64,000 nt of DNA from Bacteroidales bacterium (GTDB lineage: Bacteria; Bacteroidota; Bacteroidia; Bacteroidales; UBA932). This document shows positions 1 through 64,000 of the stretch, piece after piece. Below the pieces are notes generated by a model. The model was given only the letters and a program-made list of their open reading frames with translations, was not told where the DNA came from and did not search any database. Position 1 is the first letter of the stretch. Every line of letters starts with the position of its first letter. The position numbers were made by a program, and so were the translations under genes. The stretch spans positions 1 to 64,000 of the forward strand of contig JAFRPW010000039.1 of assembly GCA_017428945.1 (NCBI GenBank), in the 5' to 3' direction.

Positions 1-78
1 AGCCCGAGCCTCCTGATTCCAGGTGTGACACATTTTGCCCAAAACGAGCCACAAACGAGCCACATTTTAAAAGCAATC

Positions 79-102
79 GGCCTTCCAGGTATCTGGAAGG
101 CC
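79..102 (-). terminator. Hairpin downstream of tRNA-Phe
   Basis: A perfect 10-bp stem (GGCCTTCCAG with CTGGAAGGCC) and a 4-base loop lie just downstream of the minus-strand tRNA. The T-run after it on the minus strand is interrupted, so this is a likely but not ideal intrinsic terminator. Confidence 0.6.
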
Positions 103-110
103 GAAAAAGG

Positions 111-183
111 TGGTGCTGGGAAGAATCGAACTGCCGACACATGGATTTTCAGTCCATTGCTCTACCATCTGAGCTACAGCACC
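111..183 (-). tRNA. tRNA-Phe (GAA)
   Basis: The minus strand folds as a complete 73-nt cloverleaf. The acceptor stem is GGTGCTG/CAGCACC, the D-stem GCTC/GAGC, the anticodon loop CTGAAAA gives anticodon GAA, and the T-arm carries GTTCGATTC. The discriminator base is A, and CCA is not encoded. Confidence 0.95.
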
Positions 184-260
184 GTTATTTGGGGAATGCA
201 AAGGTACGTATTTTTTGGGACTTTGCAAATTTTTTTTGAAAAAGCTTGGAGGATTTTTGC

Positions 261-269
261 TATCTTAGC
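261..269 (+). promoter_or_regulatory. Putative -7 box of sstT
   Basis: TATCTTAGC differs by one base from the Bacteroidetes -7 consensus TAnnTTTGC and lies 20 bp before the chosen sstT start. A TTTG sits at 235-238, slightly farther upstream than usual. Confidence 0.45.
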
Positions 270-288
270 AGAAAGATTGAACGCAGTA

Positions 289-1506
289 ATGAGCAAAATT
301 GGTAATCTTGTCCGGAAATGGACAGACAGCAGCCTTATTGTCAGGATTTTAATTGGTCTGGTGATAGGTGCAGTGATGGGAGTGTTCCTGCCGGGATGGA
401 AATGGATTGGAATTCTTGGAACCGTGTTCGTGGGTGCGCTCAAGGCAATAGCCCCCGTCCTGGTGTTCGTGCTTGTGGCCGCTTCCGTGGCAAAGGCAGG
501 GAAGGGGCTGGGTCCAAGGTTCAGGACTGTAATCGGCCTGTATCTTGCCAGTACGCTTACGGCGGCACTGCTTGCAACACTGGCCAGTACGCTGTTCCCC
601 ATAACCCTGACCCTGCAGGATGTGGCTGAGGGGAGCGCTCCCGGTACCCTTGCCGATATTTTCAGGAATCTCCTCTCCAACATAGTCGCAAATCCCGTTG
701 CGTCGCTGGCCGGGGCCAATTACGTGGGGATTCTCTTCTGGGCTGTCCTTCTTGGCCTTGCGCTTAGGTTTGTGGCCTCTGAAGGCACGGTGACGGCCGT
801 TTCCCAGTTTGCTGATGCCGTGTCACTCGTCGTTAAATGGATAATCCAGTTTGCCCCGTTCGGAATCATGGGCCTGGTGTTCTCCGCCGTGGCGGACAGC
901 GGGCTGGAGATATTCACAACCTACGGGAAACTAATCCTTCTGCTGGTTGGCTGCATGCTGCTTAATGCACTTGTCATGAATCCTCTGTGGTCCTTCATTG
1001 TTACACGCCGGAATCCTTATCCTCTGCTATGGGCATGTCTTAAGGAGAGCGGCCTCAATGCCTTCTTCACAAGGTCATCGGCCGCAAACATTCCAATTAA
1101 CATGGCCCTGTGCAAGAAGTTGGGCCTGGAGGAAGACTTCTACAGCGTAAGCATCCCGCTGGGAGCTACTGTCAATATGAACGGCGCGGCTGTGACAATT
1201 ACGGTTATGACCATGGCCGTGGCTCACACCGTGGGCGTTGAGGTAGGTTTTGTGACAGCCCTTCTTCTGGGTGTAATCTCAACCCTTGGTGCCTGCGGAG
1301 CATCCGGAGTGGCCGGCGGGTCTCTGCTTCTGATCCCCATGGCCTGCTCTTTCCTGGGGATAGGGAACGATATCGCCATGCAGGCTGTGGCCGTTGGCTT
1401 CATCATAGGGGTGGTGCAGGATTCCGTTGAGACCGCCCTTAATTCAAGTGCCGATGCATTCTTTACGGCTACCGCAGAATATGCGGACAGAAAGGCTAAT
1501 GGTTGA
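289..1506 (+). CDS. sstT: Serine/threonine:Na+ symporter SstT
   Basis: This 405-residue polytopic inner-membrane protein belongs to the dicarboxylate/amino acid:cation symporter family and should import serine and threonine with sodium. The C-terminal half carries family landmarks: the SSAANIPIN segment, the NMNGAA motif of the substrate site, and GVVQDSVETALNSSAD near the end. Length is close to the E. coli protein (414). The open frame extends upstream to position 25 but runs through tRNA-Phe, so ATG at 289, 20 bp after a -7-like box, is taken as the start. It is a single-gene unit. Confidence 0.93.
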   Translation: MSKIGNLVRKWTDSSLIVRILIGLVIGAVMGVFLPGWKWIGILGTVFVGALKAIAPVLVFVLVAASVAKAGKGLGPRFRTVIGLYLASTLTAALLATLASTLFPITLTLQDVAEGSAPGTLADIFRNLLSNIVANPVASLAGANYVGILFWAVLLGLALRFVASEGTVTAVSQFADAVSLVVKWIIQFAPFGIMGLVFSAVADSGLEIFTTYGKLILLLVGCMLLNALVMNPLWSFIVTRRNPYPLLWACLKESGLNAFFTRSSAANIPINMALCKKLGLEEDFYSVSIPLGATVNMNGAAVTITVMTMAVAHTVGVEVGFVTALLLGVISTLGACGASGVAGGSLLLIPMACSFLGIGNDIAMQAVAVGFIIGVVQDSVETALNSSADAFFTATAEYADRKANG

Positions 1507-1533
1507 TTTTTTGTTATTTTTTCTTAAATTTGC
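1503..1533 (+). promoter_or_regulatory. Promoter of the small outer-membrane barrel gene
   Basis: TAAATTTGC at 1525-1533 matches the -7 consensus. A TTG at 1503-1505 lies 19 bp upstream in the place of the -33 box, overlapping the sstT stop codon. The downstream ATG is at 1572. Confidence 0.55.
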
Positions 1534-1571
1534 ATGTTTAACTACGGAAACACTTTATTTTTTATACTAAT

Positions 1572-2219
1572 ATGAAGAAAATTTTTGCAACCCTTCTTGC
1601 AGCATCTCTTATGTTTGCTGCTACCGATGCTTTTGCACAGCTTTCCGCTGGCGTAGGTTACCTCAATGCAAGTGACAAGTCCGTCTACACTCCTTCCAAT
1701 GGTGACAAGGTCATCACCGAGACCCCTCTCAACGGTTTCTATGCCGGTGTCCAGTACGATATGCCCATCCCCGCAGTGAGCGGCCTTGGCATTGAGGCAG
1801 GTGCTTATGCAAACTTCCTCTTTGGCAGCAAGCACTATGACGGCCTCTTCGGTCTTGGTGCAGGTACCAACAAGTATTCCGAGATCAACCTCAACATCCC
1901 TATCAACGCAACATTCGGCTTCAGCCTCGCAGGTGACACCAACGTGTTTGCATATGCCGGCCCCATCTTCCAGCTTGGCCTCTCCAGCAAGAGCAGCTAC
2001 ATCCCGGACAGCGACAAGGGCAGCAAGACCGTCAACGACAACTATGCAGATCCTGACCGCAACCGCTTCAACCTCCTCATCGGCGGTGGTATCGGTGCAC
2101 AAGTTGCAGGTATCCGCATCGTTCTTGGTGTAGACCAGTCCCTCCTCAACTATGAGACTGCAGACAACACCGTTGGCAGCCGCTTCCAGCTAAAGCTTGG
2201 CGTTGGCTACGCTTTCTAA
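1572..2219 (+). CDS. Small outer-membrane beta-barrel protein
   Basis: This 215-residue protein starts with a classical signal peptide (MKKIFATLLAASLMFAATDA, cut after about residue 22 before QLSAGVGY). It continues as alternating hydrophobic and polar strands rich in Gly, Tyr and Asn and ends in GVGYAF, a C-terminal aromatic typical of barrels recognised by the BAM complex. It resembles the 8-strand OmpA/OmpW-like porin fold. No ligand can be assigned. It has its own promoter and a strong terminator. Confidence 0.75.
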   Translation: MKKIFATLLAASLMFAATDAFAQLSAGVGYLNASDKSVYTPSNGDKVITETPLNGFYAGVQYDMPIPAVSGLGIEAGAYANFLFGSKHYDGLFGLGAGTNKYSEINLNIPINATFGFSLAGDTNVFAYAGPIFQLGLSSKSSYIPDSDKGSKTVNDNYADPDRNRFNLLIGGGIGAQVAGIRIVLGVDQSLLNYETADNTVGSRFQLKLGVGYAF

Positions 2220-2237
2220 GTCTTAGAAACATACCAA

Positions 2238-2278
2238 AATGTAAAAGGTTCGGCACAAAATACCGAACCTTTTACATT
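2238..2278. terminator. Bidirectional terminator between the OMP gene and aspA
   Basis: A perfect 16-bp inverted repeat (2238-2253 with 2263-2278) and a 9-base loop lie between convergent genes. The stem has A/T-rich flanks in both directions, so it can end transcripts from both strands. Its last bases overlap the aspA stop codon. Confidence 0.85.
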
Positions 2279-3689
2279 ATTTCAAGAATTCGTGGCTGGA
2301 GGTCATGGCTTTGGGATCCAGGGCTTCGTCAAGCTTTTCCTTGGTCATGAGGCCGTAGTGGAGAACCAGGTCGTAGACACCCACGCCGGTCTCAAGGGCT
2401 TCCTTGGCAACCTTGGTGGAGGCCTTGTAGCCAATGTACGGGTTAAGGGCGGTAACGATACCGATGGAGTGTTTTACCATCTTGTACAGGTGGTCTGCAT
2501 TCACGGTGATGCCGTCTATGCACCTGGTGCGGAGGGTGTTCATGCCGTTGATGAGCCAGGTGATGCTCTCAAGCACGGACTCGGCGATGACGGGCTCCAT
2601 TACGTTGAGCTGAAGCTGGCCGGCCTCTGCGGCAAATGCCACGGTGGTGTCGTTGCCGATGACCTTGAAGCATATCTGGTTCATGAGCTCCGGGATGACG
2701 GGGTTGACCTTGCCGGGCATGATGGAGGAACCGGGAGCCATGGGAGGAAGGTTTATCTCGTGCAGGCCGCAGCGGGGACCGGAGGCAAGGAGACGGAGGT
2801 CGTTGCAGGTCTTGGAGAGTTTGACTGCCAGGCGCTTCAGGGCTGCGGAATAGCTTACGTATGCGCCGGTGTCCGGGGTGGCCTCCACAAGGTCGGCCGC
2901 TTTCTCAAAATGGTCTCCGGTGAACTCGCTCATGAGCTGGGTGCAGAGCTCTGCAAAGCCGGGAACGGCGTTGAGGCCGGTTCCGATTGCAGTGCCGCCC
3001 ATGTTTATTTCCTTCAGGAGAACGGCGTTGCGGTCAAGGTTTGCAAGCTCTTCCTCAAGGTTGTTTGCAAAGGCGTTGAACTCCTGGCCGCAGGTCATGG
3101 GAACGGCGTCCTGCAGCTGTGTGCGGCCCATCTTGATGACATCCTTGAACTCGTCACCCTTTGCGCGGAAGGCAGCGATGAGGTTCTTAAGGGCGTCCTC
3201 AAGGTGCCTGTTCATGCGTACGAAGGTGTAGCGGAATGCTGAAGGATATGCGTCGTTTGTGGACTGGGCGCAGTTGACGTGGTCGTTGGGGGAGCAGAAC
3301 TGGTATTCTCCTTTCTTGTGGCCAAGGAGCTCCAGGGCGCGGTTGGCGATAACTTCGTTGGCGTTCATGTTAACGGAAGTACCGGCGCCGCCCTGCATCA
3401 TGTCCACGGGGAACTGGTCGTGCAGCTTGCCGTCCACGATTTCCTTGCAGGCAGCTACGATTGCATCGGCAATCTTGCGGTCCAGGACACCCAGGCGGGC
3501 GTTTGCCTCTGCCGCTGCCATCTTCACGTACGCCATTGCAATGATGTACTCCGGATAGTCGCACATGTGGGTTGTGGATATCCTGTAGTTGTTCAGTGCG
3601 CGCTGAGTCTGGACGCCGTAGTAGGCGTCGGCGGGAACCTGAAGTTCGCCAAGAAGGTCGCTCTCGACCCTGAATTTCTGTTCTGACAT
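2277..3689 (-). CDS. aspA: Aspartate ammonia-lyase
   Basis: This 470-residue cytoplasmic enzyme of the fumarase/aspartase superfamily converts L-aspartate to fumarate and ammonia. The superfamily signature GSSIMPGKVNP is near residue 320, and the start (ESDLLGELQVPADAYYGVQT) is typical of AspA rather than fumarase C. It begins one base after the stop of the upstream porin gene, so the two are almost certainly cotranscribed. Fumarate from this reaction can feed fumarate respiration, a common route in Bacteroidales. Confidence 0.93.
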   Translation of the reverse strand: MSEQKFRVESDLLGELQVPADAYYGVQTQRALNNYRISTTHMCDYPEYIIAMAYVKMAAAEANARLGVLDRKIADAIVAACKEIVDGKLHDQFPVDMMQGGAGTSVNMNANEVIANRALELLGHKKGEYQFCSPNDHVNCAQSTNDAYPSAFRYTFVRMNRHLEDALKNLIAAFRAKGDEFKDVIKMGRTQLQDAVPMTCGQEFNAFANNLEEELANLDRNAVLLKEINMGGTAIGTGLNAVPGFAELCTQLMSEFTGDHFEKAADLVEATPDTGAYVSYSAALKRLAVKLSKTCNDLRLLASGPRCGLHEINLPPMAPGSSIMPGKVNPVIPELMNQICFKVIGNDTTVAFAAEAGQLQLNVMEPVIAESVLESITWLINGMNTLRTRCIDGITVNADHLYKMVKHSIGIVTALNPYIGYKASTKVAKEALETGVGVYDLVLHYGLMTKEKLDEALDPKAMTSSHEFLK

Positions 3690-3690
3690 T

Positions 3691-4770
3691 TTAGTATGCT
3701 TTTATTCTGTACATAAATCCTATTTCTGCGCGGCCGGTGCCGGAATCCTGAAGGGAATCCAGGGTGTACCAGGCTTTGTGGCCGATATATGCCAGGAAGA
3801 AGCGGAGGTCCTGGCCTTTTATGGGGTAGTATTCCAGGGCTCCGGCATATCCCAGGGCCTTGCGGTAGTGCCTGTGCTCCGGGACGGAGGCACCGTCGTA
3901 CATGAGTTTTGTCATGAGGTTCCAGCCGGGAGAGAACTGCCAGTTGGACTTGAGGGCAAAAGATGTGTAGGTGACTTTTTTCTGATACCCGGTGCCGCCC
4001 AGTTCCCTTGTGGCTATCATGAGCCTGTCAATATCTTCCGCGGAGCCCATTATGTCAAGGTAAACCTGGAATGCAGGTAAAGACAGCTTCTGCCCGAAGA
4101 AGGCGACGTAGTTATTGAACCCGACGGCCTGGTTGATGACTCCGCCGCCCCAACGGGTTTCAACAGGGCCGATGTGCCCGTTCCAGTTGAGGAGATAACT
4201 CAGCGGAGCGGCAGATGCCTGCGCCTGGGAGCCGTCGGTGAGGAAAGCCCCGCCCGGGTATTCCTGCTCAAAACGATAGTTGTAAGAGTTGGTTACGTTG
4301 AAGATAATCTCCTGGTCCTTTACCGGGTACCAGGCAAGCTGAACGCCGGCGTAGAAGATTTCCATGGAGTTAAGAAGGTCCGAGTACTGGTAAATGTACA
4401 GCGGGTTCTCATCATAGTCGTAGCCGCCGATGGCCTGGCACATCTTACCCACAGTGAGGGTGAAGCGGTCGTTGAACTTCCAGCCTAACCACATGAAGTC
4501 AGTGGCCCGGGAGAAGTTCTCCCAGCTGCCTGGAGCGCTGCTTGCGTTGAGTCTCTGGCGAAGGCGATAGGTAAGATGCTCTCCTACTGCGCCCCTTACA
4601 TCCACGCGGAGATTCCTTGCACGGAAGGCGCCTTCCGCAGTGCCGGAAGAATTGTCCAGTTGGAGGCTTGCGGCGGTGTCCAGGAAAAGGTTGAAACGGT
4701 TGTCCTGCGCCCGGGCTGTAATGGCAGCGAAGGCCAGAGCAACGGGGAGGATAACTCTTGACAGTTTCAT
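3691..4770 (-). CDS. OprO/OprP-like outer-membrane porin
   Basis: This 359-residue protein has a signal peptide (MKLSRVILPVALAFAAITARA, cut near residue 21) and a barrel-like body with many alternating strands. The passages RLRQRLNASSAP, WLGWKFND and FTLTVGKM resemble the phosphate-selective porin O/P family. It ends in GFMYRIKAY. It is the first gene of a two-gene operon with aspA. The specificity is not readable from sequence. The pairing suggests uptake of aspartate or another C4 acid, but that is inference. Confidence 0.7.
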   Translation of the reverse strand: MKLSRVILPVALAFAAITARAQDNRFNLFLDTAASLQLDNSSGTAEGAFRARNLRVDVRGAVGEHLTYRLRQRLNASSAPGSWENFSRATDFMWLGWKFNDRFTLTVGKMCQAIGGYDYDENPLYIYQYSDLLNSMEIFYAGVQLAWYPVKDQEIIFNVTNSYNYRFEQEYPGGAFLTDGSQAQASAAPLSYLLNWNGHIGPVETRWGGGVINQAVGFNNYVAFFGQKLSLPAFQVYLDIMGSAEDIDRLMIATRELGGTGYQKKVTYTSFALKSNWQFSPGWNLMTKLMYDGASVPEHRHYRKALGYAGALEYYPIKGQDLRFFLAYIGHKAWYTLDSLQDSGTGRAEIGFMYRIKAY

Positions 4771-4813
4771 GGTTTTGGTTTAGTTTCAGTTTACAAATGT
4801 AAGAAAAATTATG

Positions 4814-4821
4814 TATCTTTG
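4814..4821 (+). promoter_or_regulatory. -7 box of uvrA
   Basis: TATCTTTG matches the Bacteroidetes -7 consensus. Transcription should start near 4828, which rules out the upstream TTG codon at 4819 and supports ATG 4843 as the uvrA start. Confidence 0.7.
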
Positions 4822-4842
4822 AAAGTTTCAAAAGATGAAAAG

Positions 4843-7701
4843 ATGCCGGCCGAAGGAAATATAGTAATAAGGAGAGCCAAGGTGAACAACCTCAAGGATA
4901 TTACCGTGGAAATTCCGCGTAACCGCCTTGTGGTTGTAACCGGCATTTCCGGCAGCGGAAAGAGTTCCCTGGCCTTCGACACCCTCTTTGCAGAGGGGCA
5001 GCGTCGCTTTGCGGAGAGCCTCTCGTCCTATGCCCGCCAGTTCCTTGGCCGTATGGTAAAGCCCGATGTGGAGGCTATTGACGGCATTCCTCCGGCAATT
5101 GCCATAGAGCAGAAGGTGAACATCCGAAACCCCCGCTCCACCGTTGCCACCACCACGGAGATATACGATTATCTCCGCCTCCTCTATGCCCGCATAGGCC
5201 GCACCTATAGTCCCGTAAGTGGCAAGGAGGTGCATGCGGACGGCGTAAAGGATGTATTGGATTTCCTCCGTGACGGCAAGGAGCACGCCGTATACATCCT
5301 GGCCGAAACCGGGTGGCGTACGCGTAAGGATAAGGTAGAGTACATGCTTTCCCTCAAGGAACAGGGTTACAGCCGTTTCTTCAACCTTGAGGAGCAGGCC
5401 ATAATTGATATTGACGATGTCCTGCGCATGGACGGCATGTATCCTGAGAATCTGTACCTTTTGGTGGACCGTCTCAAAGTTCAGGGCACTCCGGACCGGG
5501 ATACGCTTATAAGGCTACAATCTTCCATCCAGGCGGCCTTTGATATGGGTGGAGGGGATATGTATGTGTATGAGATGCCCGGTGTGGCAGGGCATGACCT
5601 GAAGCACTTCTGCTCGCGTTTCGAGCTGGACGGAATAACGTTCCGTAAGCCCGACGAGTACCTTTTCTCCTTCAACAGTCCGTTGGGAGCGTGTCCGGTG
5701 TGCGGAGGGCTTGGAAAGATAGTGGGCGTGAGCGAAGACCTTGTGGTGCCGGACAAGACCAAGAGCATCTACGACGGTGCAATTGCATGCTGGAGGGGAG
5801 ACAAGATGGGATGGTTCAAGGACCAGCTGATAAAGAATGCAGACCGCTTCGGCATCCCCATCTTCGAGCCTTACTGCAAACTTACCCAAGAGCAGAAACA
5901 CATTATCTGGACTTATGAAGGGGATTATGAGAATCCCGATGATTTCTGCGGCATAGACCAGTTCTTCAAGTGGGTGGAGAGTAACCGGTACAAGATACAG
6001 TACAAGTACATGCTGTCCCGCTACAGCGGCCGTACAACCTGCTCTTCCTGCGGCGGCAGCCGTCTTCGCAAGGAAGCCCTGTACGTGCGTGTGGCAGGCA
6101 AGACCATCCACGAGCTCATGTCCATGACCGTGGAGGAACTGCTGGAGTGGTTCTCCGTCATTGCCGGCTCCGGCTCTTCCGTCATTGCCGGCTCCGACCG
6201 GCAATCTTTAACGGCTTACGAAAAAGATATCGCCGGCAAGGCCATAGAAGAGATTCAGTACCGCCTGCAGTGCATAAAGGACGTTGGGCTTGGTTACCTG
6301 ACGCTGAGCAGGACCATGAACACCCTTTCCGGCGGCGAGAGCCAGAGAGTAAACCTTGTAACCGCCCTGGGGAGTTCTCTGGTGGGTTCCATGTACATCC
6401 TGGACGAACCGTCCATCGGCCTGCATCCAAGGGATACGGACAGGCTCATCGCGGTGCTCCGGCGCCTCCGGGACATAGGCAACACCGTAGTTGTTGTGGA
6501 GCACGATCCGGAGATAATCCGTGCGGCGGACTTTCTCATCGACCTTGGTCCCCGGGCCGGCGTGAACGGCGGAGAGGTGGTCTTCAAGGGAGTCGTGGGC
6601 AATGAGACCCCGTCCGATACGGAGAAATCCCTCACCCTTCAGTACCTCAAGGGAATACGCAGGCCATACGTGCGCGAGAAGTACCCCTGGCGCTATTCCA
6701 TCAAGGTTAAGGGGGCAATGCAGAATAACCTTAAGGACATAGACGTCACCTTCCCGCTGAATGCCTTCACGGTGGTGAGCGGCGTGTCCGGCAGCGGCAA
6801 GAGCTCCCTGGTGGGGGATATCCTGTACCCGGCCCTTCACCGGAGAATAAACGAGACCGGAGACCTCCCGGGCACCTTCAAGGGCCTGGAAGGGGACCTT
6901 TCCCGCGTAACCAGGGTAGAGTATGTGGACCAGAATCCCATCGGCAAGAGCACCCGTTCCAACGCCGTCACTTACCTCAAGGTGTGGGACGATATCCGAA
7001 AGCTCCTTTCCGAGCAGCAGTTCGCACGCATCAACGGCTTCACCCCCAGCTACTTCTCCTTCAACCAGGAGGGCGGCCGGTGCCCGGAATGCCAGGGCGA
7101 CGGAGTGGTGAAAATCGGCATGCAGTTCATGGCCGATGTCACCATGGTCTGCGACTCCTGCGGGGGAAAGCGCTTCAAGCCGGAAATCCTGGAGGTGCGC
7201 TACCAGGGGAAGAATGTGGACGATATCCTGAACATGAGCGTGGATGAGGCCATCCGTTTCTTCGGGGAGCAGAAGGAAGACACCGCCAAGGAGATATCCC
7301 GCAAGCTGCAACCGCTTGTTGACGTGGGGCTTGGCTACATCAAGCTGGGCCAGAGCTCAAGCACCCTTTCCGGCGGTGAAAGCCAGCGCATCAAGCTCGC
7401 ATACTTCCTGTCCCTGAGCGAGAGTTCCCGCCGGGAAAGTATCCTGTTCATCTTTGACGAGCCCACTACCGGCCTGCACTTTTACGATGTGGAGAAACTC
7501 CTGAAGGCCTTTGACGTGCTCATTGCCAAGGGGCATACCGTGATAGTGGTAGAGCACAACCTGGACGTGATACGGAGCGCCGACTGGGTCATCGACCTTG
7601 GTCCGGACGCCGGAGACAGGGGTGGAGAGGTGGTCTTCGCCGGAACTCCGGAAGACCTTGCTGCAAAGGGTGATACATTCACTGCCAAATATTTGCGATA
7701 G
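4843..7701 (+). CDS. uvrA: Excinuclease ABC subunit A
   Basis: This 952-residue UvrA is the DNA damage-recognition ATPase of nucleotide excision repair. It has two ABC ATPase modules (Walker A GISGSGKSS near residue 35 and GVSGSGKSS near residue 650), two LSGGESQR signatures and CxxC zinc-binding pairs, including CPVCGG, CSSCGG, CPECQG and CDSCGG. An 8-residue tandem repeat (SVIAGSGS/SVIAGSDR, about residues 438-453) is encoded by a palindromic element and looks like an in-frame insertion. The stop codon abuts the next ATG, so the Stealth and GT2 genes may share its transcript. Confidence 0.95.
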   Translation: MPAEGNIVIRRAKVNNLKDITVEIPRNRLVVVTGISGSGKSSLAFDTLFAEGQRRFAESLSSYARQFLGRMVKPDVEAIDGIPPAIAIEQKVNIRNPRSTVATTTEIYDYLRLLYARIGRTYSPVSGKEVHADGVKDVLDFLRDGKEHAVYILAETGWRTRKDKVEYMLSLKEQGYSRFFNLEEQAIIDIDDVLRMDGMYPENLYLLVDRLKVQGTPDRDTLIRLQSSIQAAFDMGGGDMYVYEMPGVAGHDLKHFCSRFELDGITFRKPDEYLFSFNSPLGACPVCGGLGKIVGVSEDLVVPDKTKSIYDGAIACWRGDKMGWFKDQLIKNADRFGIPIFEPYCKLTQEQKHIIWTYEGDYENPDDFCGIDQFFKWVESNRYKIQYKYMLSRYSGRTTCSSCGGSRLRKEALYVRVAGKTIHELMSMTVEELLEWFSVIAGSGSSVIAGSDRQSLTAYEKDIAGKAIEEIQYRLQCIKDVGLGYLTLSRTMNTLSGGESQRVNLVTALGSSLVGSMYILDEPSIGLHPRDTDRLIAVLRRLRDIGNTVVVVEHDPEIIRAADFLIDLGPRAGVNGGEVVFKGVVGNETPSDTEKSLTLQYLKGIRRPYVREKYPWRYSIKVKGAMQNNLKDIDVTFPLNAFTVVSGVSGSGKSSLVGDILYPALHRRINETGDLPGTFKGLEGDLSRVTRVEYVDQNPIGKSTRSNAVTYLKVWDDIRKLLSEQQFARINGFTPSYFSFNQEGGRCPECQGDGVVKIGMQFMADVTMVCDSCGGKRFKPEILEVRYQGKNVDDILNMSVDEAIRFFGEQKEDTAKEISRKLQPLVDVGLGYIKLGQSSSTLSGGESQRIKLAYFLSLSESSRRESILFIFDEPTTGLHFYDVEKLLKAFDVLIAKGHTVIVVEHNLDVIRSADWVIDLGPDAGDRGGEVVFAGTPEDLAAKGDTFTAKYLR
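6154..6205 (+). repeat. Palindromic REP-like element inside uvrA
   Basis: A 19-bp sequence at 6154-6172 recurs exactly at 6178-6196 with a 24-bp period. The second copy forms a hairpin, ATTGCCGG (6184-6191) with CCGGCAAT (6198-6205). The element stays in frame and codes for the SVIAGS repeats in UvrA. A stem of the same layout occurs at 26817-26845. Confidence 0.75.
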
Positions 7702-8544
7702 ATGGATGCTGTTATTACATACGTCAACGGTGCGGATCCTGCATGGCAGGCCCTGTATGCTGCCCATAACGGCCAGGAGCCGGCAAAGCGCTTCCGTGAC
7801 TGGGGCCTTCTGCCGCTGCAGATAGCCGCAATCCGAAGGTATCTTCCTTTCGTGGAGAAGATATTCCTTGTGGTGTCTCTGCCGTCCCAGGTCCCCGCCG
7901 GCCTTCCCGCCGATGTGGAAGTGGTTCTCCATAAGGAGATTATCCCTGCCAGGTACCTTCCCACTTTCAACAGTACCGCCATAGAGATGTTCCTTCACCG
8001 CATTCCGGGGCTGGACAGCCGCTTCCTCTATATCAACGACGACTGCATTCCCGTAATGCCCTGTGCAGAAAGCGACTTTTTCATGGGAAACAAGATTGTG
8101 AAGGGCTTCTCGAAGCATCTTTTTTCCTTCGGCCAGTACAAGAAACACTGCCGCAACTCTGACCGCCTTGCCCGTAAGGCTGCCAGAAGGCTGCCGTGGA
8201 TGGTATACGTGAGGCCGCAGCATACCGCTTCCCCAATGTTCCTGGATGCTTGTGAGGCCGTCTGGAGCAGGGTTGGGAGCAGGATAGAGGCCACCATCAC
8301 CCCGGACAGGGAAGACTGCAACGTGAACCAGAACATCTTCCAGGACTATCTTTACTATAAGGGCAGGGTGGTGAACCTCCGCATGTCCAACAAGCATATC
8401 TCCCTGGGTGCCACTTCGCCCCGCAAGCTGGCAAGGTATCTTGCAAATCCCACGGAAAAGTGGGTGTGCATAAACGATGTGGAAATGCCGGAAAAGCGGG
8501 CCGATGCCTTCCGCAAAGTGATATCAGAAGCCCTTTCTGTATGA
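7702..8544 (+). CDS. Stealth-family sugar-phosphate transferase
   Basis: This 280-residue protein carries Stealth family landmarks: AVITYVNGADPAW at residues 3-15 (CR1), then LPTFNSTAIEMFLHRIP and FLYINDDC (CR2 region), and later conserved histidine and asparagine patches (PQHTASPMF, EDCNVNQNIFQDY). Stealth proteins transfer hexose-1-phosphate from nucleotide sugars in capsule and cell-wall glycan synthesis. It starts at the base after the uvrA stop and its last bases overlap the next gene (ATGA). The acceptor and sugar are unknown. Confidence 0.88.
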   Translation: MDAVITYVNGADPAWQALYAAHNGQEPAKRFRDWGLLPLQIAAIRRYLPFVEKIFLVVSLPSQVPAGLPADVEVVLHKEIIPARYLPTFNSTAIEMFLHRIPGLDSRFLYINDDCIPVMPCAESDFFMGNKIVKGFSKHLFSFGQYKKHCRNSDRLARKAARRLPWMVYVRPQHTASPMFLDACEAVWSRVGSRIEATITPDREDCNVNQNIFQDYLYYKGRVVNLRMSNKHISLGATSPRKLARYLANPTEKWVCINDVEMPEKRADAFRKVISEALSV

Positions 8545-9434
8545 CGAAGGTCAGCATCATAGTCCCGGTCTATAAGGTGGAGCCCTACATCGCCGCCTGT
8601 GCCCGCAGCGTCCTTTCCCAGACCTGGCCGGAGTGCGAGTTCATCTTTGTGGACGATGGCTCCCCGGACCGCAGCCGCGAGATACTTCAGGATCTGATAG
8701 ACAATGAGTTTGCGGCCCTGAAATCACGCATCCAGGTGATAGTTAAACCGGTCAACGAGGGCCTGCCCCAGGCCCGCCTCACCGGTCTCAAGGCTGCCAC
8801 GGGGGACTACGTGATGCACGTGGACTCCGACGACTGGGTAGACCATGACATGGCGGAAAAGCTGGTTCACGAGGCCGAGCGCACCGGAGCTGATGTAATA
8901 TATCACTATGTTGCCAAGGAAAAAGGAGAGGGCAAGGTGCATATTGCCAAAGACAGGCAGTACAGGACCCCGCTGGACTTTGCCAAGGCCATAATGGCCA
9001 GAAAGGCCCACGGCTACCTTGTCTGCAAGTTCATGAAGCGGAGTCTCTACACGCCGGACCTCTTCTATCCCACAATCAGCATGCACGAGGATATTATACT
9101 TGGCATCCAGATACTTTCTCGCGCCCGTAAGGCAGTGTTGCTTCCCATAGCGCCATACCACTACCGCCGCACCGTCTCCACCTCATTCACCCGTCAGTCC
9201 CGCTCCGTCCGCCACCGTGCCAGCGCCCGCAGCTTCCTGCAGCTTTATCAGTTCTACAACGGCTTCTCCAACGGTCCGGAAGACCTTTCCTGGATCCGTG
9301 AACCACTTCTGGATTACTGCACAGCTAATTTTCTGCATTACGACCGCCAGAGCCTCCCGGCCGTGCGTAACGCTTTCCTCTCCCTTCCCCTTACCCCAAA
9401 ACGCCTGTTCTTAAGGCTTCTATTATCCAAGTAG
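8541..9434 (+). CDS. Family 2 glycosyltransferase
   Basis: This 297-residue GT-A fold enzyme begins VSIIVPVYKVEPYI, then shows DDGSPD and the nucleotide-sugar-binding DSDDW near residue 97. It should transfer one sugar to a growing surface glycan at the cytoplasmic face. ATG 8541 overlaps the Stealth stop codon by four bases, which indicates translational coupling. A longer open frame from 8460 is not needed. The C-terminal third is basic and less conserved. Donor and acceptor are unknown. Confidence 0.9.
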   Translation: MTKVSIIVPVYKVEPYIAACARSVLSQTWPECEFIFVDDGSPDRSREILQDLIDNEFAALKSRIQVIVKPVNEGLPQARLTGLKAATGDYVMHVDSDDWVDHDMAEKLVHEAERTGADVIYHYVAKEKGEGKVHIAKDRQYRTPLDFAKAIMARKAHGYLVCKFMKRSLYTPDLFYPTISMHEDIILGIQILSRARKAVLLPIAPYHYRRTVSTSFTRQSRSVRHRASARSFLQLYQFYNGFSNGPEDLSWIREPLLDYCTANFLHYDRQSLPAVRNAFLSLPLTPKRLFLRLLLSK

Positions 9435-9626
9435 CATCTGCCGGTGGTAAGAGGTCCTGGCCTGACAAAGAATTGGCGTTCGACCACGGAGGCCGTCCTT
9501 TGGCGTCAATGACTAAAGTAATTGCCGCCAACCCGCATTGCGGGGTACGTCCGGCCTCCGTCTCACTTACACCTCCGGTTACCCAATTCTTCTATTCGGC
9601 CAGAACCTCTTACCACCGGCAGATGC
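9434..9626. repeat. Large imperfect-palindrome element
   Basis: Two arms of 43-44 bp (9434-9476 and 9583-9626) are near-perfect inverted copies, both reading GCATCTGCCGGTGGTAAGAG outward to inward. Inside are a second perfect 10-bp stem (9486-9495 with 9552-9561), a TTGGCGtCAAT hairpin around 9499-9531 and a CCCGC/GCGGG hairpin at about 9532-9545. The element begins at the GT2 stop codon. It codes for nothing recognisable. It may be a MITE-like element, a structured RNA or an elaborate terminator. Confidence 0.8.
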
Positions 9627-9728
9627 ATGTCATGCGAGGCCACGAAAATGCGGGAAAACGTGGCCTGGGGTGACAGGCATGTCATGCGGGGCCACGAAAA
9701 CGCGGGAAAACGTGGCCTGGGGTGACAT
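9625..9728. repeat. Two tandem 52-bp palindromic repeats
   Basis: Units at 9625-9676 and 9677-9728 differ at only a few positions. Each is itself a palindrome: TGTCA...TGACA encloses GGCCACG...CGTGGCC around a purine-rich loop. Together with the preceding large palindrome they fill the gap between convergent genes. Two copies with no spacer are too few for a CRISPR array. Confidence 0.8.
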
Positions 9729-9748
9729 CAGGGGATATGAGACAGTGA

Positions 9749-10540
9749 CTAAATGCGGTAGACGGTGCCGCCGTGGCCGGTGCGCTCGGACTCCGGAGGG
9801 GGAGTGATGTAGTTGGGGCCGTAAATCTGGGTGAGATAGCTGTTTGTGTCGGCCGGGCATAGGAAGCTGTGGCCGGCGAGTACTATTTCTGAAGGGCTGT
9901 CCAGAAGGGTTTTGGGATGGACGTTGCGGAAGGAAGTTGCGCCCATCATTACTCCGTAGAGGGACGTGCTGCCGGGGTCTACGCTGTGGACTGTTTCCAT
10001 GCATTTTTTCCACCAGTAGCGGCGGCCGCGGAGGTGGGCCTCCAGCATGAGGAGGGGGGAGCCGTAGGGGAAGCGCTTGCATGTGTAGCGGAGGCGGCGG
10101 TGACAGTGCATGGCACGCTTTATAAGCGAATGCCGCTCTTCGGGATCTTCCGGCAGGGGGTCCAGCGGGAAGATGTCCACGCTTATGCCGTAGCGGTATT
10201 TAACCTTCTTGTTGCCGATGTATTTCTGCGTGGAGGGGTCATGGACCTTTGCAAAGCCTGAAACGTAATACTCAGTGTCGTTCACCGTGTTCAGGAGGCA
10301 GTGGAAGCGGCCGTCACGGGGGTATGTGGCAACAAAGCGGTCAAAGTCTTTGCGCGGCATGATGAGGTCTGCGTCATCGTCCCAGGGGATGAAGTCACCG
10401 TACCTTACTGCACCAAGGAGAGTGCCGTATCCAAGGGCGTAGGTTATGCCCTCGCGCCGGCAGAAGGCGTCGATGTCCTTGAGGATTTCCAGAAGGTTCG
10501 CGTGTATGTCCGGGAGGGTCAGAACCTGCATACGGTACAT
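9749..10540 (-). CDS. licD: LicD-family phosphotransferase (second copy)
   Basis: This protein of up to 263 residues has the LicD core: ALGYGTLLGAVRYGDFIPWDDDADL (residues about 35-60), with the paired acidic residues of the nucleotidyltransferase-like active site. LicD enzymes transfer phosphocholine or a related group from its CDP form to a sugar. It is the last gene of the six-gene lic-like operon. It overlaps the upstream LicD gene by 22 bp, or by 13 bp if translation starts at the second ATG (10531). Confidence 0.88.
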   Translation of the reverse strand: MYRMQVLTLPDIHANLLEILKDIDAFCRREGITYALGYGTLLGAVRYGDFIPWDDDADLIMPRKDFDRFVATYPRDGRFHCLLNTVNDTEYYVSGFAKVHDPSTQKYIGNKKVKYRYGISVDIFPLDPLPEDPEERHSLIKRAMHCHRRLRYTCKRFPYGSPLLMLEAHLRGRRYWWKKCMETVHSVDPGSTSLYGVMMGATSFRNVHPKTLLDSPSEIVLAGHSFLCPADTNSYLTQIYGPNYITPPPESERTGHGGTVYRI

Positions 10541-11193
10541 ATTTTATCGTCCCGGTCACGGTTGCCGGAAACTCCGGGGCGGGGATAGACGAAAGTGGGG
10601 TCAGGGATGCGCCAGTCAAGGCCGTAGCGGGCAACAACAAAGCCCTCTGCGGTGGTTGTGACCGGGAGGGTGATATTCTCGAAGGGAAGGCGCTCGGTGA
10701 CGGGGGAGAAGGGGACCTCGAACTCCACTACGCGGAGGCCGCCGTGCTTCTGGACGGACTCGCCGAAAGACTTGCAGTCGCGGAAAGGGTAGAACATGTA
10801 CCCGCGGTAGGTGTCGCCTTCCACGGGGTCGTAGAAAAAGATGTCTACACCTATGTGGTTCCATTTCCAGGTTTCCTCGCGGGCGTAGTCTCCACCGTCT
10901 ACAAGCAGGGTGCGCTTCAGTACAAAGCCTTCACCTTCAAGTGCTTTGTGAAGGGCGTCGATGCCTCCGGGAATGTGGTCTGTCCAGACGCCCATGTCCG
11001 CATCGTCATCGTGCTTGATGAATCCTTTTTCCCGGATGGCGCCAAGGAGGGTCCCGAAGACGGGACTGAAGGGAATGCCGGCGCCGGTGAGGGCGCGGTC
11101 AAAGGCCTGCAGCATGGGAATGCCGTAGCGGCGGATGAGCCTGAGACGGCGAGGTTTGATGTAGTATTTGTTCCAGAACTCCTTAAGTGTCAT
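10519..11193 (-). CDS. LicD-like phosphotransferase (first copy)
   Basis: This 224-residue protein carries FSPVFGTLLGAIREKGFIK followed by HDDDADMG, the LicD/fukutin-type catalytic motif, and WNHIGVDIFFYD farther on. It is diverged from the neighbouring LicD, so the two probably modify different positions or use different groups. ATG 11193 overlaps the upstream stop by four bases (ATGA). The longer frame that reaches 11292 is rejected because it lies within the preceding gene. Confidence 0.83.
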   Translation of the reverse strand: MTLKEFWNKYYIKPRRLRLIRRYGIPMLQAFDRALTGAGIPFSPVFGTLLGAIREKGFIKHDDDADMGVWTDHIPGGIDALHKALEGEGFVLKRTLLVDGGDYAREETWKWNHIGVDIFFYDPVEGDTYRGYMFYPFRDCKSFGESVQKHGGLRVVEFEVPFSPVTERLPFENITLPVTTTAEGFVVARYGLDWRIPDPTFVYPRPGVSGNRDRDDKICTVCRF

Positions 11194-12740
11194 AAGCTGT
11201 AGTATTTTGCCATTTCCAGCCAGTTGTTGAGGCTTTCTCCCATAGCGGCGCCGCAGGACTCGCGGTAAAGGGCCCATACAAACCAGTACCATGCTATGAG
11301 CGCCGTGTAGATGAGGTAGTGCTCTTCCAGCTGCGGTGTCCAGTCCTGAAGGAGGTACTCCCGGATGGTTGCCCTGGCCCTGTCCTTGTCATACATGGCG
11401 TCCACGATGTAGTAGCCTACGTCTATTCCGGGGTCCGAGAATCCGGCATACTCCCAGTCTATGAGGATTACGCCGCCTTCCGGGGTGAACATCCAGTTGT
11501 GCTTGTATGTGTCTCCGTGGCAGAAGCACTTCTGTACGCCGTCTCCGGCGGTTTTTTCATAGAGATGGCCGATGTGCGATTCCAGTTCCCGGTAGGGCTC
11601 AAAGCAGCCCGGGGCCTTCTCTTCCAGGAGTTTTATCATCTCCAGGGAATCTTCCCAGGGGCGGAGGCCCCAGCCTACGGAAACGCCGGAAGAGTGCAGC
11701 CGGCGAAGGGTTTCAAGCACTTTTGCGGTGTCTTCTGCCGATTCGTATTCAGGTTCCCGGAAACTCTTTACATAGGAGCTTATCTTCCAGCCCTCCTCTA
11801 CGTTCATGTAGATGTACGTGGGGTCTATGCCCAGCTGCTTTGCCTTTTCCAGGGAGGTGCGCTCATGCGTACGGTCAATTATCTTTTCCGTGCCGTCGCC
11901 GGGGTGGCGGTAGATATAGTCCTTGTCTCCGATGCGGAAGACGAAGGAGGTGTTTGTAAGGCCCTCGCTTATCTTCCGGAAGTCTGTTACGTCGGAGTCT
12001 CCGCAGCGGAAAACGCTTTTAATGTTGTCTATGATGCGGCTTCGTGAGTGCTCCACATATGCGGGGTCGAAGCGGCGGAGCTCGTCAAAATAGTCGAACT
12101 CATAGATTATGCCGCGGGGGTACTGGCGGAAGCGGAAGGGCGGGAGAACCGGCAGGTAGTCCCTCACCAGCCATTCCCAGTAGGACTGGTTGTACTTTCC
12201 GGTGATATCGGCCGATGCTATCTGGACGAACCTGCGGGCAAAATCCGCGCTCCAGAAGGAGTGGCCAAGGAGGATCTTTCCCCGCTGGCGGCCCTTTTCC
12301 ATACGGACGATTCGGTCATCGGCCCCGAGGGTGACGAACATTTCCTTGGAGGCGAAATCCACTTCCTCGCCGGCGTAGAAGGAGAAAGGCTCTTCCGCAT
12401 GGAAGGGATTCTCCGTGAAGTAGTCGTCCGACGAGCAGATGTACGCGTTCTCAAGGTACTCGCGGGCACAGAGAAGGCTCTGGATATTGTTTTTTGTATT
12501 GTACTCTGGGTTGTATATAAGTCTTGCGCCAAAATTCTGCGCAAGGTAGGAGAACATCTCTTTCTTGTAGCCCAGGACCACGGTTATGTCCTTGATGCCG
12601 GCTTTCTGGAGCTGGCGTATCTGGCGGTCTATGAGGCGTTCTCCGCCCACGGAGTAAAGGCCCTTGGGCTGCTCCAGGGACAGGGGGACGAAGCGCGTCG
12701 CCGCTCCGGCTGCAAGAATTACTGCGTGTTCTACCTTCAT
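11190..12740 (-). CDS. LicC-LicA fusion: cytidylyltransferase plus choline-kinase-like domain
   Basis: This 516-residue two-domain protein joins two steps of phosphocholine activation. Residues 1-235 form a nucleotidyltransferase (AVILAAGAATRFVPLSLEQP, then SSDDYF). Residues 240-516 form a choline/ethanolamine-kinase-like domain with the Brenner motif CHGDTYKHNW near residue 408 and the metal-binding LIDWEYAG that follows. The pair should phosphorylate an amino alcohol and turn it into a CDP derivative. ATG 12740 shares one base with the upstream stop (TGATG). Choline as the substrate is inferred. Confidence 0.88.
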   Translation of the reverse strand: MKVEHAVILAAGAATRFVPLSLEQPKGLYSVGGERLIDRQIRQLQKAGIKDITVVLGYKKEMFSYLAQNFGARLIYNPEYNTKNNIQSLLCAREYLENAYICSSDDYFTENPFHAEEPFSFYAGEEVDFASKEMFVTLGADDRIVRMEKGRQRGKILLGHSFWSADFARRFVQIASADITGKYNQSYWEWLVRDYLPVLPPFRFRQYPRGIIYEFDYFDELRRFDPAYVEHSRSRIIDNIKSVFRCGDSDVTDFRKISEGLTNTSFVFRIGDKDYIYRHPGDGTEKIIDRTHERTSLEKAKQLGIDPTYIYMNVEEGWKISSYVKSFREPEYESAEDTAKVLETLRRLHSSGVSVGWGLRPWEDSLEMIKLLEEKAPGCFEPYRELESHIGHLYEKTAGDGVQKCFCHGDTYKHNWMFTPEGGVILIDWEYAGFSDPGIDVGYYIVDAMYDKDRARATIREYLLQDWTPQLEEHYLIYTALIAWYWFVWALYRESCGAAMGESLNNWLEMAKYYSL

Positions 12741-14305
12741 CAATACTTGTTCTTGGAGAATAATCCGCGGCAGGCGGCCTTCAGGACGCTCTCGCGGGCG
12801 CTGGTGTACGGTTTGCCGCCAAGGAAGAGTTTCTCTACCTTAAGGTCCTTTATCTGTGCGGCCGGAATGGTGTACGGGTTGGCGCTGAGAATTACCATGT
12901 CGGCAATCTTGCCAGGTTCCAGGGAGCCGCGCTGGTCTTCGTCAAAAGTGGTCTTGTAGCCGTTGTAGGTGGCCATCCTCAGGGCTTCCTGGACGGAGAT
13001 GCGCTGGCTTGCGACGGGGTTGTTCACGCAGCGGTCTATCCAGACGATGGGGTCCGGAGTTGTGCAGGGGGCGTCCGAGCCCAGGGATACCAGGATGCCG
13101 TTGTCGGCAAAATCCTTCACGGGGTTAAGGCGGGAGGCCCTTTCCTTTCCCATGAGGCTCTCCAGGTAGCTGTCCGGCTCCTGCTTCCAGTTGATGAAGG
13201 CGCTCTGGATGGGCATTGCTATGCCGTATTCCTTACAAATCTTAAGGCCTTCCTCCGTGGGCAGGCAGTCGTGGATGATTCCGTGCCGATGGTCCTTGCG
13301 CGGGAAATCGTCCAGGGCGGCCTTGAGGGCGCGTGTGGCCTGGTCGAAGGCACGGTCGCCGATTGCGTGCATCTCTATCTGGAGGCCCTCGCGGTTAGCT
13401 TTCTTGCAGAAATCGGCAACTTTCTCATCTGAATAATAGAGGACTCCGGAGGTGCCGTCCGTGTAGGGCTGGTTCATGGCGGCGTCCTGGGAGCCGAAGC
13501 AGCCGTCAAGGGCGCACTGGAAGCAGCCGCCTATGCGGGGAAGCTTGCGTGCCCTTGCTACGGAAACGTCCATGGGCTGGGGGAAAACCCTTACCTGGAA
13601 GCCGTTGGAGAGGGATTTTGCAAACAGGATCTCCGTGGTGATGTCCAGGTTGGCCACAAAGCCCACACCGCTCACGGTATGGATTTCCCCTATGCCGCGG
13701 GAGGCCTCGAAGTCTGCCGCCTGCTGCATCTTGGAGAAAAGGTCTACTATCGAGAGGCTGCCTGTAATGTAGTCCGATACCTTGAAAAACGCCTCCTGGT
13801 TCATCTCTCCGGTGTCCGGGTGGTAGCCACGAAGGGGACGCAACTTGGAATCCAGTTTCTTCAGGAGCTTGGAATTGACGATGCAGGCGTGGCCGTCGTA
13901 CTTTATCACCATCACTTCCTTGTCAGGGCATACGGCGTCAAGTTCCTCCCTGCTTATGAGGCGTCCTTCCTTTACGGAGTAGGGGGAGGCGCCAAAGGCT
14001 ATGAGGGTCTTTGCCTTGCCGCTGCGCCTGTAGTAGTCTGCAACCATCCTTGATATTTCCTCGTTGGACTCCGCGTCCATGACGTTGAGGCCGGAGTGGA
14101 AGATTGCAAAGGAAGCAAAATGCTGGTGGCTGTCTACGAAAGAGGGGATGAGGGCCTTGTCTCCAAGGTCTGTAACAGGGGCCGAAGCATATTCTTCAGG
14201 GAGGGTGTCCCCGGTGAAGACAATGCGGCCGCCGTCTTCAACCAGATACTTCCTGACGCTGTCTGCGGCGTCTACCGTGAGGATATTTCCTTTGTATACT
14301 TTCAT
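12740..14305 (-). CDS. YtcJ-like amidohydrolase (amidohydrolase family 3)
   Basis: This 521-residue metal-dependent hydrolase has the amidohydrolase landmarks PSFVDSHQHF near residue 58 (metal ligands), IEMHAIGDRAFD near residue 315 and SLGSDAPC near residue 410, and ends with a GSLEPGKIADMVIL segment. YtcJ-like proteins cleave amide or ester bonds in varied small molecules. It lies between two cytidylyltransferase genes and overlaps both by one to four bases, so it belongs to the same pathway. It may release or trim the amino alcohol used by the kinase, which is inference. Confidence 0.85.
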   Translation of the reverse strand: MKVYKGNILTVDAADSVRKYLVEDGGRIVFTGDTLPEEYASAPVTDLGDKALIPSFVDSHQHFASFAIFHSGLNVMDAESNEEISRMVADYYRRSGKAKTLIAFGASPYSVKEGRLISREELDAVCPDKEVMVIKYDGHACIVNSKLLKKLDSKLRPLRGYHPDTGEMNQEAFFKVSDYITGSLSIVDLFSKMQQAADFEASRGIGEIHTVSGVGFVANLDITTEILFAKSLSNGFQVRVFPQPMDVSVARARKLPRIGGCFQCALDGCFGSQDAAMNQPYTDGTSGVLYYSDEKVADFCKKANREGLQIEMHAIGDRAFDQATRALKAALDDFPRKDHRHGIIHDCLPTEEGLKICKEYGIAMPIQSAFINWKQEPDSYLESLMGKERASRLNPVKDFADNGILVSLGSDAPCTTPDPIVWIDRCVNNPVASQRISVQEALRMATYNGYKTTFDEDQRGSLEPGKIADMVILSANPYTIPAAQIKDLKVEKLFLGGKPYTSARESVLKAACRGLFSKNKY

Positions 14306-15015
14306 CGTTTGTAGTGCTTGTAGGTGGGATCAAGGGCAATGAGCTCCTGGAAGGAGTCTATCTCTACCACATCGGCCTTCTGGCACTCGTGGATCTTTAC
14401 CTGGTAATTGTCCTTTCGGAGGACAAGCGGGACGAACTCGTAGAAGACGTCCTTTCCGCCTTCCTGGTTCCAGACCTCCTCAATGTCCTCACGCAGCTGC
14501 TCGCAGTCTTCAGGAGTCCAGAAGGAGATACCGTAACAGTTGAAGCACTCCGTGCCGCCCTTGCGGTAGTCCGTTGCATAGCCGTCTTTCTCTGAAAGGC
14601 ACCAGTCGTCAGTTTCCCTGACGAATGAGCCAAGGTAGTCCGACGATGCGTGGTACTTGCGTATCACGTCCGGATTTGCAATCAGAAGGTCTGCCTCGCA
14701 GATATAGCAGCCGCCTTCCAGCAGGTCAAGGGCGGCCCTGGCCGATGAAATGCTGTTGGTGCTGTCATAGAGGGGATTGTCTATGAACTTGAGCCCGGGG
14801 TACTTGGTGAGAAGCTCGTCAAAGCACTCTTTCTTGTAGCCGCGGACAATGGTGATGTCCTCGATTCCAGCTTCCAGGAGTGCGTCCAGAAGGGTGTCGA
14901 TGATGCGTGTGCCGTGAACCTTGACCAGGGGTTTGGGGGTGTCAAGGGTGACGGGAACCATACGGGAACCGAATCCCGCAGCCAGGATGATGGCTTTTTC
15001 TGCTGTGTATGTCAT
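14302..15015 (-). CDS. licC: LicC-like CTP:phosphocholine cytidylyltransferase
   Basis: This 237-residue stand-alone nucleotidyltransferase begins AIILAAGFGSRMVPVTLDTP followed by KPLVKV, the LicC pattern. It also has the acidic metal-binding CEADLLI and a CYGISFW segment near the nucleotide-sugar fold core. It should activate a phosphorylated amino alcohol with CTP. A second cytidylyltransferase sits in the downstream fusion protein, so two activated groups may be made. Its ends overlap both neighbours by four bases (ATGA). Confidence 0.87.
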   Translation of the reverse strand: MTYTAEKAIILAAGFGSRMVPVTLDTPKPLVKVHGTRIIDTLLDALLEAGIEDITIVRGYKKECFDELLTKYPGLKFIDNPLYDSTNSISSARAALDLLEGGCYICEADLLIANPDVIRKYHASSDYLGSFVRETDDWCLSEKDGYATDYRKGGTECFNCYGISFWTPEDCEQLREDIEEVWNQEGGKDVFYEFVPLVLRKDNYQVKIHECQKADVVEIDSFQELIALDPTYKHYKR

Positions 15016-16007
15016 ATTAAGTTCATTCCCCAGTCATAGACCTTGTCTATAACCGGCGTTTCTATATTGTTCTTTTCTGCAAGTTCCTTTATCCAGCGAA
15101 GGCCGAAGGGAAAGTCCTCGGTGAAGTACCTGCTTTCGAAATCGGCCTTCCAGCCGCCCGGGACCTGCACCATGGGGCTGGTAATGTTCAGGAAGGCAGG
15201 GATGGACGATATCTTCCGGGTGAGGGAAGCGGCGTCCGTGCTGTCGTAATAGTCCAGAAGGGTAGGGATGCCTTTGACGTCCAGGGCTTCAAGAAGGCGG
15301 AAAAACTCCGCGTCCATATCTATCAGTACCTGTGACGATTGGTCCGTCCACTCCCTGTAGAAGAGTATATTGTGATCCCAGACCTGGTTTTCCCGGCCGT
15401 TGAAAAGGGAGTAGAGCCTTCCGGTGTGGAGGATGGGATTGGAATTGGTGAGGGATACCTGGAGGTAGTTGTGAGCAACCTCTACAGGCGTCTGGAAAAG
15501 ACTCTCGAGAGTGCCTGCAAAGGCTTCAGGGAGGTTCTCCATAGCAAGAAGGAGACTCTTCTTGTAGCCAAGAAGCAGGGCGGACCGGCCGTATTCCTTT
15601 ACCCTGGCGATATAGGGTACCCTCTGGAACCCGAAGAGGCGGGCGCCGGTCCCGAGTATTTCATGGGCAAAGAAGAAAAACCCTGTGCTGGACACCACTG
15701 TGCCTACTGCGGCCGTTCCGATGAATGGCCTTATATCCCTGAGGGTCTTTTCAATAAGATATCCGGGGACGCACAGAAGGACGATATCGGCTCCCGCCAC
15801 GGCCTCTTTCGGGAGGGACGATACGCAGGCCAGAGGCCCTTTGAAGACCTTTCCGTCCGGGTCTGTGGCTTCCACCCTGGAGCGCCAGCTGCCGGGATGG
15901 CCGGACAGGATGCTTACCTCCGCCCCGCCGGAGGCGAGGACAGCTGCGCAGACGTGGCCCAGGGAGCCGCCGCCGCATATGCAGACCTTTGTTGCCGGAG
16001 CTGTCAT
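15012..16007 (-). CDS. Opine-dehydrogenase-like NAD(P)-binding protein
   Basis: This 331-residue protein starts with a Rossmann dinucleotide motif, KVCICGGGSLGHVCA, and later has the VVSSTGFFFFAHEILGTG and NSNPILHTGRLYSLF passages of the NAD/NADP octopine/nopaline dehydrogenase family. Those enzymes join an amino group to a 2-oxo acid reductively, but the substrate here is unknown. It is the first gene of the lic-like operon. ATG 16007 is chosen because a -7 box lies at 16027-16035, which rules out the longer frame to 16439. Confidence 0.8.
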   Translation of the reverse strand: MTAPATKVCICGGGSLGHVCAAVLASGGAEVSILSGHPGSWRSRVEATDPDGKVFKGPLACVSSLPKEAVAGADIVLLCVPGYLIEKTLRDIRPFIGTAAVGTVVSSTGFFFFAHEILGTGARLFGFQRVPYIARVKEYGRSALLLGYKKSLLLAMENLPEAFAGTLESLFQTPVEVAHNYLQVSLTNSNPILHTGRLYSLFNGRENQVWDHNILFYREWTDQSSQVLIDMDAEFFRLLEALDVKGIPTLLDYYDSTDAASLTRKISSIPAFLNITSPMVQVPGGWKADFESRYFTEDFPFGLRWIKELAEKNNIETPVIDKVYDWGMNLI

Positions 16008-16026
16008 GTTTCCCTTTATTAATCCT

Positions 16027-16035
16027 ACAAATATA
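16027..16035 (-). promoter_or_regulatory. -7 box of the lic-like operon
   Basis: On the minus strand this reads TATATTTGT, a full match to TAnnTTTG, 20 bp before the ATG at 16007. No other promoter is visible inside the operon, whose genes overlap. Confidence 0.65.
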
Positions 16036-16044
16036 ATAACTAAT

Positions 16045-16078
16045 TTTGGGAGTTTAGGAGAATTATGGATATATTTGC
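16045..16078 (+). promoter_or_regulatory. Promoter of rfbCD
   Basis: TTTG at 16045-16048 and TATATTTGC at 16070-16078 are separated by 21 bp. The predicted transcription start falls at about 16083-16086, at or beside the rfbC ATG, so the message may be leaderless. Confidence 0.65.
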
Positions 16079-16082
16079 ACTG

Positions 16083-16628
16083 ATGATTAACACAGTAGAA
16101 ACAGCCATCCCGGGAGTGGTGATAGTGGAGCCGATGGTTTTTGGGGACGCCCGCGGGTATTTCTTCGAGAGTTGGAGCCAGAGGGACTTTGACGCCGCCG
16201 TCGGCCCCGTTGTCTTTGTTCAGGACAACGAGAGCAAAAGCAGGTATGGAGTTTTGCGCGGTCTCCATTTCCAGAAAGGGGAGTATGCCCAGGCAAAACT
16301 GCTGAGGGTAGTGAAAGGCCGCGTTCTGGACGTGGCGGTGGATATCCGCAGCGGCAGCCCCACATTCGGAAAGCACGTGGCCGTAGAACTGTCGGAGAGC
16401 AATCACAGGCAGCTGTTCATTCCCCGCGGCTTCGCTCACGGGTTTGCCGTGCTGTCGGAAGAGGCCGTCTGCCAGTACAAGACAGACAATTTCTACAAAC
16501 GTGAAGCGGAAGGCGCCATTGCCTGGAACGATCCCGCCCTGGGGATAGACTGGCGGCTTCCCGCAGAGGACATAATCCTCTCTGAAAAAGACTCCCGCAA
16601 CCCCCTCCTTAAGGATATCCGGCTATGA
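16083..16628 (+). CDS. rfbC: dTDP-4-dehydrorhamnose 3,5-epimerase
   Basis: This 181-residue RmlC cupin enzyme catalyses the third step of dTDP-L-rhamnose synthesis. It shows GYFFESW, GVLRGLHFQ with the active-site histidine, and LFIPRGFAHGF. ATG 16083 aligns with normal RmlC N-termini. The upstream ATG at 16065 precedes the -7 box and is unlikely. The stop overlaps rfbD (ATGA). rfbA and rfbB are not in this window. Confidence 0.93.
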   Translation: MINTVETAIPGVVIVEPMVFGDARGYFFESWSQRDFDAAVGPVVFVQDNESKSRYGVLRGLHFQKGEYAQAKLLRVVKGRVLDVAVDIRSGSPTFGKHVAVELSESNHRQLFIPRGFAHGFAVLSEEAVCQYKTDNFYKREAEGAIAWNDPALGIDWRLPAEDIILSEKDSRNPLLKDIRL

Positions 16629-17494
16629 ATGTGCTTGTAACCGGGGCCGCCGGCCAGCTAGGGAACGCCCTCAGGCGCGTTGCTCCCGGCTTCATATACT
16701 CCGATATAGCCGGGGAGGGAAATGTTTTCCTGGACATCACGGACGCCGATTCGGTAAATGCTTTCGTCAAGGAGAATTCCATCGACGCAATAATAAACTG
16801 TGCCGGTTATACCAATGTGGACGGGGCTGAGGACAATCCCGGTGCCGCATATCTTCTCAATGCCACCGCCACCGGGTACCTGGCAGACGCCATCAAGTCC
16901 CGTGACGGTCTTCTGGTGCATATTTCCACTGACTATCTCTTTGGCGGAGAGCCTTGTGATGCGCCTATTAAGGAAGATGCAAAACCGTCTCCCCTGGGCG
17001 TTTATGGCCTGTCCAAGCTCCGCGGGGAGCAGCTGGTGCTCTCTTCCGGGGTAAAGCACGTCATATTCCGTACCGCATGGCTATACAGCCATACCGGGAA
17101 AAACTTTGTGAAGACAATACTCTCTCTCATATCCTCCCGCCCTTCCATAAAGGTTGTGAGCGACCAGACCGGCACCCCGACATATGCAGGGGACCTTGCC
17201 GCAATGATTCTCGCGGCTCTTGACAGGTATACTGACGGCACTCTTCCATATGGTATCTACAACTATACCGGGGAGGGCGCGGCGTCTTGGTACGACTTTG
17301 CCGTTGCGATAGCATCCATTTCCGGGAATACCTCCTGCGTCATCAATCCCTGCCGCACCGGAGATTATCCCGTAAGGGCAAGGCGTCCGGCATACTCCGT
17401 TCTGGACAAGTCGCTCGTGAAAGAGGCTTTCCATGTATCAATTCCGTACTGGAAAGACACTCTTGAAGCTTTTTTGAAATCGGTGGAAAAATAA
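16625..17494 (+). CDS. rfbD: dTDP-4-dehydrorhamnose reductase
   Basis: This 289-residue short-chain dehydrogenase/reductase makes dTDP-L-rhamnose with NAD(P)H. The N-terminal VLVTGAAGQLG binds the nucleotide, and HISTDYLFGG and YGLSKLRGE hold the catalytic residues (YxxxK). It is translationally coupled to rfbC by a four-base overlap. Together they supply the last two rhamnose steps, probably for a surface glycan built by the nearby transferases. Confidence 0.93.
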   Translation: MNVLVTGAAGQLGNALRRVAPGFIYSDIAGEGNVFLDITDADSVNAFVKENSIDAIINCAGYTNVDGAEDNPGAAYLLNATATGYLADAIKSRDGLLVHISTDYLFGGEPCDAPIKEDAKPSPLGVYGLSKLRGEQLVLSSGVKHVIFRTAWLYSHTGKNFVKTILSLISSRPSIKVVSDQTGTPTYAGDLAAMILAALDRYTDGTLPYGIYNYTGEGAASWYDFAVAIASISGNTSCVINPCRTGDYPVRARRPAYSVLDKSLVKEAFHVSIPYWKDTLEAFLKSVEK

Positions 17495-17542
17495 TTTTTT
17501 CTGTAAAAAAGCATTAAGAAACACGCAAAATCGGTGAAAATC

Positions 17543-17563
17543 GTGTGATACCACACTTTTTTT
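17543..17563 (+). terminator. Terminator of rfbCD
   Basis: GTGTG-ATAC-CACAC is followed directly by a run of seven or more T. A wider 14-bp inverted repeat (17478-17491 with 17559-17572) surrounds this hairpin and may add a second, alternative fold. Confidence 0.7.
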
Positions 17564-17596
17564 CCACCGATTCATGGTCTTCTGCGCCCGGCCCGC

Positions 17597-17605
17597 TAGT
17601 TTTGC
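17597..17605 (+). promoter_or_regulatory. -7 box of the fimbria-like lipoprotein pair
   Basis: TAGTTTTGC matches TAnnTTTGC and lies 24 bp upstream of ATG 17629. It supports that start over the longer frame beginning at 17545. Confidence 0.6.
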
Positions 17606-17628
17606 ACCAGAACCAATGGCAATCCAGC

Positions 17629-18609
17629 ATGAAACGAAGCATAGTCAAAGGCCGGAAGTATATAACTACCAATACCGTCTTCATAAACGCACTGTCTGCG
17701 TGCCGCGTTTCTGTGGCCATCACTGCGCTCCTGCAGTTTCCGGCCTTTTTTGCTTCGTGTACGCAGGAACAAATACAGGTAAGGATAGACAAGGCGCCAC
17801 ACCTGTACAGTTACGGAGCAGTCGATGTTTTTGTTTTTTGCAACGAGGCGCCTTATCTTCTGGACTCTTATCAGCAGTTCCCGTCCACTGATGCGCCCGT
17901 GTACGTGTCGTCAGGGCAGGGGAGCAAGATTATAGCGGCATTGTCGGCAAAAGAAGGGGACCTGTATGCAAGGGCGGGCGTGAGGACATATCAGGACCTT
18001 TGCCGAGTGTCCTTTCCGCTTCTGGAAGACTCCCCGTCGGCTCCCTGTTTCTATGGAACGGTGACAGTGGGAGAAGGCAGTTCCAGAAGTGCTGCGATGG
18101 AAGTTTCGCCCCTCATTTCATCTATCCGGGTAAGGTCCGTCTCCTGCGACTTCGGCGGGCGGCCGTACGAGGAACATGGGTTCCATAATGACCGTCTCTA
18201 TCTTATAAATGTTGTTTCTGAATTCTGCCCGCTCCAGGCAGAAGGCGGACGCCCGGTTTCCTGGCTTAATTACGGAGCTATGACGGATGACCACCCTTAC
18301 ATCGTGGCTCCCGGGTACGGAGACACAGGCAGGGAAAGGATCTATCCGGATATGGCTCTTTTCTGTTATCCCAACCCCAAGGGGAGCCCTCCGACACGCC
18401 TTGTCCTTGAAGGAACAGTGGGTACTGACAGATGCTTTTATCCTATAAATATTGATGTGCCGCGGGGAGGAATGGACGTGAATCTGGACATAACCCTGCA
18501 CCGGATGGGAACCCAGGATCCGGATTCCCCGGCCGTTCCGGGCACTTATACCGTAGAATACTCAACCGTTCCGTGGAATGAGAAAGAAGCCGTCGTGGAG
18601 GATTTTTGA
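17629..18609 (+). CDS. Fimbria-like lipoprotein (Mfa/FimA type, tentative)
   Basis: This 326-residue protein has an N-terminal hydrophobic segment ending in FFASC, a lipobox, so it is probably an outer-membrane lipoprotein. The C-terminal part (NLDITLHRMGTQDPDSP, then YSTVPWNE) resembles Bacteroidales fimbrial subunits of the FimA/Mfa superfamily. The match is by feel, not by a diagnostic motif. Its 3' end overlaps the next lipoprotein gene by 32 bp, so they are expressed together. It could be a pilin or a pilus anchor. Confidence 0.55.
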   Translation: MKRSIVKGRKYITTNTVFINALSACRVSVAITALLQFPAFFASCTQEQIQVRIDKAPHLYSYGAVDVFVFCNEAPYLLDSYQQFPSTDAPVYVSSGQGSKIIAALSAKEGDLYARAGVRTYQDLCRVSFPLLEDSPSAPCFYGTVTVGEGSSRSAAMEVSPLISSIRVRSVSCDFGGRPYEEHGFHNDRLYLINVVSEFCPLQAEGGRPVSWLNYGAMTDDHPYIVAPGYGDTGRERIYPDMALFCYPNPKGSPPTRLVLEGTVGTDRCFYPINIDVPRGGMDVNLDITLHRMGTQDPDSPAVPGTYTVEYSTVPWNEKEAVVEDF

Positions 18610-19468
18610 AATATTCCTTCTTTTAGTTTCCTGCACCGAGGAATCCGGGCCTTACTGCCTGTCTACCACTTTCTGTCTGTCACCGCAAATGTTTACAAAG
18701 GCGTCAGACCCGGACCCGGTGCTTATATCGGACTATAACCTGCTTATCTACAATGGCTGCGGCGTACTGGAGGAGAGCGTATGGGTTCCAGAAAGGGAAG
18801 CCGGGGAGATGGCGTTGTACAGCACCGTGCTGCTGTCCGGGGGGTCTTACACCGTAATGGCTGCGGCAAACCTGGGCTATGCGCTTGGGAACCTTACCAT
18901 GGACCAGGCGTTTGAATTCCGTCACAACCTCGCCTATCCGGATGAGTACTCGCACGGGATTCCCATGGCGGCGGTTGTCAGGGACGTTCCTTCGGGGGAT
19001 GTTGTCAAGATACCCCTGGAGAGGCTTATGGCAGCCATAGACGTCAGTCTTGACCTGAGCATGCTGGACCCGGATGTGAAGCTTACACCCGTGGAGGTAA
19101 GGATAGGGAAGTGCCCGCAGGCCGCCAGGCTGTTTTCCCCCGGCAGGGCGGAGCGCTTTTTCACGGGTGGCTTTGTCCGCAGCGGACGGGACCTTGACGA
19201 CCTTAACCGCGGTGGGAAAGTCCGGCTGTACATGCTTGAGAACCTTTCCGGTGACAGGCCGTCCTCATATATAGAAATAAAATCGGCTTACCATGGCAAC
19301 GGTGGCCACAGTAAGCCGGAAGAATACCTTGTCTACCGCTTCTTTCTTGGCGGAGAGGGCTCCTTTGACATTGCCCGGAACACACTCTGCAGCTTTGTGG
19401 TGCGTCCCGTGGGGGACGGCCTGTCCGCGGAGGACGGCTGGAGGGTGGACCGCAGCGGCGTTGATTAG
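18578..19468 (+). CDS. DUF4906-like fimbria-associated lipoprotein (tentative)
   Basis: This 296-residue protein begins with a short signal ending in LLLVSC, a lipobox. The middle (VEVRIGKCPQAARLFSP, YMLENLSG) and the end (YRFFLGGEG, FDIARNTLCSFVV) resemble DUF4906/FimB-type accessory proteins that occur beside Bacteroidales pilins. It overlaps the upstream lipoprotein gene by 32 bp. Its stop codon shares four bases with the stop codon of convergent nqrF. Pilus tip or anchor function is inferred. Confidence 0.55.
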   Translation: MRKKPSWRIFEIFLLLVSCTEESGPYCLSTTFCLSPQMFTKASDPDPVLISDYNLLIYNGCGVLEESVWVPEREAGEMALYSTVLLSGGSYTVMAAANLGYALGNLTMDQAFEFRHNLAYPDEYSHGIPMAAVVRDVPSGDVVKIPLERLMAAIDVSLDLSMLDPDVKLTPVEVRIGKCPQAARLFSPGRAERFFTGGFVRSGRDLDDLNRGGKVRLYMLENLSGDRPSSYIEIKSAYHGNGGHSKPEEYLVYRFFLGGEGSFDIARNTLCSFVVRPVGDGLSAEDGWRVDRSGVD

Positions 19469-20739
19469 CCGCCGAAGTTGTCGAAGAGGATGCTCTCAGG
19501 TTCTACGCCAAGGGAATCCAGAAGGTCGCAGACACACTTTGTCATCATGGGCGGGCCGCACATGAAGTACTTGATGTCCTCGGGGGCCTCGTGGTCCTTG
19601 AGGTAGGTTTCGTACATCACGTTGTGTACAAAGCCGGGGGTGTATTTTACGCCTGCGGCATCGGCGGCCGGGTCAGGACGGTCAAGGGCAAGATGGAAGT
19701 GGAAGTTGGGGAAATCTTTCTCGATTTCTGCGAAATCTTCCAGGTAGAAGGCTTCCACAAGGGCGCGTGCGCCATAGAAGAAGTGAACTTCCTTCTTGGT
19801 CTTGAGAGTCTTGAAAAGGTGCATGATGTGGCTGCGGAGAGGTGCCATTCCGGCGCCGCCGCCCACGAAGACGTATTCCTGGCTGTCGGGATCGTCCTTG
19901 GGAAGGAGGAACTCTCCGTAAGGGCCGGAAATCATGACCTTGTCGCCGGGTTTGCGGGAGAAGACGTAGGTTGATGCTATTCCCGGAGGAACGCCGGGGA
20001 CGAACTTGAAGACGCCCTTGGGCTGGGTCCTGTCAAACGGAGGCGTGGCAATTCGCACGTTCAGTTTGATAAGGTCCTTCTCTGCAGGATAGCTGGCCAT
20101 GGAGTATGCCCTGATGGTGGGAACGGTGTTCTTGAACTTCAGGGAAGTGATGCCGTACTTGTCCCAGTCGCCCTTGTAGATGTCGGCAACGCCCATATCG
20201 GCAAAATCGGCCTCATACTCGGGGATGTCTATCTGGATGTACTCGCCGGACTTGAAGTCGATGTGCTCGCCTTCCGGGAGACGTACGGTGAATTCCTTGA
20301 TGAAAGTGGCGACGTTCTCGTTGGAGATGACCTCGCACTCCAGTTTCTTTACGCTGAGGGCGCTTTCAGGAACGGCGATGGAGATGTTGTCCTTGACCTT
20401 TACCTGGCAGCCAAGGCGCCATCCTTCCTTGATCTGCTTGCGGGAGAAAAAGCCCGTCTCCGTGGGTAGGATGGTTCCGCCGCCTTCCAGTACCTGGAGC
20501 TTGCACTGGCCGCAGTTGGCCTTGCCGCCGCAGGCGGAAGGGAGGAAGATGCCGTGGTCCGCGAGGGTATGCATGACGTCGGAGCCGGGGGTGACTTCCA
20601 GTTCCTTGGCTCCATCGTTGATGTTTATCTTGACGGTGCCGGAAGGGGTTACGGCGGCCTTGATGACAAGCAGCAGGGCAACCAGAACCAAAGTCACAAC
20701 CACTATGACCGCAATTGAAAACAGAATGGTATTTGTCAT
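19465..20739 (-). CDS. nqrF: Na+-NQR subunit F
   Basis: This 424-residue subunit takes electrons from NADH. It has one N-terminal membrane helix (residues 4-27), a 2Fe-2S domain with ACGGKANCGQC and a fourth cysteine in RLGCQ, an FAD domain with RAYSMAS, and an NADH-binding domain with GGGAGMAPLRSH and the C-terminal ILFDNFGG. Length and order fit the family. It is the last gene of the nqrABCDEF operon. Confidence 0.96.
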   Translation of the reverse strand: MTNTILFSIAVIVVVTLVLVALLLVIKAAVTPSGTVKININDGAKELEVTPGSDVMHTLADHGIFLPSACGGKANCGQCKLQVLEGGGTILPTETGFFSRKQIKEGWRLGCQVKVKDNISIAVPESALSVKKLECEVISNENVATFIKEFTVRLPEGEHIDFKSGEYIQIDIPEYEADFADMGVADIYKGDWDKYGITSLKFKNTVPTIRAYSMASYPAEKDLIKLNVRIATPPFDRTQPKGVFKFVPGVPPGIASTYVFSRKPGDKVMISGPYGEFLLPKDDPDSQEYVFVGGGAGMAPLRSHIMHLFKTLKTKKEVHFFYGARALVEAFYLEDFAEIEKDFPNFHFHLALDRPDPAADAAGVKYTPGFVHNVMYETYLKDHEAPEDIKYFMCGPPMMTKCVCDLLDSLGVEPESILFDNFGG

Positions 20740-20751
20740 ATTGCGGTCCTC

Positions 20752-21348
20752 CTACAGTGCTATTCCCATGAAGGTCATGAAGGCAATGCCCATGAGACCC
20801 ACGGTTATGAAGGTTATGCCAAGGCCCTTGAGGGCGTCGGGAACGTTGGAGTAGCTCATCTTCTCGCGGATGGCGGCCAGGGAGACTATGGCAAGGAACC
20901 AGCCAAGGCCGGAACCAAGGGAATAGACCGTGGCCTCACCTATGTTCAGGAAGTCTTTCTGCTGCATGAAGAGCGATCCGCCAAGGATGGCGCAGTTCAC
21001 TGCAATAAGGGGCAGGAAGATACCCAGCGAGGAGTAGAGTTCCGGAGAGAACTTTTCCACCACCATTTCCACTATCTGGACTATGGCGGCGATGACGGCT
21101 ATGAAGACGATGAAGCTGAGGAAGCTCAGGTCTACGCCTTCGATGAGGGCGTCGGGCGCCAGCACGTAGCGGTTCAGGAGGTAGTTCACCGGAAGGGTGA
21201 TAAGGAGCACCGCAATCACGGCCAGACCAAGGCCTGCAGCCGTTTTTACGTTCTTGGATACTGCCAGGAAGGAGCACATTCCCAGGAAGTATGCGAATAT
21301 CATGTTGTCCACGAAGATGGACTTGACGAATAAGCTTAAAGTTTCCAT
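20752..21348 (-). CDS. nqrE: Na+-NQR subunit E
   Basis: This 198-residue inner-membrane subunit has about six helices and the family start [19 protein letters not shown]. It pairs with NqrD around a membrane iron-sulfur centre. It lies 12 bp before nqrF and 12 bp after nqrD in the nqr operon. Confidence 0.95.
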
Positions 21349-21360
21349 AGGGCGTGTGTT

Positions 21361-21975
21361 TTACTTTTCCTGAAGGTCTTTCTGGATACTGCGCTGCACC
21401 CACACTATGCATCCCAGGAGGATGAGGGCGAAAGGCGGCAGGATAACCAGGTTGTTGGGAACGTAACCGAAGCGGTTCAGGATGTCGATACCGAAGAGGG
21501 TACCGCTTCCAAGGAGCTCGCGGAAGAAAGCGACGATGATGAGGATGAGTCCGTAGCCGGCGCCGTTTGCCACGCCGTCAAGGAATGACGGCCAGGGCTT
21601 GTTGCCAAGGGCGAAAGCCTCGATGCGGCCCATCACTATGCAGTTGGTGATGATGAGGCCGATGTATACGCTCAGCTGCTTGTCAATGGCGTATGTGGCT
21701 TCGAAGCTCTTGAGGACCTGGTCCACCAGGATTACCATCATGGCAACCACAACCAGCTGGACGATGATACGCACGCGGCCGGGAATGGTGTTGCGCAGCA
21801 GGGAGAGGATAAGGCTGGAAATGCCGCACACCACAATCACGGACAGAGCCATGACCAGGGCGCCCTTCAGCGTTACCGTAACCGCCAGGGAAGAGCAGAT
21901 GCCAAGCACCAGGACGGTGATGGGATTGCCCTTGAATATGGGGTTCAGAATGGTTTCTTTGAGTTTTGCATCCAT
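21361..21975 (-). CDS. nqrD: Na+-NQR subunit D
   Basis: This 204-residue inner-membrane subunit has six predicted helices and family passages such as NPITVLVLGICSSLAVT and YIGLIITNCIVMGR, with the conserved cysteine in ITNCIVMGR. It is the partner of NqrE in the sodium-translocating membrane core and is coded three bases after nqrC. Confidence 0.95.
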   Translation of the reverse strand: MDAKLKETILNPIFKGNPITVLVLGICSSLAVTVTLKGALVMALSVIVVCGISSLILSLLRNTIPGRVRIIVQLVVVAMMVILVDQVLKSFEATYAIDKQLSVYIGLIITNCIVMGRIEAFALGNKPWPSFLDGVANGAGYGLILIIVAFFRELLGSGTLFGIDILNRFGYVPNNLVILPPFALILLGCIVWVQRSIQKDLQEK

Positions 21976-21978
21976 ATC

Positions 21979-22698
21979 TTATTCCTCCTCTTTGCTAAAA
22001 TAATTTGCATAGGCGGCAAGCCAGGTGTCGATGGCGGCGTCAAGACCCTTGGAGGTCATGGTTGCGCCGGAGATGGCGTCAATCTGGCCGCCCTTGGAGA
22101 GGTCCACGACGTTGGCATCGGCAAAACTGGCGGTCTTGCCCACGAACTGTGCCTGGAAGGAAGGATCGTCCTTGATCCTGGCGCCAAGGCCGGCGGTCTC
22201 GGACTCGTGGTCGAAGTAGGCGCCGCCCATGGTGACGTTGTCCGTCTCGAAAGAGATGTAGCCCCAGATGGGACCCCACAGGCCTGCTCCGTAGATTGGA
22301 ACCACCGTGCGTCCGTTCTTGAAGACGAATACCGGGAGCTCCGGCTCGCCGGTCTTGTTGGCTCCGCCTTTGATGTTGTAGTTCTGGCGCTTGAGGGGCT
22401 TGGGACCGTATACCTCAAGGTTCTCAAGGTCGCGGATCACGTTCCCGTCAAGGCCGATGGTGAAAGCCTTCTCAATCTCTTCCGTATACTTTTCCAGTTT
22501 CTGGGTGTTGGAGAGTTTGTCAAGGTCTGCCTTGGTGCCGTACTGTGCGGCGGTGAGCATCTGTGAGATGGTCTCCGCCTTCTCGTTGGCATCCTGCCTG
22601 CTCTTAAGGCTCTGGGAGACAAAGGCAAGCAGAGCAGCCACCACTACCACTATTACAGTGGTGTAAACAAGGGTGTAGATGTTACTGTTTGTATTCAT
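21979..22698 (-). CDS. nqrC: Na+-NQR subunit C
   Basis: This 239-residue subunit is anchored by one N-terminal helix (residues 8-27). It has the flavinylation motif SGATMTS near residue 212, whose second threonine carries covalent FMN after ApbE action. The rest faces the periplasm. It sits between nqrB and nqrD in the operon. Confidence 0.95.
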   Translation of the reverse strand: MNTNSNIYTLVYTTVIVVVVAALLAFVSQSLKSRQDANEKAETISQMLTAAQYGTKADLDKLSNTQKLEKYTEEIEKAFTIGLDGNVIRDLENLEVYGPKPLKRQNYNIKGGANKTGEPELPVFVFKNGRTVVPIYGAGLWGPIWGYISFETDNVTMGGAYFDHESETAGLGARIKDDPSFQAQFVGKTASFADANVVDLSKGGQIDAISGATMTSKGLDAAIDTWLAAYANYFSKEEE

Positions 22699-22703
22699 GG
22701 CTG

Positions 22704-23858
22704 CTAGGCGTTAAGGATTCTTTTTGCTCGGCGGTTCACGGCGGCTGTTACCACACAGTGGTCTATGAGCGGTGCAAAGGTGTTCATAAGGAGAATGGCC
22801 AGCATCATGCCTTCCATGTAGCCGGGGTTCCAGAGGCGTACTACTACTGCCAGGGCGCCAACCAGGAAGCCATATATCCACTTGCCGGTTTCCGTCTGGG
22901 CGGTGGTAACGGGGTCTGTTGCCATGAAGACGGAACCGAAGAGGAAGCCGCCCATGACAAGCTGGTAGTAGCAGGGGAGCTGAGTTGCGCCGGCAATGTT
23001 GCCAAGCCAGCCTACCAGGAGGCCGCCGGCAATGCTGGAGACCATAATCTTCCACGATGCTACGCCGGTCCATACCAGGAGGATGGCGCCAAGGAGTATG
23101 GCCACCACGCAGGTTTCACCGGTACTGCCGGGGATGAAGCCCCAGAACATATCCATGAAGGAATACTGGCCGACAGCGCCGGAAATGGCGTCGTAGGCGC
23201 CTTCGTTGGCTATTGCCAGGGGAGTTGGAGCGGAGATGGCATCCACATACCTCAGCGAGCCCACCCAGGTCTTGGAAACCCAGACGCTGGAACCGGACAT
23301 GCTGGAAGGATATGAGAAGAACAGGAATGCGCGCGCAACCAGTGCGGGGTTCCATATGTTCATGCCGGTGCCGCCGAAGACCTCCTTCACAAATATGACG
23401 GAGAACGCCACGGCAAGTGCCAGCATCCACAGGGGAACGTCCACGGGTACGATGAGGGGAATCAGGAAACCCGTCACCAGGTAACCTTCGTTAACCTCCT
23501 CGCCGCGGATCTGGGAGCTTGCAAACTCAATTGCAAGGCCCACCACATATGAGACCACGAACAGAGGGAGCATCCTCAGGAGACCGTACCAGAACATGTG
23601 GAAGAAGCTCCAGTCAAGGCCGTAGAGGGTAGAGGTCTGGAGGCCCACGTTGTACATGCCGAACAGGGCGGCGGGTACAAGGGCGATGACCACCATGATC
23701 ATGACGCGCTTGAGGTCGATGCCGTCACGCACGTGTGCACCCTTTGCCGTTACGGTGCCGGGGACGCGGAGGAAAGTATCGAAAGCGTCGATAGTAGAAT
23801 GAAGCCAGTACAGCTTGCCGCCTTTCTCAAAAAGGCCAGTTTTCTTTTCGTCTGCCAT
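22704..23858 (-). CDS. nqrB: Na+-NQR subunit B
   Basis: This 384-residue polytopic subunit holds the sodium path, a covalent FMN and the quinone site. The flavinylation region appears as DAISAPTPLAIA, a variant of the usual S-x-A-T pattern. The C-terminal half has FGSVFMATDPVTTAQT. It follows nqrA by three bases. Confidence 0.94.
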   Translation of the reverse strand: MADEKKTGLFEKGGKLYWLHSTIDAFDTFLRVPGTVTAKGAHVRDGIDLKRVMIMVVIALVPAALFGMYNVGLQTSTLYGLDWSFFHMFWYGLLRMLPLFVVSYVVGLAIEFASSQIRGEEVNEGYLVTGFLIPLIVPVDVPLWMLALAVAFSVIFVKEVFGGTGMNIWNPALVARAFLFFSYPSSMSGSSVWVSKTWVGSLRYVDAISAPTPLAIANEGAYDAISGAVGQYSFMDMFWGFIPGSTGETCVVAILLGAILLVWTGVASWKIMVSSIAGGLLVGWLGNIAGATQLPCYYQLVMGGFLFGSVFMATDPVTTAQTETGKWIYGFLVGALAVVVRLWNPGYMEGMMLAILLMNTFAPLIDHCVVTAAVNRRAKRILNA

Positions 23859-23861
23859 AGC

Positions 23862-25196
23862 TTATGCCATTTCTTTGATCATGAGGTCTATACCCTTCTG
23901 GATAATGGCCTGGATCTCGTTCTTGGAAGGATCTACATAGTCGCACAGGGCAAGGTCTTCCGGGAGCACTTCGTAGATGCCGAACTTCTCCATCTTCTCA
24001 ATCTCTCCGGCAAGGCATGCCTTGATAAGGTAGATGGGGAAGATTTCCATGGGGGTGACATCCTCGAAACACTTGGTTTCTACGAATGCGCGGGGACCGC
24101 CGTGCAGGTTGGTGTCCATGTCGTATTTCTTGTCCGGGGTGAGCCAGGAGAAATAGCACCAGGACGTGCTGTGCACCTTGGGACGGATGGGCTTTGCCCA
24201 GCCGAACCATTCCCTCTCATAGCCTTCGCGAAGAAGGGTGAGCTGATTCTGGAAAAAGCCAAGATAACCGTTTTTGCCAAGGTTCTCTCCGGTGAGGGCG
24301 TCTCCGCCGATTACGCGGACGTCCGGGAGGATGTGGGCAATCTGCTCCACGGGGGTGCCGGGAAGGCAGGTGACATAGCCAAGATGGGTTGCCGCAGGGC
24401 CTGTTACCGCTACCTTGCGGGTAAGGTCAAGTTTGCCCGTGCGAAGCAGACGGCCGATCGCTGCAAGAAGGGCAGGGTCCACGGTCCAGACCACTTCTCC
24501 CTTCTGGATGGGGGCGATGTGGCTTATCTGGACGCCGACGTTTCCGGCAGGATGAGGGCCTTCCACGGTGTGAAGGACGGCGTTCTCTACCTTATGGAAT
24601 GGGGAACTGGACCACACAGAGGCGTTTACGCAAATGTGGACGGGCGCGAACTTGCCAAGGGCGTCCACCGCGGCCTGGATGTCTTCCAGGGAGTCCTTAA
24701 GGGTGAATTCTGTGTCGGGAGCAAGGGGGGCGGTGCTGAAACTGGAGATGAAAATTGCCTTGGGGGTGACCTGGGTATCGGCCATTACCCCATAGGGGCG
24801 CTGGACGATTGCGCACCAGAGGCCGCTGTCCAGAAGAACCTTCCTTACATCGGCGGCCTTGTCCGGGACTCCGGTGGGGAAGGATGCGTACTGCATCTGT
24901 TCTCCTGCTTCTACCAGGACGGCGAGCAACTTTCTCTTTTCTCCCCTGACGATTTCCTTAACCTTTCCGCTTACGGGGGAGGTAAGGAGAATCTCGGGGT
25001 GCTGTTTGTGGCACATGAGGGGCGAACCGGCCAGGACGGGGTCTCCTTCCTTTACAAGGAGTTTTGGAACAAACCCCTTGAAATCCGTAGGTTTCACAGC
25101 AACCACGTCAGGCCTTACAACCTTCATTACCACGGGGTTCGCTTCTCCGGCAAGGGGAACGTCGAGACCCTTTTTAAGTACGAGATTGTTGGACAT
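23862..25196 (-). CDS. nqrA: Na+-NQR subunit A
   Basis: This 444-residue cytoplasmic-side subunit associates with NqrB near the quinone site. It starts with KKGLDVPLAGEA and has LLTSPVSGKVKEIVRGEKR, as in the family. It is the first gene of the operon. A -7-like box (TATCTTCGC) lies 36 bp upstream in the gap shared with a divergent barrel gene. The whole complex should couple NADH oxidation to sodium export. Confidence 0.95.
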   Translation of the reverse strand: MSNNLVLKKGLDVPLAGEANPVVMKVVRPDVVAVKPTDFKGFVPKLLVKEGDPVLAGSPLMCHKQHPEILLTSPVSGKVKEIVRGEKRKLLAVLVEAGEQMQYASFPTGVPDKAADVRKVLLDSGLWCAIVQRPYGVMADTQVTPKAIFISSFSTAPLAPDTEFTLKDSLEDIQAAVDALGKFAPVHICVNASVWSSSPFHKVENAVLHTVEGPHPAGNVGVQISHIAPIQKGEVVWTVDPALLAAIGRLLRTGKLDLTRKVAVTGPAATHLGYVTCLPGTPVEQIAHILPDVRVIGGDALTGENLGKNGYLGFFQNQLTLLREGYEREWFGWAKPIRPKVHSTSWCYFSWLTPDKKYDMDTNLHGGPRAFVETKCFEDVTPMEIFPIYLIKACLAGEIEKMEKFGIYEVLPEDLALCDYVDPSKNEIQAIIQKGIDLMIKEMA

Positions 25197-25232
25197 TATA
25201 AAAATAGGTTTTGAGTATTTCTTTTATACTGT

Positions 25233-25263
25233 GCGAAGATACGGATTTTTTTGCTAACTTTGC
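25233..25263. promoter_or_regulatory. Divergent promoters of nqrA and the Omp85-type barrel gene
   Basis: The minus strand carries TATCTTCGC (25233-25241), one base off the -7 consensus, for nqr. The plus strand carries TAACTTTGC (25255-25263), a full match, for the gene at 25301. The two boxes are 13 bp apart, so the promoters must interfere or share control. Confidence 0.6.
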
Positions 25264-25300
25264 TTGATTTTATTACGAAATTAACCACTTTAAAACTAAT

Positions 25301-26731
25301 ATGAAAAAACTCTTACTGACTGCTATCGCAATCATCGCATCGGGCTCCATGCTCGTCCTCTCCGCACAGGAAGAAAAGGAAATGAAAACCGGTTGGAGCT
25401 TCGGCGTTCTGCCCACTGCAACGTATTCCGTCGATAACGGCTTCCAGGCAGGTGCCTTTGGAGACATCTATTATTATGGTGACGGCAAAACATATCCGGA
25501 TCCCCTCCACAAGATAAGCTGGGAAGGTTCCTACTTCACACACAGCCACCGCATGCGCCTGTATCTCGCATACGACTCCAAGTATCTGATTCCCAACATG
25601 CGCGTAAACGCATCCGTCACCTACATGACAGACCCTCTGTACAGCATGTGGGGCTTCAACGGTGCAGCTGCAACGCAGGGCACCGAGAACTATTTTGGTG
25701 ACAAACACGTGTGGGGCAACAGGGACGTGACCATTCCTGAATCCATTACAAATCTCACCACTCCTACAAACGTGAACTACTACGGCATGAGCCGTAACAT
25801 GCTCCGCATCCTGGCCAATTTCCAGGGCCGCCTTACGGACAACCTGAACTGGGCGGCTGGCATGAACTTCTGGAACTGGAAGATTGGTGACATGAAGGAC
25901 AACGGTGTGAAGCAGGATGACGGCAGCACCATGTACTATAACACCAATGCAACCCTTTACAATTTCCTGGTAAACAACAACGTTATCACGGAAGCTGAAA
26001 AGAACGGCGGTTCCGCACTGGAAATCAACGCCGGCCTGGTGTACGATACCCGTGACATTGAAGCTGCTCCCAACAGCGGTATCTGGGCCGAGGCTTACCT
26101 GAACGGCAACGTAATCGGCCAGCAGTACCTTAAGGCCTGCGTCTATTTCCGTAACTACATTTCCATCCCTCTGGATTTCATCCCTGCCGGACGTCCCGTC
26201 TTTGCATATCGTCTTGCATGGCAGCACACCATTGCCGGTGAAACTCCCATCTACATGATCCAGAACAACCCTCTGCTTGTTCAGCGTAACATGATCTCCG
26301 AGGGCTTCGGCTCCAGCAACACCATCCGCGGTCTCCGCGAGAACAGAATCCTTGCAGAAGGCATGGCATGGGCCAACACTGAACTCCGTATCAAGCTTGT
26401 GAAGTTCACTCTTGCAAACCAGTACTTCTATGTTGCCGTGAACCCGTTCTTCGATGCCGGTATCATCACCAAGCCTTACAAGGCCGATGCCCTTGCCAAG
26501 ATTGCAGATGCTGACGGAAAGGTTTACGACCCCGTATTTGACAATCTTACGGGAGGCCACAATCCCATTTACGACGCCTCCAAGGTGAAAGAACTCATCT
26601 ACAGCGGCGGTGCCGGTCTCAAGATTGCCATGAACCAGAACTTCATCGTATCTGCCGACTTCGCAAAGTGCTTCACCGAGGGCATGGACGCCGGTCTGTG
26701 GATTGGAATCGGTATCAACTACCAGTTCTAA
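25301..26731 (+). CDS. Omp85/BamA-type outer-membrane barrel without POTRA domains
   Basis: This 476-residue protein has a signal peptide (residues 1-22, cut near SAQEEKE). The body then goes straight into barrel strands. GLVYDTRDIEAAPNSGIWAE and SSNTIRGLRENRI resemble the bacterial surface antigen (D15) barrel, and it ends in IGINYQF. POTRA domains are absent, so it is not a BamA. Similar stand-alone barrels occur in Bacteroidales without assigned function. It has its own promoter and terminator. Confidence 0.7.
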   Translation: MKKLLLTAIAIIASGSMLVLSAQEEKEMKTGWSFGVLPTATYSVDNGFQAGAFGDIYYYGDGKTYPDPLHKISWEGSYFTHSHRMRLYLAYDSKYLIPNMRVNASVTYMTDPLYSMWGFNGAAATQGTENYFGDKHVWGNRDVTIPESITNLTTPTNVNYYGMSRNMLRILANFQGRLTDNLNWAAGMNFWNWKIGDMKDNGVKQDDGSTMYYNTNATLYNFLVNNNVITEAEKNGGSALEINAGLVYDTRDIEAAPNSGIWAEAYLNGNVIGQQYLKACVYFRNYISIPLDFIPAGRPVFAYRLAWQHTIAGETPIYMIQNNPLLVQRNMISEGFGSSNTIRGLRENRILAEGMAWANTELRIKLVKFTLANQYFYVAVNPFFDAGIITKPYKADALAKIADADGKVYDPVFDNLTGGHNPIYDASKVKELIYSGGAGLKIAMNQNFIVSADFAKCFTEGMDAGLWIGIGINYQF

Positions 26732-26766
26732 GAACCCCTGCCGGTATAACCGGTTTCTGATTTCTA

Positions 26767-26813
26767 CCTCCGTCCGGAAAACTTGCGTTTTTTCCGGACG
26801 GAGGACTGTTTTT
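26767..26813 (+). terminator. Terminator of the Omp85-type barrel gene
   Basis: CCTCCGTCCGGAAAA pairs with TTTTCCGGACGGAGG around a short loop to give a 15-bp stem, followed by CTGTTTTT. It is a strong intrinsic terminator. Confidence 0.88.
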
Positions 26814-26816
26814 GCC

Positions 26817-26845
26817 GTCATCCCCGACCAGATCGGGGGATATCA
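26817..26845. repeat. Short palindromic element (REP-like)
   Basis: TCATCCCCGACCAGATCGGG folds through CCCCGA with TCGGGG. The flanks CCGTCAT... match the flank of the palindrome in uvrA, so the two are likely members of one family with different stem sequences. Confidence 0.5.
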
Positions 26846-26919
26846 TCCACGGAAATGGGGTGTTTTGGTGGATAAGTTGGTGTTTTTACCGGAATGTTGT
26901 TGATTATGCTTTTTTTTGC

Positions 26920-26928
26920 TAATTTAGC
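26920..26928 (+). promoter_or_regulatory. -7 box of pcrA
   Basis: TAATTTAGC has one mismatch to the consensus and sits 20 bp before the ATG. A GTTG at 26896-26899 lies 20 bp upstream as a -33 candidate. Confidence 0.5.
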
Positions 26929-26947
26929 GGAGTAATGACGAAGGGAT

Positions 26948-29371
26948 ATGAGTGAGATTTTGAAAGATCTGAATCCGGAACAGCTTAAGGCTGTGACGTG
27001 TCTGGAGGGGCCAATGCTCATTGTGGCTGGTGCGGGGTCTGGGAAAACCAGGGTTCTTACTTCCAGAATTGCATACTTGATAGAGAACGGGGTGCCGCCT
27101 GAACGCATCCTGGCCCTTACCTTTACCAAGAAGGCGGCAGGGGAGATGAAGGACCGCATAGCCCTCATGGTGGGTGCCCGTAAAGCCCGCAGCATCTGGA
27201 TGGGCACGTTTCACTCCATCTTCATCAGGTTTCTCAGGGAATATGCGGAGTGGCTGGGCTTCCCTCAGACTTTCACAATCTATGACACGACTGACTCTAC
27301 TAACGCCATAAAAGGAGTAATAAAGCAGCTGGGCCTTGACGACAAGCTCTACAAGCCCAAGGAAGTCCTCTCACGCATATCTCGCGCCAAGAATGCCCTG
27401 GTTACCCCCACGCCCTACATGAACGGAACAGGCGGCTACAGGGAAGACGACCGCATTCACAAAAAGCCGGAAATTTATAGGATATACTCCGAGTACTGCC
27501 GTGTATGCAAGCAGTCAGGCGTGATGGATTTTGACGACATACTCCTGTATATGAACATCCTCCTAAGAGGCAACCAGGATGCCCTGGCGTCAATATCGGC
27601 ACGTTTCAGCCATATCCTTGTGGACGAGTACCAGGACACAAACATGGCCCAGTACGTCATCCTCAAAAAGCTTAGCGCCGGGCACCGCAACCTTTGCGTG
27701 GTGGGAGACGATTCCCAGAGCATCTACGGCTTCCGCGGTGCGGAGATACAGAATATACTGAGTTTCAGTACAGACTTCCCGGAGGCCAGGACATTCCGTC
27801 TGGAAAGGAACTACCGCAGCACCCAGACCATTGTAAACGCTGCAAATACCGTTATCGCCAACAATGAGGGCCGCATCCCCAAGCAGTGCGTTTCCATGGG
27901 TGAGGCGGGGGAGAAGATACATGTGGTCAGTTCATATACAGAGCAGGAAGAGGCCATGCAGATAGCGTCGGCAATTCTTACCAGGATGCGCATGGAGCAT
28001 GCAGAGTATGAAGACTTTGCAATTCTGTATAGGACCAACTCCCAGTCCCGTGCGCTGGAAGAGCAGCTCCGCCGCCGCAACATTCCCTACATGATTTATT
28101 CCGGCAACTCCTTCTTCGAGAGGGCGGAGGTCAAGGATATGATGGCCTACTTCAAGCTTGCCGTGAATATAAATGACGATGAAGCCTTCCGCCGTGTAGT
28201 GAACAAACCCGCCCGTGGAATAGGTGACACTTCCCTCAGTGCCCTTGCCGCGGCAGCTCAGGAGAACTCCCTGTCGCTTTTCAAGGCGGCTGCTCTTGAT
28301 AATCTTGAAAGTTACGGTCTCAAGGGCGCTGCAGTTGCCAAAATACGGGCTTTCTGTAACCTTATACTAAACTCAGGTGCCGCAGAAGGCACCGCCTACG
28401 ATGCAGCCATGACCCTTGCATCGGAATCCGGCCTATACCTCTTCTATAAGGCAGATACCTCCATAGAAGGCCAGTCCCGCTTTGCCAATGTGCAGGAACT
28501 CCTGGACAGCGTGAAGGCATATGAAGAAGAGGTCCAGGGCAATTATGTGAACGCCCTCGTGGAAGACGGCGTAGTTCAGGACGCCACTGAAGTTCCTGAG
28601 GCCGATATCCCCAAAGTCACCCTCGGGGAGTATCTGGAAAACGTTTCCCTCCTTTCCAGCGTGGATGTTTCGGAGGACGAGACCCGCAACCGTGTTGCCC
28701 TCATGACGGTGCATTCCGCAAAGGGACTGGAATTCCCATACGTGTTTGTGGCCGGTATGGAAGAGAATCTATTCCCCTCCGGAGGCTGGCTTCTCACTCC
28801 CAAGGACCTTGAAGAGGAACGTCGCCTATTCTATGTTGCCCTTACTCGCGCCAAGAAGGCCGTTGGAGTTTCCTTTGCCAAAACCCGCATGCGTAACGGC
28901 AAGCATGAGAGCAACGCCCCCAGCCGCTTCCTCAGGGAGATAGCTCCCCAGTACCTTGACAAGCCCCTCCGCAGGGAGGATTTCATGACATCGGGCGGTA
29001 TGGACGAAAACTTCTCTGACGAAAGAAATGCTTTCGCACGGCCTTCAGCTCCGCGTGGATTTATTTTTTCGGACGGTGCCGAAAAAACCAAATCCCCGCT
29101 TCGCCCTTCTTTCACCACCCAGCGCACATCCTCACCTTCGGTTTCTTCTAAGCCCACATTTGCCCCAAGGCCTGAAATCATCGACGCCAACTTCCAGCCG
29201 GATGCCATGTCGTCGTTCAAGGTGGGGGACCGCATAGAGCACAACCGCTTCGGCGCGGGACAGGTGCTTGAGATAAGCGGAAAAATCCCCGAACTGAAGG
29301 CGAAGATCCACTTCGATCAGTACGGGGATAAACTGCTGCTTCTGAAATTTGCGAAGCTGCGTCACATTTAG
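26948..29371 (+). CDS. pcrA: UvrD/PcrA-type DNA helicase
   Basis: This 807-residue superfamily 1A helicase unwinds DNA 3'-5' in repair and in clearing stalled replication forks. It has Walker A AGAGSGKT near residue 27, motif Ia TFTKKAAGEM, motif II VDEYQDT near residue 226, motif III GDDSQSIYGFRGA, motif IV RLERNYRS, motif V TVHSAKGLEF and motif VI LFYVALTRAK. The C-terminal tail (DRIEHNRFGAGQV...) is the Tudor-like segment of PcrA. It is monocistronic and converges on the esterase gene two bases away. Confidence 0.94.
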   Translation: MSEILKDLNPEQLKAVTCLEGPMLIVAGAGSGKTRVLTSRIAYLIENGVPPERILALTFTKKAAGEMKDRIALMVGARKARSIWMGTFHSIFIRFLREYAEWLGFPQTFTIYDTTDSTNAIKGVIKQLGLDDKLYKPKEVLSRISRAKNALVTPTPYMNGTGGYREDDRIHKKPEIYRIYSEYCRVCKQSGVMDFDDILLYMNILLRGNQDALASISARFSHILVDEYQDTNMAQYVILKKLSAGHRNLCVVGDDSQSIYGFRGAEIQNILSFSTDFPEARTFRLERNYRSTQTIVNAANTVIANNEGRIPKQCVSMGEAGEKIHVVSSYTEQEEAMQIASAILTRMRMEHAEYEDFAILYRTNSQSRALEEQLRRRNIPYMIYSGNSFFERAEVKDMMAYFKLAVNINDDEAFRRVVNKPARGIGDTSLSALAAAAQENSLSLFKAAALDNLESYGLKGAAVAKIRAFCNLILNSGAAEGTAYDAAMTLASESGLYLFYKADTSIEGQSRFANVQELLDSVKAYEEEVQGNYVNALVEDGVVQDATEVPEADIPKVTLGEYLENVSLLSSVDVSEDETRNRVALMTVHSAKGLEFPYVFVAGMEENLFPSGGWLLTPKDLEEERRLFYVALTRAKKAVGVSFAKTRMRNGKHESNAPSRFLREIAPQYLDKPLRREDFMTSGGMDENFSDERNAFARPSAPRGFIFSDGAEKTKSPLRPSFTTQRTSSPSVSSKPTFAPRPEIIDANFQPDAMSSFKVGDRIEHNRFGAGQVLEISGKIPELKAKIHFDQYGDKLLLLKFAKLRHI

Positions 29372-29373
29372 GT

Positions 29374-30330
29374 TTACATTCCCTTTACCTTTGCAAGGAA
29401 GTTACGTACGTGCTCCTCATACTCCTTGGGGTACTTGACGTATGAATTGGCATGTACCGCACCTGGGGTGACCCACATTTCCTTGTAGCCGTTTACCTTG
29501 GCGTCGTAGTTCTTCTGAAGGTGGCTGAAGGGAACGAAGTCGTCTGCATCGCCGTGGATGAACAGCATGGGAATGGTGCTCTTTGCAAGCTGCTTCACAG
29601 AGGAAGCCTCCTTGAATCCCCAGCCATAACGGCTGCGGCAGACAATGCTGGCGCTGTTGAGGATAGGGAAGGGAGGAAGGTGGAAACTGTCCTTTAGGTT
29701 GACGGCGAACTGGTCCCAGACGGAGCTGTAGCCGCAGTCTTCCACGACAGCCTTGATATAAGGAGGAAGAGGATCGCCGCTTGCCATCATAACGGTGGCG
29801 GCACCCATGGATACGCCGTGGAGGACGGTGAAATCGTTCTTGAACAGCTTGTAGGCCTCTTCTGCCCATTTTTCAACATCGAGGCGGTCGAACCAGCCCA
29901 TCTGTATGGCATCGCCCTCAGAGTATCCGTGATACTGGAGGTCGGGAACCATCACGTTGTAGTTGAGGCGGTCCCTGTACATGCGTACCAGATAGAGGAA
30001 AACAAAGTGGTTGTCGCCGTATCCGTGAACCACGACGGCGGTGCCCTGTGCATTCTTGGGATCCTTGGCGGGGGCATATACGGCATGAATCTTTTTGTCG
30101 TTATGACCAGTGATAGTCATGTCCTTCATGATGCCCTGGGCTTTGAGGCCGTCGTACCAGGCCACAGTGCCGGCTTCAAGGGAATCGGCCTTGTGGCGGG
30201 TCCTTTCAATGTCATCCACTCCGTGAGGGTTGGTCACGAGGGCATAGTTGCACATGTACTTGCCGGCAAGGCAACTGGAAGCGGAAATTGCTATGGCGGC
30301 AACAGCTGCCATGCGGAATAATTTTTTCAT
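29374..30330 (-). CDS. Alpha/beta hydrolase lipoprotein
   Basis: This 318-residue protein has a signal ending in ISASSC (lipobox), so it is a lipoprotein. The hydrolase fold shows the nucleophile elbow GVSMGA near residue 170, HGDADDFVP with the likely catalytic Asp, and GAVHANSY with the His. VVHGYGD forms the oxyanion region. It resembles BAAT/esterase-type hydrolases with unknown substrate. It follows the glutamine synthetase gene after 17 bp and is probably cotranscribed. Confidence 0.8.
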   Translation of the reverse strand: MKKLFRMAAVAAIAISASSCLAGKYMCNYALVTNPHGVDDIERTRHKADSLEAGTVAWYDGLKAQGIMKDMTITGHNDKKIHAVYAPAKDPKNAQGTAVVVHGYGDNHFVFLYLVRMYRDRLNYNVMVPDLQYHGYSEGDAIQMGWFDRLDVEKWAEEAYKLFKNDFTVLHGVSMGAATVMMASGDPLPPYIKAVVEDCGYSSVWDQFAVNLKDSFHLPPFPILNSASIVCRSRYGWGFKEASSVKQLAKSTIPMLFIHGDADDFVPFSHLQKNYDAKVNGYKEMWVTPGAVHANSYVKYPKEYEEHVRNFLAKVKGM

Positions 30331-30347
30331 ATCGTGGTTATTAGTGA

Positions 30348-31859
30348 TTAGCAGTCGTAGAATTGGTCAACAAGCTTTTTCATGAGCTCCTTGTCATGGT
30401 TGGCGGCCTCATGGAGGTTGGAGTCGTCGTAGCTGCGGAGGGCCTTGACTATGCCGTCTATCATCTTTGGACGGAAGACGTCTGCGGCCTCATAGACCTT
30501 GCGAACCTCTTCCAGGGCGGTAGCCGATTCTGCGCAGCAGGTGGGAAGCTGCTTGAGGGTGGCCAGTTTGGCGGCATTTTCCGCCTTGTGGATATCCATG
30601 TCTACATACTTTTCCTTTGCAATTGCAAGTGCCTTGTCCTCAGGCATTTCCAGGCCTATGCGGCAGGCGGTGCAAAGGCCGGCCATGAGCTGGTAGGTGT
30701 CTGCGGAGCAGTCCGGGGAACGCATCTCGAAGGTCTGCTTGAGTGTGGTGTCGCGCGGTACGGACTTCTCTATGGGATTGGTCTTTGCGCAGAGGTCTAC
30801 ACCGGAGGTCCAGCCCAGAGGTACACGGACCAGGGCGCTGCGGTTGCAGTCTCCCCAGCACACGTTGGTGGGGGCTTCCTGATGAGGCACCAGGCGGAAG
30901 TATGAAGTGGGGTTCTTGTTGCCGAATGCAGTTATGGACGGGGCCATCTCCATGAGACCTGCTATTGCGCGGAGGGCATATTTGGAGAGTTTGCCGTCCG
31001 GGCCAAGGGTGGCATTCCGGCCATCTTTCATAAGGCGCATGTGGATATGCATGCCGCTGCCAGCCTTGCCGACGGTGATCTTGGGAGCGAAGCTGACGTC
31101 CAGGCCTCTCTTGTATGCCAGGTTACGGATAACCCATTTTGCCAGCACAAGCTGGTCTGCGGCCGTTACTACGGGGCAGGGGAGGAACTCTATCTCGTTC
31201 TGCTCCCATATTTCTCCGTTTAGTGTGAAGTTGCCAACCTCCGAGTGGCCGTACTTGATCTGGCCGCCCGTTGCCGCTACGCACAGCATGCACTCGCGGC
31301 GGAAGTCGTTGAGTTTTGCGAATGGTTCGCTCTCATGGTAGCCCTTCTGGTCCGTGGCGGGGAAGAGGTTGTCGGCCTTGCTCACAACATAGTACTCAAG
31401 CTCTCCCATGGCCTCGAACTGCAGACCTGTGGATGCCTCGAAGGCCTTTTCTGCCCTCATGAGGGTGGCGTGGGGAGAGCAGTCGAACTCTCCGCCGTTC
31501 TTGTCGTAATAGCTGCACAGGAGGCAGAGGGTGGGAACTTCCTGGAAAGGATCCATGAAGGCGGTCCTGTAGCGGGGGATTACGTAAAGGTCGCTGTTGC
31601 CGGCTTCTATGAAGGAAGGGAACAGGCTGGAGCCGTCTACGCGCTCACCTTCCGTGAGGACGGTCTCTATGTAGTCCAGGTTGTTTACAGTGAAGTTGAG
31701 GGTCTTTATCCTGCCGTCTTCCGCGGGGTACATGAAATCCACCATGCGGATGCCGTTTTCCACGATGAAGCGAAGGATGTCCTCGCGTGTGAAGTTCTCC
31801 GGGCGTTTTTGGAGAAATGCCACTACCTTGTTGGGGCTAAGAGCAATCTGTTTGTCCAT
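30348..31859 (-). CDS. Glutamine synthetase family protein (type I-like)
   Basis: This 503-residue protein is of the glutamine synthetase fold. It has the start of a beta-grasp domain (residues 1-100, with VDGSSLFPSF), the catalytic GSGMHIHM near residue 245, and SYFRLVPHQEAPTNVCWG. It should make glutamine from glutamate, ammonia and ATP. It is shorter than the type III enzyme common in this group. ATG 31859 is the start. No promoter fits between it and the upstream tRNA-Gly hairpin. Confidence 0.85.
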   Translation of the reverse strand: MDKQIALSPNKVVAFLQKRPENFTREDILRFIVENGIRMVDFMYPAEDGRIKTLNFTVNNLDYIETVLTEGERVDGSSLFPSFIEAGNSDLYVIPRYRTAFMDPFQEVPTLCLLCSYYDKNGGEFDCSPHATLMRAEKAFEASTGLQFEAMGELEYYVVSKADNLFPATDQKGYHESEPFAKLNDFRRECMLCVAATGGQIKYGHSEVGNFTLNGEIWEQNEIEFLPCPVVTAADQLVLAKWVIRNLAYKRGLDVSFAPKITVGKAGSGMHIHMRLMKDGRNATLGPDGKLSKYALRAIAGLMEMAPSITAFGNKNPTSYFRLVPHQEAPTNVCWGDCNRSALVRVPLGWTSGVDLCAKTNPIEKSVPRDTTLKQTFEMRSPDCSADTYQLMAGLCTACRIGLEMPEDKALAIAKEKYVDMDIHKAENAAKLATLKQLPTCCAESATALEEVRKVYEAADVFRPKMIDGIVKALRSYDDSNLHEAANHDKELMKKLVDQFYDC

Positions 31860-31872
31860 AGTTTTAATGTAA

Positions 31873-31903
31873 AACACTCCCCTTGGGGGATGAGGGGAGT
31901 GTT
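31873..31903 (-). terminator. Hairpin between tRNA-Gly and the glutamine synthetase gene
   Basis: AACACTCCCC pairs with GGGGAGTGTT (10 bp) and is followed on the minus strand by TTTTACATT. It should end the tRNA transcript. Only 13 bp separate it from the glutamine synthetase ATG, so it could act as an attenuator. Confidence 0.75.
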
Positions 31904-31908
31904 CCGGG

Positions 31909-31981
31909 AGCGAGATACGAGTCTCGAACTCGCGACCTTCGGCTTGGGAAGCCAACGCTCTACCAACTGAGCTAATCTCGC
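31909..31981 (-). tRNA. tRNA-Gly (CCC)
   Basis: The minus strand folds as a cloverleaf with acceptor GCGAGAT/ATCTCGC, D-stem GCTC/GAGC, anticodon loop TTCCCAA (anticodon CCC) and T-arm GCGAGTTCGAGACTCGT. CCA is not encoded. A TATATTTGT -7 box lies just upstream (about 31989-31997). Confidence 0.93.
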
Positions 31982-32021
31982 ATAAGCATACAAATATACA
32001 ACTATTTTCCGATAAAATGCC

Positions 32022-32030
32022 TATCTTTGT
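32022..32030 (+). promoter_or_regulatory. -7 box of hisS
   Basis: TATCTTTGT matches the consensus, 16 bp before ATG 32047. It excludes the upstream ATG at 32017. Confidence 0.65.
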
Positions 32031-32046
32031 AAAAAAGATATCAGCA

Positions 32047-33420
32047 ATGGCAGTTCAGAAACCGTCTATTCCAAAGGGCACCAGAGACTTCGGCCAGAAA
32101 GAGATGGCCAGGCGCAATTATATATTCGATACAATACGCAGCGTTTTCCGCACTTACGGCTATCAGCAGATAGAAACCCCCGCCATGGAGAACCTCTCCA
32201 CGCTGCTTGGAAAGTACGGTGAGGAAGGGGACAAACTCCTTTTCCGTATCCTCAATTCCGGTGATGCCTTTGCCGATGTAGACTTCCAGAAGCCACTCAC
32301 TTCCCAGGTATGCGAGAAGGGCCTCAGGTACGACCTCACCGTCCCCTTCGCCCGCTATGTGGTCCAGCATCAGAACGATATTTCCTTCCCCTTCAAGCGT
32401 TTTCAGATACAGCCTGTCTGGAGGGCAGACCGCCCCCAGAAAGGCCGCTACCGCGAGTTTTACCAGTGCGACGTAGACGTTATCGGCAGTAAATCCCTCC
32501 TGAATGAGCTGGAACTTGTCCAGATGGTGGACACCGTTTTCGGCAAGCTCGGCGTCCGCGTGGGTATCAAGATAAACAACCGCAAGGTCCTCACCGGCTT
32601 TGCAGAGATTGCCGGCGCCCCGGACAAGGTGGTCGATATCACCGTCGCCATCGACAAGCTGGACAAAATAGGCCTGGAGAAGGTAGAGGAGGAGATGCGG
32701 GAAAAAGGCATCGGTGAAGAGGGCATCGCAGTTATCCGCCAGATCCTGTCCCTGAGCGGCAGCGTCCCGGAAAAGGTGGCTTCCATGCGCGGTCTTTTCC
32801 AGGGCGGAAGTGCCTCCGGAGTTACTTCAGATGCCGGTCTCAAAGGCCTGGAGGAACTTGAGGAACTGTTCGGCCTAATAGGCGCTGCCGGCATTAAGGC
32901 CGATGTGGACCTTGACCTTTCCCTTGCCCGCGGCCTCAACTACTACACCGGCGCCATCTTCGAGGTAAAGGCCCTGGACTGGACCATCGGCAGCATCTGC
33001 GGCGGCGGACGGTACGACAACCTCACCGGCATCTTCGGCCTTCCGGACATGTCCGGTGTGGGCATCTCCTTCGGTGCAGACCGCATCTACGATGTCCTGG
33101 ACGGCCTTAACCTCTTCCCTGCAGCCCTTGAGCAGGTCACAACCCTCCTCTTCGCGGTAATGGGTGCCGATGAGATGCGTTACGTGATCCCCGTCGCCCA
33201 TGCTCTCCGCGATGCCGGCGTTGCAGTGGAGATTTACCCTGAACCGTCCAAACTCCGCAAACAGTTCGAGTACGCAGAGAAGCGTGGAATTCCGTTCATT
33301 TCCATCAACGGAAGCAACGAAATGGAAGCCGGTTCGGTGAACATCAAGAACCTTGTCACCGGTTCCCAGCAGGCTTTCCCAGCGGGAGACATCGCCGCTA
33401 TCCTGGATTTCCTGCGATAG
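32047..33420 (+). CDS. hisS: Histidyl-tRNA synthetase
   Basis: This 457-residue class II synthetase charges tRNA-His. Motif 1 lies near the N-terminus ([11 protein letters not shown]), motif 2 is the [20 protein letters not shown] region, the histidine-binding loop appears as [16 protein letters not shown], and motif 3 is around GGGRYDNL and [10 protein letters not shown]. An anticodon-binding domain fills residues about 370-457. The start follows a -7 box at 32022-32030. Confidence 0.94.
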
Positions 33421-33442
33421 AGTCTTAATCTGTCCCTTAACT

Positions 33443-33528
33443 GCGCTTAGAGGTCCATAGCATGTACCCCTAAGTGCAATTTATGCCTTTTTTGCACCTG
33501 GCGGTCCATTCTTTGGACCTCTAAGCGC
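33443..33528. repeat. 15-bp perfect inverted repeat after hisS
   Basis: GCGCTTAGAGGTCCA (33443-33457) is mirrored by TGGACCTCTAAGCGC (33514-33528) around 56 bp, with a smaller GTGCAA/TTGCAC stem inside. No gene overlaps it convincingly. It marks the edge of the AT-rich island. The remainder of 33529-33780 holds a terminator and no supported gene. Confidence 0.65.
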
Positions 33529-33572
33529 GCTGATGCTGTCTGAAACGGAGAGATGGGAGTCTGTAAAACACA

Positions 33573-33603
33573 GCAATCCAGCCATTTGGCTGGATTGCGT
33601 TTT
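33573..33603 (+). terminator. Hairpin terminator downstream of hisS
   Basis: GCAATCCAGCC pairs with GGCTGGATTGC (11 bp) around ATTT and is followed by GTTTTAG. It lies about 150 bp past the hisS stop. Confidence 0.7.
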
Positions 33604-33780
33604 AGTAGAACACCACTTGAAATTATCGAACCGCTTCATCGAGGACTTCAAGCGGGTGGTGGCGTTCATCCATTGGTGCAGATACAGGCATCTTTTAGTG
33701 CCATGATAGGGGACTGATAAGAGTTGAGGCGTATCCCCGGGGTAGGAGAAGCGTTCCATCTTATCATTTTATAATATATT

Positions 33781-33993
33781 CTACTGCTTAGATATTAAGA
33801 ACTGTCTTCCTTCCGGGGTGACACTCCCGCTTATGACCTGATTCTGTTCGTCGAAAATACACCGAACAAAACCAAAACTGTGTAGTCGGTGAATCTCTCT
33901 ATTCAAGTGACTGTAATCACTAATAGCTGCTCCATTTGCAAGAGCAGATAAAACCATCATTTCATTTTTTGTTAAATCAAACATATTACTCAT
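33781..33993 (-). CDS. Small winged-helix-like protein, hypothetical
   Basis: This protein of about 70 residues (MSNMFDLTKNEMMVLSALAN...) has the look of a small helix-turn-helix or winged-helix domain: an initial helix LTKNEMMVLSALANG, a recognition-like HLNREIHRLHSFGF and a strand pair ending in VTPEGRQFL. I do not recognise a family. It overlaps the upstream lipoprotein gene by 8 bp. ATG 33984, just after that stop, is the alternative start. Its codons are AT-rich. Confidence 0.5.
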   Translation of the reverse strand: MSNMFDLTKNEMMVLSALANGAAISDYSHLNREIHRLHSFGFVRCIFDEQNQVISGSVTPEGRQFLISKQ

Positions 33994-34579
33994 CTTCTTT
34001 AAGAATACCAGCATCCTTGAGTGCTTCATTGAGTTTCGCCGTGTTGATGGAGAACCGATACTCGTCTTGATACTCGCCTTTGACTGTAAAAGATAGAACG
34101 CTTGACGTGTCTCTAAGAATGCCTATCCAATTACTACTCCACTTATCAGTGTCAATATCTCTAAATCCTGTACGCTCTTGATAGTAGTATGCCTTTTTAT
34201 TCGGCTTGTCGACTATTTTTGTTCCTTTTTTAGCAGGGCTACCATCATCCCAAATATGGAAATCCTCGGTCCCATCAATGTATTCATCAAATAGAATCTT
34301 CCCTTCTACAGAATGCTTTTTTGATATACTATTGAAGTAGTCATATAAAAAAACATATACCCTTAGCGGACTTGATGCTGTTGCAGAATTACTGAAATCC
34401 CCATGTATAATTTGCCTAACAAACTTTTCACCTGTAGGTTCGTCAAAATCGTTGACGTAATCACAAATTTCCCAGTCACCGTAAGGAGATTCCTCTACTG
34501 GTGATGATGAACTGGAGGAGTTACGACCTCCACAACTAATTAAAAGAAGCAGAACTGAAATAACGCAAATCTTTTTCAT
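33986..34579 (-). CDS. Island lipoprotein of unknown function
   Basis: This 197-residue protein has a signal ending in LLLISC (lipobox), a serine-rich linker, and then a soluble domain with charged and aromatic residues. I recognise no family. ATG 34579 is preferred to the frame's first ATG (34606), because a -7 box (TAACTTTGT on the minus strand, 34603-34611) covers the latter. Base composition is clearly richer in A+T than in the flanking genes. It probably shares a transcript with the small winged-helix-like gene. Confidence 0.65.
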   Translation of the reverse strand: MKKICVISVLLLLISCGGRNSSSSSSPVEESPYGDWEICDYVNDFDEPTGEKFVRQIIHGDFSNSATASSPLRVYVFLYDYFNSISKKHSVEGKILFDEYIDGTEDFHIWDDGSPAKKGTKIVDKPNKKAYYYQERTGFRDIDTDKWSSNWIGILRDTSSVLSFTVKGEYQDEYRFSINTAKLNEALKDAGILKEDE

Positions 34580-34602
34580 AAGGTGTTGACATATTTTGAC
34601 AT

Positions 34603-34611
34603 ACAAAGTTA
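34603..34611 (-). promoter_or_regulatory. -7 box of the island lipoprotein gene
   Basis: The minus strand reads TAACTTTGT, a full match to TAnnTTTG, 23 bp before ATG 34579. Confidence 0.6.
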
Positions 34612-34635
34612 GCCATTTTTACGAAGGAAGGGGTA

Positions 34636-34872
34636 TCATCTATCGTTTTTTCTTTCAGATGTAATAATAATACTCCGTCGAATCACGCACTTGGCATTCC
34701 GGAAGGGCTTCTGTTCGTTTATTCCGTAGTTCCGGAGGTAGGCGTACCCGACCCCGAGGGCATCCTTATCCCAGTGGTCACAAAGGGCTTTCAGGTTCCC
34801 GTAGTAGTAATGCTGACCGCCGATTTCCAGATGTACGACCATTCGTTCCTGTTTTCCATTTATATTCGCCAT
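34636..34872 (-). CDS. Small conserved Bacteroidales protein, hypothetical
   Basis: This 78-residue protein (MANINGKQERMVVHLEIGGQ..., then HYYYGNLKALCDHW and GVGYAYLRNYGINEQKPF) resembles small Bacteroidales proteins, often on mobile elements, with a YYFGS...SYGSLRNYG pattern followed by a CIIR segment. Function is unknown. Only nine bases separate its ATG from that of the divergent RhuM gene, so at least one promoter must lie inside the other gene. Confidence 0.6.
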   Translation of the reverse strand: MANINGKQERMVVHLEIGGQHYYYGNLKALCDHWDKDALGVGYAYLRNYGINEQKPFRNAKCVIRRSIIITSERKNDR

Positions 34873-34881
34873 CGTTCCGTT

Positions 34882-35487
34882 ATGTTTATGGAAGACACTG
34901 GTAATATCGTTATTTACGAGTCCGAAGGAGGAGATATCCGGCTTGATGTAAGGCTGGAGAATGGAAACGTGTGGCTTACTCAGCAACAAATGGCTTTGTT
35001 GTATGGTAAGGCCCCTTCCACCATTAACGAACATATCAGAGACATTTTTGACGATAAAGAACTGCTTCCAGAGGCCTGTAGAAAGAAATTCGGAAATTCC
35101 GAATTTCAGCAGAAGGCATCTTACTACTATAACCTCGACATGATTATCGCCGTAGGGTTCCGAGTCCGTTCCAGAAATGGCGTCATCTTCAGGCAGTGGG
35201 CTGCTGAACGCAAAGCCGAACGCCACGAATACATGACAATGGCCGACTGGGCAAAGCATCTGGACAACGTCCTTACCATGAACGGCGAGCAACTCCTAGT
35301 TGGCTCTGGCTCTGTCAGCCACAAAGAAGCTATCGAAAAAGCAACAGATGAATACAAGAAGTACCAGCAACGCACTTTGAGCGATGTAGAAAAGACCTAT
35401 CTAGATACCATTAGAATACTGGAAGACAAAACAAAGAAAGGAGGTGACCTAAGTCAAATTGACTTTTTGGTCACCTCCGCTGTGTAG
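34882..35487 (+). CDS. RhuM-family protein, internally shortened
   Basis: This 201-residue RhuM-like protein begins DTGNIVIYESEGGDIRLDVR and has VWLTQQQMALLYGKAPSTI and YYNLDMIIAVGFRVRS up to FRQWA. It then jumps to the C-terminal MTMADWAKHLD and VSHKEAIEKATDEYKKY part. About a third of the usual RhuM length (over 300 residues) is missing between. The last residues are coded by one arm of a perfect hairpin at 35440-35478. RhuM proteins occur on mobile islands, with unclear function. Start is ATG 34882 or 34888. Confidence 0.7.
   Translation: MFMEDTGNIVIYESEGGDIRLDVRLENGNVWLTQQQMALLYGKAPSTINEHIRDIFDDKELLPEACRKKFGNSEFQQKASYYYNLDMIIAVGFRVRSRNGVIFRQWAAERKAERHEYMTMADWAKHLDNVLTMNGEQLLVGSGSVSHKEAIEKATDEYKKYQQRTLSDVEKTYLDTIRILEDKTKKGGDLSQIDFLVTSAV
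35440..35478 (+). terminator. Long hairpin at the 3' end of the RhuM gene
   Basis: GGAGGTGACC (35440-35449) pairs with GGTCACCTCC (35469-35478), and AAGTCAA pairs with TTGACTT inside, so nearly the whole 39 bp is palindromic. It overlaps the coding end of the shortened RhuM. No long T-run follows, so it may be an element end as easily as a terminator. Confidence 0.6.
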
Positions 35488-35590
35488 ACTACGGTGAAAA
35501 ATTATCGAACTATATGTGCGGCTTGCAGGTGCTCCAGACGTTTTCAGAAAGTATCAAAGAAGAAAATGTGAGTGATTCTTTGATATGATA

Positions 35591-35623
35591 GTTGTTTATA
35601 TCATATAATTTTATTAGTTTTGC
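35591..35623 (+). promoter_or_regulatory. Promoter of the AAA ATPase gene
   Basis: GTTG at 35591-35594 and TAGTTTTGC at 35615-35623 are spaced by 20 bp, as in Bacteroidetes promoters. The ATG follows at 35642. Confidence 0.6.
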
Positions 35624-35641
35624 GACAAAAGAACAAGAGAT

Positions 35642-36775
35642 ATGGAAATACCTTTCGTATATGGCAAAATCGTTGCCGATAATGACTTTACAGACAGGGT
35701 AGAAGAGACCAGAAAATTGGTTTCCAACTTTCTTTCTCGGACAAACACCGCTATCATCTCCCCTCGGCGGTGGGGGAAGTCTTCTCTGGTCAACAAGGCG
35801 ATAGAGTCTGTCGCAAAATTAGACAACACTATTCTGTTTGTGAAAATGAATGCGTTCAAATGCGAGACGCCACAAGATTTTTACGAGTTGTTTGCAAAAC
35901 GAACCATCGAAAGCATATCTTCCACGGCTGAGACGCTCCTTTCCAACGCAAAAGAATTCATCTCAAGGCTTTTGCCAAAACTGTCCATCTCAGACCCGAC
36001 TGGCCAATATGAGATGTCTTTTGGCGTAGACCTAAAGAACAATCCTATCGGGGAGGATATTCTGGACCTTCCCCATCAGATAGCAAAGAATCGGAGAAAA
36101 AAGGTTGTGGTTTGCATTGATGAATTTCAGCAAATAGGGGAGTTTGCGGATACAGAGCAGTTCCAGAAAATACTAAGAAGTCATTGGCAAGAGCACTCGG
36201 ATGTGGCCTATATCCTTTACGGGAGCAAGAAGCATATGATGCTCAACATCTTTGGAGAATATGGAAGTCCGTTCTACAAGTTTGGAGATTTGATGTTCCT
36301 TCCGAAGATATCCAAAGAAAACTGGGTCGCTTATATCAAAGACCGTTTCACGGAAACCAAGAAGTCGATTTCTGATGATGCCGCCGGACATCTGGCCGAT
36401 TTGGTCGAGAACCATTCCTACTATGTCCAGCAGCTGGCTCAGTATGCCTGGCTCCGAACGGATAAGGTTTGTTCAGAAGAGATTGTCGATGCCGCATTCC
36501 AGGGAATGCTCGATTCACTGAACCTTCAGTTTGTCAACCTGATGGACAGTATGACGGAAAAGCAGCGGAGTTTTCTCTGTGCCGTCAGCGACGGTGTCAA
36601 GAATCTTTCTTCCGTTGAAACTCTTTCTCGTTACCGGCTTGGAACAAGCGGGAATATCCGCATCATTAAAGGAGCGCTTAAAAAGGGGGATTTGATTGAA
36701 GAGACCGGTCACCAGGTTGAAATCCAGGATCCGTTGTTCAAGCAATGGATTCAGAGGGTATACAAAAAACTATGA
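35642..36775 (+). CDS. AAA-family ATPase of an accessory island
   Basis: This 377-residue ATPase has Walker A SPRRWGKSS near residue 40 and Walker B VVCIDEF near residue 160, followed by an SGSKKH-like sensor stretch (YGSKKHMM). The C-terminal region (about 280-377) looks like a winged helix of the archaeal-type ATPase/STAND family. Such proteins are abundant in Bacteroidales and their role is mostly unknown. Codon use is AT-richer than the flanking core genes. It has its own promoter. Confidence 0.78.
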   Translation: MEIPFVYGKIVADNDFTDRVEETRKLVSNFLSRTNTAIISPRRWGKSSLVNKAIESVAKLDNTILFVKMNAFKCETPQDFYELFAKRTIESISSTAETLLSNAKEFISRLLPKLSISDPTGQYEMSFGVDLKNNPIGEDILDLPHQIAKNRRKKVVVCIDEFQQIGEFADTEQFQKILRSHWQEHSDVAYILYGSKKHMMLNIFGEYGSPFYKFGDLMFLPKISKENWVAYIKDRFTETKKSISDDAAGHLADLVENHSYYVQQLAQYAWLRTDKVCSEEIVDAAFQGMLDSLNLQFVNLMDSMTEKQRSFLCAVSDGVKNLSSVETLSRYRLGTSGNIRIIKGALKKGDLIEETGHQVEIQDPLFKQWIQRVYKKL

Positions 36776-36843
36776 AACAGTTTATTCTTGATTCTGTGTA
36801 AGCCATTTCCTAAACCAAAGATAGTTATAAGAAACACAAATAC

Positions 36844-36875
36844 AAAAAGAGGAACTATCAGTTAGATAATTCCTC
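36844..36875 (-). terminator. Terminator of tRNA-fMet
   Basis: GAGGAA pairs with TTCCTC, with an inner TATC/GATA extension, and is followed by five T on the minus strand. It sits directly downstream of the tRNA. Confidence 0.8.
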
Positions 36876-36882
36876 TGTTTAG

Positions 36883-36955
<73 letters not shown>

Positions 36956-37007
36956 GTTTGGGACTGCAAAGGTAGTAATAAAAAATGAATTTGCAAATTT
37001 TTTGTTT

Positions 37008-37016
37008 TATCTTTGT
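37008..37016 (+). promoter_or_regulatory. -7 box of the hydrolase gene at 37038
   Basis: TATCTTTGT matches the consensus, 21 bp before the ATG. Confidence 0.6.
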
Positions 37017-37037
37017 CTTAGCATCTACTGAACGAGT

Positions 37038-38033
37038 ATGAAACGCTTATTGGTATGCATAGCACTTCTCTGCATGTTTTCCTGCGGCCAAAAGGCTCCG
37101 CTGAAGCTCTGGCCGGAAGTGGATCCCCGCATGAGTGTGACTCTGGTTGAGCAGCGCGACGGCTACACCTGCAGCCTCATTGAGTACAACGCCGTGGGGG
37201 AGGAACGCCTTCAGGCATATCTTCTGGTGCCGGACGGGGCATCGGCACAGAATCCGTGCCCGGGACTGGTGCTGCTGCACGACCACGGCGCCCGTTTTGA
37301 CATCGGCAAGGAAAAGCTTGTGAGGCCGGTGGAGAGTGCGCCGGAAGCCGTGAAATCGTCGGCCCTGCAGTGGGTGGATAAGAATATGGACGGAGTCTTC
37401 TTTGCAGACCGCCTTGCGTCCGAAGGCTTTGTTGTGATTGTTCCCGATGTCCTTTACTGGGGCGCAAGAAATGTCCCGCAAAAGGACGTCTACGAAGGCC
37501 AGAGGGCGGTTTACGACAGCCTTTTGCGCCGTAATGTCATCTGGGCGGAGCAGACTCTGAACGAGGATGCGGCGGCAGCACGGCTCATATCACGCATGCC
37601 GTATGTGGCTAAAGTCGGCTGCGCAGGATGGTCCATGGGAGCACACAGGGCGTGGCTTCTGGCGGCATTCTGCAAGGAGATAGAAAGCGGAGCCGCCGTA
37701 TCCTGGATGACGCTCAAGGAAACGCAGCCCTCAGAGTATAAGGCATCGGATTACTCCATGCTGATTCCGGATCTTCGGGAGAAGTACGATTTCCCGGACA
37801 TCGCCAGGTGGATATGCCCAAAGCCGTTCCTGTTCCTTAGCGGGACAACGGACCGTCTGTTCCCTTATGAATCCACGTCCAGGGCATTCCAAAGAATGCA
37901 GGATATATATAAGGAATCCAGGCATGAGGGAAAGCTCCGCACGGAGTTCTTCGAAGGCGGGCACCACCTTGGAATACCCGTCCAGGATACTGTCAGCAGC
38001 TTCCTTTCCGGCACTCTGGGCACACACCCTTGA
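37038..38033 (+). CDS. Alpha/beta hydrolase lipoprotein (dienelactone-hydrolase-like)
   Basis: This 331-residue protein has a short signal ending in LCMFSC (lipobox). The hydrolase core includes LVLLHDHGARFD, a nucleophile elbow GWSMGA near residue 198, SGTTDRLFP with a possible catalytic Asp, and EGGHHLGIP with the His. It resembles dienelactone-hydrolase and acetyl-esterase-like enzymes. The substrate is unknown. Its 3' end overlaps the convergent Fur-family gene by 41 bp. Confidence 0.78.
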   Translation: MKRLLVCIALLCMFSCGQKAPLKLWPEVDPRMSVTLVEQRDGYTCSLIEYNAVGEERLQAYLLVPDGASAQNPCPGLVLLHDHGARFDIGKEKLVRPVESAPEAVKSSALQWVDKNMDGVFFADRLASEGFVVIVPDVLYWGARNVPQKDVYEGQRAVYDSLLRRNVIWAEQTLNEDAAAARLISRMPYVAKVGCAGWSMGAHRAWLLAAFCKEIESGAAVSWMTLKETQPSEYKASDYSMLIPDLREKYDFPDIARWICPKPFLFLSGTTDRLFPYESTSRAFQRMQDIYKESRHEGKLRTEFFEGGHHLGIPVQDTVSSFLSGTLGTHP

Positions 38034-38403
38034 CAAGATAGCTTGCCCCCGTTACAGAGTATCCTTCCGGTATTTCTACCGCAGGAATAGGGGTATCTTC
38101 AAAACAATACGTCTTATGGCAATTCTCGCAGTAGAAATGTACGTGGAGGTCGTCGTCGTGACCTTCCGTATGGCTGTGGCAGAACTCGTAGCGCACGCCT
38201 TCGCCCGTGTCTTCCAGGACATGCACAAGGTGCGCTTCCTTGAACGCCTGAAGCGCCCTGAAGATGTTGCTTTTGTCAATTGTCTCCAGCATGTCCTCCA
38301 GTTCCGTCATGGACAGGGGACGATGCGCATCCGCAAGCGTCCTGGCAATCATGAGCCGGTTGGCAGTTGCCTTGACTCCGTGCTCCAGAAGAATCTTTTC
38401 CAT
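37993..38403 (-). CDS. Fur-family metal-dependent repressor
   Basis: This 136-residue regulator has an N-terminal winged helix (SMTELEDMLETIDKSNIFRA) and the C-terminal zinc and metal-binding part with HVHFYCENCHKTYC and CPEC. It could sense iron, zinc or peroxide (Fur, Zur or PerR). The sequence does not decide which. ATG 38403 overlaps the upstream stop by one base (TAATG), so it is coupled to the isomerase-like gene. The end overlaps the convergent hydrolase gene. Confidence 0.88.
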   Translation of the reverse strand: MEKILLEHGVKATANRLMIARTLADAHRPLSMTELEDMLETIDKSNIFRALQAFKEAHLVHVLEDTGEGVRYEFCHSHTEGHDDDLHVHFYCENCHKTYCFEDTPIPAVEIPEGYSVTGASYLVKGVCPECRKGSC

Positions 38404-39596
38404 TATCCAAGCAGCTCGTCTATCAGTTCCTTGCAGTGGCCGGGCAGGATTATATGGTGGTTGCCGATGGGCCCGGTAAGGAAGTACCTGGCATCGGCAG
38501 GGTCTATCTGGACCATTACCTGGGTGCGGCAGAGGTTATCCTCGTACTGGTTGTAAAGGAGCTGGCCCTCGGAGACGAAGTACATTCCAAGGTCTCCGGA
38601 GACTTTGAACACGGTTACCGGGCCTTCCGGGAATTCCCCATGTATGCCTACGCCGATTCCGCTCTCAAAGTGGGTGTCGTACTGCCAGTTCTCCACCATG
38701 TTGAACGGTATGGTGCAGTGCGCAAACAGCATCTTTCCCGTCTGTGAATCTATGCGGGCGGGGTTGGCCTGGCAGCCGCAGATGCCGGTGAGGGCATGGG
38801 AGATCATCATTGTAAGGAGAGCCGGGACATCGCCCTCGCAGGCGGCCGGGATGCCGTCGGAGTTGAACGACGCCAGGGCGAGGCAGCCGGTATTTCCTAC
38901 GGCGGTGAGGAGGTCGAAACACCTCAGGGTGAAGGCGCTCAGCTGATACTTCTCCACCAGCACTTTAAGTGCGTTGTATATCTGTACCGCTCCGGGGTAC
39001 GATTTGCGGACATCATCGGCCATGGGTACTTCTCCGGGGGCAGGGGAGCCTTGTGCGTTTGCAATCTCTTTAAGAAGCTCCTCCATGGGAACTTCCACAA
39101 TCCTTGCGCCCATGCGGTCCATCACCGAGGTGGGATTGGCATGGCTTGATATGAGCCAGTCCGAGGGCTGTCCAACTACTCCTATACGCGCTCCCTGGAG
39201 ACTCTTTTTCGCCTGCTGTGCAGTTGCAATTACATCTATCCTGTGGCTGATATACTCCGGGCTCCCGTGCAGAACCTCACCCTTGAGCCCCTGCTGGCGA
39301 AGGTAGGACAGAATCTCCAGCGACGCCGCCAGGGAGTTGCTCTTTCCCGATGTGAGCAGGTAGTACTTCTCAACTCCGCGGGCAAGCATCTCCGGAAGAA
39401 GGCCCTTGAAAATGCCTTCTGCACCGCCTGTACGCACATATATCAGGTCCAGCCCTCCGGTACCGAAGTCACGGAAGTCCGCTCCTTTGAACTCGAACCC
39501 ACCTTCTGGAAATACCCCTTTCAGAAACTCGTCACTCAACTTCTGCACGGACTCCTCGTTATGTAACCCTGAAGTAATTGTAAATATATTGATCAT
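38403..39596 (-). CDS. L-fucose/L-arabinose isomerase-fold protein
   Basis: This 397-residue protein resembles the FucI/AraA fold: an N-terminal region with YVRTGGAEGIF, a middle with GVVGQPSDWLISS, and a C-terminal metal-site-like stretch (DGIPAACEGDVPALLTMMIS). Proteins of this type are often annotated as fucose isomerase-like, yet the real substrate is seldom known. It is cotranscribed with the Fur-family gene. The start lies 37 bp after the SRP RNA terminator, with no clear promoter of its own. Confidence 0.7.
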   Translation of the reverse strand: MINIFTITSGLHNEESVQKLSDEFLKGVFPEGGFEFKGADFRDFGTGGLDLIYVRTGGAEGIFKGLLPEMLARGVEKYYLLTSGKSNSLAASLEILSYLRQQGLKGEVLHGSPEYISHRIDVIATAQQAKKSLQGARIGVVGQPSDWLISSHANPTSVMDRMGARIVEVPMEELLKEIANAQGSPAPGEVPMADDVRKSYPGAVQIYNALKVLVEKYQLSAFTLRCFDLLTAVGNTGCLALASFNSDGIPAACEGDVPALLTMMISHALTGICGCQANPARIDSQTGKMLFAHCTIPFNMVENWQYDTHFESGIGVGIHGEFPEGPVTVFKVSGDLGMYFVSEGQLLYNQYEDNLCRTQVMVQIDPADARYFLTGPIGNHHIILPGHCKELIDELLG

Positions 39597-39633
39597 ATTT
39601 TTTTACATTAAAGGGCCAAAAAGAAATAAAAAA

Positions 39634-39730
39634 GGGAAAGCACCTTGTATCGCACCGCTACAACCTCTTACCCTTGCTGCATTCCTGCCCTGGGGGAGTT
39701 GGGAGGGAGCTGGTCGTACAAGACTTTCCC
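39634..39730 (-). ncRNA. ffs: Signal recognition particle RNA (4.5S type)
   Basis: The minus strand gives a hairpin RNA of about 97 nt. Its ends GGGAAAG and CTTTCCC pair, and the apical domain holds the conserved CAGGAATGCAGCAAGG on the 3' side opposite CCCAACTCCCCCAGGG. A -7 box (TAACTTTGC on the minus strand, 39734-39742) lies just upstream and a T-run follows. It binds Ffh to target proteins to the membrane. Confidence 0.9.
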
Positions 39731-39733
39731 GCT

Positions 39734-39742
39734 GCAAAGTTA
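39734..39742 (-). promoter_or_regulatory. -7 box of the SRP RNA gene
   Basis: TAACTTTGC on the minus strand, a full consensus match, places transcription start at the 5' G of the SRP RNA. Confidence 0.7.
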
Positions 39743-39752
39743 ACTATTTTCC

Positions 39753-40232
39753 TCAAACTTTCAAACTGTCAAAGATGAAGGGAAGGATATCGTCCACCTT
39801 CTCAAACTTGCGGATACGTTTGGCGCCCACCCAGATGGTCTTGAGCGGGCGGCCGTATTTTTTCTGGTATTCCGCCATGACCTGACGGCAGGCGCCGCAG
39901 GGAGAGGCGGGGGATTCACAGAGCTCTCCGTGGTCCGCTCCGGCAATTGCCAGGGTGTCGAACGGGACGTCCGGGTAGTTGGCACTGGCCCAGAACATGG
40001 CCGTACGCTCTGCGCAGAGGCCGGAAGGGTATGCGGCGTTTTCCTGGTTTGCACCCTTGACGATGACGCCGTTGGCAAGCCTCAGGGCGGCCCCTACCTG
40101 GAAATTGGAATATGGGGAATATGACCCCGCCTGGGACTCCAGAGCTGCTTTTACAAGCTGCTGGTCTTCCGCAGACATCTCCTCAATGGAGTCGTATTCT
40201 GTGTAATTGAGTTTCAGTGTTATTTCTTTCAT
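39753..40232 (-). CDS. cdd: Cytidine deaminase
   Basis: This 159-residue zinc enzyme deaminates cytidine and deoxycytidine in nucleoside salvage. It shows YSPYSNFQVGAA, the catalytic CAERTA near residue 73 and the zinc ligands PCGACRQ near residue 110. It is monocistronic. A TTTG (40265-40268) and TATCTTTCC (40236-40244) pair spaced by 20 bp form its promoter, overlapping the end of the upstream gene. Confidence 0.95.
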   Translation of the reverse strand: MKEITLKLNYTEYDSIEEMSAEDQQLVKAALESQAGSYSPYSNFQVGAALRLANGVIVKGANQENAAYPSGLCAERTAMFWASANYPDVPFDTLAIAGADHGELCESPASPCGACRQVMAEYQKKYGRPLKTIWVGAKRIRKFEKVDDILPFIFDSLKV

Positions 40233-40259
40233 GTTGGAAAGATAAGAATTATTTTGGCT

Positions 40260-41252
40260 TTAAGCAAATTGCTCTATTCTCTCAAAGGGTTCCGGAAGCG
40301 GAGAAGAGCACCTCACGGTCTTTCCCGTGAAGGGGTGGCGGAACACCAGCGAGCCGGCGTGAAGGGCCAGGCGGTGCAGGGGATTGGTCTGGGCGCCGTA
40401 TTTGTCGTCTCCGGCAATTGGATGGCCAAGGTCTTCTGCATGTACGCGGATCTGGTTCTTGCGTCCGGTGGAAAGCGTGAACTGTGCAAGGGTATATTCC
40501 GACGGCCCGCGGTGGCCGTAACCAACTACTTTATAATGCGTTATGGCAAGCTGCCCGTCCTTTGTCTCTGAGGGGGAAGAATACATCTTGAGGGACTTCT
40601 CGTTCTCCGACAGCCAGCTTTGCACGGCGCCCTGCTTTTTCTCCAGGCGGCCTTCCAGCCAGGCTGTGTAGGTGCGTTCAATTACAAGTTCCTTCCACTT
40701 GCTCTGGAGTATGTCCTTGGAACGCTCGTCCTTGGCAAATATCACCAGGCCCGATGTCCCTTTGTCCAGGCGGTGGACTATCCAGATCTTGGCGGTGGAG
40801 CGGTCGGGCTGCTTTCCGCTCAGGATGTCTTCCTTGCGCTGCATCCTTGCCGATACCTTGATATAAGCATTAAGGAGAGCATACAGGGTCTTTTCCCTGT
40901 GCCCGCCCTTTGAGGCCGATCCCCGTGCGGTGGAGACGGTGAGGAGGCCTGACGGCTTGTCCACGACTATATAATTATCGTCCTCGAAGACAATTCTCAC
41001 TCCGGCTTTTATTACCTCTTCGCGGGCATCGCTGCGGGTGGCGCGGGCTATGGAAATGCCCTTGGGGAGTACCGTCAGGCTGTTTCCCTTCCTGAGCGGA
41101 TGGTCAAATGCGGTGACGCTCTCACCGCCCACCAGCACCTGCCCCTTGGAGAGCATGTTCTTTACGCCGGTCTTTGACTGGCCGGGAAATAGCTCGTAGA
41201 GGTACTCGAGTAGAGGGGCGTCGCGGGTGACTTTGAATTGTTGTCCGGTCAT
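40260..41252 (-). CDS. RluA-family pseudouridine synthase
   Basis: This 330-residue RNA-modifying enzyme has an N-terminal S4-like part (residues about 10-70) and the catalytic IVHRLDKGTSGLVIF near residue 155, whose Asp is essential. FTLSTGRKNQIRVH and GDDKYG complete the RluA pattern. It should convert uridine to pseudouridine in rRNA or tRNA. The exact site is not readable. It is coupled to the upstream LRR gene by a four-base overlap. Confidence 0.9.
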   Translation of the reverse strand: MTGQQFKVTRDAPLLEYLYELFPGQSKTGVKNMLSKGQVLVGGESVTAFDHPLRKGNSLTVLPKGISIARATRSDAREEVIKAGVRIVFEDDNYIVVDKPSGLLTVSTARGSASKGGHREKTLYALLNAYIKVSARMQRKEDILSGKQPDRSTAKIWIVHRLDKGTSGLVIFAKDERSKDILQSKWKELVIERTYTAWLEGRLEKKQGAVQSWLSENEKSLKMYSSPSETKDGQLAITHYKVVGYGHRGPSEYTLAQFTLSTGRKNQIRVHAEDLGHPIAGDDKYGAQTNPLHRLALHAGSLVFRHPFTGKTVRCSSPLPEPFERIEQFA

Positions 41253-41869
41253 AGTTCTTCGATGTATGTGTGAAGTTCCCTGGGAAGCAGGCCCAGGAAC
41301 ATGTCCAGAGTTCCGTGCGGGATAATTATGGTTTCAAGGGACTCGCAGTCGTCGAAGGCATCGTCCCCGATAATCTCTATGTCGCGTCCCAGCTTTATCT
41401 GGTAAAGGTTTATGCAGCCCTGGAATGCGCGCGGTCCTATTACCCGGAGGCCCTTCGGGAGGGTGATCCTTTCAAGCTGCCAGCAGTCCACGAACGCGGC
41501 CTCGCCTATGAACAGCAGGGATGCGGGAAGCTTTATGGTCTCCAGTGCTCCGCACTCTGAAAATGCTTCTGCGCCTATATGGGTGAGGGTCGGGGGGAGT
41601 TTGATATGCTCCAGGAAGGAGGAACGCTCTTCAAGGGGAATCTCTTTGCCGACCGGGGTGTCCGCCATATAGTCCTGGAATGCGAAAACGCCGTCACAGA
41701 TTACCCTGCAGCCTTCCCTGACCTCCACTTCCGGAGGGAAGTTCTCCGCGTCCAGGAGAAAGGCGCCGTCGGAGGAGTAGCTCAGGCGGTTGGCGTCGTC
41801 CCAATCGTCCCTTGCAAACTCCTTGGGGGAAGGAGCTGTGGGGACAGAAAGAATATCCTGGAGGGTCAT
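41249..41869 (-). CDS. BspA-type leucine-rich repeat protein
   Basis: This 206-residue protein has four or so BspA/LRR_5 repeats in its second half, each of about 23 residues (LTHIGAEAFSECGALETIKLP, then similar FIGEAAFVDCWQLERITLP and VIGPRAFQGC). No signal peptide is visible, so it is probably cytoplasmic. It lies between a hypothetical gene and a pseudouridine synthase in one compact operon. Function is unknown. Confidence 0.82.
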   Translation of the reverse strand: MTLQDILSVPTAPSPKEFARDDWDDANRLSYSSDGAFLLDAENFPPEVEVREGCRVICDGVFAFQDYMADTPVGKEIPLEERSSFLEHIKLPPTLTHIGAEAFSECGALETIKLPASLLFIGEAAFVDCWQLERITLPKGLRVIGPRAFQGCINLYQIKLGRDIEIIGDDAFDDCESLETIIIPHGTLDMFLGLLPRELHTYIEEL

Positions 41870-41870
41870 G

Positions 41871-42332
41871 CTAGAAGGTCTTGATGAAGTCGATGTCTTT
41901 CTTGAGCATCACTTTTGGGTCTGTCTTGCATACGCGCTGGAAAAGCATGAACTGGTATGCAGGGGAGAGATATACGCGGTGCTCGTTCTTGCCCTTGCGC
42001 CACCACTTGTAGAAGGCGACGGGGTCCGTATCGAAAGGTATCTTTGCAGGAATCTCGGAGGGGAAACCAGGGAAGTCGATGAGCATCTTGAGGCCGGTAA
42101 TGCGCTTGTAGTACTCGAAGTCTGCCCGGCGGAGTTTGGAGACAAGGGGAGCGAAGACCTCGTACTGGTCTACCTGGAGGACTTTCTCCTTCACTACCAT
42201 CTTGTGAATGCGGACCGGATCCTTCACCACCCACTCGCCAACTCTCATAGTTACAGGACCTTCCTCGCATTCAAGAGTAAGGAGGTCTTGTGACAGATAG
42301 ATTTTTTCCTGGCTAATAGGGTGGGTTTCCAT
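41871..42332 (-). CDS. Hypothetical protein
   Basis: This 153-residue protein (METHPISQEKIYLSQDLL...) has no signal peptide or membrane helix and I recognise no family. The C-terminal half is basic and aromatic (FYKWWRKGKNEHRVYLSP). ATG 42332 is chosen because a -7 box (TATATTTGC on the minus strand, 42353-42361) lies 20 bp upstream. It is the first gene of a three-gene operon with the LRR and pseudouridine synthase genes. Confidence 0.65.
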   Translation of the reverse strand: METHPISQEKIYLSQDLLTLECEEGPVTMRVGEWVVKDPVRIHKMVVKEKVLQVDQYEVFAPLVSKLRRADFEYYKRITGLKMLIDFPGFPSEIPAKIPFDTDPVAFYKWWRKGKNEHRVYLSPAYQFMLFQRVCKTDPKVMLKKDIDFIKTF

Positions 42333-42393
42333 TGTTTCACACACGTAATAGCGCAAATATATGAAAAATATTTCTTTTTTCATTGTTTTTTTT

Positions 42394-42402
42394 TAACTTT
42401 GG
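42394..42402 (+). promoter_or_regulatory. -7 box of the DUF4332 gene
   Basis: TAACTTTGG matches TAnnTTTG and lies 39 bp upstream of the ATG, after a long T-tract. Confidence 0.55.
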
Positions 42403-42441
42403 GGTTGATAACAGCGCAATAACCTCTAAATTTTATAAATT

Positions 42442-42849
42442 ATGGCTTACAAAATCATCGACATTCAGGGTATCGGCCCCGTTTATGCAGAAAAACTCAT
42501 CGCTGCAGGCATTGAAACCGTAGACCAGCTTCTTGAAAAGGGCTGCTGCCCCAAGGGCCGCAAGGAACTTGAAGAGAAGACCGGCATCCGCGGAGACCTT
42601 ATCCTCACCTGGGTCAACCATGCAGACCTGTTCCGCGTAAAGGGCGTAGGTCCCCAGTTCTCCGAACTCCTCGAAGCCGCAGGTGTGGACACCGTCAAGG
42701 AGCTCCGCAACCGCAACGCCGCCAACCTGGCTGCCAAGATGCTGGAAATCAACGAGGCAAAGCACCTGTGCAAGCGCACTCCCGTTGAGAAGGAAATCCA
42801 GAAGTACATCGATGCCGCCAAGGCTCTCGAGCCCAAGGTGACCTACTAG
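42442..42849 (+). CDS. DUF4332 helix-hairpin-helix protein
   Basis: This 135-residue protein has two helix-hairpin-helix-like stretches, IDIQGIGPVYAEKLIAAGI near residue 6 and FRVKGVGPQFSELLEAAGV near residue 63, typical of DUF4332. Such motifs usually bind DNA backbone without sequence preference. Codons are strongly biased, which suggests high expression. It is monocistronic. Confidence 0.85.
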   Translation: MAYKIIDIQGIGPVYAEKLIAAGIETVDQLLEKGCCPKGRKELEEKTGIRGDLILTWVNHADLFRVKGVGPQFSELLEAAGVDTVKELRNRNAANLAAKMLEINEAKHLCKRTPVEKEIQKYIDAAKALEPKVTY

Positions 42850-42869
42850 TTAAAAAAAATTATTTTTTA

Positions 42870-42901
42870 TTTGGAGTTTCAGTTTTTTTGCTTACCTTTG
42901 C
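42870..42901 (+). promoter_or_regulatory. Promoter of tRNA-Asp
   Basis: TTTG at 42870-42873 and TACCTTTGC at 42893-42901 are spaced by exactly 19 bp, a near-ideal Bacteroidetes promoter. The mature tRNA starts 41 bp downstream. Confidence 0.75.
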
Positions 42902-42941
42902 AATCCCAAACCGCAAGGTAAGGGAAGTTCACTGAAAACTT

Positions 42942-43016
42942 GGTGCGGTAGTTCAGTCGGTTTAGAATACCGGCCTGTCACGCCGGGGGTCGCGAGTTCG
43001 AGCCTCGTCCGCACCG
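42942..43016 (+). tRNA. tRNA-Asp (GTC)
   Basis: Cloverleaf with acceptor GGTGCGG/CCGCACC, anticodon loop CTGTCAC (anticodon GTC), T-arm CGCGAGTTCGAGCCTCGT and discriminator G. CCA is not encoded. Confidence 0.95.
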
Positions 43017-43020
43017 CTTA

Positions 43021-43054
43021 AAACGCCTCTACAGATTGCTGTAGAGGCGTTTTT
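43021..43054 (+). terminator. Terminator of tRNA-Asp
   Basis: AAACGCCTCTACAG pairs with CTGTAGAGGCGTTT (14 bp) around ATTG and runs into T residues. Confidence 0.9.
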
Positions 43055-43100
43055 ATTATGGTATGTCTGGTTTCGGCTACTGATTATATCACAAATAGAT

Positions 43101-43445
43101 TTATTTCAAAACAAGGGTCTGGATATACCCCACGGTATTGTTGTCTTTGGTGAAGAGGGAATCCTGGGCAAGATACTGGTTCATCTTCTCCACCAGGGCG
43201 TCCTTCTGGAAAAGGAGCTGGTTGCGGATAACTGACGATGACAGGGTAATGTAGAGCTTCCCGCCGCGGAAATAGCGCCTGAGGGTGTATGGGGCGGCGC
43301 CGGAACATGCGTCCCAGGCCTCGAAGATGCGCTGGGTGTTGAGCCCGGCGGCAAGTTTCATCTGCTTGATGTAGGCCGATACCAGCTGATCCATGGTCAC
43401 GGCCTCTTTCCTATGTATATATACAGTTCTCTTAGGCTCTGGCAT
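43101..43445 (-). CDS. DUF721 (DciA-like) protein
   Basis: This 114-residue protein matches the DUF721 pattern: VFEAWDACSG-like ending of the first helix (IFEAWDACSGAAP), then KLYITLSSSVIRNQLLFQK. DUF721 includes DciA, which helps load the replicative helicase. It overlaps the 3' end of recF by 14 bp, a common pairing. Confidence 0.82.
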   Translation of the reverse strand: MPEPKRTVYIHRKEAVTMDQLVSAYIKQMKLAAGLNTQRIFEAWDACSGAAPYTLRRYFRGGKLYITLSSSVIRNQLLFQKDALVEKMNQYLAQDSLFTKDNNTVGYIQTLVLK

Positions 43446-44529
43446 GGAATTCTCCTTTTACGGTGTCAAAGTATGCGCGGTCTTCCGTTATGCGGTCTAC
43501 GATGCCGCTGAGGCGGGAACTGTCCGTATCGGTAATGAAGATCTGGCCGAAGTCTGACCCCGCGACCATGCCTATGAGGTTGGATATGCGGCCAAGGTCC
43601 AGCTTGTCGAATACATCGTCCAGAAGGAGGATGGGAGGGAAGCCGTAGGACTTGGTCATTATGCTGTACTGGGCGAACTTGAGGGCTACCAGGAAGGATT
43701 TCTGCTGTCCCTGGCTGCCGGCGTGGCGGATGGGGTGGCCGTCCATGAGGAAAAGGAAATCGTCCCTCTGCGGGCCCGATGATGTGAAGCGGAGGGCAAG
43801 GTCCCTGTCCCTTCTGGCCGCGAATAGCCGGGAGAGGGGAGTGGACTCGGAATCTGCCTTATACTCTATGGAAACGCTTTCCCCGCCGCCGGAAATGAGA
43901 CGGTAGTACTCTGCCACCACGGGCTGCAGGCTGGCTGTGAACTCTCTTCTTGCCGATACAATCTTTTGGGCCAGAGGTTCCATCTTAAGGTCCAGGACGT
44001 CAAGGAGTTCCGGACTTGGGACATCGGATTTGAGTATCTTGTTGCGCTGGGCCAGGAGACGGTTGTAGCCCTGTGCGGCGGCAAGGTATTCACGGTCCAT
44101 CTGGGAAAGGACGGAATTCACCAGGCGGCGCCTGTCTTCACCGCCCTCGCTCACAAGGGCGATGTCTCCCGGGGAGACCATCACTACGGGAAGCAGGCCG
44201 ATGTGCTCGCTCATCGTGGCTACCTGCTTTCCGTCCCGGCTGAGTTTCTTTTCCCTTTCCGATACGGTGATTGAAAACAGGGAGGTGCTGCCGTTTTCCA
44301 TTGCATAGGTGCCGCCTATGGCGAAGCCTTCGCTGCCGTAGCGCCAGTTCTGCCGGTCCGGTCCCGGGAAGGCGCTCTTTGTCATGGAAAGATAGTAGAT
44401 TGCGTCCAGAAGATTGGTCTTTCCCTCTCCGTTGTTGCCGCTTATGCAGTTGACGTTGGGAGAGAAGGAAATCTCCTGGAGTGCTATGTTCCTGAAGTCC
44501 CGGACTACTATTTTCCTGAGTGTGGGCAT
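43432..44529 (-). CDS. recF: DNA replication and repair protein RecF
   Basis: This 365-residue SMC-like ATPase works in gap repair and loads RecA with RecO and RecR. Walker A is ISGNNGEGKTN near residue 30, the signature is SQGQQKS near residue 275 and Walker B is ILLLDDVFDKLD near residue 300. It begins next to a divergent TPR gene. A -7 box (TATATTTGC on the minus strand, 44548-44556) lies 18 bp upstream. Confidence 0.94.
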   Translation of the reverse strand: MPTLRKIVVRDFRNIALQEISFSPNVNCISGNNGEGKTNLLDAIYYLSMTKSAFPGPDRQNWRYGSEGFAIGGTYAMENGSTSLFSITVSEREKKLSRDGKQVATMSEHIGLLPVVMVSPGDIALVSEGGEDRRRLVNSVLSQMDREYLAAAQGYNRLLAQRNKILKSDVPSPELLDVLDLKMEPLAQKIVSARREFTASLQPVVAEYYRLISGGGESVSIEYKADSESTPLSRLFAARRDRDLALRFTSSGPQRDDFLFLMDGHPIRHAGSQGQQKSFLVALKFAQYSIMTKSYGFPPILLLDDVFDKLDLGRISNLIGMVAGSDFGQIFITDTDSSRLSGIVDRITEDRAYFDTVKGEFHARA

Positions 44530-44547
44530 GGTACTGTAGATTAGATT

Positions 44548-44577
44548 GCAAATATATAATTTTTTTCGTAATTTTGC
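44548..44577. promoter_or_regulatory. Divergent promoters of recF and the TPR protein gene
   Basis: TATATTTGC on the minus strand (44548-44556) serves recF, and TAATTTTGC on the plus strand (44569-44577) serves the gene at 44629. The boxes are 12 bp apart. Confidence 0.65.
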
Positions 44578-44628
44578 AGGCTGTTATGGCAGCAAGCCTT
44601 TAACCAGACTAGAGTAAATAATTAATAT

Positions 44629-45303
44629 ATGGCAAAGATTACCAAAGCAGAGGAACGCCAGCAGAACGTTGCAGAGGCAGTTTCCAAGACAGAAGAGTTC
44701 TTCAAGAAATACTCCAACCTCATCTATGGTTGTGTAATCGGCGTGCTTGTGATAGCACTCGCCGTAATCGCATACAACCGCTTCATCCTTCAGCCCAAGA
44801 AAGCCCAGGCAGTGGACCAGCTGGCCCAGGCGGAGCGCTGGTTCGAGGCCGGCGAGTACGAGCTCGCCCTCACAGGTGACGACAACTCCCTTGGCCTTGA
44901 AGACATCATCTCCAAATACGGTTCCAAGGCTGGTGAGGCAGTTTATCTTTATGCAGGTATCGCCAAATACCGTACCGGTGCCTACGAAGATGCCCTTTCC
45001 CTCCTTAAGAAGTACAACGGCAAAGATCCCATCATGCTGGGACGTGCCCAGGCCTGTGTAGGTGACACCTATGTGGAGCTTGAAGATTACTCAAACGCAA
45101 TCTCCTGGTTCACAAAGGCTGCAAAGACCACTGACAACGTGTTCGCCGCAGGTTACCTCCTCAAGGCAGGCATCGCCGCCGAAGCTCTTGGCGACACCGC
45201 AAAGGCCCTTTCCTTCTACAAGGAAATCAAGGACCAGTATGCCAACGCCCCCGAGGCCATGGAAATTGACAAGTACATCACCCGCATTGAAACAGCAGAG
45301 TAG
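44629..45303 (+). CDS. Membrane-anchored tetratricopeptide repeat protein
   Basis: This 224-residue protein has one membrane helix (residues 30-52, LIYGCVIGVLVIALAVIAY) followed by TPR-like helix pairs (AVYLYAGIAKYRTGAYEDAL, YSNAISWFTKAAK, AGIAAEALGDTAKALSF). The layout resembles YfgM-like envelope TPR proteins. The likely role is as a protein-interaction scaffold. yebC follows two bases after its stop, so they are cotranscribed. Confidence 0.8.
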   Translation: MAKITKAEERQQNVAEAVSKTEEFFKKYSNLIYGCVIGVLVIALAVIAYNRFILQPKKAQAVDQLAQAERWFEAGEYELALTGDDNSLGLEDIISKYGSKAGEAVYLYAGIAKYRTGAYEDALSLLKKYNGKDPIMLGRAQACVGDTYVELEDYSNAISWFTKAAKTTDNVFAAGYLLKAGIAAEALGDTAKALSFYKEIKDQYANAPEAMEIDKYITRIETAE

Positions 45304-45305
45304 TC

Positions 45306-46064
45306 ATGGGAAGAGCATTTGAATTCCGCAAGGAGCGCAAGCTGAAGCGTTGGGGCCACATGGCCAAGACCTTCACCAAACTTGGCAAGGAAATCACCAT
45401 CGCCGTCAAGCAGGGCGGCGCAGAGGTTACCGGCAACCCCCGTCTCCGTGCCCTCATAGCAGAGGCCAAGGCAGAGCAGATGCCCAAGGACAACATCGAG
45501 CGTGCAATCAAGAAGGCTACAGAGGCCAAGACCGGAGACTTCAAGGAACTGGTATACGAGGGCTTCGGCCCCTTCGGCATCGCCTATCTGGTAGAGGCCG
45601 CAACGGACAACAACACCCGTACCGTGGCTAATGTCCGCAGCTATTTCACCAAATGCGGCGGTTCACTCCAGACCAGCGGCAGCGTGGCCTTCATGTTCGA
45701 CCACAAATGCGTCTTCCGCATCAAGGAAGACCCGGCTAAGCCCATCGACATCGAAGAGCTTGAGCTTGAGCTCATTGACTTCGGCGCAGAAGAGGTCTTC
45801 AAGCAGGAGGTGGAGGATGAGGACGAGAACGTCCACGTAGAAATCTCCATCTACGGAGACTACACCGCCTACGGCCAGATTCAGAAGTACATCGAGGAAA
45901 AGGGCTACGAGCTTGTTTCCGGCGGTTTCGAGCAGATTCCTAACGTGGATCTCAAGGAGGTCACCCCTGAGCAGCGTGCCACCCTTGACAAACTCACCGG
46001 CCTCCTTGAGGACGATGAAGACGTCACAAACGTGTACACCACCATGGCTCCTGAGGCTGAGTAA
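45306..46064 (+). CDS. yebC: YebC/PmpR-family DNA-binding regulator or translation factor
   Basis: This 252-residue protein has the family N-terminus MGRAFEFRKERKLKRWG and the middle segment YEGFGPFGIAYLVEAATDN, then a C-terminal acidic domain. YebC-type proteins are described as transcription regulators and more recently as helpers of ribosomes on proline-rich stretches. The stop codon abuts the stop of the convergent LytTR gene, with no base between. Confidence 0.93.
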   Translation: MGRAFEFRKERKLKRWGHMAKTFTKLGKEITIAVKQGGAEVTGNPRLRALIAEAKAEQMPKDNIERAIKKATEAKTGDFKELVYEGFGPFGIAYLVEAATDNNTRTVANVRSYFTKCGGSLQTSGSVAFMFDHKCVFRIKEDPAKPIDIEELELELIDFGAEEVFKQEVEDEDENVHVEISIYGDYTAYGQIQKYIEEKGYELVSGGFEQIPNVDLKEVTPEQRATLDKLTGLLEDDEDVTNVYTTMAPEAE

Positions 46065-47009
46065 TCAGGATTCAAACCAGTTAAGGAAGGCTCCGACCCT
46101 CGCTCTCGAGACCGTGAGGTCCGCAGAGGCAGGAATTCCGGAGCAGAGTGAGAGTTCCAGGCGGCTGCCTGGAACTTTTGCTATGCTGTCTATTGCCCCA
46201 AGGGACATGATGCAGCTCCTTGAAATGCGGAAGAACAGCCTAGGATCAAGCTGGCTCTCCAAGGCATCAAGGGAGTAATCCAGGGGCTGGCTGGCGCCGG
46301 AGCGGGTTACCAGGAAAGTGCTCTTTTTCTCCGCGTAGAAATACGCTATTTCCTTTACGTGGACGGGGACTATCTGGTTATTGAGATGCACGACGAATTT
46401 TTCTTTGTACCTGGAGGTCTCCGCCCTGTATAGCTGGAGGGTTTTTTCCAGGTTCTTGCTCTTCTCCCTTTCCAGTTCCATCTGGTTTCTCATCTGGAGG
46501 ACAAAGAATATCAGAAGAAGAAGGCCGAAAGCTGCAACCTCGGCAATGAGGCGTACGCTTCTGGAGCCTATACCAAGGCTGGAACTGGAGAATATGATAT
46601 CTATTGCCACCCTGAGGCCGAACACTATCACCACGGACGCGACCAGCCAGCCTATGTTCTCTTTCCAGAACACCTTCCTGTCTACGCGTGCCGGCTTCAG
46701 AAGCTTAACGAGGAGTAAAAGCCCCCAGCCAAGAATCTCTGTAGTAATAAATGTGGAAAGGGGGTTGATTCCTATTATTGAAGCTCCAATGTTTCCAAGG
46801 ATAAAGCCTAGTATATTGGCGAGGACGATGGTTATGGCCGTGAATTCTATTGAAAGGGACTCTTCCAGGCAAAGGATCACTACCATTGCCATTGTAGCAA
46901 GGGTGAGGATAAGGGAGTCCGGTATACCAATATAGTGGCAGGCTATGCACAGACCTGCATGCAGGAGGGCAAAACCGTGTATTATCAGATGTGCTCTTTT
47001 TTGATTCAT
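46065..47009 (-). CDS. Membrane-bound LytTR transcription regulator
   Basis: This 314-residue protein has about six membrane helices in residues 7-170, a coiled linker (RNQMELEREKSKNLEKTLQL) and a C-terminal LytTR DNA-binding domain (about 205-310, with VKEIAYFYAEKKSTFLV and FFRISRSCIM). It should sense a signal in or near the membrane and bind promoter DNA directly. It is divergent from the glucan locus, and three LytTR-type boxes lie in the shared gap (47053-47103), so it is the leading candidate regulator of that locus and of itself. Confidence 0.85.
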   Translation of the reverse strand: MNQKRAHLIIHGFALLHAGLCIACHYIGIPDSLILTLATMAMVVILCLEESLSIEFTAITIVLANILGFILGNIGASIIGINPLSTFITTEILGWGLLLLVKLLKPARVDRKVFWKENIGWLVASVVIVFGLRVAIDIIFSSSSLGIGSRSVRLIAEVAAFGLLLLIFFVLQMRNQMELEREKSKNLEKTLQLYRAETSRYKEKFVVHLNNQIVPVHVKEIAYFYAEKKSTFLVTRSGASQPLDYSLDALESQLDPRLFFRISRSCIMSLGAIDSIAKVPGSRLELSLCSGIPASADLTVSRARVGAFLNWFES

Positions 47010-47052
47010 GACGCTAATTTATAAAAAATGGGTCGAAACTCCAAATTCGTCA

Positions 47053-47103
47053 GCAGTTCGTCTCTTGAAATCTACCGTTCGTCGGGTTTTTCCGTCCGTT
47101 CGT
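47053..47103 (+). promoter_or_regulatory. Three LytTR-type boxes with 21-bp spacing
   Basis: GCAGTTCGT (47053), ACCGTTCGT (47074) and TCCGTTCGT (47095) start exactly 21 bp apart, that is 9-bp repeats with 12-bp spacers. The known LytTR-family consensus is [TA][AC][CA]GTTN[AG][TG]: the second and third boxes fit fully and the first misses only position 1. They lie about 35-90 bp upstream of the glucan-locus -7 box, in the gap shared with the divergent LytTR gene. Confidence 0.75.
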
Positions 47104-47136
47104 ACACGCGCACATACGGGGTTTCGAGCCCTTTCG

Positions 47137-47145
47137 TATCTTTGC
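47137..47145 (+). promoter_or_regulatory. -7 box of the glucan-utilisation operon
   Basis: TATCTTTGC is a full consensus match, 22 bp before the MFS transporter ATG. There is no good TTTG at -33, as expected for an activated promoter. No further promoter is visible before susC. Confidence 0.7.
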
Positions 47146-47167
47146 ATTGCTAAACTGATAACCACTC

Positions 47168-48493
47168 ATGAGTTCCAAACGTAGTTTAAGCTTTGCTCAG
47201 CTTGTTAACCTGAGCTTCGGATTCTTCGGCGTGCAGATTGCCTATGCGCTCCAGAGTGCCAATATCAGCCGTATCTTCGCAACCCTTGGTGCAGATCCCC
47301 ATCAGTTGTCTTTCTTCTGGATTCTCCCGCCCCTCATGGGAATGATAGTCCAGCCGCTCATCGGCAAGTACTCCGACAGGACGTGGTGCCGTATGGGCCG
47401 TCGTAAGCCTTATCTTCTGGTGGGCTCCATCGTGGCGGTCATTGTTATGGCCCTTCTGCCCAATGCCGGAAGCCTCAGTTTCACCACAAGGCTTTTCCTG
47501 GGGCTTAACGGTGCAATGTGGTTCGGCCTGTTCTCCCTTATTTTCCTTGACACTTCCATCAACGTGGCCATGCAGCCGTTCAAGATGATGGTGGGGGACA
47601 TGGTGAACGAGGAGCAGAAAACCACCGCATACAGCATCCAGAGCTTCCTCTGCAATGCCGGAAGCCTGGTGGGTTACCTCTTCCCCATATTCCTTACCTG
47701 GATTGGAATTGCCAATTCGGCCCCCAAGGGAGTCATTCCGGATTCAGTGATTTATTCCTTCTACGGCGGTGCTGCAATCCTTATCCTCTGTGTCCTTTAT
47801 ACTTTCGCCAAGGTTAAGGAAATGCCGCCCAAGGAGTATGCCGAGTTCCATGACATAGACCTTTCCAAACAGGAGGAAGCCCCCAGGGAGGGCCTCCTGA
47901 AGCTTCTGGTGAAGGCTCCCAAGACTTTCTGGACTGTTGGGCTTGTACAGTTCTTCTGCTGGGCAGCTTTCCTATATATGTGGACGTACACGAACGGCGC
48001 AATCGCGCATAACGTGTGGGGAACGGCCGATACCGCTTCTGCAGATTATCAGGCCGCGGGCAACTGGGTTGGCGTCATTTTCGCCGTCCAGGCCATTGGC
48101 TCCATGCTCTGGGCCCTTGTACTGCCCCGTTTCAAGAATGTGAAGGTGGCATACATCGTTTCGCTCCTCGTTGGTGCAGCGGGCTTTGCAAGCGTGTTCT
48201 TCGTGACCAACCAGTATGTTCTGTTTGCAAGCTTCCTGCTCATAGGCGCTGCCTGGGCGGCAATGCTGGCACTTCCTTTCACGCTCCTTACCAACGCCCT
48301 GCAGGGCAGCCCTTACATGGGCTCTTACCTTGGCCTTTTCAACTGCACCATCTGCCTCCCGCAGATTGTGGCAGCAGCAACCGGCGGCCTTGTGATAGGG
48401 CTTGTGGGCGGCAGTCAGCCGGCCATGTTCCTTGTGGCGGCAGGATTCCTGGTGCTGGGCGCCGTTTCAGTGAGATTTATCAAAACCAAATAA
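47168..48493 (+). CDS. MFS sugar transporter (SLC45/MalT-like)
   Basis: This 441-residue inner-membrane carrier has about twelve helices. The N-terminal FGFFGVQIAYALQSANISRI and the SDRTWCRMGRRKPYLL loop resemble the SLC45/MalT type of maltose and sucrose carriers. It should take maltose or malto-oligosaccharides from periplasm to cytoplasm. It is the first gene of the glucan operon, behind the LytTR boxes, and susC follows after 34 bp. Confidence 0.85.
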   Translation: MSSKRSLSFAQLVNLSFGFFGVQIAYALQSANISRIFATLGADPHQLSFFWILPPLMGMIVQPLIGKYSDRTWCRMGRRKPYLLVGSIVAVIVMALLPNAGSLSFTTRLFLGLNGAMWFGLFSLIFLDTSINVAMQPFKMMVGDMVNEEQKTTAYSIQSFLCNAGSLVGYLFPIFLTWIGIANSAPKGVIPDSVIYSFYGGAAILILCVLYTFAKVKEMPPKEYAEFHDIDLSKQEEAPREGLLKLLVKAPKTFWTVGLVQFFCWAAFLYMWTYTNGAIAHNVWGTADTASADYQAAGNWVGVIFAVQAIGSMLWALVLPRFKNVKVAYIVSLLVGAAGFASVFFVTNQYVLFASFLLIGAAWAAMLALPFTLLTNALQGSPYMGSYLGLFNCTICLPQIVAAATGGLVIGLVGGSQPAMFLVAAGFLVLGAVSVRFIKTK

Positions 48494-48527
48494 CAAAATA
48501 TAACCAAACTAACTGCTTAATCAACTA

Positions 48528-51488
48528 ATGAAAAGGATTTTAACTACAGTAGCTCTACTGCTGGCAGTAACAGCTACAGTATTCGCCCAGGGCGGATACC
48601 AGGTTAAAGGCGTGGTTGAGGACGCAATGGGTCCGGTAATCGGAGCCACCGTCATGGAGGCTGGTACCACCAACGGTACCTCGACAGGCCTCGACGGAGA
48701 CTTCGTACTCCGCGTATCCGGCGCCAACGCCACCATCGAGATCAGCTGCATCGGTTATGCAACCCAGACATTCAAGGCATCTGAGGTTCCCGCCCGCATC
48801 CTGCTGGCAGAGGACACCCATTTCCTTGACGAGGTCGTGGTCATCGGTTACGGTACGGTCAAAAAGAGTGACCTCACCGGCTCCGTTGCAACCGTCAAGG
48901 CTGACGAAGTGAACAAGGGTGTCATCACCACTCCCGCAGACCTCCTGCGCGGCAAGAGCGCCGGTGTGGTTGTCACTGCCGGTTCCGGTATGCCGGGCGC
49001 AGGTGCAACCATCCGCGTGCGCGGTACCTCATCACTGAGTGCAGACCAGACCCCTCTCATCGTCATCGACGGCCTGCCCGTTTCCAATGACGGCATCTCC
49101 GGCATGGGCGACCCTCTGTCCACCATCAATCCCGAAGACATCGAGAGCTTCACCGTCCTCAAGGACGCCTCCTCCACCGCTATCTACGGTTCCCGTGCAT
49201 CCAACGGTGTTATCGTCATCACTACCAAGAAGGGTGCAAGGAATGCCAGCAAGATTCCCGCGGTGGCAATCGACTACACTGCTTCCGTGAACACCGTCGC
49301 CAAGTACAACAAGCTTCTTGACGCAGACGGCATCCGTTCCCTCATCCAGGATTTCTACGGCGCAAACTCCGCCGCTGAGGCCCACCTTGGTACTGCAAAC
49401 ACCAACTGGCAGAAGGAAATCTACCAGGTTGCCCCTACCAATGACGTCAACCTGAGTCTCAACGGCCGTGTTGCCAATATCCCTTACCGCGTGTCCGGTG
49501 GTTTCATCGACCAGGTTGGTACCCTCAAGGGTTCCCGCATGGACAGGGCCACCCTCTCCGTGAACCTGGCTCCCACTTTCTTTGACAATCACCTCACTGT
49601 GAACCTCAACGGAAAGGGCACCTACACCATCACTGCTTTTGCAAACCAGGATGCCATTGGCGCCGCCAACCACTACGATCCCACCAAGCCCGTCTATGAC
49701 GAGAACGGCCTTAACGGCTTCAGCACCTGGTACGACGAGAGCGGCAACATCAACACCATGGCAACCATGAACCCTGTGGGCCTTCTGCAGGCCAAGACAG
49801 ACGTTGCTAACGCTGTCCGTTTCATCGGAAACGCCCAGTTCGACTATAAGATCCCCAGCTTCGAGAAACTCCGCCTCAACCTGAACCTCGGTATAGACAA
49901 GGCAAAGAGCGGCGGCATCACTGAACTGGCTCAGGGCTCCGAGGCTTCTTACCATAACACCAACCAGTCCGGAGGCGGTTCCCACACGGAGTACTCCTAT
50001 GGCCGTACAGACAGGACCCTGGAGTTCTATGGCGACTACAACGACACCTTCGGAGACACCAACCTTGACCTCATGGCCGGCTACTCCTGGCAGCACTTCT
50101 ACAGCGAGAGCCAGAGCAGTTCCAAGCGTATCAGCGACGAGAGCTCCCTCGGAGAGAGCGTAGGCAAAGGCGAGCTTTACCTGGTATCTTTCTTCGGCCG
50201 TGCAAACTACAGCGTAGCAGACAAATACCTTGTAACCGCAACGCTCCGCGCCGACGGTACTTCCCGTTTCCAGAACCACAAGTGGGGTATCTTCCCCTCC
50301 GTGGCATTCGGCTGGAACATGCTTAAGGAAAGCTTCATGAGTTCCATGGCAGACAAGCTCTCAACTCTGAAGATGCGTCTTTCCTGGGGCCAGACCGGCC
50401 AGCAGGCAGTGGGCGGATACTACGACACGTTCGCACAGTTCCTCACCACCCAGCTTGGTTCCTATTACTTTACGGACGCTTCCGGCAACTATACCAACCC
50501 CATCGCAGCTCTGGGTTATTCCGCAGACCTCCGCTGGGAGACCACCACAACCTACAACCTCGGTTTTGACTGGGGCATGAACCAGGACCGCATCACCGCA
50601 TCCCTGGATCTCTACAAGAGGGACACCAAGGACATCCTCAACTACATCCCCGTTCCGGCACTGTCCAACCTTACCAACTACCTCAACACCAATATCGGAT
50701 CCATGACAAACACCGGTGTTGAACTGGATATAAACGCAGTGCTCATGGAAACCAGGGACATCAGCTGGACCGCAGGCTTCAACGTTGCATACAACCACAA
50801 CGTTATCACCAAGCTCACCGCGGCTGACTCCGACGCCACCGGCGTAGAGACCGGCGGAATCTCCGGCGGTACCGGAAACAACGTACAGCGCTTCCAGGTA
50901 GGCCAGCCCATGAACGTGTTCTATGTGTACCAGCAGGTATATGACAAGGAAGGCAGGCCCATCAGCGGCGTCTATGTAGACCGCAACAACGACGGCCAGA
51001 TCAACGCTGACGACAAGTACTTCTATCACAAGCCTTTCGCAGACTTCACCTTCGGTTTCAACACCAGCTACACCTATAAGAACCTCACCGTTGCCCTCAA
51101 CGGACACGCTTCCCTTGGCAACTGGGTCTACAACAACGTAGCATCCGACACCGAAATGCTTGCAGACCTCTGGACCAACAGCTTCATCGGCAACCGTCTT
51201 GCTTCTGCAACGCACTCCCGCTTCTCCCAGGCTCAGTACCTGTCTGACTACTACGTGAGGGATGCTTCCTTCCTGAAGCTTGACAACCTCACCGTCAGCT
51301 ACAACTTCCCCAAGCTCTTCGAGATTGTGAAGGACCGTCCCGCAGCACTCACCGTGTTCGGAACCATCCAGAACCTTTGCACCCTTACCAGGTACGACGG
51401 TATCGACCCTGAAGTATACGGCGGTATCGACGGAACCATGTATCCCCGTCCCCGTACTTTCGTAGGCGGCGTCAAGTTCAACTTCTAA
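48528..51488 (+). CDS. susC: SusC-like TonB-dependent transporter
   Basis: This 986-residue outer-membrane transporter has a signal peptide (cut near residue 20), a carboxypeptidase-like regulatory domain (residues 22-100), the hallmark DEVVVIGYGTVKKSDLTGSV near residue 104, a plug and a large barrel that ends in KFNF. With SusD it forms the gated pump that imports oligosaccharides at TonB expense. It is followed by susD after 13 bp. Confidence 0.94.
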   Translation: MKRILTTVALLLAVTATVFAQGGYQVKGVVEDAMGPVIGATVMEAGTTNGTSTGLDGDFVLRVSGANATIEISCIGYATQTFKASEVPARILLAEDTHFLDEVVVIGYGTVKKSDLTGSVATVKADEVNKGVITTPADLLRGKSAGVVVTAGSGMPGAGATIRVRGTSSLSADQTPLIVIDGLPVSNDGISGMGDPLSTINPEDIESFTVLKDASSTAIYGSRASNGVIVITTKKGARNASKIPAVAIDYTASVNTVAKYNKLLDADGIRSLIQDFYGANSAAEAHLGTANTNWQKEIYQVAPTNDVNLSLNGRVANIPYRVSGGFIDQVGTLKGSRMDRATLSVNLAPTFFDNHLTVNLNGKGTYTITAFANQDAIGAANHYDPTKPVYDENGLNGFSTWYDESGNINTMATMNPVGLLQAKTDVANAVRFIGNAQFDYKIPSFEKLRLNLNLGIDKAKSGGITELAQGSEASYHNTNQSGGGSHTEYSYGRTDRTLEFYGDYNDTFGDTNLDLMAGYSWQHFYSESQSSSKRISDESSLGESVGKGELYLVSFFGRANYSVADKYLVTATLRADGTSRFQNHKWGIFPSVAFGWNMLKESFMSSMADKLSTLKMRLSWGQTGQQAVGGYYDTFAQFLTTQLGSYYFTDASGNYTNPIAALGYSADLRWETTTTYNLGFDWGMNQDRITASLDLYKRDTKDILNYIPVPALSNLTNYLNTNIGSMTNTGVELDINAVLMETRDISWTAGFNVAYNHNVITKLTAADSDATGVETGGISGGTGNNVQRFQVGQPMNVFYVYQQVYDKEGRPISGVYVDRNNDGQINADDKYFYHKPFADFTFGFNTSYTYKNLTVALNGHASLGNWVYNNVASDTEMLADLWTNSFIGNRLASATHSRFSQAQYLSDYYVRDASFLKLDNLTVSYNFPKLFEIVKDRPAALTVFGTIQNLCTLTRYDGIDPEVYGGIDGTMYPRPRTFVGGVKFNF

Positions 51489-51501
51489 TCCGGCCAAAGA
51501 A

Positions 51502-53061
51502 ATGAAAACTATCAATTATATCCTTGGTATCGTTGCAGCAGCTGCAACCATTACCTCCTGCGTCGGAGACCTCAACGTAACTCCTATCGACCCCAACGCC
51601 AATACGGCTGATAAGGCCCTTGTTGACGAGGCATCTTTCCAGAGCTTCCTCTCCGGAGTGTATCTGGGATTTGCCACTTCCGGTTACTACGGAGCCAACG
51701 GCTCTCCTTCCATTTCCGGTCTTGACGGCGGTGCTTCACAGTACATCCGCGGTCTGTATCATCACAGCGAACTCACTACAGACGAGTCCGTATGCGGCTG
51801 GAACGACCAGACCATCAAGAACTTCCACTATATGAACTGGACCACGGACGACTCCTTCATCTATGCCTTCTATTCCCGCATCTTCATGCAGGTGGGCATG
51901 GCCAACGAGTTCATCCGCGAGGCCAAGAACACCCCGGTGGAATTCGCTTCCAAGCAGCAGATGATTGACGAGGCCCGTCTCCTCCGTGCCATTGCATATT
52001 ACCATGCAATCGACAACTTCGGAAACGTCCCCTTCGCCGATGAAACTGCTATCGTGGGTGTTAACCCCGACCAGATTTCCCGTGCCGACCTTTATGCATG
52101 GCTTGAGAAAGAGCTTGTAGACCTCGTGGACAACAGCACCCTTCCCGCAAAGGGCGCTACCACCAGCCGCGCCAGCAAGGGTGCTGCACAGTTCCTGCTT
52201 GCAAAACTCTACCTCAACGCCAAGGTTTACACCGGAACAGAGGCATACGACAAGTGCGCCGCTGTCCTCAAGAACCTCATCAATGGCGGTGGTTATTCCC
52301 TGCACACCTCTTCTGCCGGAACATATCCTGCATACCAGGAGCTCTTCCTCGCAGACAATGACCGCTGCAATGATGAAATCATCTTCGCAGTGGAGCAGGA
52401 CGGTGTAAACACCACCAGCTACGGTGCTACCAACTACATCATCTTCGCTTCCACCGGCGGTGAGATGGATCCTGCGGCAGCAGGCATTTCTTCCGGTTGG
52501 GGCGGCCTCCGCATGACTCCGGAGTTCTACAACAAGTTCTCTGACGGTGATGCCCGTAAGCTCTTCTACACCGCAACCCAGCAGGCCAGCATCGACGATA
52601 TCGGCGAGTTTACCCACGGCTATGCCTTCATGAAGTTCCTCAACATGACTTCTGCAGGTGCCGCTGGTAAGGAATCCGGCTTTGTCGATACAGATTTCCC
52701 CATGATGCGTTATGCAGACGTTCTCCTCATGGCGGCAGAGTGCGAACTCCGCGGTCAGGCAGTTGACGGGTATGCCGGTTACAAGGCCGTCCGCCAGCGT
52801 GCAGGCCTCAGCGCCACCGCTCCTGCAAACCTTGACGAGGTCCTCGACGAGCGCGCCCGCGAACTCTATCAGGAGTGCTGGAGGCGTAACGACCTTATCC
52901 GCTTCGGAAAGTTCACTTCCGGTTACAACTGGCAGTGGAAGGGTAACGTGAAGGAAGGCAAGGATGTTGACAAGGGCAGGGAACTGTTCCCCATCCCGGA
53001 CAGCGACCTCCTTGCAAACACCAAGCTTCAGCAGAACGAGTACTACAAGTCTGCCGAATAA
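51502..53061 (+). CDS. susD: SusD-like glycan-binding lipoprotein
   Basis: This 519-residue RagB/SusD protein has a lipobox (TITSC, residues 16-20) and helical TPR-like repeats. RADLYAWLEKELVDL and DFPMMRYADVLLMAAECELRG are typical of the family. It acts as the lid of SusC at the cell surface and holds starch-like glycans. The position between susC and the SusE-like gene is canonical. Confidence 0.93.
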   Translation: MKTINYILGIVAAAATITSCVGDLNVTPIDPNANTADKALVDEASFQSFLSGVYLGFATSGYYGANGSPSISGLDGGASQYIRGLYHHSELTTDESVCGWNDQTIKNFHYMNWTTDDSFIYAFYSRIFMQVGMANEFIREAKNTPVEFASKQQMIDEARLLRAIAYYHAIDNFGNVPFADETAIVGVNPDQISRADLYAWLEKELVDLVDNSTLPAKGATTSRASKGAAQFLLAKLYLNAKVYTGTEAYDKCAAVLKNLINGGGYSLHTSSAGTYPAYQELFLADNDRCNDEIIFAVEQDGVNTTSYGATNYIIFASTGGEMDPAAAGISSGWGGLRMTPEFYNKFSDGDARKLFYTATQQASIDDIGEFTHGYAFMKFLNMTSAGAAGKESGFVDTDFPMMRYADVLLMAAECELRGQAVDGYAGYKAVRQRAGLSATAPANLDEVLDERARELYQECWRRNDLIRFGKFTSGYNWQWKGNVKEGKDVDKGRELFPIPDSDLLANTKLQQNEYYKSAE

Positions 53062-53073
53062 TAATATAGGAAT

Positions 53074-55698
53074 ATGAAAAAGTTATATGCTATACTTTCT
53101 GCAGGTGTCATGGCCCTCATGGCAGTGTCCTGCGTGCAGGAGCAGTTTGCCGTATACGATGAAACCAAGATTACAGCTCCGGTGCTTGGCACCTACAATG
53201 TAGCCGAGGACGTCATTACGGCCAACTACACCCCTGCCAAGATGGAGCTGGGCTTTAACGAGAATATCGCCCCTTCACACACCCTTGCCGTCGTATCCCT
53301 TAACGGTGAACCCCAGAGCAAGTCTCTTACCACCACCAACGACGGTGCAACCCTTACCCTCAAGACCGTGAACCTTGCCAAGGCCCTCATGACCCTCGGT
53401 GCAAAGGAAGGCAGCAACGCAAATGTTGAACTCGCAGTCCGCGCAACCCTCCAGGATGTGGCTAAGGATAACGGTGTCAACGGTTATAAGGATTCTGAGA
53501 AGCACATTGTCATCAGCGGCTTCGCTGTTGTTATCCCCGAGCAGGTAGGAAGCCCGTACGAGGAGTACACCGAGGCTAGTGCATGGAGCCTCATCGGCGC
53601 CATGGCAGCATATGAGATCAACTGGGACGGCGACCTCAACATGTGGGCAACCGCCGACGGAAACCAGCATGTTGCCGCTCACGTCACCCTCAAAGCCGGT
53701 GACGAGGTCAAGTTCCGCAAGGACCAGGCCTGGACTGAGAACATGGGCGGTGACTTTGCCACTGTCGGCGACGAATTCGCAGTAGCCCAGGATGGTGCCA
53801 ATATCAAGATTGCAAAGGACGGTGTCTACGACCTCTTCCTTGACCTCTCTGCAGGTACTGCAATCGTGGCAGAGGCCTTCGATCCCTATCCTGATTTCAA
53901 TCAGGCCTCCAACTGGACCGTCATCGGTGCACTCTCAAAGGTAGGTATCAACTGGGACGGCGATGTTGACATGGTCAGCGACGGTACCGTAAGCGCCGCT
54001 TTCTCCGTAGCCATCGGTGCTGATGATGAGTTCAAGTTCCGTCAGGACAAAGCATGGACAGTGAACCTGGGTGGTGAATTCGGCGGTATCGATACCGACT
54101 TTGCCGTAGCTCAGGACGGAGCCAACATCAAGGTTGGCACAGAGGGTGTCTACGACCTCTTTGTGGATCCTTCCGCAAGCACTGCCAAGGTAAGCCCTGC
54201 CGCCGGCGTCAAGGTCTCCACCAAGATCGGTGCCGACACCCCGGAACCTCCTCAGCCCGTGGAGGTAAAGGGATGGAACATCATCGGCCTCAACGGAGAC
54301 TGGGATAACGACGTCCTCGCTACCGAGAAGGACGGTGTCTGGACTGCCTTCATCACTGCATCAGAAGCTACCACATTCAAGTGGCGCAAGGATGGAGGAT
54401 GGGACGAGAACTATGGCGTTGCCGATGGCGCAACCGCTACCGTAGGTACTCCTTTCGCCGTTTCAAACGGCGGTGCAGACATCCCTGTGGAAGCCGGCTT
54501 CTACAAGGTTGAACTCAACCTCACCAATTCAGAGGCCCCTACCGTCACTATCTACAGCGACTTTGAGATCTACTCCCTCATCGGCGACTTCAACAGCTGG
54601 GGTGGCGACGTTGACATGACAGAGACCGAGCCCGGTATCTGGGTAAGCCCTGCTACCGCCCTTACCGCGGCGGGCTTCAAGATCCGCAGCGGCCATGACT
54701 GGTCCCTCAGCTATGGCGGTACTCTTGTTGAACTTGGCGTTGAATTCGACGCAGTGAGCGACAACGGTCCCAACATCGCTGTTCCTGCTGACGGAGAGTA
54801 CATCGTCACCTTCAACAAGAACACCCTCAAGATAAAAGTGGATCCCGCCCTTCCTTCCAACACCTGGAGCCTCATCGGCGTAAACGGTGATTGGAACAAC
54901 GATGTATTCATGTCTGAGGTTCTTCCCGGTGTCTGGGTGAGCCCCGAGGTTGAAATCACCTCCGCAGGCTGGAAGATTCGTTTCAACCATGGCTGGGACG
55001 TGAACCGTGGCGGCGCCCTTGATGCAGAGGGTGTCTTTGCCAAGGCTGTTCCCGGTGGTAACGATATCAACCTTACCGGTAAATTCAAAGTTGTGTACAA
55101 TGCCAACAACGAAACTATCGGCACCCTTGTCTGGGGTATCGTCGGAAAGATTGCATCCATTGACGGCTTCAACTGGAACAACGATGTTCCCATGAACCTT
55201 GGTTCTGACGGCAAGTGGTACAGCATCCCTGTCGCCCTTGCTGCAGATGATGAAATCAAGATTCGCCAGTATGCAGCCTGGACTGTGGACCGCGGCGGTG
55301 CTTGCACCGAAGCAAATGCAGCCTTTGAGGTGACTCAGGGCGGCTCCAATATCAAGGCGCCTGCAGCCGGTACTTATATGCTTGTTTACGATCCCGCTGC
55401 CGAGACCATTACCCTGAGTACTGACTTCTGGGGGCTTATCGGTGACTTCAACTCATGGGGCGGAGACAAGTTCATGCTCTATGACGGTGCCAAGTGGGTA
55501 GCTTACGGCCAGGCACTTACAGGTGGCTGGAAGATTCGTAATGCTGCTGCATGGACTCTGAGCGTAGGCGGTACATTCGCAGAGGCCGGCACTCCGTTCG
55601 CTGCAGTCAGCGACAACGGCCCCAACATTACTGTTACCGGTCTTGACTCATTCGATATCGAATACGATACCACAGCACAGACCATCACTGTGAAGTAA
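53074..55698 (+). CDS. SusE-like surface binding lipoprotein with seven tandem modules
   Basis: This 874-residue lipoprotein (lipobox AVSC at 17-20) has a SusE-type N-terminal domain (about 25-155) and then seven tandem SusE/SusF-like carbohydrate-binding modules. They begin near residues 171, 281, 401, 500, 598, 687 and 786, each with a W/Y..IG start and a KxRxxxxW...GG core (for example FRKDQAWTENMGG). Modules 1 and 2 are closest to each other. B. thetaiotaomicron SusE and SusF carry two and three such modules. It should bind starch at the surface. A terminator follows. Confidence 0.85.
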   Translation: MKKLYAILSAGVMALMAVSCVQEQFAVYDETKITAPVLGTYNVAEDVITANYTPAKMELGFNENIAPSHTLAVVSLNGEPQSKSLTTTNDGATLTLKTVNLAKALMTLGAKEGSNANVELAVRATLQDVAKDNGVNGYKDSEKHIVISGFAVVIPEQVGSPYEEYTEASAWSLIGAMAAYEINWDGDLNMWATADGNQHVAAHVTLKAGDEVKFRKDQAWTENMGGDFATVGDEFAVAQDGANIKIAKDGVYDLFLDLSAGTAIVAEAFDPYPDFNQASNWTVIGALSKVGINWDGDVDMVSDGTVSAAFSVAIGADDEFKFRQDKAWTVNLGGEFGGIDTDFAVAQDGANIKVGTEGVYDLFVDPSASTAKVSPAAGVKVSTKIGADTPEPPQPVEVKGWNIIGLNGDWDNDVLATEKDGVWTAFITASEATTFKWRKDGGWDENYGVADGATATVGTPFAVSNGGADIPVEAGFYKVELNLTNSEAPTVTIYSDFEIYSLIGDFNSWGGDVDMTETEPGIWVSPATALTAAGFKIRSGHDWSLSYGGTLVELGVEFDAVSDNGPNIAVPADGEYIVTFNKNTLKIKVDPALPSNTWSLIGVNGDWNNDVFMSEVLPGVWVSPEVEITSAGWKIRFNHGWDVNRGGALDAEGVFAKAVPGGNDINLTGKFKVVYNANNETIGTLVWGIVGKIASIDGFNWNNDVPMNLGSDGKWYSIPVALAADDEIKIRQYAAWTVDRGGACTEANAAFEVTQGGSNIKAPAAGTYMLVYDPAAETITLSTDFWGLIGDFNSWGGDKFMLYDGAKWVAYGQALTGGWKIRNAAAWTLSVGGTFAEAGTPFAAVSDNGPNITVTGLDSFDIEYDTTAQTITVK

Positions 55699-55703
55699 TC
55701 ATC

Positions 55704-55735
55704 AAAACCGGAGCCCCTGACCGGACTCCGGTTTT
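55704..55735 (+). terminator. Hairpin between the SusE-like and SusG-like genes
   Basis: AAAACCGGAG pairs with CTCCGGTTTT (10 bp) around a 12-base loop and runs into T residues. It lies inside the operon, so it probably limits rather than ends expression of the downstream enzymes. Confidence 0.75.
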
Positions 55736-55757
55736 CCAGTTAAAAACGAACGATGTT

Positions 55758-57752
55758 ATGAAAAAGATCATTTATACACTTGCAGCCCTGTTAGTTGCTC
55801 TCTCATGCATCAAGATGCCGGACAGCGGCAAGGGTAATAATAATGGTAATGGTAACGAAGGTAACCAGACCGTCGTTACAGATAAACAGGCGAACATTAC
55901 CTACCAGCTCCTTATCTATTCGTTCTCCGACAGCGACGGAGACGGAGTAGGGGACTTCAAGGGCATTCAGAATAAGTTGGATTATCTGGAGAGCCTGGGA
56001 GTATCGGCCCTGTGGCTGTCCCCGGCCCATCCCACCAGTTCATATCACGCATACGACGTGAACGACTATTATTCGCTGAACCCCCTATATGCGGTTGGAG
56101 AGAAAACCACGGCCAAGGCGGAGGCGGATTTCAAGGAACTCCTTGCCGCAGCGCACGCCAAGGGCATTTCCATCTACATGGACTATGTCCTCAACCACAG
56201 CGGAAAGTTCAATCCCTGGTTCCAGGAAGCCGTGTCAAATCCTACCAGCAAGTACAGGGACTACTATTTCTTCAGCTCCAATCCTTCATCGGAATACAAG
56301 AATTTCCCCATGCTCAAGGGTACTTCCTACAATTCCGGCGAGTGGAAGCAGGTAACAAGCGGCTCTCCCAAGCTCACCATAACAAAGACTTCCGAGAGCG
56401 TCACCAACGGTACGGACAGCTGGAATCTGTATATGTGGGACGCCTCCGGAGACTCCGGTGCCAAGACCGTGAAGTTTGTCAGAAGAAATGATGGTACGTA
56501 CTATCTGGTAATGGATATCAACGGCCAGTGGGGAATCCTTGTCCGCAAGTATGCCAACTGGGACGCCGGTTCCAAGTTCGGCGCAAAAACCGCAACCACA
56601 ATCCAGGAGGGCGTAGCCGTTGACCTTGTTGCCGACGGCGCAGACATGTCCTTCACCGGAAGTGGCCGCTATAAGATTGAACTCACCGATGTCGCAACGG
56701 AAACCCTCTACTACATGGGCTGCTTCAGTGACTGGATGCCGGACCTGAACTACGGCGATGTCTCCCAGGCAGAGAACAATCCCTGTTTCAAGGACCTTGC
56801 AGCATCGGCCGACAAATGGATCAACATGGGAGTAGACGGATTCCGTCTGGATGCAGTAAAGCACATCTGCGGCGGTATCGGTTCCTACAACAATACTTCC
56901 AACATTACTCTGCTGGGCAAGTGGTACGACCACTGCAACGCAACGTACAAGGCCGCCGGCCACACGGACAATATATTTATGGTAGCAGAGGCCTGGGACG
57001 GCCACAACATAGAGAAGACCTACTACAAGGGCCTTACCTCCTGCTTCGAGTTCGACTTCGGCTACAAGCTCCGCGATGCCATCAAGGGCGTCAATGCAAA
57101 CGGTTTTGCCACCGTAGTGGGCGGGTTTGTGTCTGACCACACGGCCCAGCGTCCCGATGCCGTTACCTCCTTCTTCCTCAGCAACCACGACCAGAACCGT
57201 TTCTCCTCCGAGATAGGCAGGAATCTGGACAAGCAGAAACTTGCGGCTGCAGTCCTTCTTACAGTTCCCGGCAAGCCCTTCATCTATCAAGGCGAGGAAC
57301 TGGGCTACTGGGGCACCAAGGACGGCGGCGACGAGTATGTCCGTACGCCAATCCTCTGGGACAAGGCCGGAACCCAGTGCGCAAAGAAAGGCGTAGAGAA
57401 CAAGGTTGACAATTCCATGCTCACTGCCGATATTTCCGTTGAGGCCCAGCAGGCAAACAACGCTTCCATCCTGAACGTTTACAAGAAATTCGCAGCCGCC
57501 AGGAACTCCTCCAAGGCGCTGGCCAGCGGCGCCATCAAGGAAGTCAAATCCGGCAACAACGCCGTAGGAATGTGGGAGATGAGCTCCGGATCTGATAAGG
57601 TCCTGGTAATCCATAATTTTGGCGGAGCAAATGTGAACGTCCAGGTTTCCGGTTATTCTACAGAAAACGAACTTGTCTCCAACGGAACTATCGGAAAGAC
57701 CGGAAACGGTGTCTCCGTAGGTGCATATTCATCGGTAGTATATAAACAGTAA
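55758..57752 (+). CDS. susG: SusG-like surface alpha-amylase (GH13 with inserted CBM58-like domain)
   Basis: This 664-residue lipoprotein (lipobox ALSC at 14-17, then IKMPDSGKG) is a GH13 enzyme that cuts starch to oligosaccharides at the cell surface. Catalytic residues appear as Asp365 (GFRLDAV), Glu411 (VAEAWDG) and Asp478 (SNHDQNR). An extra domain at about residues 195-320 splits the barrel, matching the place of CBM58 in SusG. No promoter of its own is visible after the preceding terminator. Confidence 0.93.
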   Translation: MKKIIYTLAALLVALSCIKMPDSGKGNNNGNGNEGNQTVVTDKQANITYQLLIYSFSDSDGDGVGDFKGIQNKLDYLESLGVSALWLSPAHPTSSYHAYDVNDYYSLNPLYAVGEKTTAKAEADFKELLAAAHAKGISIYMDYVLNHSGKFNPWFQEAVSNPTSKYRDYYFFSSNPSSEYKNFPMLKGTSYNSGEWKQVTSGSPKLTITKTSESVTNGTDSWNLYMWDASGDSGAKTVKFVRRNDGTYYLVMDINGQWGILVRKYANWDAGSKFGAKTATTIQEGVAVDLVADGADMSFTGSGRYKIELTDVATETLYYMGCFSDWMPDLNYGDVSQAENNPCFKDLAASADKWINMGVDGFRLDAVKHICGGIGSYNNTSNITLLGKWYDHCNATYKAAGHTDNIFMVAEAWDGHNIEKTYYKGLTSCFEFDFGYKLRDAIKGVNANGFATVVGGFVSDHTAQRPDAVTSFFLSNHDQNRFSSEIGRNLDKQKLAAAVLLTVPGKPFIYQGEELGYWGTKDGGDEYVRTPILWDKAGTQCAKKGVENKVDNSMLTADISVEAQQANNASILNVYKKFAAARNSSKALASGAIKEVKSGNNAVGMWEMSSGSDKVLVIHNFGGANVNVQVSGYSTENELVSNGTIGKTGNGVSVGAYSSVVYKQ

Positions 57753-57756
57753 GAAA

Positions 57757-58803
57757 ATGAGATTTTTACCCGCGCTTTGCCTTCTGGCCGCAGTTTCCTG
57801 CATAGAGATGCCGGAATCGGGCGGAAAGAAAGAAGAGAACAAGGATAATAATACCGTAACCGTGCCCGCATTTGCAAAGGGTGCAGACATAAGTTGGGTT
57901 ACGGAAATGGAGAGCAAGGGCTATGGCTTCTACTCGTCCACAGGTCTTCCCATAGAGTGCACGGCGCTTATGAAGGAACTTGGCTGCAATGCCATACGCC
58001 TCCGCGTCTGGGTAAACCCCACCGACGGATGGTGCAATAAGGACGATGTCCTTGTAAAAGCAAAGCGGGCAAGCGAGCAGGGCATGGCCCTCATGATAGA
58101 TTTCCACTATTCCGACTGGTGGGCCGATCCGGGCAAGCAGAATCCTCCTGCAGCCTGGAAAGACATGGATGTGAGGGCAATGGCATCCGCCCTTGAAGCA
58201 CACACCAAAGAAGTTCTTCAACTCCTGAAGGACAATAAGATAGATGTAGCGTGGGTCCAGGTTGGAAATGAGACCAATACGGGCATGTGCTGGCCTAACG
58301 GCAGCGTTTCAAGCCAGTCTGCCCAGGGGTTTGTGACTCTTGCCAATGCCGGTTACAAGGCAGTCAAGGAGGTTTATCCGTCGGCACTTGTAATCCTTCA
58401 TCACAGCAATGCACAGGAGTATGCAGCAAACGAGTGGTTCTATGGCCTTGTAGGTGCAGCCAGCTATGATATGATAGGTCTTTCTCTCTATCCTTCCTAC
58501 TGGCAGGACGGCGGCTATCCTGACTGGACTCCTTTCTGCAAAGCAGCTGTTGAGAATTTTGCAAAACTGAACCAGAAGTTCAAAAAGCCTGTAATGCTGG
58601 TGGAATTCGGCATGCCGGCATCGGAGCCGGACAAGGCCAAAGCCGCGTTCCAGTATGTTCTGGATGGGGTAAAAGGCCAGGACTGGTTCAAGGGCGTATT
58701 CTGGTGGGAGCCGGAGTCCGAGCAGTCCCGTAACGGCTATGCATACGGCGCTTTCAAGGACGGAAAATCCACAGGTGTAATTGAATTGTTCAAGAATTAT
58801 TGA
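57757..58803 (+). CDS. GH53 endo-beta-1,4-galactanase-like lipoprotein
   Basis: This 348-residue lipoprotein (lipobox AVSC at 12-15, then IEMPESGGK) has GH53 landmarks: FAKGADISWVTEMESKGYGF, CNAIRLRVWVNP, MIDFHYSDWWADPGKQ, the acid/base VQVGNETNTGM near residue 169 and the nucleophile VEFGMP near residue 282. GH53 enzymes cut beta-1,4-galactan in pectin. Its place between starch enzymes is unusual. Its leader peptide resembles that of the SusG-like gene before it. It follows that gene after four bases. Confidence 0.88.
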   Translation: MRFLPALCLLAAVSCIEMPESGGKKEENKDNNTVTVPAFAKGADISWVTEMESKGYGFYSSTGLPIECTALMKELGCNAIRLRVWVNPTDGWCNKDDVLVKAKRASEQGMALMIDFHYSDWWADPGKQNPPAAWKDMDVRAMASALEAHTKEVLQLLKDNKIDVAWVQVGNETNTGMCWPNGSVSSQSAQGFVTLANAGYKAVKEVYPSALVILHHSNAQEYAANEWFYGLVGAASYDMIGLSLYPSYWQDGGYPDWTPFCKAAVENFAKLNQKFKKPVMLVEFGMPASEPDKAKAAFQYVLDGVKGQDWFKGVFWWEPESEQSRNGYAYGAFKDGKSTGVIELFKNY

Positions 58804-58806
58804 TAT

Positions 58807-60723
58807 ATGAAGCGTATAGTTTTTGCGCTTGCCATTGCGGCAGCCCTTTTCTCCTGCGCCCCCAAGGCCGATTATTCTTCGGTGCCGATGGCAAAGCCGG
58901 AGCAGATTTCGCAGGTTGAACCGCTGTCATGGTGGACGGGAATGAATACCCCGCTCCAGATTATGGTGCACGGGCCGCAGATTTCGGATTTCAATGTTGC
59001 AGTTGAGGGCTCCGGCCTCCGCGTGATGGCCGTTCACAAGGCGGACAGCCCCAATTACCTTTTCCTGGACATGGAGGTGCGGAAGGCAGGGGAGTACAAT
59101 CTGGTTTTCACCCGCGGAGAGGAGAGCTTCAAGTATCCTTATATAATACGCGAGCGCGAGGCCGGCAGCCGTGACAGGCTCAGCTATACCACGGCCGACA
59201 TGATCTACCTCATTATGCCGGACCGCTTTGCATCGGCCACTTCCGAGAACGATACCATGGGCATGCCCGATGTAGTGGACCGCACCGATCCCGTCGCCCG
59301 TCATGGCGGGGACCTTCAGGGAATCATCGACCACCTGGACTATATTGCCGACCTTGGCGCCACCGCCATCTGGCTCACTCCGGCGCTTGAGGACAACCAG
59401 CCCCACGAGTCATATCACGGCTACGCCTGCACGGACTATTATCACATAGACGCCCGTTTTGGCGATAACGCCAAGTATAAGGAACTGGTGGAAAAGGCCC
59501 ATGAGAAAGGCCTCAAGGTGATTATGGACATAGTCACCAACCACTGCGGCACCGCGCACTGGTGGATGCAGGACGCTCCCTTCAAGGACTGGTACCATGT
59601 GAACGAGCCGTATATGCAGATGAACGCCCTGTTCTCCGTATACATGGATCCCAACGCCGCCAAGGTTGACAGGAACCGTCAGGAGAGCGGCTGGTTTGTT
59701 CCCAGCATGCCGGACATGAACCTTGACAACCCGTTTGTACTGAGGTATTTCCAGCAGTGGGCCGTATGGTGGGCAGAGTATTCCGGCCTGGACGGCTTCC
59801 GCGTGGATACCTATCCGTACAACGAGCCGGAACCCATGAGCAAATGGTGCAAGGCCGTGCTTGAGGAGTATCCCAACTTCAACATAGTGGGAGAGTGCTG
59901 GGATATGAATATCCCGCAGGTTGCCTACTGGCAGAAGGACAATCCCAACAAGAACGGTTTCAACTCCAACCTTCCTTCAATCATGGATTTCCCTCTGGAG
60001 CATGCCATGATTACCGCCATGTGCGAGGACCAGGTATGGTGGGACGAGGGCATGACCCGCATCTACACCGTCCTTGGCCAGGACTTCGTCTATAAGGACC
60101 TCAGCCACATGATGACCTTCTTTGCCAACCACGACCACGCCCGTACCGGTGATATCCTCCGCCAGGATCCTGCCAGGATGAAGCTCATCATTACGCTCCT
60201 TGCAACCATACGCGGCATCCCCCAGCTCTATTACGGGGACGAGATGATGTTCCTGGAGCGCAAGGACTGCCAGAGCCACGACGGTGCCAAGCGTATAGAC
60301 TTCCCCGGCGGCTGGGAAGGAGACAGCATAGACCTTTTCTCTGCCGATGGCCGTGCAAGCGCCCCTGCAATGTACGCATCGGCCGCAGACCTTCACGACT
60401 ATACCCGTACCCTTTTCCAGTGGAGAAAGGGCTGCAAGGCCGTTCAGGAAGGAAAGACGCTTCATTTCCTTTCCCGCAGGAACGTGGGCTCCCGCAACAT
60501 TACAGACAATACATACTCCTTCTTCCGCTATACGGATGACGATGCTGTATTCGTATACGTCAACAACACCTTTGAAGACCGCACCCTTGACTGGAATCAT
60601 TATTCGGAGTTCGTTTCCGGTCCGGTAAACGGCAGGAACGTCCTTACCGGAGAGAACATCGTCCTTGAGAATGGTGTAAAGATTGGCCCCAAGAGCGCAC
60701 TTGTAGTTGAATTCAAACGCTAA
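58807..60723 (+). CDS. susA: SusA-like GH13 (neopullulanase/cyclomaltodextrinase type)
   Basis: This 638-residue GH13 enzyme has an N-terminal beta domain (about 35-120) as in cyclomaltodextrinases, then DMIYLIMPDRF, GFRVDTYPY with the nucleophile, VGECWD with the acid and FANHDHARTGD. It should degrade malto-oligosaccharides. The start (MKRIVFALAIAAALFSCAPK) is lipobox-like, so it is probably a lipoprotein, possibly facing the periplasm. It follows the GH53 gene after three bases. Confidence 0.9.
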   Translation: MKRIVFALAIAAALFSCAPKADYSSVPMAKPEQISQVEPLSWWTGMNTPLQIMVHGPQISDFNVAVEGSGLRVMAVHKADSPNYLFLDMEVRKAGEYNLVFTRGEESFKYPYIIREREAGSRDRLSYTTADMIYLIMPDRFASATSENDTMGMPDVVDRTDPVARHGGDLQGIIDHLDYIADLGATAIWLTPALEDNQPHESYHGYACTDYYHIDARFGDNAKYKELVEKAHEKGLKVIMDIVTNHCGTAHWWMQDAPFKDWYHVNEPYMQMNALFSVYMDPNAAKVDRNRQESGWFVPSMPDMNLDNPFVLRYFQQWAVWWAEYSGLDGFRVDTYPYNEPEPMSKWCKAVLEEYPNFNIVGECWDMNIPQVAYWQKDNPNKNGFNSNLPSIMDFPLEHAMITAMCEDQVWWDEGMTRIYTVLGQDFVYKDLSHMMTFFANHDHARTGDILRQDPARMKLIITLLATIRGIPQLYYGDEMMFLERKDCQSHDGAKRIDFPGGWEGDSIDLFSADGRASAPAMYASAADLHDYTRTLFQWRKGCKAVQEGKTLHFLSRRNVGSRNITDNTYSFFRYTDDDAVFVYVNNTFEDRTLDWNHYSEFVSGPVNGRNVLTGENIVLENGVKIGPKSALVVEFKR

Positions 60724-60729
60724 ACCGAT

Positions 60730-62055
60730 ATGAAAAAGATCCTTGTTATCGCCGCCGCAGTGCTGGCAATGGCTTCCTGCTGCAAGAAGCAGAGCCCCCA
60801 TCCGGAGTGGACATACAGCTCCGTAGTTTACGAAGTGAATATCCGCCAGTTCTCGCCGGAAGGCACTTTTGCAGGCGTTGAAGCCCAGCTTCCCCGCCTG
60901 AAAGAGCTTGGCGTGGACGTCCTCTGGCTCATGCCCATGTACGAGATAGGCACCGTAGAGCGCAAGGGCAGCCTTGGCTCCTACTATGCAATATCGGACT
61001 ACAAGAAGGTGAATCCGGAGTTCGGCACCATGGACGATTTCCAGAGCCTGCTGGATGCCGCACATGCGCTCGGGTTCAAGGTAATCCTTGACTGGGTGGC
61101 CAACCAGACCGCCCCGGACCACGTCTGGATGAGAGAAAAGCCCTCGGGATTCTACGAGAGAGACGCAGACGGCAACGCCATCTGGGAATACGACTGGACA
61201 GACACCCGCTCCCTCAACTATGAGAACCAGGAAGTCTGGTGGGCCCAGGACGATGCAATGCGTTTCTGGCTTGAGAAGGGGGTGGACGGCTTCCGCTGCG
61301 ACGCCGCCGGCGAGGTCCCTGCAGAATTCTGGAAGGGAATCCTCCCCAAGATGAATAAGGACTACCCTGACATTTACCTCCTTGCAGAGGCAGAACGCGA
61401 CAACCTGGCCGATCCCGCCGAGACCTTCGACGCCAACTACGCCTGGGAACTCCATCACCTTCTGAACAGCCTCTCACAGGGAAACAAGACAGTCCAGGAC
61501 CTCAAGGATTATGTTGCACGTGACCTGGAGCGCTTCGGGAAGCAGGCATTCCGCCTCACTTTCACCTCCAACCATGACGAGAATTCATGGGCCGGTACCG
61601 AGTTCGAGCGCGAGGGCATCTACGCCAACGCATGCGCAGTCCTCTGCTTCACGCTCCCCGGCAGCCAGCCGCTCATCTATACCGGTCAGGAGATTGGCCT
61701 GAACCGCCGTCTGGCCTTCTTCGAGAAAGATCCCATCACGGACTGGAGCGCCAACGAGTACACCTGCTTCTGGAAAAAGCTTGTTGAACTCAAGCATGGC
61801 AACCCCGCCCTTGCAGCCGGCGAGAGGGGAGGAGAGATAACCTGGTGGGAGGTTCCGGTTCCCGAGACCGTGGTCGCATTCTCACGTGAAGTGAAAGACA
61901 ACCAGGTAATTGTGATAGCCAACTTTGGCAAGGAACCCTACAACCCTGTATTCAACCTTCCCGGTGCTTACAAAAACCACTTCACCGGAGAGAATATAGA
62001 GAGCCCCTGCGAGCTTTCCATCGCTCCCGGAGAGTACGTTGTGATTACCAAGTAG
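60730..62055 (+). CDS. Short GH13 alpha-amylase-like lipoprotein
   Basis: This 441-residue GH13 enzyme has a lipobox (ASCC near residue 17) and the catalytic pattern GFRCDAAG, LLAEAERD and TSNHDENSW. It lacks the N-terminal domain of the preceding enzyme. It probably acts on short glucans left by the other two enzymes. It is the last gene of the glucan operon and converges on the acyl-ligase gene three bases away. Confidence 0.88.
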   Translation: MKKILVIAAAVLAMASCCKKQSPHPEWTYSSVVYEVNIRQFSPEGTFAGVEAQLPRLKELGVDVLWLMPMYEIGTVERKGSLGSYYAISDYKKVNPEFGTMDDFQSLLDAAHALGFKVILDWVANQTAPDHVWMREKPSGFYERDADGNAIWEYDWTDTRSLNYENQEVWWAQDDAMRFWLEKGVDGFRCDAAGEVPAEFWKGILPKMNKDYPDIYLLAEAERDNLADPAETFDANYAWELHHLLNSLSQGNKTVQDLKDYVARDLERFGKQAFRLTFTSNHDENSWAGTEFEREGIYANACAVLCFTLPGSQPLIYTGQEIGLNRRLAFFEKDPITDWSANEYTCFWKKLVELKHGNPALAAGERGGEITWWEVPVPETVVAFSREVKDNQVIVIANFGKEPYNPVFNLPGAYKNHFTGENIESPCELSIAPGEYVVITK

Positions 62056-62058
62056 GTA

Positions 62059-63687
62059 TTACTGATACAGATGCCTTTTGATACTCCCTTTGGCCGTGCG
62101 CTCGAAGGGAGTATCAACTATTTCTACGGAGAAGATCTGGCTGAAAAGGGGCAGTGAAACATTCGCCTTTGAGCGGATTTCCTCCGCTATGGCACTCTGG
62201 GCCTCTTCGTTTACCAGACGGTTTGCGGTCTCAGGGTCAAGGTAAACCATGGCGTAGATTTTTCCGCTTCGGGAAACCACCAGGCACTCCTTTACCACGT
62301 GGTTGCGCATTACCACCTGCTCCACTTCCTCCGGGTAGATGTTCTGGCCGGAGGCGCTCAGGATCAGGGCCTTGATGCGGCCGCGGATAAAGACGTTTCC
62401 GTCCTCGTCCATGATGCCGAGGTCTCCGGTGCGGAACCAGCCGTCATATGTTCGTGCGGCCATGTCCGCTTCAGGGTTCTTGTAGTAGCCTATGCACAGG
62501 TTGGGACCCTTTGTCTGGATCTCTCCCGGAACGCGTTCCGGATCCGGAGACGCAATCCTTACCTTGTGGATTGGCTTGCCGCATGAGCCGGGAACGTATT
62601 TGTCCGGATGCTCAAGGCAGATAAGGGGGCATGCCTCCGTCATTCCGTAACCTACGGCGCAGGGGATGCCAAGCTTGTGCAGGTCATTTTCCACCTCAAA
62701 GTTAAGAGGAGCTCCGCCCACGATAATATGCTTAATGCGGCCTCCCAGTTCTGCCAGAACCTTCTTTCCTACGGAGTTGTAGAACGCTATCCTGAGCCCC
62801 GGAACATTCCTGAGGGCTTTTGCAGAGCCCGTTCGCAGCTGCGGGGCTATGAGGTTGCCATACAGTTTCTCTATCACCAGCGGTACTGTGATAAGAAGCG
62901 CCGGTTTCACCTTCTGGAGTGAATCCAGAAGCAGTGACGGGGAAGGAATCTTTCCAAGGAAGTAGATAGTATAGCCGGTGCAGCATGGATAGATAAACTC
63001 CATTGCAAGGCCGTACATATGTGCCAGAGGCAGGTTGGAGACCAGCGTATCCGGTATGTTTCCTATGTTCTGCTGGCAGTACTCAACTATGTCCGACATT
63101 GCGTTGTAGGTGAGCATGACGCCCTTGGGGTCTCCGGAAGTGCCCGATGTATAGTTGATTATGGCGAGGTCCATGGGATTGTCCACCTCATATTCTACAC
63201 CGGCTGTGTCAAAGCCCTCCGGGAACAGCTCTGCAAAAAGTTTCTTGCGGGACGCCCATGCACTTTTAATCTTGTCCGTCCCCCAGAGCATGGAGTCCGA
63301 TTTGACATTTATGACTCCCTTGAGAAGCGGAGTGGAAGCAGGATCCATCTTCTTCCAGATATCGGCCTCGGTGATGAGCATGATGCTCTCCGAGTGGTTT
63401 GTAAGCTGGCTGATGCCCTCCGGTGTGAAGTCTGCAAGAATGGGGACGATGACGGCGCCGTAGGTGTTTACGGCAAGGAAGGAGATTGCCCACCTGGCCG
63501 AGCTTCTGGCACAGAGAGCAATTTTCTGCCCTTTCCGGACGCCTGCGGCTGCAAAAAAGATGTGATACTGTTCTATTGCGGCTGCAACTTCTCCGTAAGT
63601 ATACTCGGAGCCGCCGTAGTCGCAAAGTGCAGGGGTATCCGGACGCTCGTGAACCTGCTGTTCAAACTTCTTGAGGTACTGCTTCAT
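62059..63687 (-). CDS. AMP-dependent fatty-acyl ligase
   Basis: This 542-residue member of the ANL superfamily activates an acid with ATP. It has the P-loop YTSGTSGDPKGV near residue 185, VGYGMTEACP near residue 345, GWFRTGDLG near residue 415 and a C-terminal lysine in RTAKGSIKR. It resembles long-chain fatty acid-CoA ligases, but the true acid is unknown. ATG 63687 is chosen because the -7 box (TATATTTGC on the minus strand) lies at 63711-63719, over the longer frame's start. Confidence 0.88.
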   Translation of the reverse strand: MKQYLKKFEQQVHERPDTPALCDYGGSEYTYGEVAAAIEQYHIFFAAAGVRKGQKIALCARSSARWAISFLAVNTYGAVIVPILADFTPEGISQLTNHSESIMLITEADIWKKMDPASTPLLKGVINVKSDSMLWGTDKIKSAWASRKKLFAELFPEGFDTAGVEYEVDNPMDLAIINYTSGTSGDPKGVMLTYNAMSDIVEYCQQNIGNIPDTLVSNLPLAHMYGLAMEFIYPCCTGYTIYFLGKIPSPSLLLDSLQKVKPALLITVPLVIEKLYGNLIAPQLRTGSAKALRNVPGLRIAFYNSVGKKVLAELGGRIKHIIVGGAPLNFEVENDLHKLGIPCAVGYGMTEACPLICLEHPDKYVPGSCGKPIHKVRIASPDPERVPGEIQTKGPNLCIGYYKNPEADMAARTYDGWFRTGDLGIMDEDGNVFIRGRIKALILSASGQNIYPEEVEQVVMRNHVVKECLVVSRSGKIYAMVYLDPETANRLVNEEAQSAIAEEIRSKANVSLPLFSQIFSVEIVDTPFERTAKGSIKRHLYQ

Positions 63688-63710
63688 TATACCATAATAT
63701 AATACGGACT

Positions 63711-63719
63711 GCAAATATA
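63711..63719 (-). promoter_or_regulatory. -7 box of the acyl-ligase gene
   Basis: TATATTTGC on the minus strand is a full consensus match, 24 bp before ATG 63687. Confidence 0.65.
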
Positions 63720-63728
63720 CAAATAATT

Positions 63729-63998
63729 TTACGGACGTGAGAAGTCGGACGTACCTTTGAGTCCGGTGGTGCCGAAGTAGGCTTCCACGATGTTGCCCTT
63801 TACATATATACGCGTTCCGATGAGTTCGGGGTGGTCTACAAGATTCAGGGCCTCGCGGACTTTGCCGGAGGGCAGTTCGACGGCGACGCAGGATGCTTTT
63901 TCCGTTACCGATGAGCGGGATGCCATGGCAAGGTGAGTGCTCTTTGTGATTCCGCTTGTCTTTACGCTTTTCCCGTTGGCCGTGAGGTCTCCTCCCAC
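63729..63998 (-). CDS. C-terminal end of a DUF6359-like protein (partial)
   Basis: The last 89 or so residues of a protein that continues beyond the window edge. The end GTRIYVKGNIVEAYFGTTG followed by LKGTSDF resembles the DUF6359 pattern (an OB-fold-like domain seen in secreted Bacteroidales proteins). The true start is not in view. Function is unknown. Confidence 0.55.
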   Translation of the reverse strand: MGGDLTANGKSVKTSGITKSTHLAMASRSSVTEKASCVAVELPSGKVREALNLVDHPELIGTRIYVKGNIVEAYFGTTGLKGTSDFSRP

Positions 63999-64000
63999 TA

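Follow-up and report, generated by a model that had tools for sequence, protein, structure and literature searches.

The window, which is the whole analysed stretch of 64,000 nucleotides from a Bacteroidales bacterium, contains a sus-type alpha-glucan operon that begins with the gene of an MFS sugar transporter and is separated by a short gap from the divergently oriented gene of a LytTR regulator (Table 1). Both components expected of a Sus-type starch locus were found in the operon, namely a SusC/SusD pair (matches to TIGR04056 and SusD_RagB) and a SusG-type alpha-amylase with CBM58, for which a location on the cell surface is predicted. Together with the GH13 matches, these genes bear out the preliminary description, which had read the operon as a sus-like starch system. 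Downstream stretches were also fetched for 20 of the 40 loci from related genomes that are described below. All 20 encoded alpha-glucan enzymes (SusG-like, other GH13, pullulanase-like or SusB-like), and in three of them (L174, L176 and L185) these enzymes were located mainly past a second susC/D pair. The operon of the window additionally contains a gene of GH53, a family known for beta-1,4-galactan; GH53 matches were observed in 5 of the 20 downstream stretches of the relatives and also at the locus of G130, a genome of another Bacteroidales family.

Table 1. Features of the LytTR regulator gene, the divergent gap and the alpha-glucan operon (positions in the window).
Feature	Position	Strand	Basis and remarks
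yebC, flanking the regulator gene opposite the gap	45306-46064	convergent to regulator gene	Adjoining gene
One-component regulator, 314 aa	46065..47009	-	Membrane sensor at residues 1 to about 185, linker, LytTR at residues 212-312
Divergent gap, 158 bp, with operator and promoter	47010..47167	no strand	Read from the sequence and the ORF bounds
LytTR box 1 (distal), GCAGTTCGT	47053-47061	+	Read directly; box model
LytTR box 2, ACCGTTCGT	47074-47082	+	Read directly; box model
LytTR box 3 (proximal), TCCGTTCGT	47095-47103	+	Read directly
-7-like element, TATCTTTG	47137-47144	+	Fits the consensus TAnnTTTG
MFS sugar transporter, first gene of the operon	47168..48493	+	MFS_1 4.4e-19; TIGR01301 sucrose symporter model 72.1 bits, far below its cut-off of 511
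SusC-type TonB-dependent transporter	48528..51488	+	TIGR04056 716.4 bits
SusD-type starch-binding lipoprotein	51502..53061	+	SusD_RagB 1.5e-31; NF033071 SusD 350.5 bits, below its cut-off of 725
SusE/F-like outer-membrane protein	53074..55698	+	Assigned by position; CBM_48 match slightly below cut-off
SusG-type alpha-amylase with CBM58	55758..57752	+	Alpha-amylase 9.1e-69, SusG_CBM58, SusG_C
GH53-family glycosidase within the alpha-glucan operon	57757..58803	+	Glyco_hydro_53 1.6e-73
GH13 cyclomaltodextrinase / neopullulanase-like (SusA-like)	58807..60723	+	Alpha-amylase 8.7e-61, Cyc-maltodext_N and _C
GH13 alpha-amylase-like, probable final gene of the operon	60730..62055	+	ORF; similarity to the other GH13 genes, without Pfam scan

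The length of the gap follows from the bounds of the two divergent ORFs. The three 9-bp repeats within it start at positions 47053, 47074 and 47095 and are thus spaced by exactly 21 bp, as was read directly from the sequence, and the TTCGT of the proximal box starts 38 bp upstream of an element that fits the Bacteroidetes -7 consensus TAnnTTTG. No TTTG that could represent a -33 element was found elsewhere in the 158 bp: the single TTTG of the gap is part of the -7-like box, and the -33 element is therefore absent. The preliminary description had noted the regular spacing of the repeats, their position just upstream of a -7 box that lacks a -33 box, and the LytTR gene diverging from the same gap, and each of these statements was confirmed. 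What sets the repeats apart from chance is their phasing rather than the abundance of their core, as the 7-mer CGTTCGT occurs five times in the window against 5.72 expected occurrences and is not enriched. The two-box score of the gap was reached by none of 200 dinucleotide shuffles when the box model was trained without the window gap and its near-copy. Targets of the LytTR family are described as paired 9-bp direct repeats with spacers of 10-13 bp (PMC11347149, in excerpt), and the boxes found here, of 9 bp with 12-bp spacers and conserved among relatives, correspond to this pattern.

A Pfam search of the regulator placed the LytTR domain (PF04397) at residues 212-312 (E 1.8e-15; 57.3 bits against a cut-off of 22.6) and detected no other family in the protein at E 0.001, whereas the hydrophobic peaks of the hydropathy profile are consistent with about six membrane segments ahead of this domain. 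These results support the earlier reading of a membrane-bound one-component LytTR protein, with the combination of membrane sensor and LytTR domain in one ORF that characterizes CoxC. Several other classes were considered for the regulator and rejected. An MHYT sensor domain is not consistent with LytTR being the only Pfam match, and neither is a hybrid regulator of the HTCS type, in which a single polypeptide carries a periplasmic sensor, a kinase, a receiver and an AraC HTH. Membership of the window protein in a LytS/LytR two-component system was dismissed in view of the missing His_kinase and Response_reg domains, and membership in the LRS group in view of the missing membrane inhibitor gene, the neighbours being the convergent yebC and the divergent MFS gene. 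No chain of a solved structure was related to the regulator at E 0.01.

The regulator was searched for in 150 genomes, comprising the own genome and relatives, and was matched in 99 of them; these genomes are draft assemblies, many of which are incomplete and fragmented. By our count of the listed matches, 62 of the 90 relatives from the same genus carried a match and 28 did not. Forty loci from 40 same-genus genomes were fetched first, a second batch consisted of 19 regions (from 15 additional genomes, together with second loci from three), and 7 of the 62 genomes, whose regulator matches were weak (E 1e-12 or worse), were left out. In 37 of the 40 fetched loci the LytTR regulator was divergent from an MFS gene. 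The remaining three were a short contig (L071), a locus with GH13 genes in place of the MFS gene (L073) and one with both genes on the same strand (L076). The MFS gene was followed by a susC match in 33 of the 37 divergent loci; in L043, L064 and L067 the contig ended first, and in L061 GH13 genes occupied this place.

Over the 37 homologous gaps, 37 pairs of TTCRT motifs at a distance of 21 bp were counted, whereas 300 shuffles yielded 0.18 on average and never more than 2. At least two exact TTCRT motifs with this spacing were present in 24 of the gaps, and three in 13. A leave-one-out box model, from whose training the tested gap and its close relatives were each time excluded, ranked all 38 gaps (the 37 and that of the window) among the best 5% when compared with 200 shuffles, and the score was reached by no shuffle in 36 of them, by two in L048 and by one in L064. 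The model obtained from this first set also recovered boxes in all 14 further MFS-linked regions of the second batch (0 of 200 shuffles each). Among the five second-batch regions without MFS gene, boxes were found in L206 only and not in L189, L204, L205 and L207, the contig of L189 ending about 600 bp past the regulator. Chance repeats were rejected as an explanation on the basis of the pair counts (37 versus 0.18) and of the box model, which passed in all gaps and in the further MFS loci. The alignment of the gap across related genomes, by which the preliminary description had proposed to judge the boxes, thus came out in their favour: the phased boxes are kept in 38 of 38 and 14 of 14 cases, and most spacer columns vary.

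The consensus of the boxes is (A/G/T)C(A/C)(A/G)TTC(A/G)TC, with T also possible before TTC according to the box model. In an anchored profile of the 30 gaps that contain the element TAnnTTYG (the 8 gaps without it were dropped), the starts of TTCRT were most common 38, 59 and 80 bp upstream of this element (13, 10 and 9 cases, respectively), and others were displaced by one base to either side. For the promoter model these 8 gaps and 10 others, which had a shifted or missing box or were near-duplicates, were dropped. All 14 invariant columns in the resulting alignment of 20 promoter regions fell into the boxes or the -7 element, an invariance that is partly due to selection since the rows were chosen for having the -7 element and the boxes. 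The boxes of L043, L044, L045 and L047 were shifted as a group by about one helical turn, and the proximal box was missing in L041, L042 and L046. The gaps of these last three loci contain a palindrome, ATTCCCGTAGGGAAT, between the boxes and the -7 element, which looks like a second operator.

When the own genome was searched with the promoter profile, the promoter of the window was the sole strong match (47.1 bits, E 4e-12), and the next-best matches were partial ones, with 16.5 bits at E 0.015 and 15.4 bits at E 0.03. The regulator therefore looks dedicated to the MFS-sus operon. The 16.5-bit match (C35:39734-39789, minus strand) is also located within the window and covers the proximal box and the -7 part only. 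The motif TTCRT-N16-TTCRT matched 41 times in the own genome versus 27 times for the reversed control. Outside the window, one TTCRT pair with a -7 box 36-40 bp further on was detected, on contig C32 before a lipoprotein-like gene, and one TTCRT triple on C25 had no such -7 box. A regulon with multiple targets in the own genome was rejected on these grounds, that is the 41 matches against 27 in the control and the single strong site of the promoter profile. At the site on C32 (L145:2696-2762, genome G000, the own genome), an unrelated LytTR two-component pair is followed by the two TTCRT boxes at 21 bp, with TACTTTTG located 38 bp on and ahead of the lipoprotein-like gene, which is the same spacing rule.

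The single-protein form of the regulator in the window is the exception among its relatives. Two adjacent ORFs forming a two-component pair were present in 35 of the 40 loci, a single ORF in four (L038, L039, L040 and L074) and a LytTR domain alone in L052. Pfam was run on two pairs from the genus (L043 and L049) and on that of G092, and His_kinase and Response_reg were present in all three; in L043 and L049 one protein carried His_kinase and the other Response_reg and LytTR. The PHFLFN-type phosphorylation box occurs in the kinases of all 35 pairs and is absent from the four other fusions, and the receiver Asp motif was recognized in 34 of the 35 regulators with a loose pattern. Compared with the L049 pair, the window protein consists of the kinase part and then the regulator part, joined end to end without a gap: residues 1-194 of the kinase match positions 47009-46455, and residues 125-259 of the regulator match positions 46454-46068. 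The ends scatter more when all 35 pairs are considered, with kinase matches ending at window residues 92-215 and regulator matches starting at residues 157-202.

A tree calculated from the sensor and LytTR columns (40 rows), from which L052 was left out because it has no sensor, required two changes of architecture, and the constraint of the five fusions to one clade was rejected (AU p 0.023). Two fusion events were likewise required in a tree of LytTR sequences that included three two-component proteins as outgroup, and L052 was placed as a third reduction, at weak local support and with a long-branch warning; the long-branch rows L063 and L048 render the tree less sure. According to these trees, the one-component switch of the window lineage looks derived from a two-component pair, the apparent ancestor being a LytS/LytR-type system, and two origins of fusions within one genus are indicated. 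The operator boxes are shared by the fusion loci and L052. The latter locus (L052:7430-7780, genome G088) encodes a bare LytTR protein of 116 amino acids without a sensor, next to which the boxes remain, and a search of G088 with the window regulator found no other match.

As the genomes are draft assemblies, the one-component form might be an artefact of assembly or annotation, i.e., a two-component locus with a false deletion. However, the same architecture was found in G051, with a 97% identical regulator, and in G056 (68%), and G084 and G045 show it separately; moreover, each fusion is encoded by a single uninterrupted frame, and the linker is not the same from one group to the next. On this comparative evidence such an artefact appears unlikely in the extreme, and the reading of a genuine fusion is retained.

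In the membrane part of the sensor, residues H11, F13, A14, H17, C24, D31, L35, T36, C47, N65, G68, T86, T90, E91, G94, W95 and R133 (a partial list) are invariant or nearly so in at least 38 of the 40 aligned rows, fusions included. Another alignment (A2), in which full response regulators were mixed with the sensors, was dropped because it placed the receivers over the membrane part.

A survey of 119 genomes across the order found the sensor in 4, which are the own genome, another one of the genus, and G092 and G130 from two other Bacteroidales families. The latter two genomes additionally contain sus genes and a LytTR two-component pair. In G092 the genes for kinase, regulator, a pullulanase-like protein, MFS transporter, SusC and SusD follow each other on one strand, and a TTCAT and a TTCGT are situated 21 bp apart downstream of the regulator gene, without a TAnnTTYG 38 bp past these two putative boxes. 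In G130 the MFS-susC-susD genes and the sensor-kinase-regulator genes are located at the starts of two contigs that share an identical end stretch, and putative boxes of a variant form (TTCAG) at a distance of 21 bp lie 38 bp before TAATTTTG. The sensor frame of G092 (L126:17009-17332) and that of G130 (L128:86-433) end with an in-frame stop before the kinase ORF, and the sensor may therefore be a separate small membrane protein in these genomes. In G110, which belongs to another family, a gene for a LacI-type regulator (L130:7145-8158) was observed between the MFS gene and susC, so that the regulator of the MFS-sus module seems to have been swapped during evolution.

The preliminary description had also stated that no SusR is seen at this locus. 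As SusR query, the DUF6377 protein adjoining a sus locus of another family (G199) was used, a putative SusR by its position and domain. This query had no SusR-family match in the window or in the 40 core loci, and the statement holds for the locus. It does not hold for the genome as a whole, which encodes two DUF6377 paralogues of the SusR family on contigs C47 and C1 (27% identity to the query), and SusR-family matches were obtained in 64 of 101 genomes of the genus. The two distant paralogues could act in trans on the operon. A match next to a second susC/D pair was furthermore found in 2 of the 20 downstream stretches. In these two close relatives (L170:5569-7149 in G003 and L181:7547-9127 in G068), the SusR-family gene is situated after susG and before the second susC/D pair, possibly reflecting two loci side by side with different regulators.

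These matches raise the alternative that a SusR-family protein encoded elsewhere controls the operon and that the LytTR boxes serve the divergent regulator gene alone. Such control would be compatible with the two paralogues, with the frequency of the family in the genus and with its gene between susG and the second susC/D pair in the two relatives, but it is at odds with the lack of a SusR-family match in the window and the 40 core loci, with the paralogues being only 27% identical to the sus-linked query and with the position of the boxes, which in the majority of gaps possessing an MFS-side -7 element is linked to that element. We therefore consider it very unlikely that a SusR-family protein takes the place of the LytTR regulator at this operon, and the boxes may serve the divergent regulator gene additionally or instead.

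Taken together, the gap is most likely the operator-promoter of the alpha-glucan operon, and the divergent gene probably encodes its dedicated membrane-bound LytTR activator. The basis of this interpretation is formed by the boxes, their phasing of 21 bp, the usual distance of 38 bp to the -7 element, their joint conservation with the regulator, and the match of the latter to the two halves of the pairs. From these features we infer that the LytTR domain binds the boxes and activates transcription in response to a signal. This signal, perhaps maltose or a maltodextrin handled by the neighbouring MFS carrier (a guess from the gene context), would reach the conserved membrane sensor and alter how the LytTR domains pair or are exposed. 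With two or three boxes occupied, the LytTR units would line up along the same face of the DNA, immediately upstream of the absent -33 element, and would recruit RNA polymerase for an MFS-susC-susD-susE-susG-GH53-GH13-GH13 transcript. In most relatives examined, the signal would be passed on by phosphorelay from the kinase to the receiver-LytTR protein, and in the window lineage the kinase and receiver domains would have been lost and the sensor joined directly to LytTR, with the operator being kept.

The direction of this control, activation, is suggested by the missing -33 element and the position of the boxes. CoxC provides the counter-case, and by analogy to it the regulator could act as a repressor and keep the promoter shut as long as alpha-glucan is lacking: CoxC is a membrane-bound LytTR protein that acts at three direct repeats and represses (PMC11347149, in excerpt). 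However, the repeats of CoxC overlap its -35 box, whereas most LytTR regulators bind upstream of the -35 box and activate (same excerpt), and the proximal box described here is located upstream of the place expected for a -33 element, this element itself being missing. Repression thus seems unlikely, and activation is the preferred direction. A more speculative extension, which we regard as possible but rather doubtful, is that a previously undescribed family of membrane sensors, with H-x-F-A-x2-H ... T-E-x2-G-W ... R conserved in its membrane part, reads alpha-glucan uptake directly, perhaps by contacting the MFS carrier, and drives the same operator either by phosphorelay or by fusion to LytTR, or is dispensable. 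If this were true, the genus would represent a natural series for the stepwise reduction of a two-component to a one-component switch in which the DNA sites were not rewired.

Individual elements of the system have known counterparts. Membrane LytTR regulators are already known from CoxC and from the LRS-like operons of Bacteroides (PMC11347149, PMC6193735, both in excerpt). CoxC of Afipia carboxidovorans (MHYT-LytTR) resembles the window regulator in uniting a membrane sensor and a C-terminal LytTR domain in one protein, in having three direct repeats at its target promoter and in controlling the cluster that encodes it, but it differs by its MHYT sensor (CO sensing), by boxes that overlap the -35 element, by repression and by its alphaproteobacterial origin (PMC11347149, in excerpt). 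RcoM1 of Paraburkholderia xenovorans, likewise a one-component LytTR protein, has three direct repeats, TTCNNGCA, at intervals of 12-13 bp; it binds upstream of -35 and activates, and has a heme sensor domain binding CO in contrast to the membrane sensor found here (PMC11347149, in excerpt). The LRS systems (HdrRM/BrsRM and the LRS-like operons of Bacteroides) share a LytTR regulator and direct repeats just upstream of the promoter, which tend to be located 10 bp upstream of -35, and the LRS-like regulators of Bacteroides also have membrane segments ahead of the DNA-binding domain. In contrast to the window locus, LRS operons contain a membrane inhibitor gene together with the regulator gene and are autoregulated, and the repeats of the Bacteroides representatives measure 11 bp with 11-bp spacers, with no link to sus loci described in the excerpted text (PMC6193735).

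The LytS/LytR-type pairs of the relatives share the sensor, the LytTR domain, the operator and the synteny with the window locus, whose protein differs in lacking the kinase and receiver domains. The collapse of a pair into one protein is likewise already known: Rsp of Neisseria gonorrhoeae, a chimera of the PilS receptor and the PilR DNA-binding domain, is a precedent for the conversion of a pair into one membrane regulator (cited in PMC10269533, in excerpt). Rsp belongs to different protein families, and the present case differs further by two origins in one genus and by a bare-LytTR form. The Sus/SusR system of Bacteroides thetaiotaomicron is similar in its SusC/SusD/SusG-type proteins and in being switched by a membrane protein whose DNA-binding domain lies in the cytoplasm, SusR being, unlike the window regulator, a member of another protein family. 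The regulators named for glycan loci of Bacteroides in the main text of PMC3878776, from which these features of Sus/SusR were also taken, are SusR-like proteins, HTCS and ECF sigma/anti-sigma factors, and the string 'lytt' has 0 occurrences there. No description of LytTR systems over starch loci was found in the open-licence literature, which was searched mostly at listing level.

A genus of uncultured Bacteroidales, together with single genomes of two further families, thus appears to use LytTR switches for alpha-glucan loci. The operator code, TTCRTC every 21 bp and usually 38 bp upstream of the -7 box, is readable, and the regulated promoter can therefore be predicted directly from the sequence. 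Furthermore, one operator that is served by a two-component pair, by a membrane fusion or, in one case, by a bare LytTR protein offers a comparison for the contribution of the phosphorelay.
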